Of a stretch of 41,430 bases of DNA, positions 1 through 41,430 are shown one piece after another. The notes under the pieces were generated by a model that was given only the letters and a program-made list of their open reading frames with translations, was not told where the DNA came from and ran no database searches. The translations under genes and the position numbers were made by a program. Source of the stretch: Candidatus Kuenenia hertensis (GTDB lineage Bacteria; Planctomycetota; Brocadiia; Brocadiales; Brocadiaceae); assembly GCA_021646465.1 (NCBI GenBank), contig SOET01000038.1, forward strand, positions 1 to 41,430, given 5' to 3'. Numbering within the stretch: the first letter of the stretch is position 1; every line of letters begins with the position of its first letter.

Positions 1-127
1 TTCCAACGATATTGTGAAACTCAAATTCAGATTGTATTTCTTTTCTCAGGCGGTTCACTTCCGCGGTGGTATTTTTGTGCTGGAGCGCTCTTTGTAATTT
101 AATAATTAATTCAACAGTCCGTGCCAC
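1..127 (-). CDS. Sigma-54-dependent regulator, N-terminal part only (cut by window edge)
   Basis: Reading the minus strand from a GTG at 127 gives an open frame to the window edge. It starts VARTVELIIKLQRALQHKN and runs into a stretch ending FEFHNIVG. This looks like the helical linker and first residues of the AAA+ domain of NtrC-type activators, which usually read roughly L.xEL...y.F.nIIG.S. An in-frame TGA at 137-139 lies just upstream, so no receiver domain can precede it in this frame. The protein is therefore either a receiver-less activator or an N-terminally broken one. No clear ribosome binding site is seen before the GTG. Only about 42 residues are visible, so the family call rests on one motif and the start is uncertain. 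Confidence 0.5.
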   Translation of the reverse strand, partial: MARTVELIIKLQRALQHKNTTAEVNRLRKEIQSEFEFHNIVG

Positions 128-377
128 CCCATAGTATCAATTTAACAATTGATTAAATTATCGCATCTGCTATACTGTTTTCAAAAGATAAACATTTATT
201 ATGTGAGATTAAGATATGACTATTACCAAAGATAAAAGATAATAAAATTCCAGAACATCCCGCACGGGAAGATTTGATCTTTCTTGAGAACCGGAAATCA
301 AATATTTCGCCCCGATAATGCTCCACATCAATGATGGAAAGATTTACCATCCTTTTTTAAAATTGAAGAAAACTGTC

Positions 378-1184
378 ATGGAAATAAATTCTCATACCGG
401 AAGCGTTTGTTATACAGAAGATATTTGTGCTGATGGAATATGTTGTTTTATGAGTATCCCGAGGAAGCAAAATCACTTGGGGATATGGAAAAGTTTGCTA
501 AGGAGAAGAAGCGCATCTTATGGTATTAAATTGCTGTATACTTCCCTTCACGCAAAGGATATTGTTTATAATCCATGTAAGTGTTTGGATTTTTATTTAA
601 AGTGGAAAGACGACGACTTATCGGGTGGTGTGCAATTAGTGCTGCGATGTGCCACATTTGGTAAAAAGTGCCGGCCGTATGTATGCAAAGCATTTCCTGA
701 TAAGAAGGATAGCTTTATGCACGATGTTCCTGCCCCTTGTGTTTATAACGAGTATATTGCTCCAAAAGAATATGTGGAATTAAAATACACGCATGTTTTT
801 CGTTTGTTTTATGCCATTAAGGATGATCAGGCTCTTTTGAGAAAAATATCTCCCTACAACCCGGCGGATGATGTGAGGAAAAAATTAGAACAATGCAAAG
901 ATGTTGTCAAAATAAGTGCAATATGGAACGAAAAACCTTCGGAATATTTCCTTATAGAAGTGCCCAAGGTACAATCAGTTCTCCTGACTTCAGATTTTCA
1001 CCCCGGAATTACAAATATAAGACAGGCGTATGACCGATGGACGGGACATATTGAGACATGGCTGGAAAAGCATTATGGCAGCAAATGGCACAACTATCTA
1101 GAACAGACGTTAGAAGAGGAAGACGACAGACTTGGAAGAAAAAAGAAGAAAAAAGATGTCTCTAAGGGCAAGGAAGGAAAATAA
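378..1184 (+). CDS. Cysteine-rich protein with YkgJ/FliB-like metal-binding signature
   Basis: The protein has about 268 residues from the ATG at 378; an in-frame ATG at 318 would add 20. Near its N-terminus it has Cys residues spaced as C-x5-C-x4-CC, in ICADGICC. About 80 residues later comes CRPYVCKAFP, then another Cys in PAPCVYNEY. This order (CxnCC, then RPxxCxxFP, then C) resembles the YkgJ family, annotated as a putative zinc- or iron-chelating domain and related to the FliB flagellin lysine methylase. The C-terminus is highly charged and ends in a Lys-rich run. No membrane segment or signal peptide is visible. Neither start has a strong ribosome binding site; I prefer 378 because the Cys cluster normally lies close to the N-terminus. 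The function is unknown. Confidence 0.6.
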   Translation: MEINSHTGSVCYTEDICADGICCFMSIPRKQNHLGIWKSLLRRRSASYGIKLLYTSLHAKDIVYNPCKCLDFYLKWKDDDLSGGVQLVLRCATFGKKCRPYVCKAFPDKKDSFMHDVPAPCVYNEYIAPKEYVELKYTHVFRLFYAIKDDQALLRKISPYNPADDVRKKLEQCKDVVKISAIWNEKPSEYFLIEVPKVQSVLLTSDFHPGITNIRQAYDRWTGHIETWLEKHYGSKWHNYLEQTLEEEDDRLGRKKKKKDVSKGKEGK

Positions 1185-1379
1185 AATATCCATTACCTAA
1201 CAGACATAATTGGGCATAAAGATGTTTATTGGTTAGACAACCGGGTTCATTTTCAGGGTGAAAAATTTTCGCCATAAACTGAGTGGCAGGAAACGAAATA
1301 GACTTGTAAATATGGCGAGGAGAGAATAAAATACCATTTTTCTGCAACGAATCAAAAGCAAATACAGAAACTTATAAGA

Positions 1380-1817
1380 ATGAGCAAAACCGGAAAGATC
1401 GTTATATATATTCAGTTGCTGGTTATGGTGTGTTTGTCGTTATGCAATGTGGGCCTTATTATTAGCTGCCCAAAGAAACAGGCGGCATTTCCATGCAAGG
1501 AGCATGAATGTGGTTGCAAGTCTGAGGCGGATTGCATGACAAATTGCTGTTGTTTCCCATCGGGAAGCCGTTCAGAGTTTCAAAATGTTCCAGATGGACA
1601 GAAAAATGGCCTTCTCTCGTTCATTAGCAGCGTACAATGTAAATCGGGAAGTGACGTGATTGCATTTATAAACAGCAATCTTAAATACATACTGGAATAC
1701 AATACTATAGTCCACCGATTGGCATTTTTATGTTTTCTCTCCAATAATCCATTAATTCACCCATGCGAACCTATGGTTTCGCCTCCTGAAAAACCCCCGC
1801 GTTATTTTTTCACATAA
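1380..1817 (+). CDS. Small membrane protein with dense cysteine cluster
   Basis: This is a 145-residue protein with one hydrophobic segment at about residues 7-28, which is either an anchor or an uncleaved signal. Directly after it lies a cysteine block: Cys30, 39, 44, 46, 52 and the triplet 56-58, with the core HECGCKSEADCMTNCCC. The rest is rich in Ser, Asn and Pro and has no recognisable domain. The Cys/His density suggests a metal- or thiol-binding role on the outer face of the inner membrane. It lies just before a YcnI-like protein and a Met-rich outer membrane protein, which points to copper or a related metal. I do not recognise a named family, and the role is inferred from composition and neighbours. 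Confidence 0.65.
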   Translation: MSKTGKIVIYIQLLVMVCLSLCNVGLIISCPKKQAAFPCKEHECGCKSEADCMTNCCCFPSGSRSEFQNVPDGQKNGLLSFISSVQCKSGSDVIAFINSNLKYILEYNTIVHRLAFLCFLSNNPLIHPCEPMVSPPEKPPRYFFT

Positions 1818-2024
1818 ATCCAACCATTCACTAAATTACAAAACAATAAACTCGTTAGTCAAATAAGATAAGGTAGTTGAATAGGGATGTTGCCTACTCA
1901 CAGGGATACTCCATCTAGTGTGTTTGAATCCCGTGGACTATTTTCTATCTTACGTCTTGTACGTCCCGGGTATGAAAAATGCCTGGCAAACTATACTCAT
2001 TTTAACAACAGGAGAAAATAACGT

Positions 2025-2882
2025 ATGTTGAAACGTAAACGATATCTTTCCATTGTCTCTGTTTTAGGGGCAATGATTATTTCAGGAAATGTCATAGCTC
2101 ATACAACGGTAATGTCAAAGAATACGCCTGATAATTACAGTTCCCGTGATGAGCTTGAAGGAACAACCAGTCTCAATCATTTTAGTATCCCTCACGGATG
2201 TGATGGGCAGTCAATACGGGCGCAAAGCGTTGTTTTCCCGAATGGTGCAGATTCCATTGCCGAGCGTTCCGATACCGGTGATTCAGTGACTCTTGCAGAT
2301 CATATAGAAGGCAACCCTATCATGGGGGCAAAGGCGGCGATCAATAGTCTTTTCAAAAAAATCGAGGCGTTGGAAGGACCTGTTCCTGCATTTACTTCTC
2401 ACGGTTCCGAAACAACGGAAGATACCAGGGCTTTTGTGTTCACAAAGGGGAAGCTTAAGGACGGTGATTTAGGGCTTCTTCCCTGGCGTGCTACCTTTCC
2501 GACATTCAAATCGGATTCCTGCGCAACTGCGTTGACCGTGTACATTGCCATTGCCAACTATTGCACCAAATCCACTGATGAGGATGATGATGACCGTGCC
2601 GATATATGGATGGGACATACAACTGATAAATTTGATGATGAAGATGTTGTTTCCGTTGACTTTTGGCCGTATCTGAAAGTTATAAGAGACCTTGAAAACA
2701 ATCCCATTGATGAAAGTTGCGGTGAGGGATTTGAAATTAGTGTGTATCCTTCCGACGAAGCGATTGATGAATATCTGCCGGTAGATGGGTATTGGCCAGC
2801 AGAAGGGAAAAGCGGAAAAAAAGACAAAGATGATAATCACAACGATGGCGATCATCATGATCATAGTGGACATAATCATTGA
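2025..2882 (+). CDS. YcnI-like (DUF1775) periplasmic protein with His/Asp-rich tail
   Basis: This is a 285-residue secreted protein. A signal peptide covers residues 1-25 and cleavage after VIA would leave His26 as the mature N-terminus. It is followed by the segment SIPHGCDG, which matches the PHGCxG motif of YcnI/DUF1775 copper-binding proteins. In that family the N-terminal His forms part of a one-histidine copper site together with a Glu and a Trp; the segment LLPWRATFP supplies a candidate Trp. The last 30 residues are a charged tail with many His (HNDGDHHDHSGHNH), likely an extra metal ligand patch. GGAG precedes the ATG. A downstream Met-rich outer membrane protein supports a copper-handling role. 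The family assignment is fairly secure; the metal is inferred. Confidence 0.75.
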   Translation: MLKRKRYLSIVSVLGAMIISGNVIAHTTVMSKNTPDNYSSRDELEGTTSLNHFSIPHGCDGQSIRAQSVVFPNGADSIAERSDTGDSVTLADHIEGNPIMGAKAAINSLFKKIEALEGPVPAFTSHGSETTEDTRAFVFTKGKLKDGDLGLLPWRATFPTFKSDSCATALTVYIAIANYCTKSTDEDDDDRADIWMGHTTDKFDDEDVVSVDFWPYLKVIRDLENNPIDESCGEGFEISVYPSDEAIDEYLPVDGYWPAEGKSGKKDKDDNHNDGDHHDHSGHNH

Positions 2883-2971
2883 TAGTATTTCCCATATATC
2901 AATGATTTGTGAATGTTTAATTTCCTTATTTATTTGATTGAATAGGATTTCTCATTATCGTTTTTTTGTGT

Positions 2972-3012
2972 GTAGAGACAGGTTTTAAACCTGTCTCTAC
3001 ATTGCTTTTTTT
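2972..3012 (+). terminator. 14-bp perfect palindrome followed by T-run
   Basis: Arms 2972-2985 (GTAGAGACAGGTTT) and 2987-3000 pair perfectly around a single base. The sequence ATTGC and a run of T follow at 3006-3012. It lies between the YcnI-like gene and the outer-membrane gene. It can act as a terminator, but the one-base centre is also typical of a dispersed palindromic repeat. Confidence 0.5.
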
Positions 3013-3032
3013 CCTCAGGAAAGGATTAAGGT

Positions 3033-4082
3033 ATGAGGGTTTTATTAATAACGATAGTTTTTTTTATATTGTTGGCCAATAAAGTTGTTTTTGCTTTAGG
3101 AGAATGCGGTCTTGCATGTAGCCTTTCTGGTTCAACAATTTCGGAAGTAACTTTAGGAGATAAATTTGGGTTGTCACTTCAATATGTCTATACTAAAATG
3201 GGCACGATAAGAGATGGAGACAACCATATAGGGCATAATGCCTTGTTGGATGAGATAGCTTCAGATTGGCCAGATATGCCTGAATCGACGAAAAGTTTTT
3301 CAATTCCCACAAGGATGATTATGCAGAAATACACGTTTACAGGGTCATATACAGCCACAGACAAATTGCAGTTTCTTATTTCTATTCCGTATCTTATCAA
3401 TGATATGGACATGAAAATGCGAATGAGGAGTTCTATGGGTATGGATATGGATATGAAACATGAAATGAGGACTGTTGAAGGACTTGGCGATATATCTGTT
3501 ATGGGGTTATATACATTGCGTGAAAGTGAGATTGGTCATCCAGCCGAGAAGCTCATGGTTGGGTTTGGACTAAAAACTCCTACCGGTGAAAATGACGAAA
3601 ATAACGAGTCAGGTAAGCGTGTTCATGCCATGATGCAATTGGGAACAGGCTCATGGGACCCTCTTTTTATAATTAATTATATGCGTGAGTTTTCTCCCTT
3701 TGTTTTACAAGGTAATCTATTTTACCAGGTTGCAACGGAAGGGGATGAGGGGTATGAGTTTGGCGACCAGATTTCAATAGATATTATCGCCAGTTACCCG
3801 GTAAATGCTTATATAAGTCCGGGACTGGGATTAAACGGACTCCATACCGGCAGCGATAAGGACCATGATGATAATTTTTCAAGACCGGAAACTTCTCTGC
3901 TGGACAATCCGGATAATACGGGTATCACTGCGTTTTATGTTACCCCTTCCATTAATGTGAAAATTCCTAAGACAGGGTGCGGTGCTGATCTGGAATTTCA
4001 GTATCCATTATATCAGCACGCGAGAGGTATTCAACAGGTAGTGGACTGGAGGATACTGGCATCAGTTGGATGGAATTTTTGA
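3033..4082 (+). CDS. Outer-membrane beta-barrel protein with Met-rich loop
   Basis: The protein has 349 residues. A signal peptide (about 1-21) ends near FALGECG. The remainder alternates polar and hydrophobic residues and ends in the aromatic motif WRILASVGWNF, the usual C-terminal beta-signal of outer-membrane barrels. Around residues 124-148 is a run of Met alternating with Asp and Lys, including MDMKMRMRSS and MGMDMDMKHEM. Met-rich stretches of this kind bind Cu(I) or Ag(I) in copper-handling proteins. The overall look is like the transporter-type barrels annotated as MetA-pathway-of-phenol-degradation-like proteins, often found beside copper genes. AGGAAAGGATTAAGGT precedes the ATG, giving a good start. 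It follows the YcnI-like gene by 150 bp. Copper-linked export or uptake is inferred, not shown. Confidence 0.65.
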   Translation: MRVLLITIVFFILLANKVVFALGECGLACSLSGSTISEVTLGDKFGLSLQYVYTKMGTIRDGDNHIGHNALLDEIASDWPDMPESTKSFSIPTRMIMQKYTFTGSYTATDKLQFLISIPYLINDMDMKMRMRSSMGMDMDMKHEMRTVEGLGDISVMGLYTLRESEIGHPAEKLMVGFGLKTPTGENDENNESGKRVHAMMQLGTGSWDPLFIINYMREFSPFVLQGNLFYQVATEGDEGYEFGDQISIDIIASYPVNAYISPGLGLNGLHTGSDKDHDDNFSRPETSLLDNPDNTGITAFYVTPSINVKIPKTGCGADLEFQYPLYQHARGIQQVVDWRILASVGWNF

Positions 4083-4131
4083 AATGGATGAAAATATTGC
4101 TCATTGAAAAACATTTAAATGGTTTCCGTAC

Positions 4132-4166
4132 TAACACACACAGAACTTGAAGTTCTGTGTGTGTTA
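4132..4166. repeat. 17-bp perfect palindrome
   Basis: TAACACACACAGAACTT (4132-4148) is followed by a single G and its exact reverse complement (4150-4166). It sits between the outer-membrane gene and cbiA. No clear T-run follows. It produces an artificial open reading frame upstream of cbiA, which argues for the internal cbiA start at 4224. It could be a dispersed repeat or a factor-independent stop for the gene upstream. Confidence 0.6.
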
Positions 4167-4223
4167 ATTTATAAATTTACCAGCAGGGTTGATTTCTCTT
4201 TTATTAATTGTTATTCTCCTGAA

Positions 4224-5624
4224 ATGAAGAAAGATGTATCTTTTAATTACCCTCGAATACTAATTGCCGGCACACATAGCGGTGCGGGGAAAACAACTAT
4301 TACTTTGGGATTGCTGTCTGCGTTGAAGGAGAAAGGGTATTCGGTGCAGGGATTCAAGGCAGGTCCCGATTATATTGACCCTTCACATCACACGGCCATT
4401 ACAGGCAGATTCTCCCGTAATTTAGACACCTGGCTCATGAGTAGAGATGTATGTCTTGAATTATTTGAGCATGCTGTCGGCGATTCAGATATCGCCATCA
4501 TAGAAGGGGTAATGGGGTTGTTTGACGGATGTTTAAGCGGAACGGAAATTGGCAGCTCTGCATATCTCTCAAAGATATTAAACGTACCTGTAATTCTGGT
4601 GATAGATGCAAAGGGCATGTCGAGGAGTGCAGGTGCGGTTGCTCTTGGGTTTAAAAAGTTTGACAAGGAGATAGTTATCCATGGAATAATCTTAAATAGG
4701 GTGGGTAGTGAGCGGCATTATAATTCTCTTAAAAAATCAATAGAAGATAATAGCGGGATTCCTGTTATTGGATATTTGCCAAAGGATGATGAAATAAAAC
4801 TTCCGGAGCGCCATCTTGGACTTGTACCCTCTATTGAGCAGGAATTTTCTAAAACTGTGTATCAGAAAATAGGAGATACGATGTCAAAAACGGTTGATAT
4901 AAAAAAATTAGTTGACATCGCTTTTGCCGCGAACAGGCTTCCTTCTTTTCAAAAGACGATATATAGTGGAATCGCCGAACAATATCCTTTGAGAATAGCG
5001 GTTGCTATTGATGAGGCGTTTAATTTTTATTATCACGATAACCTTGATTTATTGGAAGCATGTGGTGTTGAGCTTGCATATTTCAGCCCACTGTATGATA
5101 AATACGTGCCGGCTGACGTTTCTGCCGTTTATATAGGAGGCGGTTTTCCTGAATTGCATGCACCGCTGCTTTCGTCAAATACCACCATGAAGGAATCGTT
5201 AAGGAAGGCATATAAGAACGGGGTAGTATTCTACGGTGAATGCGGGGGTATGATGTATTTACTGGAGCATATGGCGTCCTTTAATAATAATTCGTATGAG
5301 ATGTGCGGGATATTTAAGGGTGGAACGAGGATGGAACAAAAGAGACAGGGGTTGGGCTATATTACTGTGAGAGGTTTGCACGATAATTTACTATGTAAAA
5401 AAGAAGATGTATTCAAGGCGCATGAATTTCATTGGTCATCGTTGCAGCATATTCCTGAAAATACTTGTTATGCCTACGAAGTTATAAAAGGCGACACTGA
5501 CAAACCAAGGCCGGAGGGTTTCTTTACATCGCGTGCACTTTGTTCTTATGTACACGTCCATTTTGCCTCTGATATCAGATTGTTAAGGAATTTCCTTGAA
5601 TCGGTTAAAATTGCTTCGTCATAA
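4224..5624 (+). CDS. cbiA: Cobyrinate a,c-diamide synthase
   Basis: This enzyme amidates carboxylates a and c of cobyrinate (or hydrogenobyrinate) with glutamine and ATP in cobalamin synthesis. From the ATG at 4224 it has 466 residues, the usual family length. The N-terminal P-loop region reads GTHSGAGKTT, followed by KAGPDYIDPSHH and EGVMGLFDG, all hallmarks of CbiA/CobB. The C-terminal half is a type 1 glutamine amidotransferase domain with YIGGGFPELHA and the nucleophile Cys in YGECGGMMYL. The frame is open back to 4119, but that extension translates a palindrome, so I place the start at 4224, although no strong ribosome binding site is seen. No other cobalamin gene and no cobalamin riboswitch is seen nearby. 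The related archaeal CfbB cannot be excluded by motif alone but is unlikely here. Confidence 0.9.
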   Translation: MKKDVSFNYPRILIAGTHSGAGKTTITLGLLSALKEKGYSVQGFKAGPDYIDPSHHTAITGRFSRNLDTWLMSRDVCLELFEHAVGDSDIAIIEGVMGLFDGCLSGTEIGSSAYLSKILNVPVILVIDAKGMSRSAGAVALGFKKFDKEIVIHGIILNRVGSERHYNSLKKSIEDNSGIPVIGYLPKDDEIKLPERHLGLVPSIEQEFSKTVYQKIGDTMSKTVDIKKLVDIAFAANRLPSFQKTIYSGIAEQYPLRIAVAIDEAFNFYYHDNLDLLEACGVELAYFSPLYDKYVPADVSAVYIGGGFPELHAPLLSSNTTMKESLRKAYKNGVVFYGECGGMMYLLEHMASFNNNSYEMCGIFKGGTRMEQKRQGLGYITVRGLHDNLLCKKEDVFKAHEFHWSSLQHIPENTCYAYEVIKGDTDKPRPEGFFTSRALCSYVHVHFASDIRLLRNFLESVKIASS

Positions 5625-5670
5625 AAGTAGTTGTAAGAATAGGTAAAAAAATCTCTTTGCCCACACTACA

Positions 5671-6711
5671 CTAATTTAAAAATGACAAAATCGTAGAAGA
5701 AATTTTTTCGAGAGGCACTATTTTTTCCGCAGCCCCTAGTTTAATAGCTTCTTTTGGCATGCCAAACACAACGCAGCTATCTTCGTCCTGAGCAACGGTA
5801 TTAGCACCCGCTTCCTTCATCTTTAAGAGGCCATGCGCGCCGTCATCCCCCATACCCGTCATGATAACACCGATTGCATTGGCGCCCGCGTATTTTGCTA
5901 CAGATTCGAATAGCACTTCTACAGATGGTCTATGTCTGCGAACAGGAGGTTCCTGGTTTGTTGTAACATAATATCTCGCCCCACTTCTCCTGAGTTCCAT
6001 ATGATAATCTCCCGGTGCGATTAATGCGATTCCGGGAACAATGCTTTCACCATCTCTTGCTTCGCTAATACGAATAGAACATAAAGTGTTGAGGCGGTCT
6101 GCGAATGCTTTTGTAAACAATTTGGGCATATGCTGCACAATTAATATGCCCGGGGCATTCGGGGGCATTTGTATTAATACTTCTTTTAATGCTTCAGTGC
6201 CTCCCGTGGAAGCGCCAATAGCAACGATTTTATGGGTAGTTTTAATCAAAGCCTGGTTTGTGTGTACACGCTTAATTTCTGGTTTTTTTGCTAATTTTTT
6301 TTGAATTTTTATTTTTGCGGAATCTTTTATTTTTTCCGCTAATATACCTATGACTTCGTTGAGTGAGTTTGACACGTCCAGGGTAGGTTTTGCCACAAAA
6401 TCCACTGCGCCAACTTCCAGTGCTTTTAACGTGGTTTCGCAGCCTGATTGTGTCAAAGAGCTCACCATGATTACCGGTAGAGGATAATATGCCATTAATC
6501 TCTGTAAGAAAGAGATGCCATCCATCCTTGGCATTTCTACGTCTAAAGTGACAACGTCCGGTTTTAATGTTACTATTTTATCTCTGGCGACAAACGGGTC
6601 CGGTGCAGTACCCACCACTTCGATGTTTGGGTCTTTGCTCAGTCCGGTAGAGAGGATTTTTCTTACTACTGCTGAATCGTCTACAATTAAAACCTTTATT
6701 TTGTTGTTCAA
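5671..6711 (-). CDS. cheB: Chemotaxis protein-glutamate methylesterase CheB
   Basis: CheB removes methyl groups from, and deamidates, chemoreceptors when phosphorylated by CheA. The 346 residues comprise a receiver domain (about 1-125, phosphoacceptor Asp57 in TLDVEMP) and a methylesterase domain with Ser168 in IGASTGG, His194 in VQHMP and Asp290 in MTGMGDD, the Ser-His-Asp triad. The start codon is TTG at 6711, preceded by AAGGAGG at 7-base spacing, which makes it convincing. It is the last gene of the chemotaxis cluster, 42 bp after cheR, and converges on cbiA. Confidence 0.95.
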   Translation of the reverse strand: MNNKIKVLIVDDSAVVRKILSTGLSKDPNIEVVGTAPDPFVARDKIVTLKPDVVTLDVEMPRMDGISFLQRLMAYYPLPVIMVSSLTQSGCETTLKALEVGAVDFVAKPTLDVSNSLNEVIGILAEKIKDSAKIKIQKKLAKKPEIKRVHTNQALIKTTHKIVAIGASTGGTEALKEVLIQMPPNAPGILIVQHMPKLFTKAFADRLNTLCSIRISEARDGESIVPGIALIAPGDYHMELRRSGARYYVTTNQEPPVRRHRPSVEVLFESVAKYAGANAIGVIMTGMGDDGAHGLLKMKEAGANTVAQDEDSCVVFGMPKEAIKLGAAEKIVPLEKISSTILSFLN

Positions 6712-6753
6712 GGGAAAGCCTCCTTAAAAGGTAATTTTACAAGTGTATTAAAA

Positions 6754-7587
6754 TTATTTTTGATATACCGTTGGAATTACATATTTGAATTTACTGTTTG
6801 TGCCTGCGAGGCTTTCGGAATGACCAATAAAAAGATGCCCTTCAGGTGCCAGGTGTTTATGGAATTTTGAAATTAACTCGCTTTGTGTCTGCTTGTTAAA
6901 ATAAATCATAACATTTCTGCAAAATATAAAATCGAATTGACCTTTAAATGGGAAAGTTTTTTCCATTAGGTTGAATCTTCTGAACACAATGATTTTTTTC
7001 AGTACGTCCGTTGTCTGATAGTAGTCTTCAAAGTGGGATCCGCCTTTTCTAAAATAGGTATGTAACAGTTGGGCATTGATGTTTTTAAGACGGTCTTTAT
7101 GGTATAACCCTTGCTTTGCCTTTTCCAATACCCTTGTAGAGAGATCGGTCGCTAATATTTTCACATCCCATGTGTTTATTTGTCCGATGTGTTCGTTTAA
7201 AATCATAGAGAGGCTGTAAGGTTCTTCACCGGATGAGCACCCCGCACTCCATACCCGTATCCTTTTTTCTTTGTTTTTTCTCTTTTTTTCTAACAGCGCC
7301 GGGAGGAGTTTCCCGGATAAGAAGTTAAAATGTGCAATTTCCCTAAAGAATTCAGTAAGATTCGTTGAAATACAATCAATCATATGTATCATTTCTTTCC
7401 CGGTAGTGTCTCCTTCAGTAACGTACTTGTAATATTCTTTAAAGGATTTTAGTGAAAGTGTGCGTAATCGTTTTACCAGGCGTGATTTTAATAATTCTTT
7501 TTTTGCAGGGGAAAGGTTGATACCGCTTTCGTTATAGATTAATTGCTGGAAAAGAGCAAATTCCTGGTCTGTAAGGTCTATTTCCAT
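6754..7587 (-). CDS. cheR: Chemotaxis methyltransferase CheR
   Basis: CheR methylates glutamates of chemoreceptors using S-adenosylmethionine. The 277 residues hold the CheR N-terminal helical domain (about 1-80, with KELLKSRLVKRLR) and a Rossmann-like catalytic domain with VWSAGCSSGEEPYSLSMIL as the SAM-binding motif. IFCRNVMIYF and LFIGHSE follow, both typical of CheR. Its length matches the family. It lies between cheY and cheB with short gaps, as part of the adaptation group. Confidence 0.95.
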   Translation of the reverse strand: MEIDLTDQEFALFQQLIYNESGINLSPAKKELLKSRLVKRLRTLSLKSFKEYYKYVTEGDTTGKEMIHMIDCISTNLTEFFREIAHFNFLSGKLLPALLEKKRKNKEKRIRVWSAGCSSGEEPYSLSMILNEHIGQINTWDVKILATDLSTRVLEKAKQGLYHKDRLKNINAQLLHTYFRKGGSHFEDYYQTTDVLKKIIVFRRFNLMEKTFPFKGQFDFIFCRNVMIYFNKQTQSELISKFHKHLAPEGHLFIGHSESLAGTNSKFKYVIPTVYQK

Positions 7588-7600
7588 TGGTAAGAAGAAA

Positions 7601-7966
7601 TTACTCTTTGCTAAAGATAGAATTTAAAGCCGATACCATACGATCGTCTTCGAATGGTTTTACCACAAAATCAGATGCTCCGCTTAGAAGCGATTCTTGT
7701 AAAGCATCTCGCTGGTCAATTGCTGAAATCATAATCACTTTTGCATTTTTATCGTATGCAAGTATGTCTTTTAGTCCCTGGATACCATCGACTTCGGGCA
7801 TCACAATATCCATAGTTACAGCGTCAGGTTTTAATTCCTTGTATTTTTCAAGCGCCTCCCTGCCATTTGTTGCCTCACCGGCAACCTGAAAGCCATTGCG
7901 TGCCAATATTTGTTTGATTACCAATCTCACGACCTTGGCATCGTCTACAATTAATATTCTTTTCAT
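7601..7966 (-). CDS. cheY: Single-domain response regulator CheY
   Basis: This is a 121-residue stand-alone receiver. The acidic pocket is VDDAK, the phosphoacceptor is Asp53 in TMDIVMP, and the conserved Lys lies in FVVKPF. I place the start at the ATG at 7966, not further upstream, because ATAGGAGTGC precedes it. That start overlaps the cheC stop by 4 bases (ATGA), indicating translational coupling. It is the partner of the CheC phosphatase encoded just before it. It would receive phosphate from CheA and act on the flagellar switch or serve as a phosphate sink. Confidence 0.93.
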   Translation of the reverse strand: MKRILIVDDAKVVRLVIKQILARNGFQVAGEATNGREALEKYKELKPDAVTMDIVMPEVDGIQGLKDILAYDKNAKVIMISAIDQRDALQESLLSGASDFVVKPFEDDRMVSALNSIFSKE

Positions 7967-8568
7967 TTTTGCACTCCTATAGCATCTAAAAGTTTTTCCA
8001 AAGATGCCAGTTCCGGCAGGAGGAAAAGGTAACAACTAATTTCTGTTTTGCAGATTTCGAAAATTGATTCAATCAAGAGTAATTGATCACACAAGATTCC
8101 CTGCTCTAGCACAAGACTCGAAAATATTATCCCCGCAAAATCATTATGTACTTGTGGTGGTTCGGGCAATAGTTTTGCGTTAAAATCGGAAACTAATGTA
8201 TTGCTGATATGACTTGCAAGGATATTTCCTAATTCCTGTGCGACACTCTCTGTATCATCATTAAACTCCTTTGTTGTGCCGACTGGTTGCCGAAGATAAT
8301 AATCCGTTAATATTATCGATCCTTCAAGCGGCAGCATAAACAGCATCTTGCAGCCAAGATTACCTTTGAAATTGACAATAATACCGGTCATTTCTCTCGT
8401 GTCATTATTCATCTTTTCAGTAGTTGCGTTAAAATCGGCCATGTAAATTTTCGAAAGACCTATTTTTGCGCCGGTTCTTAATGTTTTGGAGAGTGCTCTT
8501 GATGCATTGTCTATGGAAAGCTTCATTATTATTTCTAACATTCTTAAACGTTCTGGTGAAATAACCAT
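7963..8568 (-). CDS. cheC: CheC-like CheY-phosphate phosphatase
   Basis: The protein has 201 residues. The central helix SVAQELGNILASHI has the CheC/CheX/FliY E-x2-N signature (Glu112, Asn115), and a Pro-rich segment (LLPEPP) lies at the expected distance. The N-terminal helix, which in canonical two-site CheC carries a second signature, reads NASRALSKTLRTGAK and lacks E-x2-N, so one site appears lost. CheC removes phosphate from CheY-P and is stimulated by CheD. Here cheD lies directly upstream and cheY overlaps directly downstream, which fits that trio. GAGGC precedes the ATG. Confidence 0.82.
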   Translation of the reverse strand: MVISPERLRMLEIIMKLSIDNASRALSKTLRTGAKIGLSKIYMADFNATTEKMNNDTREMTGIIVNFKGNLGCKMLFMLPLEGSIILTDYYLRQPVGTTKEFNDDTESVAQELGNILASHISNTLVSDFNAKLLPEPPQVHNDFAGIIFSSLVLEQGILCDQLLLIESIFEICKTEISCYLFLLPELASLEKLLDAIGVQK

Positions 8569-8651
8569 TTTTTGCCTCGATTTAAGAAGAATCTAATTTT
8601 TTACAAGAGAATAAAAGATTATGTGTATAATGTTTTTTTAGTACATTAATA

Positions 8652-9134
8652 CTAGTAAATACAGACTGGTTCTCCAAATATGCGACATTCAACATTACCG
8701 GTAGCTGTGTCAAGAAGTATATTGTATCCCTTTGTTCCTCCTGTTTTTGCGGCAACGATTTTAATACCTTCTTCTTTTAATATCTTCCGTACTTCCTGCT
8801 CGTTTTTTTCGCCGATATTAATAAGGTTCCCCGCTGTTTCAAACATCTTTGCACCGCCAAAAATTTTAGCTTGCATGGAATTTCTAGTTGCTCCACCATT
8901 TTTAATTAATTGTGCGATGAAAAAAGGCAATCCTGTATCAGCGTATTTGGTTAATTTCGAATCGTTTCCTGTTTTTTTTGGCAGCATTATATGGAGAATA
9001 CCACCAACTTTTACCATAGGATCATAAAGCACTATTCCGATACATGAACCGAGCAATGTTTTTAAATGGTGCGGAGATTTTGTTATTTTAGCGTCTCCAA
9101 CGCCAACGGTAAAGATATTTGGGGTATCATTCAT
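8652..9134 (-). CDS. cheD: Chemoreceptor glutamine deamidase CheD
   Basis: CheD deamidates glutamines of chemoreceptors and binds CheC to stimulate it. The 160 residues show the family motif LLGSCIGIVLYDP with nucleophile Cys31, and HIMLP with His48. The 17-residue Cys-His spacing matches that of characterised CheD proteins. KIFGGAKMF and GIKIVAAKTGG(T)KG follow, also typical. The gene is followed by cheC and preceded by a 300-bp gap that separates it from the chemoreceptor gene and carries a MITE-like element. The start ATG has no strong ribosome binding site. Confidence 0.93.
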   Translation of the reverse strand: MNDTPNIFTVGVGDAKITKSPHHLKTLLGSCIGIVLYDPMVKVGGILHIMLPKKTGNDSKLTKYADTGLPFFIAQLIKNGGATRNSMQAKIFGGAKMFETAGNLINIGEKNEQEVRKILKEEGIKIVAAKTGGTKGYNILLDTATGNVECRIFGEPVCIY

Positions 9135-9237
9135 GTTGAATACCGGTTTTCATTTGCTTCATGCATCGTTTGGAAATTATAGACAAAGTATCTGTTTTTC
9201 GAAAAAGTCGAGGAATAAAGTATCTATTCAGCATATG

Positions 9238-9327
9238 ATACACCCCCCGTCAGCTTACGCTGCCACCCCTCTTAATAGAGGGGAAAATGGGAAGTTCCCT
9301 CTATTAAGAGGGGATTTAGGGGTGTAT
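9238..9327. mobile_element. MITE-like palindromic element with 4-bp flanking repeat
   Basis: The ends are exact inverted repeats: ATACACCCC at 9238-9246 and GGGGTGTAT at 9319-9327. Inside is a long stem with arms 9266-9285 and 9295-9313 (core CCCCTCTTAATAGAGGG) and one bulge. TATG stands directly on both sides (9234-9237 and 9328-9331), as a target duplication would. There is no coding capacity. It lies in the gap between the chemoreceptor gene and cheD. Confidence 0.6.
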
Positions 9328-9376
9328 TATGAATTACGCCGAATAGCTACGGAATAAAATACGATTTTGATTGTAA

Positions 9377-9396
9377 GGGCTGAAAGCTTTCAGCCC
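9377..9396. repeat. 20-bp perfect palindrome
   Basis: GGGCTGAAAGCTTTCAGCCC is an uninterrupted perfect palindrome. It lies 40 bp past the stop of the chemoreceptor gene (minus strand), with no strong T-run on that strand. It could be an attenuating hairpin or a dispersed repeat. Confidence 0.6.
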
Positions 9397-9436
9397 TGCC
9401 CTTTCCCATCATTAAATTACCGTTAAATTATTAAAT

Positions 9437-11146
9437 TCAGAAATCGTTAAAATCACCATCTAAAGGTATTATATCTTCATGGTTTTTTCCTGCTCCCGCC
9501 TCATTTTTTTTACTATGTTGCCGGTAATCTTTATTCTCTCTTGTTTTGCGAGCTGCTAAAACCGGTCTTCTGTGATAAGCAAGTTCATTTTTTGCAAGGC
9601 TTTTTTTCTTTACTTCTGATTTTGTATCCGTTTTGTTGCCTCCTATTTGCGCTGCCAGTTCATATACAATTTCGCTTAGATTTTCAGACTGGGCGGACAA
9701 TTGTTCACTTGCTGAGGCCATTTGTTCTGCGTTGGCCGCATTTTGCTGAGTAACATTGTCAATAGACGTTATTGCCGTTCCTATCTGGCCAACCCCTTCA
9801 GATTGTTCCCTTGATGCAGCCGAGATTTCTCCCACCAGATCAGCGACCTTCTTCGTATCCAGTGCTATTTCTTTCAGCTTTTCTGCAAATGCCTCAGTTA
9901 TCTTTAAGGCATTGTCATTACTTTGTACCCGTGCATTGATTAAGTCTGCCGTTTCTTTAGATGCTGTTGCACACCTTTGAGCTAAATTACGTACCTCATC
10001 CGCAACTACCGCGAATCCCTTTCCGTGCTCACCAGCCCTTGCTGCCTCTACTGCGGCATTCAGAGCCAAAAGGTTCGTTTGAAACGCTATTTCATCAATC
10101 GACTTAATAATGGCGAGGATTTGATTATTTCCTCCATGCAGTTCCCGCATAATTGCCTGTAATGACTTCATTGTCTCGTTGCCATCTTCTGCCGATGTCT
10201 TTGCCTTAACAGTAAGTTGATTGGCTTCTTCCGCATTGTCTGCGTTCTTTGCCGTCATTGAGGCCATTTCTTCTATTGAGGCGGAAGTTTCTTCCACAGA
10301 AGCTGCCTGCTGAGAAGCCCCATCGGCAAGTATTTGGCTTGAAGAAGATATTTCTGAAGCCGCCGCCGCAACTTCTTCTGCCCCAGCATTCAGGTTGTGA
10401 ACCATCCTTTTCAGTAATGAAACAACCCCCTTGGTAATAAAAAAGATCACGCCGCTTATGAGGAGTACATATATCCCATTTCCCATAATGTTGAAATTTC
10501 TATTTGCTGCAATTGCTGCCTTTACACTGTCCATAGGAGCAACTACACTGATCCCTCCCCTGTTTTCACCAAGTTTATACCCTTCCATTTGCCTTCCTGA
10601 TATATCTTTGCCGTCTCCGGTTGGGCTTGTCGCAGGGTCTCCGTGGCATTTTAAACACGCCTCGGTAATTTTTAAAGGTATCATAAGGCGAAATATTTCA
10701 GTGCCTGTTCCCAAATCCCAGTCTTCCGAGGTGATTTCAGAAACTTCTTCTAAATCGGGGTTTGCGGCAAACCGTTCCAACTGTTTGGTTTCCCACGCGT
10801 CCGGTTTATTTGACGGGTTTCTGTATTGCAAGCTTGTTTGCTTCATTTTGAATATAGTCGTTTGGCTAAAGTGTTCTGCTACTTCTCGTCCTACTACTGC
10901 GGGGATTACACCCTTGAACTCGAAGTTGCCTTTAGAGTCGGTATTTATTGCCTTTTGTTTTGTCGCAACTACATGCCGTACCGATACAAGCTGGTCTGCC
11001 GCCATGCGCGCCTCTTTTTTTACTTCTTCCAGCATTTGTGCTTTTTCTCTCTTCATATTAATTACTGATAGGATGCCTGTTCCTATAGCAATTGAGATAA
11101 CTATTGTTACGATTAACCTTGTCATTATCGTCATTTTGCCAAACAT
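9437..11146 (-). CDS. Methyl-accepting chemotaxis protein with haem-binding Tll0287-like sensor domain
   Basis: This is a 569-residue chemoreceptor. Membrane segments are at about residues 9-27 and 222-240, leaving a periplasmic domain of about 190 residues. That domain ends in ACLKCHGDP (Cys164, Cys167, His168), a CxxCH covalent c-type haem site, followed by [12 protein letters not shown]. The arrangement matches the Tll0287-like (DUF3365) domain. The cytoplasmic part has the conserved signalling hairpin with [20 protein letters not shown] and [16 protein letters not shown] Lys/Arg-rich tail ends the protein without a clear CheR-binding pentapeptide. It lies between cheW and cheD in the chemotaxis cluster, so it is probably this pathway's own receptor. 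Sensing of redox state, NO or O2 at the haem is inferred. Confidence 0.92.
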
Positions 11147-11193
11147 TCCAATCCCTTTCTTTTTATTATTATAGGTGATAATAATTAATATTG

Positions 11194-11700
11194 TTATGTT
11201 AGGTTGTGTGTTATGCTGAATTCTTCTAAGTGTAAAACTTTGTCGATATCGAGCAGTATTTTAACTTTATTCTTTATCTTCGCAATTCCTATAAAAACAT
11301 CGGTATCGATGCCCTCTCCAAAGTGGGGAGAGGGTTCCATGTCTTGCGCAGCAATATCAAGTACTTCTGAAACGGTATCCACAATTATCCCCGTAAGGCT
11401 GTTGCTTACTTCTACTACGATTATGCATGTTTCTTTTGTATACTCCTTTTCCGGGAAACCGAACTTTAGCCTTAAATCGATCACGGGAATTACCTTTCCC
11501 CGTAAATTAATCACCCCTTTAACATAATTAGGCGATTGAGGTACGGGCGTTATGGTCATTACGCCGATGATTTCCCGTACTTTAAGAATCTCGATACCGT
11601 ATTCTTCATTATCAAGAACAAAAGTTAAATATTTTCCTTCATGGGAAGTGAGACTTGAAATTTCGGCATGTTTTTCTTCTTCTTTAAGGGTGCCTTCCAT
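11194..11700 (-). CDS. cheW: Chemotaxis coupling protein CheW
   Basis: CheW links receptors to CheA. The 168 residues form a CheW domain with FVLDNEEYGIEILKVREII, VPQSPNYVKGVINLRG and VIPVIDLRLKFG, all typical. An N-terminal tail of about 20 charged residues precedes it. The start is well marked by AGGAGGAGAATT before the ATG. It lies between cheA and the haem chemoreceptor gene, 47 bp before the latter, so the three are probably co-transcribed. Confidence 0.95.
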   Translation of the reverse strand: MEGTLKEEEKHAEISSLTSHEGKYLTFVLDNEEYGIEILKVREIIGVMTITPVPQSPNYVKGVINLRGKVIPVIDLRLKFGFPEKEYTKETCIIVVEVSNSLTGIIVDTVSEVLDIAAQDMEPSPHFGEGIDTDVFIGIAKIKNKVKILLDIDKVLHLEEFSITHNLT

Positions 11701-11777
11701 AATTCTCCTCCTATTAATAACAAAGAAAGGTGTTAAAAAACGAACACTACAGCAATATTTTGTCCTTACGCCTTGTT

Positions 11778-11792
11778 AACCCTGTCAGGGTT
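11778..11792. repeat. Short palindrome after cheA
   Basis: AACCCTG and CAGGGTT pair around a single base between cheA and cheW on the minus strand. There is no long T-run. It may be a weak attenuator inside the operon or another small dispersed palindrome. Confidence 0.35.
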
Positions 11793-11805
11793 ATTTCATA
11801 ATTAT

Positions 11806-13593
11806 TTAATTAAGAGCCAGATTCATGATGCCGCCTACGTCCAAAATAAGGCCTACACGGCCATCTCCAAGTATTGCGCTGCCGGAAACTCCTTTAACAT
11901 TGCGAAATTGCTCGCCAAGGCTTTTAATGACAATTTGTTGCTGGCCTATTAAATCATCTACGAGAATTCCACACCGCTGCCCTTCGCTTTCTACTATAAG
12001 GATAAGAGCTTCCCACGGGTCATGTTTTTTTGGTTCAACATTATATAATTGATGCAGCCGTACCATAGGTAAAACGTCGCCGCGTACATTTATTAATTCA
12101 CCGCGTTGCTGGATGGTAGACATGTCTTCCTTTTTCGGGCGAATGGATTCTTCGATGGAGAGCATTGGAATAATGTATTTCTGCTCTCCTACCTGGACAA
12201 TCATTCCATCGATAATTGCCATGGTTAAGGGTAATTTAATTGAGATTTTCGTGCCCTTTTCTTCTTCGGAAAAGACATCTACCTTACCACGCAGGCGTTC
12301 GATGTTTTTCTTTACAACGTCCATCCCTACACCGCGCCCCGATATGTCGGTTATCTTGTCTGCGGTGGAAAATCCCGGCGCAAAAATCAAACCAAAGATT
12401 TGCTGGTCGTTAAGAGTAGCATTTTCATTTATGATTCCTTTTTCAATGGCTTTTTTCAAAATTTTATCTTTTTTCAGACCTCTGCCGTCATCTTTAATTT
12501 CAATTAAAATACTTCCCCCTTTGTGAAAAGCATCCAGATATACATGTCCTGAAGCAGGTTTTCCTGCCGCGATCCGTTCTTCTTCGGGTTCGATTCCATG
12601 GTCGATTGAGTTTCTAATAATGTGTACCAGCGGATCTCCGATTGCTTCAATTACTGACTTGTCAAGTTCCGTCTCTTCGCCAGAAACCTCCAATTTTACC
12701 TTTTTACCAGCCTTTTTAGAAACATCACGGACGAGTCTGGACATTTTTTGAAAGGTTGGTTTAATGGGAACCATTCGTATTGACATAACCTGATCTTGTA
12801 TGTCTTTTACTATTTTTCCCAGGTGTGAAATATTTTTATTTGATGTATTCGTGGTGCTTTCCAAAATATCTTTTATGAGTGCGTTGGCGATTACCAGTTC
12901 TCCGACAAGATTTACAAGGCTGTCTATTTTTTGTATATCGACTTTGACGGTATCGGAGGCTGGAGTTGTTGCTACGGGCAAGGTTTTAAGTGCACTGTCT
13001 ACGCTTTCTTTTGAGGCTATACCCTTTTCAACAATTATTTCACCTAATTTTTTGTGTTGTAATTTTTCTTGTTCTTCTAAAACCTTGTCGAGATCTTCTT
13101 CGGTAATTTCCCCTTTTTCCACAAGTACTTCTCCCAGGTGCAGCGGTTTTGATGGTGCGCTTTCAGTTGTTTCGGGATGGGAGAGAACGGCTTTTATTTT
13201 TATGATAACAGGGTCGTAATCGACAAGTTCTCCTGAGACGTCTATTTTCTCTACTTTTTTTGCAACAAGCTCTCTTAATTTTTTAAGGATATCGAGTCCT
13301 TCGTACAGGATCTCTATAATTTGTGGGGTTATTTTTAAATTGCCTTTTCTTGCTTCGTCAAGAAGTGTTTCTAATTCATGGCTTACTGTACCTAAGTCCT
13401 TGAGCCCTAAGAACCCGGCACTTCCTTTCATACTGTGAATGGGGCGGAATATCGTATTAATAATATCTATATTTTCAGGATTTTCTTCTAACTGGAGAAT
13501 TTGAGATTCTACATCCTCCAGATGATCCCCTGATTCTGTAAGGAATTCTTTGACAATTTCCGGATCGTCCATTAGAAATGAAGTATCTTCCAT
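11806..13593 (-). CDS. cheA: Chemotaxis histidine kinase CheA with a duplicated motif in place of P2
   Basis: From the ATG at 13593 (GAGGATAAAGAT upstream) the protein has 595 residues. Domains in order: HPt with phospho-His53 in RPIHSMKGSAGF; a linker with two copies of an LGEVLVEKGEIT-type motif (about 152-208, the second LGEIIVEKGIAS); the P3 dimerisation helices (from VDIQKIDSLVNLVGELV); an ATPase domain with IIRNSIDHGIEP, DDGRGL and GRGVGMDVV; and a C-terminal CheW-like domain. No canonical P2 CheY-binding domain is seen. The linker motif resembles the small domain at the N-terminus of type II secretion ATPases (MshEN-like). The frame is open to a TTG at 13629, but the ATG is better supported. 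Confidence 0.95.
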   Translation of the reverse strand: MEDTSFLMDDPEIVKEFLTESGDHLEDVESQILQLEENPENIDIINTIFRPIHSMKGSAGFLGLKDLGTVSHELETLLDEARKGNLKITPQIIEILYEGLDILKKLRELVAKKVEKIDVSGELVDYDPVIIKIKAVLSHPETTESAPSKPLHLGEVLVEKGEITEEDLDKVLEEQEKLQHKKLGEIIVEKGIASKESVDSALKTLPVATTPASDTVKVDIQKIDSLVNLVGELVIANALIKDILESTTNTSNKNISHLGKIVKDIQDQVMSIRMVPIKPTFQKMSRLVRDVSKKAGKKVKLEVSGEETELDKSVIEAIGDPLVHIIRNSIDHGIEPEEERIAAGKPASGHVYLDAFHKGGSILIEIKDDGRGLKKDKILKKAIEKGIINENATLNDQQIFGLIFAPGFSTADKITDISGRGVGMDVVKKNIERLRGKVDVFSEEEKGTKISIKLPLTMAIIDGMIVQVGEQKYIIPMLSIEESIRPKKEDMSTIQQRGELINVRGDVLPMVRLHQLYNVEPKKHDPWEALILIVESEGQRCGILVDDLIGQQQIVIKSLGEQFRNVKGVSGSAILGDGRVGLILDVGGIMNLALN

Positions 13594-13615
13594 ATCTTTA
13601 TCCTCAAAAAAACAA

Positions 13616-14638
13616 CTATCGGTTTGCAAAACTTTTTAAGTTTTTATTAAGCATATGTTTATTAATTTTTTCAATTAATTTTTGCCTCGACACCGGCTTT
13701 ACGATAAAATCGGCAGCGCCTGCCCTGACTGCACGTATCACATTTTCCTGCGTAGGGTGGGCAGAGCAAATAATAATAGGTACCTCTTCAACCATTGCGT
13801 TTCTTTTAATCCTCTCGCAAAGCGTAATACCGTCAACTCCAGGCATGTAAATATCCATTAATACAAGATCGATATGAGTTTTACCTATCAATGAGAGAGC
13901 GTTGTTCGGATTGTCTGTTACCAATACTTTAAAGTCGCTTCCTAATAATTTTCTGACTATTCGTAAATCGGTATTGGAATCGTCTACAGCGAGTATTGTC
14001 CCCCGGTATTCTTTGTTTGCTTCTTCAATGATTTCTCCGAAAAACTCTTCACCAATCAGCTTTGGAACGCAAATGATAAACTGATCATCATCAAAACCAC
14101 TTATTCTCATAGAAGAGGTAAGAAAAAGGCACTCTTCGTTGAGAATCTCATCTTTTAACACGGTAGTCATATTTTCTTTGTTTATAGGCTCTACCGATAA
14201 TAATTTCAGGTGGATCGGTTTTGGTAGTTTCAGGCGTAGATCATTATCTAAAATACCGCACACCTGATTCGAAAACTCTTTGAAACCATCCGCACAATCG
14301 GCGTCAAAATTTTCTTTGCTTGCATTTTCCTTTATTGCTTCATCGTCAAGGAGTAAAAGAATATTTCCAATGGTTATGGCTTGTTTTAAAGACAGAAGCA
14401 AATAGATTTCACCTTCGTAAAAATCCTCCACAATTATCTTTGATAGTACAAAATTTGAATTGGCATTTTTGATGAAAGTGCCAATAGTTGTAAGTTTTAA
14501 GAGTGGGTCGATGAGAAAAAATTGTTTGTTTGTTAGCTGGCTGCATCCCTCGCAAATTCGCGGAAATGTACTCGTCAGGGCTTTTTCGAACTGAGATGAG
14601 GGAGTTTTTTTCTCTGTTTTTTCAGTAGATTTTTCCAT
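13616..14638 (-). CDS. CheC/CheX-like domain fused to C-terminal response-regulator receiver
   Basis: This protein has about 340 residues. The C-terminal part (about 210-330) is a receiver: ILAVDDSNTD, phosphoacceptor Asp in LVLMDIYMPGVDG, and the conserved Lys in FIVKPVSR. The N-terminal 200 residues look like a degenerate CheC/CheX fold, with FKEFSNQVCGILDNDL containing E-x2-N. The gene sits between cheX and cheA, 22 bp before the latter. It may be a receiver with a built-in phosphatase domain or a CheV-like adaptor. I use the ATG at 14638; a TTG at 14653 is possible, and neither has a strong ribosome binding site. The receiver is certain; the N-terminal assignment is moderate. Confidence 0.8.
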   Translation of the reverse strand: MEKSTEKTEKKTPSSQFEKALTSTFPRICEGCSQLTNKQFFLIDPLLKLTTIGTFIKNANSNFVLSKIIVEDFYEGEIYLLLSLKQAITIGNILLLLDDEAIKENASKENFDADCADGFKEFSNQVCGILDNDLRLKLPKPIHLKLLSVEPINKENMTTVLKDEILNEECLFLTSSMRISGFDDDQFIICVPKLIGEEFFGEIIEEANKEYRGTILAVDDSNTDLRIVRKLLGSDFKVLVTDNPNNALSLIGKTHIDLVLMDIYMPGVDGITLCERIKRNAMVEEVPIIICSAHPTQENVIRAVRAGAADFIVKPVSRQKLIEKINKHMLNKNLKSFANR

Positions 14639-14662
14639 AAGTACAAAGGACAAAAGAAATAT

Positions 14663-15187
14663 TTATTTTGATTCTTTCAGCAATAAACCTACACCAAATT
14701 TTTCTTTTTCTGAGATGAAATAAGTCATCAGCCACGGATCTTTGCTAAAGCATGACAAGGCAGTATCAGATACAGTAGGTATGTTGTTGACAGCCGAAAT
14801 CGAAAGTCCTTCTCCTGCAATTACGATAGGGATGGAAAGATGCATTTCTCCGTATTTTTCTGACATTTTGGTTTTAACATTTCCCGCGATCATATTAGAT
14901 ACTTCACCGATAGCGTCTTTCACGTCATTATTGAAATCTTCCAATTCCATCATTAGCATGCTTGAGGCGACTTTTAATGCGAATTTTTTTGAACAAAAAA
15001 TACCAACAACGCCATGGTATTGGCCGGTAAAACTAACCATACCAATAACATCGGTTTTTATCTGTGTTTCGTCAACGAGTGAAGCATTATCATAGTTTAA
15101 ATCCAGCATAATCATTGTTTCGAACAATGTTTTTGTTGTTTCCTTGATATCTGAAGTAATTCCATCCATAATCCCCTTAAGATCCAT
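14663..15187 (-). CDS. cheX: CheX-like chemotaxis phosphatase
   Basis: CheX removes phosphate from CheY-P. The 174 residues include DAIGEVSNMIAGNVKTKMSE, which has the E-x2-N signature (Glu95, Asn98) in the position expected for CheX. The following segments HLSIPIVIAGEG and an FGVGLLL-like end are also typical. AAGGAGTTTACACT precedes the ATG. It is the second gene of the chemotaxis cluster, 73 bp after cheY and 24 bp before the fusion gene. Confidence 0.88.
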   Translation of the reverse strand: MDLKGIMDGITSDIKETTKTLFETMIMLDLNYDNASLVDETQIKTDVIGMVSFTGQYHGVVGIFCSKKFALKVASSMLMMELEDFNNDVKDAIGEVSNMIAGNVKTKMSEKYGEMHLSIPIVIAGEGLSISAVNNIPTVSDTALSCFSKDPWLMTYFISEKEKFGVGLLLKESK

Positions 15188-15259
15188 AGTGTAAACTCCT
15201 TATTATTTTCTTTTGCTGATTTTTCAATTACCGAGCAAAAAGGCCATAGAAAAGTTTTT

Positions 15260-15634
15260 TTATTTGACTTGCAAAAATGCTCCTAACTTGTTTTTTAACT
15301 GATCCGGTGTGAATGGTTTTGTTATATAACCGTTTGCGCCGCTGCCAGTAGCCTCTTCAACTTTTGCATCGCTGCCTTCTGTTGTGCACATTACTATGGG
15401 AGTTTGATTTCCACTTCCCCTGAGTGCTTTAACAAATTCAATGCCAGTCATATTGGGCATATTCCAATCACAAAGAATCAAGTCAATGCTACTATCCGCG
15501 GCAATTTTATCCAATGCTTCTTTCCCATCGCCCGCTTCCACAAACGAATCGACAATCAAGCCGGATTGTTGAATGTTTCTCTGGATCATTTTGCGCATTA
15601 CGGATGAATCATCAATTATCAATACTTTTGGCAT
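15260..15634 (-). CDS. cheY: Single-domain response regulator CheY (first gene of cluster)
   Basis: This is a 124-residue receiver with IIDDSSVMRK, phosphoacceptor Asp56 in LCDWNMP, and Lys in YITKPF. The DWNMP and KPFT signatures match classical CheY more closely than those of the second copy at 7601. AAAAGGAGATAAGAG precedes the ATG. It opens the chemotaxis cluster, upstream of cheX, and reads away from the NnrS-like gene. It is probably the form that binds the flagellar switch. Confidence 0.94.
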   Translation of the reverse strand: MPKVLIIDDSSVMRKMIQRNIQQSGLIVDSFVEAGDGKEALDKIAADSSIDLILCDWNMPNMTGIEFVKALRGSGNQTPIVMCTTEGSDAKVEEATGSGANGYITKPFTPDQLKNKLGAFLQVK

Positions 15635-15934
15635 AATACTCTTATCTCCTTTTGTTAAAAATTGACATGGAAAAATGAATATATTTCTTTTGCAGATCGT
15701 AAGTTGCGGTAGTATATTACCAAAATATTTAAAAAAACAAAAATAATTTAGTGAAAATTTGGTTTTTATTTCTTAAACTATTAAAAAGTCAAAGCAAACG
15801 CCGCATTATAAATGTTTTAAATAAAATTTTTAAGTAAATTTTCTGAGAAATTTTAAAAAGGTTAACCATAAGATATAAAAGGCTTATTTTTAATTTTCTT
15901 GAAAGGGTTATAGAAATTTGTTTTATTTACGATC
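15635..15934. other. Divergent intergenic region
   Basis: These 300 very AT-rich bases separate the chemotaxis cluster (reading left) from the NnrS-like gene (reading right), so promoters for both must lie here. I could not pick out a site that matches sigma-70, sigma-28 or sigma-54 consensus well. No gene is seen. Confidence 0.5.
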
Positions 15935-17674
15935 ATGGAAATAAATAAGAACACGGTAATTAAAGATTTAATCGAAGCGCATCCGGAAACGCTTGCGGTA
16001 TTCAAAAAATATAATTTGGTTATAGCTGGCGGTGTTCGGGGTCCTAATGAGCCCATAGCATTTTTTGCGAAGGCACATGAGGTTGATTATGATACGCTTG
16101 TGAGAGAATTAAACGAAGCTATCGAAAAAGGCGGTGGGGAACATGTAGAACTTCCTTTGTTAGAGGTCGATAAAGTATATGAAAAATTTGTAAAATCCGC
16201 AATTATATTGACTCTTACGGTAGGAGTAACATTTGGCGCTATTATACTGAGTTACATTGCGGTTAAGCTAGATTTCAGTTCAACTTATTACGCACTTATT
16301 CAGGCACATGGCCATGCTCAGTTATTGGGATGGGTAGGGCTTTTTATTATGGGTTTTGCTTTATACATTATTCCGCGAGTAAAAAATACGGAGCTGAAGC
16401 ACAAAAGTTGGGTGAATGTATGCTTTGGGCTGATTATTATCAGCATAGTATTAAGAACTGTTGTACAACCTATCCAGATTGGTTCTATCAGGTTTTTACT
16501 TCCTGCATCTGCGATATTTGAAGTTGTTGCTGTTTTGCTGTTTTCATTTATTCTTTTTCGGACGATATCCTCCAGCCTGGAAAAAGTTGGCGTATTTGAC
16601 AAATTTTTTAAGGCCGGATTAATGTGGTTAGTAATTTCCACATTGGTCAATATGGGTATGATTTTTTATCTATATAATAAATCACTCTATGAAATACCCA
16701 AATCTGTTTTTAGTCCTTATGTACATCTCTACCTCTTTGGCTTTGTTTTCATGTTCATTTTTGCAGTTAATATAAGGACAGTATATGCTTTTCTTGATAT
16801 TAAACCAGTCAGGGAAAAGGCGGTTAATTTGAGTTTTTGGATTTTTAATGCGTCTATTCCTGTTTATTTTATTTCACACGTATTTGCAAGTAAAAGTGTT
16901 ATTGTTTTGCGATTTTCGCAAGTAGTGGTGTTCTTTTTGGCGTTAGCCATTTTTTTATTCATTTACGGCTTGCGTGTATTTGAGAGGTCTACAAAAGAAC
17001 TTCGTGATGTTGTAATGGACAGAAGTTATACAAAAACGATACGCACAGCTTACATTTGGCTTATTGTCAGTGCACTGATACTCATTACGATACCTTTTTT
17101 GAATTCCAAAACGGAGATATCAAGGTTATTTCATGGTTCATTTAATCATGCGGTTACCGTAGGCTTTATAACCATGATGATTATTGGTTATGCTTCGAAG
17201 ATGGTACCAACTTTTACAGGCATTAATATGTACAGTATAAAACTTTCAAATATCACTTTTATCATTCTGAATGCAGGGTGTTTTATTCGTGTGTTTTCTC
17301 AAATGTTAGTGGGCATAAGTGATGGTATGCCTGTTTTTTATGGCATTGTGGGGACATCGGGATGGTTTGAATTGGCCGCGATAGGATTTTTTGGTTACAA
17401 TTTGTGGAAAACAATGAACACGAAAGAACATAAAATATCTGAAGTAAAAAAATTAATGGTAATCGACAAGGATACGAAGGTATTTGATATTGTGGATCAA
17501 TATCCGGATACACTGCAAGTATTCCTTGATTTTGGATTTAGTCAAATGGCCAATTCTGCTATGAGGAACACTATGGGAAGAGTGGCAACCATAGATATGG
17601 CTACAAAAATGCATAATGTAGATAAGGAAAAATTCCTCAAGGCCCTTAACGATAAAATCGCCGATAAAAAATAA
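15935..17674 (+). CDS. NnrS/haem-copper-oxidase-I-like membrane protein framed by two DUF1858 domains
   Basis: This is a 579-residue protein. Residues 3-66 form a DUF1858 domain (NTVIKDLIEAHPETLAVF) and residues 508-575 a second one (KDTKVFDIVDQYPDTLQVF). Between them are about 12 membrane segments. The second segment carries His125 and His127 in QAHGHAQLLGWVGLFIMG, and a later one has His400 and His405 in HGSFNHAVTVGFITMMIIG. Both resemble His positions in NnrS and in relatives of haem-copper oxidase subunit I. NnrS proteins are linked to nitric oxide tolerance, and DUF1858 occurs in RIC-type Fe-S or NO-related proteins. A haem or NO-related role is inferred. No strong ribosome binding site is seen at the ATG. 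Confidence 0.75.
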   Translation: MEINKNTVIKDLIEAHPETLAVFKKYNLVIAGGVRGPNEPIAFFAKAHEVDYDTLVRELNEAIEKGGGEHVELPLLEVDKVYEKFVKSAIILTLTVGVTFGAIILSYIAVKLDFSSTYYALIQAHGHAQLLGWVGLFIMGFALYIIPRVKNTELKHKSWVNVCFGLIIISIVLRTVVQPIQIGSIRFLLPASAIFEVVAVLLFSFILFRTISSSLEKVGVFDKFFKAGLMWLVISTLVNMGMIFYLYNKSLYEIPKSVFSPYVHLYLFGFVFMFIFAVNIRTVYAFLDIKPVREKAVNLSFWIFNASIPVYFISHVFASKSVIVLRFSQVVVFFLALAIFLFIYGLRVFERSTKELRDVVMDRSYTKTIRTAYIWLIVSALILITIPFLNSKTEISRLFHGSFNHAVTVGFITMMIIGYASKMVPTFTGINMYSIKLSNITFIILNAGCFIRVFSQMLVGISDGMPVFYGIVGTSGWFELAAIGFFGYNLWKTMNTKEHKISEVKKLMVIDKDTKVFDIVDQYPDTLQVFLDFGFSQMANSAMRNTMGRVATIDMATKMHNVDKEKFLKALNDKIADKK

Positions 17675-18000
17675 TCCACCTCATATTCGTTTTTCCTCTA
17701 ACTGCACACCTCCTTCTATCATCTTTGCCGCCGTATTCATTCGTATTCATTATTCAATTTAATAAACTTAAAATAATTGATTTTTTTAAATTAAAAATTA
17801 AAATATGAACATCATATTTTTTTATGTAAACAATCTTTTCTTGTTTAACAAATTTTTCCTTGATCACAAGTAGTTTCAATATAAATGAACAATGATAGCA
17901 ATTTATTGATGAGTGCCAGGTAGAGAAAGACATTGTTAATATTTATCTTCGGCACAGAAAAAATGCGTTAGAAATTATTTGGGTGAAGGGGAGGTGAAAG
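17675..18000. other. AT-rich intergenic region
   Basis: These 326 bases hold no gene I can support. The end carries the ribosome binding site GGGGAGGTGAAAG of the PTS gene. No clear terminator is seen after the NnrS-like gene. Confidence 0.5.
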
Positions 18001-18459
18001 TTGAAACTTTCTGATGTATTAGCAAAAGAACGTATAATTATTAATTTAAATGGAAGGAGCAAATATGAAGTGCTAGAAAAAATGGTAAAAGTAACTAAGA
18101 CTTCGGAAAAAGTTATAGATGAAGTAGACTTGCTGGAAAAAGTAATAGAACGGGAAAAGATTAAAAGTACGGGAATAGGAGGTGGAATTGGTATTCCTCA
18201 TGCGCAAACATTAGGGGTTACTGATTTTATTGCATGTTTGGGGATATCGCGAGAGGGCATTGATTTTAATGCTTTGGATGAAAAACCGGTACATTTACTT
18301 TTCCTGATTGCTACAAAGGAACGAACTAATAATATATACTTGGGGCTTCTTAGCAGGATAGCACGGTTATTTGTCGATGAAGCTTTTAAACAAAAAATAA
18401 TTAAATCAAATTCGCCTGAAGAAATAATGCGGCTTATCAGTGAAAAAGAAGAAGATTGA
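18001..18459 (+). CDS. PTS EIIA (fructose/nitrogen type) regulatory protein
   Basis: This is a 152-residue single-domain PTS EIIA protein. LSDVLAKERIIINLNGRSKYEVL opens the domain and IGGGIGIPHAQT holds the phosphorylatable His67. VHLLFLIATKERTNN and LSRIARLF complete the pattern. The start is a TTG at 18001, with GGGGAGGTGAAAG just before it. No EIIB, EIIC or HPr gene is nearby, so a regulatory PtsN-like role is more likely than sugar transport. PtsN is often linked to sigma-54 functions, and a sigma-54 site is seen later in this window, but no direct connection is shown. Confidence 0.88.
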   Translation: MKLSDVLAKERIIINLNGRSKYEVLEKMVKVTKTSEKVIDEVDLLEKVIEREKIKSTGIGGGIGIPHAQTLGVTDFIACLGISREGIDFNALDEKPVHLLFLIATKERTNNIYLGLLSRIARLFVDEAFKQKIIKSNSPEEIMRLISEKEED

Positions 18460-18932
18460 TACAAGGATCCTAAATGTTCGCTTTATATAGAGAATATCTG
18501 GCTTCAGTTGAAAATAAGTGTTTATAAAAAAATTTGTTGTAAATTTGCGAAATTTTCCGAAACAATCTGAACAAAAAATCTCCGAAGAAGGAGTAAAAAA
18601 AGCATTACGTTTATAAATTGATGAATTCTTTTTCCCCATTATTTTTATCATCCTCGTTATTTCCGCCTTTTTCTCTTTCCGAAAAAATAGCTTTCTTTTT
18701 CTTAAACAAGACACAATTAGATTATGTTAAAAGACTGCGTTAGAAAATTTTTTGAAAAAAATATTGAATTGTTCTGAATTTATGTCGATAAAAAAATCAG
18801 ATGCACAAAATAGAAAAGAGTGTGTATGGACACGACTAGTCAGTCTAAAAGGTAATTTAGCAGATTTAATTGTGATAGTGTAGTATCCGTTAAAGGAATA
18901 CGGGAAACATTTTAAGACAAGGAGGTTGGGAT
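18460..18932. other. Intergenic region upstream of flagellin 1
   Basis: These 473 AT-rich bases carry a sigma-28-like site at 18765-18791 and the flagellin ribosome binding site (AAGGAGG). I see no gene in it. The RNA from the site would have a leader of about 130 bases, long enough for post-transcriptional control. Confidence 0.5.
18765..18791 (+). promoter_or_regulatory. Sigma-28-like promoter of flagellin 1
   Basis: TGAA (18765-18768), exactly 15 bases, then GTCGATAA (18784-18791). The flagellar sigma-28 consensus is TAAA-N15-GCCGATAA, so each half has one mismatch and the spacing is exact. It faces the flagellin gene 141 bases upstream of its ATG. Confidence 0.5.
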
Positions 18933-19835
18933 ATGTCAAGAATTAATACAAACATTAATGCGTTAAATGCGTTGAGGTCATTAAATGACATCAACAATAA
19001 CCTTTCAGTTTCGCAGCTAAGGCTGGCAACGGGTAAGAGGATTAATAATGCAGCCGATGATGCTGCGGGTTACACGATTGCCAAGAAATTCAATGCACGT
19101 TCCCAGGGGTTGGGCCAGGCTTTGGCGAACATAGGATCTGCCAAAAATCTTATGTCTGTCGCAGAAGGTCACTTAAATAATATTCTTGATATTCTGACAC
19201 AGATGAAGACAAAGGCAACGCAGGCGGCAGACGATTCGTTAGGGACTGCAGAGCGCAGTGCAATTCAGTCTGAGTTGCAGGCATTAGGAACCCAGATTGA
19301 TCTTGAAGTTACTCAGGCGACATGGAATTCAAATTCAATATTTGGTTTAGGTAATTCTACAACTACGGCAGGAGCCGCAAGCAGTGTACAGTTCAAATTC
19401 CAGATTGGCGCCGGTGCAAGCAGCACCAATGATGTGTTGAAGTTTGATTTGTTACAGAAGAGCAATGTGAGCCTTGAGTCTGGCAATACGAACTTTAAAG
19501 CAGCTGGATTGAGGGTAAGTGTTGCAACGGCGGGCAGGGCTGTTACTTCCTCTGCATCAGCGCAGGCATTGATGGGTAATATAGACACCGCCATTGCGGA
19601 TGTATCAGAGGCATTAAGTTACATTGGTTCCGTAGTAAACAGATTAACATACCAGGAAACCAGTTTGACGGTAGCGAGAACAAATACAGAGGCGGCAAGG
19701 AGCAGAATTGAGGATGCTGATATGGCATATGAGCAATTGCAGGCGACAAAATTGCAGATATTACAGCAGACGGCAAGTGCGATGTTGGCGCAGGCAAATG
19801 CAGGTCCTCAGTCTATCTTACAACTCTTCGGTTAA
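18933..19835 (+). CDS. fliC: Flagellin (copy 1)
   Basis: This is the filament subunit, 300 residues. The N-terminal D0/D1 part reads RINTNINALNALRSL and LATGKRINNAADDAAGYTIA. The C-terminal part has ARSRIEDADMAYEQLQATK and LQQTASAMLAQANA. The variable middle is short (about 150-210), typical of a small flagellin. AAGGAGGTTGGGAT precedes the ATG. A strong terminator follows at 19853. It is about 90% identical (roughly 30 differences) to the second flagellin on the opposite strand at 26130-27032. fliD, fliS and flaG follow. Confidence 0.97.
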   Translation: MSRINTNINALNALRSLNDINNNLSVSQLRLATGKRINNAADDAAGYTIAKKFNARSQGLGQALANIGSAKNLMSVAEGHLNNILDILTQMKTKATQAADDSLGTAERSAIQSELQALGTQIDLEVTQATWNSNSIFGLGNSTTTAGAASSVQFKFQIGAGASSTNDVLKFDLLQKSNVSLESGNTNFKAAGLRVSVATAGRAVTSSASAQALMGNIDTAIADVSEALSYIGSVVNRLTYQETSLTVARTNTEAARSRIEDADMAYEQLQATKLQILQQTASAMLAQANAGPQSILQLFG

Positions 19836-19852
19836 TAAAAGATTTGCTTTTT

Positions 19853-19889
19853 CGGAGACGGGAAATTAATGCCCGTCTCCGGTTTTTTT
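19853..19889 (+). terminator. Flagellin 1 terminator
   Basis: CGGAGACGGG (19853-19862) pairs with CCCGTCTCCG (19872-19881) across a 9-base loop, followed by seven T at 19883-19889. It is a textbook intrinsic terminator 18 bp after the flagellin stop. Confidence 0.9.
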
Positions 19890-20009
19890 GCCGGAATTAT
19901 ATTTAATTTTAGTTTAGCATAATGTATAGTTGTTTACTTTCAGGGAGTATTTAGAAATTATATTTTAGATAGTTCAGTTTGGCTCGTTTTCTAATTAGGG
20001 GAACCTAAA

Positions 20010-21809
20010 ATGGCAATATCCTCTCTTACATCAGCATATAGTGCGAGTTCAGGTCTTAATTCTTTAGTTGCTCAATTTATGGCATTAGAGAAAAAACCGC
20101 TTTACGAATTGCAAAGTCAGCGGACAAAGCTTTACAGCAAAATAGACCTGTATACAGACCTAGACTCGAAAATTTCTGATTTGCTTACTTCTGCGAGAGA
20201 TTTGGCCAGCACAGAAAATAGTTCTATCTATAATGCCAGAACATCCAGTACTAGCGAAAGCAAAGAGGTGACAGCCACCGCGAATAGTAATGCTGCCACA
20301 GGGACTTATCAAATGCGTGTGTTGCAATTGGCTGCCGGGTCATCCGTACAAAGTTCCGGCGGGTTGATTACTAAGGCAGCTGTTATAAGTAGCTCAAAAG
20401 TGGCGCCTGGTTCTGGTACAATTGACGTTTCAGAGAGTTTTGCAGATGCAGGGTTTGGAACTACTCCAACAGGTACGGTAACGATAAATGGCTGGACATC
20501 ATCTGATATGTCAAATTATTCCTCCATACAGGATTTTATGGATGATGTTAATAGTAATACTACAGCAAATATCTATTATGATAGTGCAGAAGATAAGTTT
20601 TATTTAGAAGATACAACAAATGGCTCTTTGACTTTTACGGAATCAGAAGCTGCAGGCGGCAGTGGTTTTTTTACTCAGGTAAAAATGCGAAATGATGCAG
20701 GTACGTATGATAGCACTACTGATGCAACGGGTATTCAGACAGATGTGCTTTTATCAGAGGCGAATTTTGATACAGCAGTATCAGGTTCCGGTAGTTTTAA
20801 AATTAATGGAATAGAAATTTCCTGGGATGCAAGCACTGATACATTGGATGGTATTATAAATGCAATCAACAATTCAGATGCTAACGTAACAGCATATTAT
20901 GATACATCTCTCGATAAAGTAGTAATTAATTCCAAAGGAACAGGGAGTTCGGATACTATTACGCTTGAAGATGTAACTGGTTCATTTCTGATGAATACAC
21001 TTAAATTCAGCGGACAAACTGCTAGTGGGGGCACCGACGCAAAGTTTACTATTAATAGCACAAGTTCCGGTGATGAAATTACAAAAAGTTCCAACAATTT
21101 TACGATAAATGGTATAGCATATACTTTAAAACAAACAAATGTTTCTGCTTATACGGACAGCACCTATACAACAATAACCATAAGCCAGGATACCAGTGCG
21201 ATTCAAACAAAAATTAATGATTTTCTTGAAAAGTTTAATGCATTGACAAGTCATATAAAAGATAAGTCTAATGTAGATACTGAAAACTATACAAGAGGGC
21301 CTCTTGCTGGTAATACAACCTTCACTAATTTAAGGAGGCAATTATTGCAACTAGTTTCTGAACAGGTGACCGGCCTTACTGCGGGAGACCCTGATTACCT
21401 TCGGGAGATAGGTATTACCGTAGACAGTAATTTAAAGGTGAGTTTATCTGATACTGCTACATTTGAGAGTGCTATTCAGTCCAATTCTAAAGCGGTTGAA
21501 AATTTATTTAACTCTGCAAATGGTGTTGCTAATAAAATAGAATCTTTGTTAGAACCATTTGTTGAGAGTACTTCTTCGACAACGGGTTCTCTTATTGACG
21601 AGACAAAGGATACATTAAATGACCAGATTACGAGTCTTAACAATAGAATTAAAAGCATGGAAACACGTATGGAGATAAAAGAGAACCAATATCGCCAACA
21701 ATTTTTTAAAATGCAGGAATTATTAAACAATCTTGTCCTTCAGGGTTCGCAGATAACAATGCTTACAAACTCTGCTTTAAACATGATGGGAACATCAACG
21801 CTCTTCTAG
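20010..21809 (+). CDS. fliD: Flagellar filament cap protein FliD
   Basis: FliD caps the filament and promotes flagellin folding. The 599 residues show the FliD N-terminal domain (SGLNSLVAQFMALEKKPLYELQSQR) and a Ser/Thr/Asp-rich repetitive middle. The C-terminal domain has RGPLAGNTTFTNLRRQLLQLV, a GITVDSNLKVSLSD segment and a coiled-coil end (INNRIKSMETRMEIKENQYRQQF-like). AGGGGAACCTAAA precedes the ATG. It follows flagellin 1 after a terminator and a 120-bp gap, so it has its own promoter or depends on read-through. Confidence 0.94.
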   Translation: MAISSLTSAYSASSGLNSLVAQFMALEKKPLYELQSQRTKLYSKIDLYTDLDSKISDLLTSARDLASTENSSIYNARTSSTSESKEVTATANSNAATGTYQMRVLQLAAGSSVQSSGGLITKAAVISSSKVAPGSGTIDVSESFADAGFGTTPTGTVTINGWTSSDMSNYSSIQDFMDDVNSNTTANIYYDSAEDKFYLEDTTNGSLTFTESEAAGGSGFFTQVKMRNDAGTYDSTTDATGIQTDVLLSEANFDTAVSGSGSFKINGIEISWDASTDTLDGIINAINNSDANVTAYYDTSLDKVVINSKGTGSSDTITLEDVTGSFLMNTLKFSGQTASGGTDAKFTINSTSSGDEITKSSNNFTINGIAYTLKQTNVSAYTDSTYTTITISQDTSAIQTKINDFLEKFNALTSHIKDKSNVDTENYTRGPLAGNTTFTNLRRQLLQLVSEQVTGLTAGDPDYLREIGITVDSNLKVSLSDTATFESAIQSNSKAVENLFNSANGVANKIESLLEPFVESTSSTTGSLIDETKDTLNDQITSLNNRIKSMETRMEIKENQYRQQFFKMQELLNNLVLQGSQITMLTNSALNMMGTSTLF

Positions 21810-21837
21810 AAAATAAACCATAAAATGGAGTTTAGAC

Positions 21838-22290
21838 TTGGTTAATTCTGAAAAAAACAAATATGATAAGATAATAAATCTTCTTGAAACCAGGTTAGAT
21901 GAGTGTAATAAAATATTACGAAACACGATTGAGTTGAAGGAAATATTGCAAAGAGGAGGTGGCGAAGATTTGTTAATTAAAAAAATGCAGGAAAGAGGTG
22001 TATTAATTGGCAAAGCTTCTTCTCTTAACGATGAATGTCATTCAATAAATGAATTTATTAGGTGCATAGATGATGAAGGAAAGAAATCTTTATTCGAAGG
22101 ACTAATAAAAAAGATTCAACAACTATTAAATGAAACTACTATCTTGGATAAAGAAAACAAGTTGCTCATCGAGAATAAAATGAATGAAATTACGTTAAAT
22201 CTTGAAAAAATACAAGAAAGCAAACAATTGACGCGTAGTTTAAACAAGAGTGTTAATGATACCCCTTCATTTATTGACGTATGTGGATAA
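21838..22290 (+). CDS. FlgN/FliT-like flagellar chaperone
   Basis: This is a 150-residue, mostly helical, charged protein with heptad-like repeats. No transmembrane segment is seen. It lies between fliD and fliS, the usual place of FliT, the FliD chaperone; the length and the helix near the C-terminus (ILDKENKLLIENKMNEI) also fit FlgN. The start is a TTG at 21838 with TGGAGTTTAGAC just before it; the next in-frame Met would remove nearly 50 residues. The chaperone role is inferred from position and composition. Confidence 0.65.
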   Translation: MVNSEKNKYDKIINLLETRLDECNKILRNTIELKEILQRGGGEDLLIKKMQERGVLIGKASSLNDECHSINEFIRCIDDEGKKSLFEGLIKKIQQLLNETTILDKENKLLIENKMNEITLNLEKIQESKQLTRSLNKSVNDTPSFIDVCG

Positions 22291-22321
22291 AAGACGATAC
22301 TTTTTACGGAGATGAAAATTT

Positions 22322-22633
22322 ATGGTAGGTACAAAAAAAGTTGGGCATGCATATCTTGAACAAGGAATAATGACATTAAATCCTCTTCAGTTATTAATAA
22401 AAGCGTATGACGCAGGTATTGCAGCGTGTAATCGTAAGGATGAGGAAAAAGCAAGCATTGTACTGGCAGAATTAATTGACTCTTTAAACTTTGACCAGGC
22501 AGAGATTTCAAATTCACTTTTCAGGCTATACGAATTTTGTATGAGGGAGATAAAAAACGGAAAATTTGATGCCACGTTAAAAATTCTTAAAGAATTACGG
22601 GGTGCATGGTTGCAAGTACAGGAAAACGCATGA
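22322..22633 (+). CDS. fliS: Flagellar export chaperone FliS
   Basis: FliS binds the C-terminus of flagellin to keep it unfolded for export. The 103 residues match the family outline: Y-x3-Q-x4-LNPLQLLIKAYDAGIAACN, then AELIDSLNFDQAEISNSLFRLYEFCMREI, and LKELRGAWLQVQ at the end. It is slightly shorter than the usual 120 or so. CGGAGATG precedes the ATG. It lies after the FlgN/FliT-like gene, 31 bp on, in the filament operon. Confidence 0.88.
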   Translation: MVGTKKVGHAYLEQGIMTLNPLQLLIKAYDAGIAACNRKDEEKASIVLAELIDSLNFDQAEISNSLFRLYEFCMREIKNGKFDATLKILKELRGAWLQVQENA

Positions 22634-22782
22634 TTTATATTTTATGTATAAAGTTTGTAAACTCTTTAAATTCTTGGATTGGCAGTAAACAAACCTGTTC
22701 AAAGGAGTAAGATTATTTATGTTAATTTTATGTAAATTTTAATTTTAACGGTATAAACTATAATATTTCAGGAGCAAGAATT

Positions 22783-23313
22783 ATGGATGTGGGCAAGATC
22801 CATAGCGCTAGTTCTTATAGCAAGCTGTTTGCTGAAGTAGACAAACAAGATATTGCTAACAAAAAAAAAGAAAATGATATATCTTCTGACAAAATAACAG
22901 AAGAATATAAGGTTTCTTCCAGTGCAATAATTGATAAGAAAATTGTATCACAAAACGTTAGCAGCAGTGCAAGCGTCAGCAATTCATCTCTTCAAAGTAA
23001 TAACGATAGTTCTAACGGCAATGCAGTGCCTAACGAGGAGGTTTCATCGGAACAATCATTTTCAACTTTTATGCATGATTCTTCATCGCCCCCGATTTCT
23101 TCCGGTATTTCTCCTATAGGTACACGAATTGAATTTACTATTGAGAAAGAGTTGAATCTTGTAGTGACGACAGTGAGAGATCTAAACAACGATAATGTAA
23201 TTAGACAATTACCGCCAGAAGATACAATCTCCCGGATGAAAATGTTGAAATCGTATTATAAACAAAAAGCCCAGGCGAGTTTGGGAAATAAAGTGGATGA
23301 AATAATTAAATAA
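22783..23313 (+). CDS. flaG: FlaG family flagellar protein
   Basis: The protein has 176 residues. The C-terminal 75 residues match FlaG: TRIEFTIEKELNLVVTTVRD followed by NVIRQLPPEDTISRMKMLKSYY. The first 100 residues are low-complexity Ser/Asn-rich sequence, longer than in most FlaG proteins. FlaG affects filament length in several bacteria. It is the last plus-strand gene of the flagellar island, 149 bp after fliS, and converges on the glycosyltransferase genes. Confidence 0.88.
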   Translation: MDVGKIHSASSYSKLFAEVDKQDIANKKKENDISSDKITEEYKVSSSAIIDKKIVSQNVSSSASVSNSSLQSNNDSSNGNAVPNEEVSSEQSFSTFMHDSSSPPISSGISPIGTRIEFTIEKELNLVVTTVRDLNNDNVIRQLPPEDTISRMKMLKSYYKQKAQASLGNKVDEIIK

Positions 23314-23355
23314 CGTAGACAAATATTCGTAGTTTTTTACCTGCCTGATATTATA

Positions 23356-24813
23356 TTAATAGTGCGCATCAATTTTTTTACAACCTTTTTCTTTTGTCAA
23401 TTCTGATATCCATTCTTTAGCGATTATTTTCCAATCGTAGTGCAGTTTACACCGTTCCTGGGCACCTTTGCTCAGCCATTCCCATTCGATATCGTTTTTA
23501 AGAAGCGAAACTACCGTGTTGATAAAGTTTGCTTTGAATTCAGAAGAGTGAGGATCGCCGGGAATAAGACGTCCGCTAACGCCATCATTAATTGTCTCCG
23601 GAAGGGCTGCCAGTGTGCTGGCAACTACAGGGGTACCCGCTGCCTGTGCTTCAATTGCAGCCATGCAGGAGGTTTCTCTAAAGGTGCAGGGATAAACCAT
23701 TAGGCGTGATCGGGCGATTTCTTTTGCTAAATCTTCTTTGGTTAAACTTCCATACGCAAATATTCCTGGACATTTTAATTGGTAAAGCAAAGATTCAATG
23801 TGTTCATCTTCAGGGACATGATAAGCAAAAATGTGCAGTTCCGCATCCGGCACTTCTTTGCGTATATGAGGAAACAGTTCTAAGAGTATGTTCAATCCGC
23901 GGTTGGGGCGGCTGAAATAAATAAGGCGGTTTTTATATCGTTTTTCCCCAGGGACAAACATTGTTAAATCAACGCCATTTCGCGTTAAGAAAAAACGCTC
24001 CTGTGGAATGTTGAAATGATTCGACCATTCATCTCTTTGCCATTTACTGATGGTAAATATTTTATCAATAGGTAAGCCGGCTGGGTTCTCTTCTGCCAGA
24101 AAAGCAACGTTTGTGTCGTCATGAATCCACAAAATACGCCTATGGGCTTTTAAATCAAATTTGAAGGGAAGCAAAGAGCGCGAAGAAATAAGTATCGGAA
24201 AAATATGTAATTTGCGGTATATATGAAAGTCTGTTAAGTTGCTGTACTCAACGCCATCATAGTTGCCGGGCTGGTTACAGTTGCAATATACCCGAACACG
24301 CATTCCAGTTGCAGCAATAGACCTTGCCATATATATAAGAGCGCTTTCACTGCCTCCGAGCCCTTTCTCATCCATGGTTTTTCCATGAAAGGGGAGGCCG
24401 CCAGTATAAAAAACAACATCTGATGCATCTTCGATAATGGTTGTTTCCATTGCGGATAAAGCTTTTTGCAAGCCTTCATAGGCGGGGTTGTACTCTATGT
24501 CGTAAGTTATTGTTTTCCTGAAAGCATTGCAGGCTTCTGTGTAACGATTATTTTGTAAATATACTATTCCTAAAGAGTAATGTGCATCCGGAAATGAAGG
24601 GGCTATTTGGGTGCAATGTTGCAATAGAGATAATGCCTTGTTTTTCTCTCCGAACGTGTTAAATATTAAAGCAGCATTAATAAGTGCGCGGGGTTCATTG
24701 GGATGTGTTTGTAAGATTTTTTTGAATAGCGCAAGTGCTTTGTGCAACATTCCTTGTTTAGCAAGATGTATTCCGTGTTGTACGACTTCTTCTGTATCCA
24801 TGCTTTTATTCAT
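23356..24813 (-). CDS. TPR-GT4 glycosyltransferase
   Basis: This is a 485-residue protein. Residues about 10-120 are TPR repeats (including EPRALINAALIFNTFGEKNKA and DAHYSLGIVYLQNNRYTEA). The remainder is a GT-B glycosyltransferase: LGGSE at 152-156, the acceptor-side RILWIHDD, and the GT4 E-x7-E motif in FRETSCMAAIEAQAAGTPVVAS. It probably transfers a sugar from a nucleotide donor onto a protein. It sits between the two flagellins and overlaps the next glycosyltransferase gene by 8 bases, so flagellin glycosylation is the most natural role, though unproven. Confidence 0.88.
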   Translation of the reverse strand: MNKSMDTEEVVQHGIHLAKQGMLHKALALFKKILQTHPNEPRALINAALIFNTFGEKNKALSLLQHCTQIAPSFPDAHYSLGIVYLQNNRYTEACNAFRKTITYDIEYNPAYEGLQKALSAMETTIIEDASDVVFYTGGLPFHGKTMDEKGLGGSESALIYMARSIAATGMRVRVYCNCNQPGNYDGVEYSNLTDFHIYRKLHIFPILISSRSLLPFKFDLKAHRRILWIHDDTNVAFLAEENPAGLPIDKIFTISKWQRDEWSNHFNIPQERFFLTRNGVDLTMFVPGEKRYKNRLIYFSRPNRGLNILLELFPHIRKEVPDAELHIFAYHVPEDEHIESLLYQLKCPGIFAYGSLTKEDLAKEIARSRLMVYPCTFRETSCMAAIEAQAAGTPVVASTLAALPETINDGVSGRLIPGDPHSSEFKANFINTVVSLLKNDIEWEWLSKGAQERCKLHYDWKIIAKEWISELTKEKGCKKIDAHY

Positions 24814-26023
24814 TCACAAGGATTGACGTCGCATTGTTACATAGGGAAAGACCCATTTGTGCCTCTTTCAGTTGCGGGTTAATGGTTAAGGCACGTTCGA
24901 ACATTTCTTTTGCTCCCGTTTTATCTCCACGCATGAACCGGGAGTTCCCAATCAGGAGGTATGGGGTTGCGGCAGACATATCGTATACTATAGCACGTAA
25001 AAAATCGTTTTCTGCGCCAAAATAGTCATGGAGAGAATAGCGGCAACTACCCAACTCAAGATATATTTGTGCCAGATTTAATTCAATACAGGGAGATAAA
25101 CCTGTTTCTCCTTTCGATATTTGTATTGCAGCTTCTAAATATTCAGTGGCTTTTCGAAATTTTTTTTCCGCCACAGCGATTGTTGCAAGTATGTATGGCG
25201 GTAAAGGATTGGCAGTGTCTAAAACTGAAGCTTGCAGTGCATGGTATATGGCTTTAGCAGTATCGTTCATCTCCAAATATATCTTTGATAAATTCACGTG
25301 TGACTGTCCGATGATCTCATTTTTAATGTCGGTTGGTTTTTCAAGCATGCTCAGGTATGCTTGAATTGCCAAATCATTGGCTCCGAGTTCCTGGCAAGTC
25401 ATACCTAAGTTAAAGAGGATAAATGAATCGTCTGGTTTTTTTTCAATCTCTTTTAATAAATAATTAAGATTGCGTTCTGCCCGGAGTTTTTTTTTCTCTT
25501 TACTAAGCGCATAGGCCCAATGATGGATTATTATATCAGTTTTGAGTATTTTACCCCCTAATCTTTTAATGGAAGGCAATATTTGTTCATGGATGGATCC
25601 TTCAAAGCGAATTTCGGGATGCCGCCGAAAAATTCTACAGTATTCACTGTAAAAAGAGGTTGCTATGTTATTAAATTGTTGAGGAATACATTGCCTTACC
25701 GTAAGCGCCATAATATCATCTCTGTTAATCAATGTGCGAATTTTTAACGCGTTCGTAATATCAACAATCTCATCCGCATCAATGTAAAGTATCCAATCGC
25801 CATTTGCGTTTCGTAATGATTCATTGCGGGCTGCCGAGAAATCGTTATTCCATTGAAAATAATAGATTTTTGCCTCGTAACGCTGTGCAATTTCCACAGT
25901 CTTATCAGTAGAGCCTGTGTCTACTATGATTATTTCATCTACGAGAGTGTGAATGCTTTCCAGACAACGAGGGAGAGTATCGGCTTCGTTTTTAACTATC
26001 AGACAAGCAGAAAGTTTGACCAT
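24806..26023 (-). CDS. GT2 glycosyltransferase with C-terminal TPR repeats
   Basis: This is a 405-residue protein. The N-terminal 230 or so residues form a GT-A fold of the SunS/WaaE-like GT2 type: SACLIVKNEADTLPRCLESI, IIIVDTGSTDKT, and the DxD metal site YIDADE (Asp82, Asp84). TPR repeats follow (for example FILFNLGMTCQELGANDLAIQAYLSML and PYLLIGNSRFMRGDKTGAKEMFERAL). Its order is the mirror of the neighbouring TPR-then-GT4 protein, and the two genes overlap by 8 bases. The TPRs could dock the enzymes on flagellin or its export chaperone; this is inference. Confidence 0.88.
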   Translation of the reverse strand: MVKLSACLIVKNEADTLPRCLESIHTLVDEIIIVDTGSTDKTVEIAQRYEAKIYYFQWNNDFSAARNESLRNANGDWILYIDADEIVDITNALKIRTLINRDDIMALTVRQCIPQQFNNIATSFYSEYCRIFRRHPEIRFEGSIHEQILPSIKRLGGKILKTDIIIHHWAYALSKEKKKLRAERNLNYLLKEIEKKPDDSFILFNLGMTCQELGANDLAIQAYLSMLEKPTDIKNEIIGQSHVNLSKIYLEMNDTAKAIYHALQASVLDTANPLPPYILATIAVAEKKFRKATEYLEAAIQISKGETGLSPCIELNLAQIYLELGSCRYSLHDYFGAENDFLRAIVYDMSAATPYLLIGNSRFMRGDKTGAKEMFERALTINPQLKEAQMGLSLCNNATSILVNE

Positions 26024-26063
26024 AACATGGATTTATAAAACTTAATGTGTGAATTTTCAAGAT

Positions 26064-26099
26064 AAAAAAAGGCCGTTTTATTGATAAAACGGCCTTTTT
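26064..26099 (-). terminator. Strong terminator after flagellin 2
   Basis: GGCCGTTTTATTGATAAAACGGCC (26071-26094) forms a GC-based hairpin. On the minus strand it is followed by seven T. A-runs and T-runs on both sides make it potentially bidirectional. It separates flagellin 2 from the GT2 gene. Confidence 0.9.
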
Positions 26100-26129
26100 G
26101 TGTCTTTTTTAAATAATAAAATATTTCAA

Positions 26130-27032
26130 TTATTGAAAGAGCTGCATTATAATTTGAGGACTGGCATTTGCCTGGGCAAGCATGGCGCTTGCTGTTTGTT
26201 GTAATATCTGCAGCTTGGTTGCCTCTAATTGTTCATATGCCATGTCAGCATCCTCAATCCTGCTCCTTGCCGCATCTGTGTTCGTTCTTGCCACCGTTAA
26301 ACTGGTTTCCTGGTATGTTAACCTGTTTACTACTGAACCAATGTAACTCAAGGCCTCTGATACATCCGCAATGGCGGTGTCTATATTACCCATCAATGCA
26401 AGTGCAGACGCATTTGAACTAACCGCCCTGCCGGCCGTTCCAACACTTACCCTCAATCCATCCGCTTTAAAGTTTCTGTTACCAGACTCAAGACTCACAT
26501 TGCTCTTCTGTAGCAAATCAAATTTCAGCACATCATTGGTGCTGCTTGAACCGGAGCCAATCTGGAATTTAAACTGAACACTGCTTGCGGCCCCTGCCGT
26601 AGTTGTAGAATTACCTAAACCAAATATTGAATTTGAATTCCATGTGGCCTGCGTAACTTCAAGATCAATTTGGGTCGCCAATTGTGACAATTCAGCTTTT
26701 ATGGCATTGCGTTCCTGGGTTCCAAGTGAATCATCTGCAGCTTGTGTAGTCTTTGTCTTCATTTGTGTCAAAATGTCAAGGATATTGTTTAGATGACCTT
26801 CTGCTACTGCCATTAGATTTTTTGCTGAACCGATGTTTGAAAGTGCCTGGCCAAGACCCTGTGAACGGGCATTAAATTTTTTGGCAATAGAAAATCCTGC
26901 AGCATCGTCTGCTGCTGTGTTAATTCTCTTGCCTGTTGCCAATCTTAATTGGGATACAGACAAGCGGTTGTTAATATCATTTAATGATTTCAATGCGTTT
27001 AAAGCACCGATGTTTGTATTAATCCTGCTCAT
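26130..27032 (-). CDS. Flagellin (copy 2, inverted)
   Basis: The protein has 300 residues and the same length as copy 1. It shows RINTNIGALNALKSL at the N-terminus and ARSRIEDADMAYEQLEATK with LQQTASAMLAQANA at the C-terminus. The two copies differ at about 30 residues, spread over the whole length, so they are recent paralogues or are kept similar by gene conversion. AAGGAGGTTTTAAA precedes the ATG. It starts 43 bp after the HD-GYP stop, which leaves little room for its own promoter and suggests co-transcription. Surface-exposed differences lie mainly in the middle segment. Confidence 0.97.
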   Translation of the reverse strand: MSRINTNIGALNALKSLNDINNRLSVSQLRLATGKRINTAADDAAGFSIAKKFNARSQGLGQALSNIGSAKNLMAVAEGHLNNILDILTQMKTKTTQAADDSLGTQERNAIKAELSQLATQIDLEVTQATWNSNSIFGLGNSTTTAGAASSVQFKFQIGSGSSSTNDVLKFDLLQKSNVSLESGNRNFKADGLRVSVGTAGRAVSSNASALALMGNIDTAIADVSEALSYIGSVVNRLTYQETSLTVARTNTDAARSRIEDADMAYEQLEATKLQILQQTASAMLAQANASPQIIMQLFQ

Positions 27033-27075
27033 TTTAAAACCTCCTTGTTAAATGTAATAAACTGATTCTGTATTT

Positions 27076-28785
27076 TTATAGAGAAATTCCATTTACGCTT
27101 GCATTAAGAAAACTTATGAATTTTTTTAATATATCATTATCAAAACTCCCGTCCATTTTTCCTACCATATACTGTAATACCTTGAACGCTGAATTTTGTT
27201 CGTATAGAGAGTCCCTGGACATTTGCAACTCGTATTCGTCTAGGATATGAGTTATACGGCTATAAAGGTGAATTTCTTCACCAAACATGCCTTCCGGATA
27301 ACCTTTTCCATTGAATTGTTCATGATGTTGTTTTGCGATAAGACAAGCTTCTTTAGGAACAATATTATTTTTAGATAAAAGAAAGTATCCTAGTTCAGCA
27401 TGTTTCTTAAAGGTCTCTTTTTCTTGTTTTGATAGGTTTTCCACATTTTCTTCAATAATAGTATTCGTGTTTAGGCATGTGAACCCGATATCGTGAAGTA
27501 ATATGCCGGCGCCTAATATTGCAAGATCTTTCTTTGAATATCCTAAATAATACCCAAATAATATGCCGAGTATGGCCATATTTACGGAATGATTAAATAC
27601 TTTTCCATTGTATTTTAATGTCCTTATGAAATGTGAGTGGCTTTCCTGATTTATTACTACAAAGTCTAACATTGTCGTTGTCCATTCCCGTGCTCTTTCG
27701 GCAATGATATTGATGTTAGTGTTTTTGTGCGCATCATTTATTATATTTGATGCAATATCGTATAATATGTGTGCTCTTTCCTGTAATTCTACTGTTCCGT
27801 CATGAACAAACTGTCCCATGTTTGTTTCCATATATCGAAGGTATTGCTCAGTGCCATTTTTTGCGACATATATTCTGTTAATATTTTTCCTTACGAAAGA
27901 TTCTTTCCTCTCATCTTCCAGCAATTTAAAACCTTTACAGTACAGTAGATGCTTGACTTCATTGTTTACAATGGTTTGTAAATATAAATCACATCCGGCG
28001 AAAGCTCCTGCTTTAATACTTCTTAAAGTTGCAGGAAGATATTTATTGTTTTCGTTGTAATAATTCAATGTAAGCTGTTCTAACGTGTTTCCTCCCTTTA
28101 CGCTTTCTGATAAATGGGAATTCCCAATAGCAATGGAGGTATAGGCAGCAATCGTTTCCAAAAACCTGGCATCATCTGTTCCGTATACATTTCCGGCCTT
28201 TTTGTTGCTCACGCTTATAATTCCCGCAACCTTCCCTTTTGTTTTAATGGGGACGCAAAGAATTGTTTTTCCAAGTATCCAGTTGGATTGGCTCTGTTTA
28301 AAACGGGGGTCTTTGTTGATGTCATTTACAACAAGGGTGGTTCCATGTTTTATTGCCCATTTGAGAATGCTGTCATTTATTTTGAGCGATGTATTACCGG
28401 TGCTATGGTTTGCAATACCTTCCGAAGTTTTTAACAACAGTTCATTATCATTATTAATCAATGCTATAATACCAGCTGTACTTCCTGTGCCGTTTATAGT
28501 GAGATTGTTAATAAGTGGAAAAAGCCGATCGACTTCGATTTGTGAAATTAATGCGTGGCCAACCTCCTTGATGCTCAAATTCTTAATGTTTGTAATAGAA
28601 TCATTGTTTCTAATGCTTAAAGAGCGAGGACGCTGTAATAAATGATATAAACTGGTAAGCCTTTTAATATCAGACAATGAATCCTGTACTTTTTGAAGAT
28701 CTTTTTGTATCTCCGGGTTTAAATCCTTTGTAGATTCCAAATATCTTTTATGATAAACAGGCATTTTTAACGTATTTGTTGTCAT
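27076..28785 (-). CDS. GAF-HD-GYP cyclic-di-GMP phosphodiesterase
   Basis: This is a 569-residue protein. A GAF domain lies at about residues 75-215 (VDRLFPLINNLTINGTG through AAYTSIAIGN). An intermediate helical region precedes the HD-GYP domain (about 380-545) with HSVNMAIL, LLHDIG near residue 429, KHAELGYFLL, HHEQFNGKGYP near residue 494, and RITHILDEYE. All key residues of an active HD-GYP domain, which breaks down cyclic-di-GMP, appear present. AGGAAAACCAAC precedes the ATG, and a sigma-54 site lies about 80 bp upstream. It lies directly before flagellin 2, suggesting control of motility or of the switch to sessile life. Confidence 0.92.
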   Translation of the reverse strand: MTTNTLKMPVYHKRYLESTKDLNPEIQKDLQKVQDSLSDIKRLTSLYHLLQRPRSLSIRNNDSITNIKNLSIKEVGHALISQIEVDRLFPLINNLTINGTGSTAGIIALINNDNELLLKTSEGIANHSTGNTSLKINDSILKWAIKHGTTLVVNDINKDPRFKQSQSNWILGKTILCVPIKTKGKVAGIISVSNKKAGNVYGTDDARFLETIAAYTSIAIGNSHLSESVKGGNTLEQLTLNYYNENNKYLPATLRSIKAGAFAGCDLYLQTIVNNEVKHLLYCKGFKLLEDERKESFVRKNINRIYVAKNGTEQYLRYMETNMGQFVHDGTVELQERAHILYDIASNIINDAHKNTNINIIAERAREWTTTMLDFVVINQESHSHFIRTLKYNGKVFNHSVNMAILGILFGYYLGYSKKDLAILGAGILLHDIGFTCLNTNTIIEENVENLSKQEKETFKKHAELGYFLLSKNNIVPKEACLIAKQHHEQFNGKGYPEGMFGEEIHLYSRITHILDEYELQMSRDSLYEQNSAFKVLQYMVGKMDGSFDNDILKKFISFLNASVNGISL

Positions 28786-29200
28786 GTTGGTTTTCCTCGC
28801 TACTGAGTAGAATTTAAATTTGGTAATTCTAAGGAGAACAATTTCATCTGTTCGGTAATTCTCGCAAGGAATGTGCCAAATGTGATTTTAAAGACAGGAT
28901 TGCGGATGTGAATTTAGATAACACAAATAAATTCAATGAGATAGATGGGTTTGTAGAGTTGAGGGATATATTTTGAAACGTTAATAATTTCTACATTCGG
29001 TAGGTGAGGAAGTAATTTTTTCCGATTTTCAGGAAATATATTCTGTGTTTTTTTCTTTTGAAACCAAGGGAGTGTTTTTTTAATGTTTTTGACGTAAAAT
29101 GCTCTTTAAGACGGTTTTTGAGAAGGAAACAGACAGGAGTGAAAAGCTATATAATGGCAGTGGTATGTGGTATTTTGAAATTAAGTTTATGCTATGATGA
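28786..29200. other. Intergenic region with regulatory site
   Basis: These 415 bases lie between the 5' end of the HD-GYP gene and the 3' end of ribBA, both minus strand. Besides the sigma-54 site at 28864-28879 I see no gene. A plus-strand open frame at 29058-29252 lacks support. No clear terminator for ribBA is visible. Confidence 0.5.
28864..28879 (-). promoter_or_regulatory. Sigma-54 promoter of the HD-GYP/flagellin 2 unit
   Basis: On the minus strand this reads TTGGCACATTCCTTGC. It matches TTGGCAC-N5-TTGC in every consensus position, with GG and GC 12 bases apart (-24/-12). It faces the HD-GYP gene, with the predicted start of RNA about 70 bases before the ATG at 28785. Confidence 0.8.
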
Positions 29201-30430
29201 TCATAATGTTTCTATCATGTGTCCGAGCTTTTCCTTTTTCGTGCGTAAATAATTTTGGTTTTCTGCTTTTGGTTTCATAACGATAGGGATGCGTTCAACT
29301 ATTTCCAGCCCGTATCCCGCGAGTGCGGCGAATTTTTTTGGATTATTCGAGAGTAACCGCATTTTTGTAATGCCCAAATCTCTTAAAATTTGTGCACCAA
29401 TTCCATAATCCCTCTTGTCGATGGGTAATCCAAGTCTTTCATTTGCCTCTACGGTATCCAGCCCTTTATCTTGTAAATGGTACGCATGCAATTTGTTTTC
29501 TAAACCAATCCCGCGCCCTTCCTGCCTCATATAGAGTAAAACACCTTTACCATTTTCTTTTATACTTTTGAGTGCGTTGTGAAGCTGTTCTCCGCAGTCA
29601 CAGCGGAGAGAGCCGAAAATATCTCCGGTCAGGCATTCGTCATGCACCCTTACCAGTACCGGTTCATTTTGCAATGGGGAGGGGTTGTTTATATCGTTGC
29701 TGCCAACGCCTAAGCATAAAGCAAGATGGAGATATTCATCTACAAAAGAGCGATAGAGGTGGAGGTTAAATTCTCCATACATTGTTGGTAGCTTTACTGT
29801 CACGCGTTTTTCAATTAATCGTTCCTGTTCGTGGCGGTACTTGATAATATCGGCAATTGTACATATTTTGAGACTGTTTTTTTCGGCAAATTTTTTGAGA
29901 TCAGGAAGTTTTGCCATGTTTCCATCTTCTCTCATAATTTCACAAATTACTGCAGCATTCTTGAGCCCTGCAATGCGGGTTAAATCCACAGCCCCCTCTG
30001 TATGGCCTGCTCTGACAAGAACTCCTCCATTATGTGCCTTCAAAGGAAATATATGGCCTGGCCTGACGAAGTCTTCCGCAGTGGCATTGTCATCAATAGC
30101 GGTTAATATTGTTGTTGCCCTGTCTTTGGAAGATACACCTGTAGTGATTCCTCTTGATGCATCAACGGAAACAGTAAAAGGCGTTTGGAAGCTTGATGTG
30201 TTATGAGAAACCATCGGATAAAAATCAAGTTCCTCTGCTCTTTTTGCATTTATTGCAAGGCAAAGTATTCCTCGGGCATGTGTTAGCATAAAGTTAATTG
30301 ATTCAGGAGTAGCCTTTTCAGCTGCAAGAATCAAATCGCCCTCGTTTTCACGACTTTCATCATCTATTAATATCACCATTTTTCCGTTTTTCAGGTCTTC
30401 TACTACTTCTTGTATTGAATTGAATTGCAT
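29201..30430 (-). CDS. ribBA: Bifunctional riboflavin synthesis protein RibBA
   Basis: It supplies two early steps of riboflavin synthesis. The N-terminal half is 3,4-dihydroxy-2-butanone 4-phosphate synthase (DDESRENEGDLILAAEKAT, and THARGILC, typical motifs). The C-terminal half is GTP cyclohydrolase II: a zinc site in ECLTGDIFGSLRCDCGEQL, RQEGRGIGL and a DKRDYGIGAQIL segment. From the ATG at 30430 it has about 409 residues, the usual length. GTGGAGTG lies just before that ATG, so I prefer it to a TTG at 30448. It lies apart from other riboflavin genes, and no FMN riboswitch is seen upstream. Confidence 0.95.
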   Translation of the reverse strand: MQFNSIQEVVEDLKNGKMVILIDDESRENEGDLILAAEKATPESINFMLTHARGILCLAINAKRAEELDFYPMVSHNTSSFQTPFTVSVDASRGITTGVSSKDRATTILTAIDDNATAEDFVRPGHIFPLKAHNGGVLVRAGHTEGAVDLTRIAGLKNAAVICEIMREDGNMAKLPDLKKFAEKNSLKICTIADIIKYRHEQERLIEKRVTVKLPTMYGEFNLHLYRSFVDEYLHLALCLGVGSNDINNPSPLQNEPVLVRVHDECLTGDIFGSLRCDCGEQLHNALKSIKENGKGVLLYMRQEGRGIGLENKLHAYHLQDKGLDTVEANERLGLPIDKRDYGIGAQILRDLGITKMRLLSNNPKKFAALAGYGLEIVERIPIVMKPKAENQNYLRTKKEKLGHMIETL

Positions 30431-30605
30431 TGAACACTCCACAATCAATTTGTCATAAAATACTATCCATGCCGTAAAAGAATTCGCATGTGCCGATATG
30501 TACCATAAAACTCATGTTATACATTATTATATATTGATTTTAATGGTAGTATAAAAATATAACAATGTAAAGAATTTTGTTAATATGAACAATAATTACA
30601 AATAA

Positions 30606-31169
30606 CTATAATTGTTTAATAGCGCGATACGTGTAAAAAAAACCGGAAGTAAGCGTAAAAATAATGGTCATTTTCCAAAAAACAATGAGGATTGAAAGCG
30701 GGAGATGATTGCCAATAAGTACTGATATAACAGCCATAATTTGGGAAAAAGTTGCTATTTTGCCTATGGCTGAAGGCCGAAAACGTATTTCACCTGTTAT
30801 GAGAAGAAATATTACCGACCCAAATATAAGCAAGAGGTCTTTGCAGATAATAATGGTTGGTAGCCAATAAGGAAATCTTGGTTCTGGCCAGATATTGCCG
30901 GAAGAAAGTACAAGACAAGAAATCACAATAACCATTTTATCTGCGATAGGGTCTAAACATTTTCCCAAAAATGATATTTCATTTCTTTTACGTGCAATAT
31001 ATCCGTCCAGCACATCACTCAATCCTATGATAAGCATTATAAAAACACAAATATAACGGTAAAAAGGATTATATTGCACCCGTATCATGCAAAGAAAAAG
31101 TGGCATGATAAAACAAATCCTGATAAGGCTGATTTTGTTTGAAAGTGTTAGCGTTGGGAAAAATTTCAT
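30606..31169 (-). CDS. CDP-alcohol phosphatidyltransferase (PgsA-like)
   Basis: This is a 187-residue membrane protein with about five membrane segments. It carries the family signature D-G-x2-A-R-x8-G-x3-D-x3-D, seen in DVLDGYIARKRNEISFLGKC followed by LDPIADK. This class makes phosphatidylglycerol phosphate from CDP-diacylglycerol and glycerol 3-phosphate (PgsA), although PssA or cardiolipin-type activities share the motif. The length and N-terminus (LSNKISLIRICFIMPLF) fit PgsA. It lies 175 bp downstream of the ribBA start on the same strand. Confidence 0.85.
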   Translation of the reverse strand: MKFFPTLTLSNKISLIRICFIMPLFLCMIRVQYNPFYRYICVFIMLIIGLSDVLDGYIARKRNEISFLGKCLDPIADKMVIVISCLVLSSGNIWPEPRFPYWLPTIIICKDLLLIFGSVIFLLITGEIRFRPSAIGKIATFSQIMAVISVLIGNHLPLSILIVFWKMTIIFTLTSGFFYTYRAIKQL

Positions 31170-31204
31170 GCCTTATAAATATTGGTAAACATTTTTAATT
31201 TGCC

Positions 31205-31233
31205 TTGACACATTTCTTTTTAAGATGTACGAT
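31205..31233 (+). promoter_or_regulatory. Sigma-70-type promoter upstream of carA
   Basis: TTGACA (31205-31210) is a perfect -35, followed at 17 bases by TACGAT (31228-31233), which matches four of six bases of TATAAT. It points to carA, whose ATG is at 31327. Confidence 0.5.
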
Positions 31234-31326
31234 CTGAAATTCTAAAATTATTACAATAATCTACTTAAATTTATAGTAAAATTCTACATTAGAATAGTAT
31301 ATGTTTTTTTTTGGATCCTTAAGTTT

Positions 31327-32445
31327 ATGAATGAAAAAAAAGCAATATTGGTACTGGAAGACGGGACATGTTTCCGTGGATTCTCATTAGGAGCAACTGG
31401 CGAGACTGTTGGCGAACTCGTTTTCAATACGAGCATGATGGGGTATCAGGAAGTCCTTACCGATCCGTCATATGCAGGCCAAATAGTTACGTTAACATAT
31501 CCTTTGGTGGGTAATTATGGCATTAATGAAGAGGACGGTGAATCTTATAAGCTTTTTCTTGAAGGATTTATCGTTAAAGAATGTGCTCCGTTTCGCAGTA
31601 ATTGGCGGTCAAAAATAAATTTATCGGAATTTCTTGAGAAAAATGAAATCGTTGGTATCCAGGGTATAGACACCAGAATGCTTACAAGCCATATTCGTGA
31701 TTTTGGATCGCAGCAGGGAATTATTTCAACCGTTGATTTTGATGTATCAAGGTTGCAGGAAAAAGCAAAATCGGCCCCTGGCCTTATTGGGAGGGATATG
31801 GTGGAAAAGGTAACATGTGATGAGCCTTATGACTGGGAGAATAAAGAAAGAGCGCAACTTTTCGCAGGAAAATACAAAGTGGTTGTTTACGATTGTGGGG
31901 TAAAATACAATATCTTAAGAAAATTATACAGTTCTGGCTGTTCAGTGCATGTCCTTCCCGCAAAAACCCCGTTTAAAAATGTATTGGAGATGAATCCTGA
32001 TGGTGTTGTTCTCTCCAACGGGCCGGGAGACCCTTCGGTTGTTTCCTATATGATCGAAAACATAAAAGGTTTGTTAGGTAAAAAGCCGATATTTGGAATA
32101 TGTTTGGGTCATCAATTATTGGCGCTTGCATTGGGGCTTAAAACCTACAAACTGAAATTCGGACATCATGGAGGAAACCAGCCGGTCATGGATTTATCAA
32201 CAAAAAAAGTAGAAATTACCGCTCAGAATCACTGCTTTGCAGTGGAAATCCCACCGCAGGGAATGTTACACAAAAGTCAATATGGGGATGTGGAAATTAC
32301 CCATCTTAATTTAAATGACCAATCAGTTGAGGGGTTGAAGTGCCATTCTGTGCCCGCCTTTTCCGTACAATATCACCCGGAAGCCTCTCCCGGACCACAC
32401 GATGCAGATTATTTGTTTAATAGATTTTTGCACGCAATGAAATGA
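31327..32445 (+). CDS. carA: Carbamoyl phosphate synthase small subunit
   Basis: CarA hydrolyses glutamine to supply ammonia to CarB for carbamoyl phosphate. The 372 residues show the N-terminal CPSase small-chain domain ([28 protein letters not shown]) and a C-terminal glutamine amidotransferase domain with nucleophile Cys in [15 protein letters not shown] and the His/Glu pair in [12 protein letters not shown]. Its length is normal. It is followed 19 bp later by carB, forming one operon. Confidence 0.96.
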
Positions 32446-32464
32446 AAAACTGAAAGAATATAAG

Positions 32465-35400
32465 ATGCCCAAACGAATTGATATTAAAAAAATACTGATT
32501 ATTGGTTCCGGCCCGATTGTTATTGGCCAGGCGTGCGAATTTGATTATTCTGGCACTCAGGCCTGCCGGTCCCTGAGGGAAGAGGGTTATACGGTTGTTT
32601 TGGTAAACAGCAATCCGGCAACTATTATGACGGATCCCGAGATGGCTGACAAAACGTATATCGAACCAATTACAGCGGAAATGATTGAAAAAATAATAGA
32701 GAAGGAACGTCCTCAGGCGATATTGCCGACACTCGGGGGGCAAACAGGGCTAAACGTTGCTGTAGACCTTGCCGAGAAAGGGATATTGGAAAAGTTTAAT
32801 GTGGAGTTAATAGGCGCCAAATTAAAAGCTATAAAAATGGCTGAAGACCGTTCTCAATTTAAGTCCGCAATGGAGCGTATTGGTGTCAGGGTGCCTGAAA
32901 GTGTGTATGTCAATTCTCTGGAGGCCGCATTGAGTATTATAGACACCATCGGGTTCCCCGCAATTATTCGCGCCTCTTTTACACTTGGCGGTTCAGGCGG
33001 TAACACAGCGTATAACATTGAAGAATATAAAGAGTATATAAATACAGGGTTGGAAACAAGTCCCATCCATGAAGTTTTAGTAGAGCGTTCCGTTCTTGGC
33101 TGGAAAGAGTATGAACTGGAAGTTATGCGCGACTTAAAAGACAATGTTGTCATCATATGCTCTATTGAGAATTTTGACCCTATGGGAGTCCATACGGGAG
33201 ACAGTATTACTGTTGCCCCTGCACAGACGCTTACTGACATGGAGTACCAAAAGATGCGGGACGCTGCGATCAAAATAATCAGGGAAATAGGCGTTGAGAC
33301 GGGAGGGTCAAACATTCAGTTTGCGGTAAACCCTGAAAATGGCGAAATGCTGGCGATTGAAATGAATCCAAGGGTTTCAAGGAGTTCTGCATTGGCGTCA
33401 AAGGCTACAGGATTCCCTATTGCAAAGATTGCGGCAAAACTAGCAATCGGGTATACGCTGGATGAAATTCCTAATGACATTACCCGATATACCCCTGCTT
33501 GTTTTGAACCATCCATAGATTATTGTGTAGTAAAGATACCACGATTCAATTTTGATAAATTTCCCGATACTCCAACAGATCTTACGATTCACATGAAATC
33601 GGTTGGCGAGGTTATGGCGATTGGACGGACTTTTAAAGAAGCTATCGGTAAAGCAATTCGGTCATTGGAAATCGGGCGAACCGGATTTGAAACTTTTTTA
33701 CCTTTAGAGAGCGGTGGCTGGACGGATGAACAAAAATTGGAATATTTACAAACAAAGCTGATAACTCCAACCCCTGATAGATTATGGTACATCGGAGATG
33801 CATTTCGTATTGGTATGGGCATTGATGAAATTTATAACTATTCCCGTGTTGACAAATGGTTTCTTTATAACATCAAACAAATAATAGATCTGGAAGATGA
33901 GATTAAACAAAATTATTTAAAGATTAACAAAGCGTCTCAAAAAAACAGAAGTTTTGATATGGATACCGAATTGCTTACAAAAGCAAAACAGTATGGTATT
34001 TCTGATAAATTTTTAGCCCGGTTGTGCGATTCCGGTGAGAAGGCGATAAGAGAATATCGGTACCAGAATTCTGTGCGGTCGGTTTTTAAACATGTAGATA
34101 CATGCGCAGCTGAGTTTAAAGCGTTTACCCCTTATTTATATTCAACGTATGAAACTTCCTGCGAAGCGGAACCAACAACGAAGAAAAAGATTATTATTTT
34201 GGGAAGTGGTCCGAATCGTATCGGACAAGGGATTGAGTTCGATTATTGTTGTGTGCATGGTGTTTACGCCTTAAAAGAGTTAGGCTATGAAACTATTATG
34301 GTGAATTGTAATCCGGAAACGGTAAGTACGGATTACGACACTTCTGACAGGCTCTATTTTGAACCATTAACGCTGGAAGATGTTTTGGAAATTATTCATA
34401 AGGAGAAACCGGAAGGGGTAATTGTTCAATTCGGGGGGCAAACTCCCTTGAAACTAGCGGTCCCTTTGGAAAGAGAAGGAGTGAAAATTCTGGGTACCTC
34501 TCCTGAGAATATTGATATCGCTGAAGATCGTGAACGTTTTGCGTTACTTATGAATCGGCTGGAACTGAAGCAACCTGAGAACGGTTGTGCAAATTCTGCC
34601 GAAGAGGCAAAAAGTATCGCAAAAAGAATAGGCTATCCTGTATTATTGCGTCCATCGTATGTTTTGGGCGGAAGCGCAATGCGTATTGTTTACGATGATC
34701 AGGGTTTGGATAATTATATTTCTCAGGCGGTGCAAGTATCGCCGGAACATCCGGTTCTCATAGACTGCTTTTTGCAGGATGCCATAGAAATTGATGTTGA
34801 TGCTATCAGTGATGGAGAGGAAGTGTTTATTGGAGGCGTAATGGAGCACATAGAGGAAGCGGGAATTCATTCCGGCGACAGCGCTTGTTCGCTTCCGCCC
34901 TATTCAATAAATAGTGAAATCATTGAAGAATTAAAAAGACAAACAAAGATTATAGCCCTTGCGCTGAACGTTATCGGCCTTATTAATATTCAATATGCGG
35001 TAAAGGATAAAGTGGTATATATGTTGGAGGTAAATCCCCGCGCTTCAAGAACAATACCCTTTGTAAGTAAAGCGATAGGCGTTTCAATGGCAAAAATAGC
35101 AGCGAAAGTAATTGCAGGGGAAAAACTCAGTAAGTTAAATATGCCGGCAAACATTGTGTTAAAACACACAGCCGTGAAAGAGGCGGTTTTTCCCTTTTTA
35201 AAGTTTAAGGGGGTTGATACGTTATTGGGACCTGAAATGAAATCGACCGGAGAGGTTATGGGTTTGGATATGGATTTTGGGCGTGCATACGCAAAGGCGC
35301 AAATGTCTGCCAATTACTGTCTTCCTTTTTCCGGCACCGTCTTTATAAGTGTAAGGGATAAAGATAAGAAACCTATAATACCAGTAGCAAAAAAACTTCT

Positions 35401-35728
35401 GCAAATGGGATTCAAAATCATGGCAACAAAGGGCACTGCATCAGTACTTTCCGGAGAGAATATATCTGTTACATCAGTGTTAAAAGTAATAGAAGGGCGG
35501 CCTAATATTGTTGATCATATAAAGAATAATGAAGTGCAGCTTGTGATTAATACTGCCGAAGGAAAGGCTGCTCAGGAAGCCTCTTTTTCGATAAGAAGAA
35601 CTGCCCTCGTACATCAAATTCCTTATTTTACAACAGTTGCGGGGGCTGTAGCGGCGGCAAGGGCAATAGAAGCACTAAAAAGCGGGTCTCTTGATGTCAT
35701 GCCAATTCAGGAGTGCTATCAACGGTAA
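32465..35728 (+). CDS. carB: Carbamoyl phosphate synthase large subunit
   Basis: CarB makes carbamoyl phosphate from bicarbonate, ammonia and two ATP, feeding arginine and pyrimidine synthesis. The 1087 residues show the duplicated ATP-grasp structure: [20 protein letters not shown] in the first half and [19 protein letters not shown] in the second, each with a GGQT motif and a SxxAxKxxG-type end. The C-terminal MGS-like domain reads [16 protein letters not shown]. The length is normal. It follows carA by 19 bp and gcvPA starts 22 bp after it. Confidence 0.96.
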
Positions 35729-35750
35729 TTGTTTTTTGGGGGTAGTACTT

Positions 35751-37100
35751 ATGGATTACATTCCAAATACGGAAGCCGATAAAAAAAAGATGCTTGAAGA
35801 TATGGGGATATCCTCCCTGGAAGAACTTCTTGGCGAAATCCCTGAGGCATTAAGAAAATTTTCTCTGACGTTACCTCCGGGTTTGTCGGAACCGCAGGTT
35901 CTGCAAACCGTAAAAAATTTAAGCAAAAAGAATAAGACAACGGAGGATTACCATTCATTTTTAGGCGCTGGCGCTTACGAACATTTCATTCCTTCAATAG
36001 TAAATCATCTGGCTTCACGCAGTGAATTTTATACCTGCTACACGCCTTACCAGCCGGAAGTCAGCCAGGGCACGCTACAGGTGATTTATGAATTTCAAAC
36101 CCTCATATGTGAATTGACTGCAATGGATGCGGCAAATGCGTCCATGTATGATGGCTCTACGGCATTGGCTGAGGCAGCATTATTATCTATACGGCATAAG
36201 GAAAAAAATAAGATTGTTTGTTCCCGTGGGATACATCCCGAGTACCGTCAGGTGCTGAAAACGTATTTAAAAAGTTTTAATACGGAAATAGTCGAAATTG
36301 ATTCCCGTGAAGGAACAACAGATATTCATCAGTTGGAGGATTCACTGTCTGATAATACTGCAGCCGTATTGGTGCAAAATCCGAATTTTTTTGGTTGCAT
36401 TGAAGATATGCAAGAGATCTCCGAAATAGTTCATAAACATGATGCAATTTTTGTCGCCTGTGTAAATCCCATATCTTTGGGTATTCTTGCTCCTCCCGGT
36501 GAGTATGATGCTGATATTGCCGTCGGAGAAGGGCAGGTTTTGGGGAACTATTTAAATTATGGAGGACCTTACTTGGGATTTTTTACAGTAAAAAATGAAT
36601 TCTTGAGAAAAATGCCCGGGAGAATTGCCGGAGAGACGATTGATAAGAGAGGAAGAAGGTGTTTTGTACTGACATTGCAACCACGGGAACAACATATCCG
36701 GCGGGAAAAAGCCACCTCTAACATCTGTACCAATCAGGCATTGCTTGCTCTCAGGGCATGTATCTATCTTTGCGCCCTGGGGAAACAGGGGATCGTAGAA
36801 ATTGGCAATTTAAATATACAAAAAAGTCATTATGCATTTGAAAGACTTGGTAATTTGAATGTTTTTGAACCGGTTTTTCAAAAACCTTTTTTTAATGAAT
36901 TTGTTTTAAAAGTGAAAGCCGACATCGGTATTCATTCTATTATCAACCACATGCAGCAAAAAGGCATTAATTGTGGAATAGATATTTCACGCTATTATCC
37001 GGAAATGTTGAATTGCCTGCTTCTGTGTGTAACAGAGACAAAAACAAAGGAATCCATTGATCATTTGGTGGATGAATTCGAAAAATGTATCTGGGTATAG
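35751..37100 (+). CDS. gcvPA: Glycine dehydrogenase (decarboxylating) subunit 1
   Basis: Subunit 1 of the two-subunit P-protein of the glycine cleavage system. From the ATG at 35751 (GGGGGTAG upstream) it has 449 residues and begins with MDYIPNTEADKKKMLEDMGI, typical for the family. Further motifs are FLGAGAYEHFIPSIVNHLASR, TCYTPYQPEVSQGTLQVIYEFQ and GKQGIVEIGNLN. The catalytic Lys that binds pyridoxal phosphate is in subunit 2, so this half alone is inactive. gcvPB usually follows directly, but here a GGDEF gene does. The longer frame from 35691 overlaps carB and is not needed. Confidence 0.94.
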   Translation: MDYIPNTEADKKKMLEDMGISSLEELLGEIPEALRKFSLTLPPGLSEPQVLQTVKNLSKKNKTTEDYHSFLGAGAYEHFIPSIVNHLASRSEFYTCYTPYQPEVSQGTLQVIYEFQTLICELTAMDAANASMYDGSTALAEAALLSIRHKEKNKIVCSRGIHPEYRQVLKTYLKSFNTEIVEIDSREGTTDIHQLEDSLSDNTAAVLVQNPNFFGCIEDMQEISEIVHKHDAIFVACVNPISLGILAPPGEYDADIAVGEGQVLGNYLNYGGPYLGFFTVKNEFLRKMPGRIAGETIDKRGRRCFVLTLQPREQHIRREKATSNICTNQALLALRACIYLCALGKQGIVEIGNLNIQKSHYAFERLGNLNVFEPVFQKPFFNEFVLKVKADIGIHSIINHMQQKGINCGIDISRYYPEMLNCLLLCVTETKTKESIDHLVDEFEKCIWV

Positions 37101-37158
37101 AGGTGTTATGCTCAGGATGCTCGCAAAATCTGAATTTTATACAGGGGTGGAGCGGACT

Positions 37159-37185
37159 GTACAGACACATAGCAATGCGTCTCTG
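37159..37185. repeat. Decayed palindrome in the gcvPA/GGDEF gap
   Basis: GTACAGACACATAGC is followed by GCGTCTCTGC in imperfect inverted order around GCAATGC; about 11 of 15 positions pair. It resembles a worn copy of a GTAGAGAC-type palindrome such as that at 2972-3000. The call is tentative. Confidence 0.3.
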
Positions 37186-37239
37186 CGTTTTCCGTGTTAA
37201 ACCTGCACATCAATCATAATATTCACTTTTGAATATAAC

Positions 37240-38637
37240 GTGCCGGAAAATCATATGAATGCTATTATTGAAGACGGAAACAACGCAATTGTTGTAGTCA
37301 CGCCAAATGCCGTTATTAAAGCAGTGAACCATATCACCTGTGAATTTTTAGGATATAAAAAAGAGGAACTTATTGGCAGCCCTTTTTCCTTAATTCTTGA
37401 AGAGGGCAAGCCATATCTGGAAAATGTATTCAATGAGTTAATGAAGCAGGGTTCTATCTTTCATAGAGAGACGGGATATCTTTCAAAAAATGGTAAAAAG
37501 ATTCCCGTCCTTTTGTCAGGAACAGCAGTATACGGTCAGGATAGAAAGATTCAGGAGGCGCTGTTTGCTGCATTAAATGTTGCGGGAATCAACCGTATAG
37601 AGGAAGAACTGCGAATAGCATTGGATCAAAGAGACAGGAACATCAAAGAACTTGGTTACCTGATGTACTTTTCCTGCCTTATAAATGATGAAATGCAGGA
37701 GGATAGCCTGATTAAACGTATGAGCTGGGCTATAAAAGAGCATTTCGAACCGGATGTCCTTGTAATTGCAACGATTGATATGGAAAAAAACTGTCTCGTT
37801 GTTCCGTTAATTGACCCTCCGATACCTGCGAGTGAGTTTATAAGAGAAGAGGTATTAATAAACCCATCCCAGTGTGATGTATTACGAACGGGAAAAGAGC
37901 ATTTCGTTACGGACATTAGATATGAACCGTCCTGTAAATGTATGGTTCACAAACTGAAAGAAGGAGGATATGCGTGTGTTCCATTAATGGTAGGCGGTGT
38001 TCCTATTGGAATGATGTTGCTGATAAAAAAACAAAGTTGTTATTGGGAAGAGAAACAGATGCAGAAACTGCTGCTGGTTTGTATGGGATTAGCATCTTCG
38101 GCGCTATACCGGGTGAGGCTTTTGGAATATAGCAAACATGCTGCGATAACGGATGCACTCACCGGTATCTATAACAGAAGGTTTTTTGATGAAATGCTTG
38201 AAAAACAGATTGCTTTAGCGGGCAGGAATAAAGAGCCTCTCAGTATTATTATTGCCGATATTGATAACTTTAAAAAATTGAATGATAAGTATGGGCACAT
38301 AATGGGAGACCGGGCTTTGCAGTATGTTGCGAAGGTGATGAAAGGTTGTATAAGGTTGTCAGATATCCTTGCCAGATATGGTGGTGAGGAATTTGTCATT
38401 ATAATGCCTGCAACAAATACAATGAACGCAATGGAAAAAGCGGAACAAATCCGTCAACGTGTAGAATCGATACGACTTGAAATGGAAAACGGAGAAGGGT
38501 ATCCGGCGTTGACAATCAGTATTGGTGTTGCGACATTTCCTGTGCACGGCACGGAAAGTAAGGCTTTTGTATGGGCTGCGGATGAAGCATTGTTATTGGC
38601 AAAAAAAAGAGGAAAAAACATGGTAATGACTCCTTAA
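37240..38637 (+). CDS. PAS-GAF-GGDEF diguanylate cyclase
   Basis: The protein has 465 residues. A PAS domain lies at about 5-120 (ITCEFLGYKKEELIGSPFSLILEEG), a GAF-like domain at about 145-300, and a GGDEF domain at about 310-460 with DALTGIYNRRFFDEML and the active motif YGGEEF. An RLSD sequence lies five residues before GGEEF, the usual place of the inhibitory I-site (RxxD). It should therefore make cyclic-di-GMP and be feedback-inhibited. The start is a GTG at 37240 or an ATG at 37255; neither has a strong ribosome binding site. It stands alone between gcvPA and a convergent TPR gene. Confidence 0.9.
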   Translation: MPENHMNAIIEDGNNAIVVVTPNAVIKAVNHITCEFLGYKKEELIGSPFSLILEEGKPYLENVFNELMKQGSIFHRETGYLSKNGKKIPVLLSGTAVYGQDRKIQEALFAALNVAGINRIEEELRIALDQRDRNIKELGYLMYFSCLINDEMQEDSLIKRMSWAIKEHFEPDVLVIATIDMEKNCLVVPLIDPPIPASEFIREEVLINPSQCDVLRTGKEHFVTDIRYEPSCKCMVHKLKEGGYACVPLMVGGVPIGMMLLIKKQSCYWEEKQMQKLLLVCMGLASSALYRVRLLEYSKHAAITDALTGIYNRRFFDEMLEKQIALAGRNKEPLSIIIADIDNFKKLNDKYGHIMGDRALQYVAKVMKGCIRLSDILARYGGEEFVIIMPATNTMNAMEKAEQIRQRVESIRLEMENGEGYPALTISIGVATFPVHGTESKAFVWAADEALLLAKKRGKNMVMTP

Positions 38638-38709
38638 AAACTGTGCCGTTTTGCCCCCTTTTGAGTCTGCCTTTGTGATGCAATTTCTTGCTGTTTGTAC
38701 CCGAAAAAA

Positions 38710-39414
38710 TTATTTTGCTTTGTCTTTGGCGTTATATATGATTCCTAAAGCAAAATGGACTTTTGAGTCATCCGGATTAATTTCCAAAGCCTTTTTCAGT
38801 AACTGGATAGCTTCATCGAATTGGTTTTTCTTTGCATAGGCAACTCCTAAATTATAGTAAGCATCAGAATATTGAGGATTCATTTCTATTACCTTTTTAA
38901 AAGCGGAAATAGATTCGTCTGTGGCGTCAATTGCAGCATATGCAACGCCCAAATTATAAAACCCCATGTCAAATTCAGGATTTAGTTTTACGGTAATTTT
39001 AAAAGTCTTTATTGCTTCATTGTATTGTGCTTTTTCATAATAATAAATTCCAAGGTTATAGAGCGCCTCTATGTAATCTGGCGATACGGCAAGGGCGCTT
39101 TGTATCGTTTCAATTGCCTTATCAAGCTGTTTTTGCTTGTAATAAATTACACTAAGATTGTTATACGCTTTCACAAAATTTGCATCTAATTCGATTGTTT
39201 TGTTATATGCACCAATAGCTTCCTCAACCATCCCCTTTTCATCATAAAGAATTCCAAGATTGTAATATGCCTCGACAAAATTTGGATTTGTTGCTATTGC
39301 CTGTTTAAATGCATTGATGGATGCATCTATGGTCTCCCCTTGTTCTTTGCTCTGGCAATAACCGAAGGTTGTTAATGTAAGAATAATAATCATTGTAATA
39401 ATAGCTGTTTTCAT
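38710..39414 (-). CDS. TPR repeat protein, exported
   Basis: This protein has 234 residues from the ATG at 39414. The start carries an N-terminal hydrophobic signal (MKTAIITMIIILTLTTFGYC) with a possible lipobox ending in Cys. About six TPR repeats follow, such as FVEAYYNLGILYDEKGMVEEAIGAY and YSDAYYNLGVAYAKKNQFDEAIQLL. I use 39414 because AAAGGAACGACT precedes it; an ATG at 39429 overlaps the upstream stop by 4 bases. It is probably co-transcribed with the membrane protein before it. It likely scaffolds a complex in the periplasm. No specific partner can be named. Confidence 0.82.
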   Translation of the reverse strand: MKTAIITMIIILTLTTFGYCQSKEQGETIDASINAFKQAIATNPNFVEAYYNLGILYDEKGMVEEAIGAYNKTIELDANFVKAYNNLSVIYYKQKQLDKAIETIQSALAVSPDYIEALYNLGIYYYEKAQYNEAIKTFKITVKLNPEFDMGFYNLGVAYAAIDATDESISAFKKVIEMNPQYSDAYYNLGVAYAKKNQFDEAIQLLKKALEINPDDSKVHFALGIIYNAKDKAK

Positions 39415-39425
39415 AGTCGTTCCTT

Positions 39426-40307
39426 TCATTCAATATATGTTGAATCGGGAGGTATACGATTTTCCACGATAGGTTTGCATGGTTTCATTTCGTGAATTAT
39501 ACCAATCCCTTCGGATATCGGCAGTGGTATTTTTCGATGATCTGATGGAGAAAGATTTTTTTGCTTAATACACGGAGAAAGAGAAAAATATAAAAATTTG
39601 TTTTTGTCAGGAGGTTCATAAATCTGACGGGCGCTTTTTCCCGCAACAGGCGGTATATCAGGAATGCCCAGGCGAATGTATTTGCTATCAATTTCTCTCA
39701 CATATGGCTGCTCTAATAATGTTGCTCCTTCTTTTAGAACGGGAGAAAGAATAGTAACATATTCTGATTGAAACGGGGAGCTGGCCGGATTGAATAATGT
39801 TGCTTTTAATTGATCAAGTGAAGGTATCCCTAAAGATACTTGATCCTTTTGGACGGAAAGTTGTTCAGAAACACCTTCTCTTACGGCGAGAGAAACAGGT
39901 TCCTTCTTAAATGTTTTCCTGATTTTATCGACAAACAAATCTCCAACCAGGAGTTCTTCGAGAGAGGCGTCTTTTTTTTCTACCTTTAAAAAGTGATAGT
40001 TTATGTAAACCAATGAGACAGCGAATCCGATTGCAAGCAGGGAAGTGATGATCTTGGATATTAACGGGAAGTACTTCATGACGAGATGGAACAAGATACA
40101 AAATAGAAAAGCGGAAACACCAATTTCTAAAAGGCCTGCCTGGGGTTTACCTGTGTAGCTGAAGTAAACCATGGTTAAAGTTACTATCAAGAAAAAAATG
40201 CAAAAATTGGCGACCATCCGGTGCCATGGTTTTGTTTGGGTATGATAAGGATAGTGCTTTGGCGATTCTAACGATTGGTTATTTTTCCCCGTCATCGATT
40301 TTTTCAT
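39426..40307 (-). CDS. Hypothetical membrane protein
   Basis: The protein has 293 residues. A charged N-terminus precedes about three membrane segments (around residues 32-50, 58-75 and 84-105), then a Pro- and Lys-rich hydrophilic region of about 185 residues without recognised domains. One spot reads LRLGIPDIPPVAG-like; the C-terminus ends PPDSTYIE. Its stop overlaps the following TPR gene's possible start, so the two form an operon. I do not recognise the family. Either side of the membrane is possible for the large tail. Confidence 0.65.
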   Translation of the reverse strand: MKKSMTGKNNQSLESPKHYPYHTQTKPWHRMVANFCIFFLIVTLTMVYFSYTGKPQAGLLEIGVSAFLFCILFHLVMKYFPLISKIITSLLAIGFAVSLVYINYHFLKVEKKDASLEELLVGDLFVDKIRKTFKKEPVSLAVREGVSEQLSVQKDQVSLGIPSLDQLKATLFNPASSPFQSEYVTILSPVLKEGATLLEQPYVREIDSKYIRLGIPDIPPVAGKSARQIYEPPDKNKFLYFSLSPCIKQKNLSPSDHRKIPLPISEGIGIIHEMKPCKPIVENRIPPDSTYIE

Positions 40308-40785
40308 TGAGAATAAGTGTTATTTTGTTTGGCTATATTCAAGGAGAATAAATAATACAATCTGCTTATCAATTAAACAACTATTAATTGTCTTTTCAAA
40401 TTGATCATATAAATCCGTTTAACTATAATATTTTTTAACAGTTTATGATATGAAAATTCACGCAACAATTTAGTTTTTGGAAAAGGACATTCACATGCCG
40501 CCTGGTATATAACAGAAGAAAATTTTTTTTTGTAGTGGCAAGGCGTGCCTTGCTATTGCTGATATTTTACGAGGCAAGGCGCACCCCATTCGCATCAACC
40601 TAACTTTAAGCAAAAAATGGGCCGTTGAAGCAAAACGGAAGTAAAGATATTCTTTTTTCACTGTGAGGTTAAAAAATTTTTTAAAGAAACACATTTTTTT
40701 CAGAACACGCAAGAATTTTTTTGATATAAAAGGAAATATTACAGCTTAAATAATTTCTTCGTAATTCAAAAATACGAATCAGAGC
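40308..40785. other. Intergenic region with hairpin next to transposase remnant
   Basis: These 478 bases hold no supported gene. At 40538-40553 GCAAGGC pairs with GCCTTGC around GT, and a related GAGGCAAGGCGCAC copy lies at 40571-40584, an inexact repeat. This may be the decayed left end of the insertion sequence or a dispersed repeat. No terminal inverted repeat could be established. Confidence 0.4.
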
Positions 40786-41421
40786 GTGTCTCAAATAAAA
40801 AAACTGAAAGAAATCACCGAAAAACATATAAAGTGTTTGGATAAGGACAATTTGAATAAAATCGCCCGTGAGACATCGCTTATACAACTCAAGGCCTTAG
40901 AGCGATTTTCGAATGTGTATCTCGAGGATAGTACCCAAATAGAACTCAGTGAGCGGTTATCGGAAGAATTCAAAGGAATGGGTGGCAGTGCGAGTAAATC
41001 ATCCATAAAGCTGGATGTATTATATGAGGCAACACACCATCTGTTGAAAAAGGTTTTCATTACGGGCGGCTCTTATTCAGACCAGAAAAACGGAGCAAAA
41101 GTATTGAATGAGATTCAGGAAGGAGATTTAATAATAAGGGACTTAGGCTATTTTGATCTTTCTGTATCAGGAAGTATCCAGGAAAAAAAGGCCTATTATT
41201 TAAGTCGTTTATTCAAGGGAGTCAAAGTCTATTTAAGCCCCGATTCCGATGCAGAAGCCATAGACTTGGTATCACATGTAAAAAAACGAATTGACCAAAA
41301 GGGATTTATAGATATGAGAGTTTATCTTGGCGAGGAGAGGATATGCAGCCGTTTGGTCGCATATTGCACACCGGAAACCGAAAGAGCCTATTTTCCAAAA
41401 ACACAAAGAGCCGGGATGTGA
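40786..41421 (+). pseudogene. IS4-type transposase remnant with internal deletion
   Basis: The frame starts at a GTG and has 211 residues. EDSTQIELSERLSEEF carries the first catalytic Asp (Asp48), and IRDLGYFDLSVSG the second (Asp119), with GGSASKSSIKLD between, all typical of IS4-family DDE transposases. In full proteins the first Asp lies about 100 residues further in, so roughly 80-100 codons appear missing between LNKIARETSLIQ and the DST motif. The frame stops at TGA 41419-41421 before any YREK motif carrying the catalytic Glu, and an open frame continues in another phase to the window end. It is therefore probably non-functional. The rest of the element may lie beyond the window. Confidence 0.72.
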
Positions 41422-41430
41422 TGTACACCA

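Follow-up and report, generated by a model that had tools for sequence, protein, structure and literature searches.

A single enhancer-dependent sigma-54 program probably makes a HD-GYP protein together with flagellin 2, and also flagellin 3 from a separate locus; flagellin 1 would be made by sigma-28 under CsrA/FliW control. We hold this reading with good confidence from comparative sequence analysis, and the evidence is given below.

The window, the whole stretch of 41,430 nucleotides analysed here, corresponds to contig C34 in a genome of 4.17 Mb. This genome encodes the hydrazine synthase alpha family, which is missing from 14 control genomes, and the host is therefore an anammox bacterium. 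The genes in the window run in the order chemotaxis genes, flagellin 1, fliD, fliS, flaG, two glycosyltransferases, flagellin 2 and a GAF-HD-GYP gene, with ribBA beyond. Elsewhere the genome contains rpoN (Sigma54_DBD match, E 3e-60), fliA (the sigma-28 gene) and genes for 24 sigma-54 activators with a GAFTGA-like loop. The csrA and fliW genes are neighbours and follow a gene that we take to be flgL; this is the fourth Flagellin_N match of the genome, on contig C12, with Pfam Flagellin_N and weak Flagellin_C matches, and its assignment, which is not certain, follows from its position ahead of fliW and csrA. The features of the HD-GYP and flagellin 2 region are as follows.

28984–29036, minus strand: two-part upstream element, a putative enhancer, with TTTCCTGAAAATCGGAAA (29036–29019) and then TGTAGAA from 28995; at a near-fixed distance, and common to the flagellin 3 promoter
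28864–28878, minus strand: sigma-54 -24/-12 element TGGCACATTCCTTGC; predicted transcription start at about 28852
27076–28785, minus strand: GAF-HD-GYP gene, 569 aa, a predicted cyclic-di-GMP phosphodiesterase (Pfam GAF_2 and HD_5; conserved motifs)
27033–27075, minus strand: gap of 43 bp separating flagellin 2 from the HD-GYP gene; it contains ribosome site ACAAGGAGGT, and neither a sigma-28 nor a sigma-54 site was recognised in it
26130–27032, minus strand: flagellin 2, 300 aa (Pfam Flagellin_N and Flagellin_C)
26066–26099, minus strand: intrinsic terminator 3' of flagellin 2, with a 15-bp stem

The sigma-54 site and its conservation

The original prediction placed a sigma-54 site ahead of the HD-GYP gene, and its location is borne out (TTGGCACATTCCTTGC, minus strand, 28879–28864). 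Positions 28864–28878 match the core TGGCAC-N5-TTGC at 10/10 bases, with GG and GC at fixed spacing. The longer sigma-54 consensus is YTGGCACG-N4-TTGCW, from which two flanking bases depart (A for G and G for W), and the claim of a full fit to the consensus holds for the core but not for these flanks. The site begins 93 bp ahead of the HD-GYP ATG and is the sole core match with 0 or 1 mismatch on either strand of the window; it is directed, as had been proposed, at the HD-GYP gene (ORF 27076–28785) with flagellin 2 lying 43 bp behind. Genome-wide there are 11 exact core matches, compared with about 3.8 expected from the base composition of the fetched pieces, and seven of the 11 have an ORF of 139 aa or longer beginning 79–165 bp downstream; these ORFs include fliK, a flagellin and the HD-GYP gene itself. 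Allowing up to one mismatch yields 207 matches in the genome versus 147 for a reversed-pattern control; this excess is modest, and sequence alone would therefore not settle the sigma-54 site, but conservation does.

We compared a family set of 33 genomes, 19 of which (this one included) have an orthologue of the HD-GYP gene at 43% identity or more. A site matching 9–10 of the 10 core bases lies upstream of the orthologue in all 19, and within 150 bp of the aligned HD-GYP start in 17 of them, compared with 38 of 3956 control windows (150 bp, same loci, both strands); the 19 genomes are related, and these counts are non-independent trials. The conservation spans four genera, and in the alignment the flanks have diverged, with conservation confined to the -24/-12 bases, the upstream element and a handful of further columns. 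The two exceptions have the site 743 bp (G029) and 482 bp (G031) upstream of the HD-GYP gene, apparently due to inserted DNA. G031 also carries a second, partial HD-GYP copy (L063) with no site above 8/10 in the 1.5 kb upstream; counting this copy, the site is present upstream of 19 of 20 HD-GYP copies. On the strength of these comparisons we regard the site at 28864–28878 as real.

Repeat-like DNA of the GGGCTAAAGCCC type is inserted between the promoter and the HD-GYP gene in two genomes (L134 and L139). In 12 loci from other genera (L133–L141, L143, L144 and L146) the sigma-54 promoter is itself preceded, on the same strand, by another, shorter HD-GYP gene; no strict sigma-54 site was found within 500 bp upstream of this shorter gene in 13 loci, 11 from relatives and two from this genome.

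The residues H431 and D432, H462, H487, H488 and E489, and GYP at 495–497 are invariant in an alignment of eight proteins that includes one paralogue. Because the HD, HHE and GYP motifs are intact, the protein is predicted to break down cyclic-di-GMP, in keeping with its original description as a cyclic-di-GMP breakdown enzyme.

The two-part upstream element and flagellin 3

Upstream of the HD-GYP promoter is a two-part element, TTTCC-N6-12-GGAAA followed by TGTNNAA, which occupies the stretch 114–159 bp before the -24 box. Its GGAAA half sits at -141 to -145 relative to that box in 18 of the 19 genomes, and the TGTNNAA half falls between -130 and -90 in all 19, compared with 2, 0 and 0 of 19 for three other 40-bp stretches; the halves are 27–28 bp apart. 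The strict TTTCC-GGAAA repeat is present in 15 genomes, TTTC replaces its first half in one more, and three have no repeat by that pattern. A strict one-part form of the pattern gave two genome matches, one of them on contig C37, and the two-part pattern was used thereafter. This has 14 matches in the genome versus one for its reversed control, and a sigma-54 site follows within 260 bp at only two of the 14, namely those ahead of the HD-GYP gene and flagellin 3. None of the other nine exact sigma-54 sites, and neither of two one-mismatch sites tested, is preceded by the element. In relatives, three pairings of element and sigma-54 site lie inside flagellin coding sequence (L142, L143 and L155) and look like chance.

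Flagellin 3 (contig C62, L159) has an exact sigma-54 site 121 bp ahead of its ATG in addition to the two-part element, and its orthologues in two sister species have the same element with sigma-54 sites of 9/10 and 10/10. In these three species the GGAAA half is at -134 or -135 and the halves are 27 bp apart, such that the element sits about 10 bp nearer the -24 box than at the HD-GYP promoter of this genus. We infer that the element is the binding site of one activator serving both the HD-GYP and the flagellin 3 units.

The element could instead be an operator for a repressor, or an additional promoter, a somewhat unlikely reading. By eye, a TTTACA separated by about 18 bp from a TAAT-rich box resembles a sigma-70 promoter in several relatives, although in this genus the spacing and bases do not fit. 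Moreover, a TTTCC/GGAAA inverted repeat at 114–159 bp upstream suits an activator site, and both pairings of element and sigma-54 site in this genome belong to flagellin units.

As to the activator that would bind there, 10 of the 24 candidates were scanned for identity, and none of the 25 matches listed for each reached its curated cut-off. In G024 a sigma-54 activator gene adjoins flagellin 2 (L148, 8790–10508, minus strand); its product is 52% identical to two activators of this genome (L107 and L121) and 49% identical to a third, and is a lead only to the cognate activator.

The flagellin 3 leader contains a conserved TTTTTGCTATAGCAACAAAAA inverted repeat, and of three short folds one places its ribosome-site GGA in a loop, as does a longer fold of this genome's leader. 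Another flagellin-like gene, L166 in G019, has a sigma-54 site of no more than 9/10, and this lies 329 bp upstream. A search of named genomes gave two distant matches.

Transcription of flagellins 2 and 1

Flagellin 2 is the next gene after the HD-GYP gene, on the same strand, in 19 of the 19 genomes with the orthologue. Among 20 flagellin 2 upstream regions none has a sigma-28 score of 13/16 or higher and none has a sigma-54 site, and in the window the gap between the two genes contains no terminator-like match. Because of this synteny, with neither a recognised promoter in the gap nor a terminator between the genes, co-transcription of the HD-GYP gene and flagellin 2 is the simplest reading, and the earlier proposal that flagellin 2 is made together with the HD-GYP enzyme is supported at the sequence level. 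The flagellin 2 coding sequence holds two weaker terminator-like matches on the same strand, with the strong one following at 26066–26099.

It is also conceivable, albeit unlikely, that sigma-54 drives the HD-GYP gene while flagellin 2 relies chiefly on a promoter of its own, located in the gap or within the 3' end of the HD-GYP gene. The best candidate for such a private promoter is a 9/12 sigma-70-like match, with extended -10, inside the end of the HD-GYP gene at 27155–27128. In other genera the distance from the HD-GYP stop to flagellin 2 is about 78–263 bp, leaving room for an unrecognised promoter, and many of these gaps contain an inverted repeat resembling GAATAAC...GTTATTC (by eye). 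In G011 an ORF replaces the HD-GYP gene upstream of flagellin 2 (L149, 11876–13714); it has a weak DDE transposase match of 21 bits against a cut-off of 23. However, in this genus the gap is only 43–44 bp and a sigma-70-like match within it overlaps the start codon, the number of sigma-70-like matches in the region is 11 compared with a shuffle mean of 12.0, and the absence of a sigma-54 site or a sigma-28 score of at least 13/16 extends to all 20 flagellin 2 regions. We note that the GAATAAC...GTTATTC-like repeat, with variants, is seen by eye in the gaps of L133–L141 and in none of this genus.

A chance origin of the sigma-54 site itself is very improbable: composition predicts a few exact matches in the genome and the one-mismatch count exceeds its control only modestly, but the site has been kept in four genera while its flanks diverged, and it has the shared upstream element attached.

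Flagellin 1 has different signals, with the following features.

18765–18791, plus strand: sigma-28-like site of flagellin 1, TGAATTGT-N11-GTCGATAA, 12/16
18887–18925, plus strand: flagellin 1 leader of CsrA-type layout, with a GGA-loop hairpin at 18887–18903 and ribosome site ACAAGGAGG at 18917–18925
18933–19835, plus strand: flagellin 1, 300 aa, 90% identical to flagellin 2

The two flagellins had been called almost identical; they are alike, but the identity of 270/299 residues (90%) makes that description too strong. The sigma-28 consensus is TAAAGTTT-N11-GCCGATAA, and the flagellin 1 site is degenerate, being the eighth best in the window by a matrix built from relatives; its score of 12/16 is also reached by five of the 20 flagellin 2 regions. 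All 16 regions in the matrix carry TAAA-N16-CCGATAA, eight regions having been left out beforehand (four of this genus, three of G014 and one of G024). Of 24 flagellin 1 regions, 20 score 13/16 or more (13–15/16), usually some 165 bp ahead of the ATG, as against 0 of 20 flagellin 2 regions. What gives weight to the weak site of this genome is that strong sites occupy the corresponding position in relatives; the sigma-28-like site originally reported is thus present, but weak when taken alone in the window. The broader claim that the flagellins have different promoter classes is supported by these sigma-28 counts and by the sigma-54 site in 19 of 19 HD-GYP/flagellin 2 units.

The flagellin 1 leader has a GGA in the hairpin loop in 23 of 24 leaders, the GGA having been lost in G020. 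Across the 24 leaders, 10 cells of the hairpin, a local one picked by eye, changed on both sides compared with a shuffled mean of 3.0; the structure that RNAalifold itself proposes is weak (-0.75 kcal/mol). With GGA in a loop, GGA at the ribosome site, and csrA and fliW in the genome, the leader is predicted to be under CsrA-type translational control. The flagellin 2 leader has no hairpin and only the ribosome-site GGA. Downstream of the sigma-28 site and ahead of the leader hairpin lies GACTAGTCAGTC (18834–18845), which is inverted-repeat-like, recurs by eye in many flagellin 1 leaders and is possibly an operator.

Proposed regulation and comparison with known systems

In the regulation we propose, sigma-54 RNA polymerase would bind 28864–28878, and an activator of the enhancer-binding class acting at 28984–29036 would open the promoter, with RNA starting near 28852. 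A single transcript would run through the HD-GYP gene and flagellin 2 to end at the terminator at 26099–26066, and the same activator probably also turns on the separate sigma-54 promoter of flagellin 3 on contig C62. Through the HD-GYP protein the cell would reduce its cyclic-di-GMP, favouring motility, while these flagellins are made. Flagellin 1 would be transcribed by sigma-28 and then restrained post-transcriptionally through predicted CsrA binding and FliW. The filament proteins flagellin 1 and flagellin 2 can thus probably be made under different conditions, and perhaps at different times. Anammox bacteria grow as granules and biofilms. More tentatively, the sigma-54 program might couple cyclic-di-GMP breakdown to an alternative filament of flagellins 2 and 3, apart from the sigma-28/CsrA-controlled flagellin 1, as a switch for dispersal from granules or biofilm; we consider this possible rather than likely.

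A literature search covering titles and abstract openings, with few subscription papers, returned none on flagellar control or promoters in anammox bacteria, and no sigma-54 HD-GYP-flagellin unit or its element. Splits of flagellins between sigma-54 and sigma-28 have been described before; what appears new within that search is the HD-GYP-flagellin unit together with its shared element. There is now a testable promoter, an upstream element, 24 candidate activators and a predicted phosphodiesterase, which may link the choice of filament to leaving the biofilm, and the element could help to find the flagellar activator in bacteria for which genetic tools are scarce.

E. coli PdeH (YhjH) is a flagellar-class phosphodiesterase, an EAL enzyme under sigma-28. 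The likeness is that a cyclic-di-GMP breakdown enzyme, here a predicted one, is turned on with flagellar genes, although in our case it is a HD-GYP protein under sigma-54 with a flagellin behind it. The presence of csrA, fliW and a leader with a GGA hairpin and a GGA ribosome site parallels the hag-FliW-CsrA system of Bacillus subtilis; relative to that system, flagellin 2 here lacks the hairpin, flagellin 3 has its ribosome-site GGA looped in some folds, and CsrA binding is predicted.

PMC9303241 describes Vibrio cholerae flaA as controlled by FlrC and sigma-54 and flaB-E by sigma-28, a similar division of several flagellins between the two sigma factors; unlike that arrangement, a sigma-54 flagellin here forms a unit with the HD-GYP gene ahead of it, and an upstream element is common to the two units with sigma-54 flagellins. 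Campylobacter jejuni has flaA under sigma-28 and flaB under sigma-54 (PMC9481697), and its flaA leader is CsrA-bound according to PMC4894983; the likeness is one sigma-28 flagellin with a GGA hairpin leader and one sigma-54 flagellin, whereas here there are two sigma-54 flagellins, a HD-GYP gene comes first in one unit, and fliW and csrA are together. Sigma-54 is generally tied to flagella, as noted in PMC3162934.

Two other loci of this genome also have sigma-54 sites. On contig C7 (43880–45032, L024) a one-mismatch (TTGT) site that is without the two-part upstream element starts 154 bp before the ATG of a second HD-GYP gene, and on contig C67 (L160, gene from 3789) fliK-flgD-flgE lie behind an exact site.
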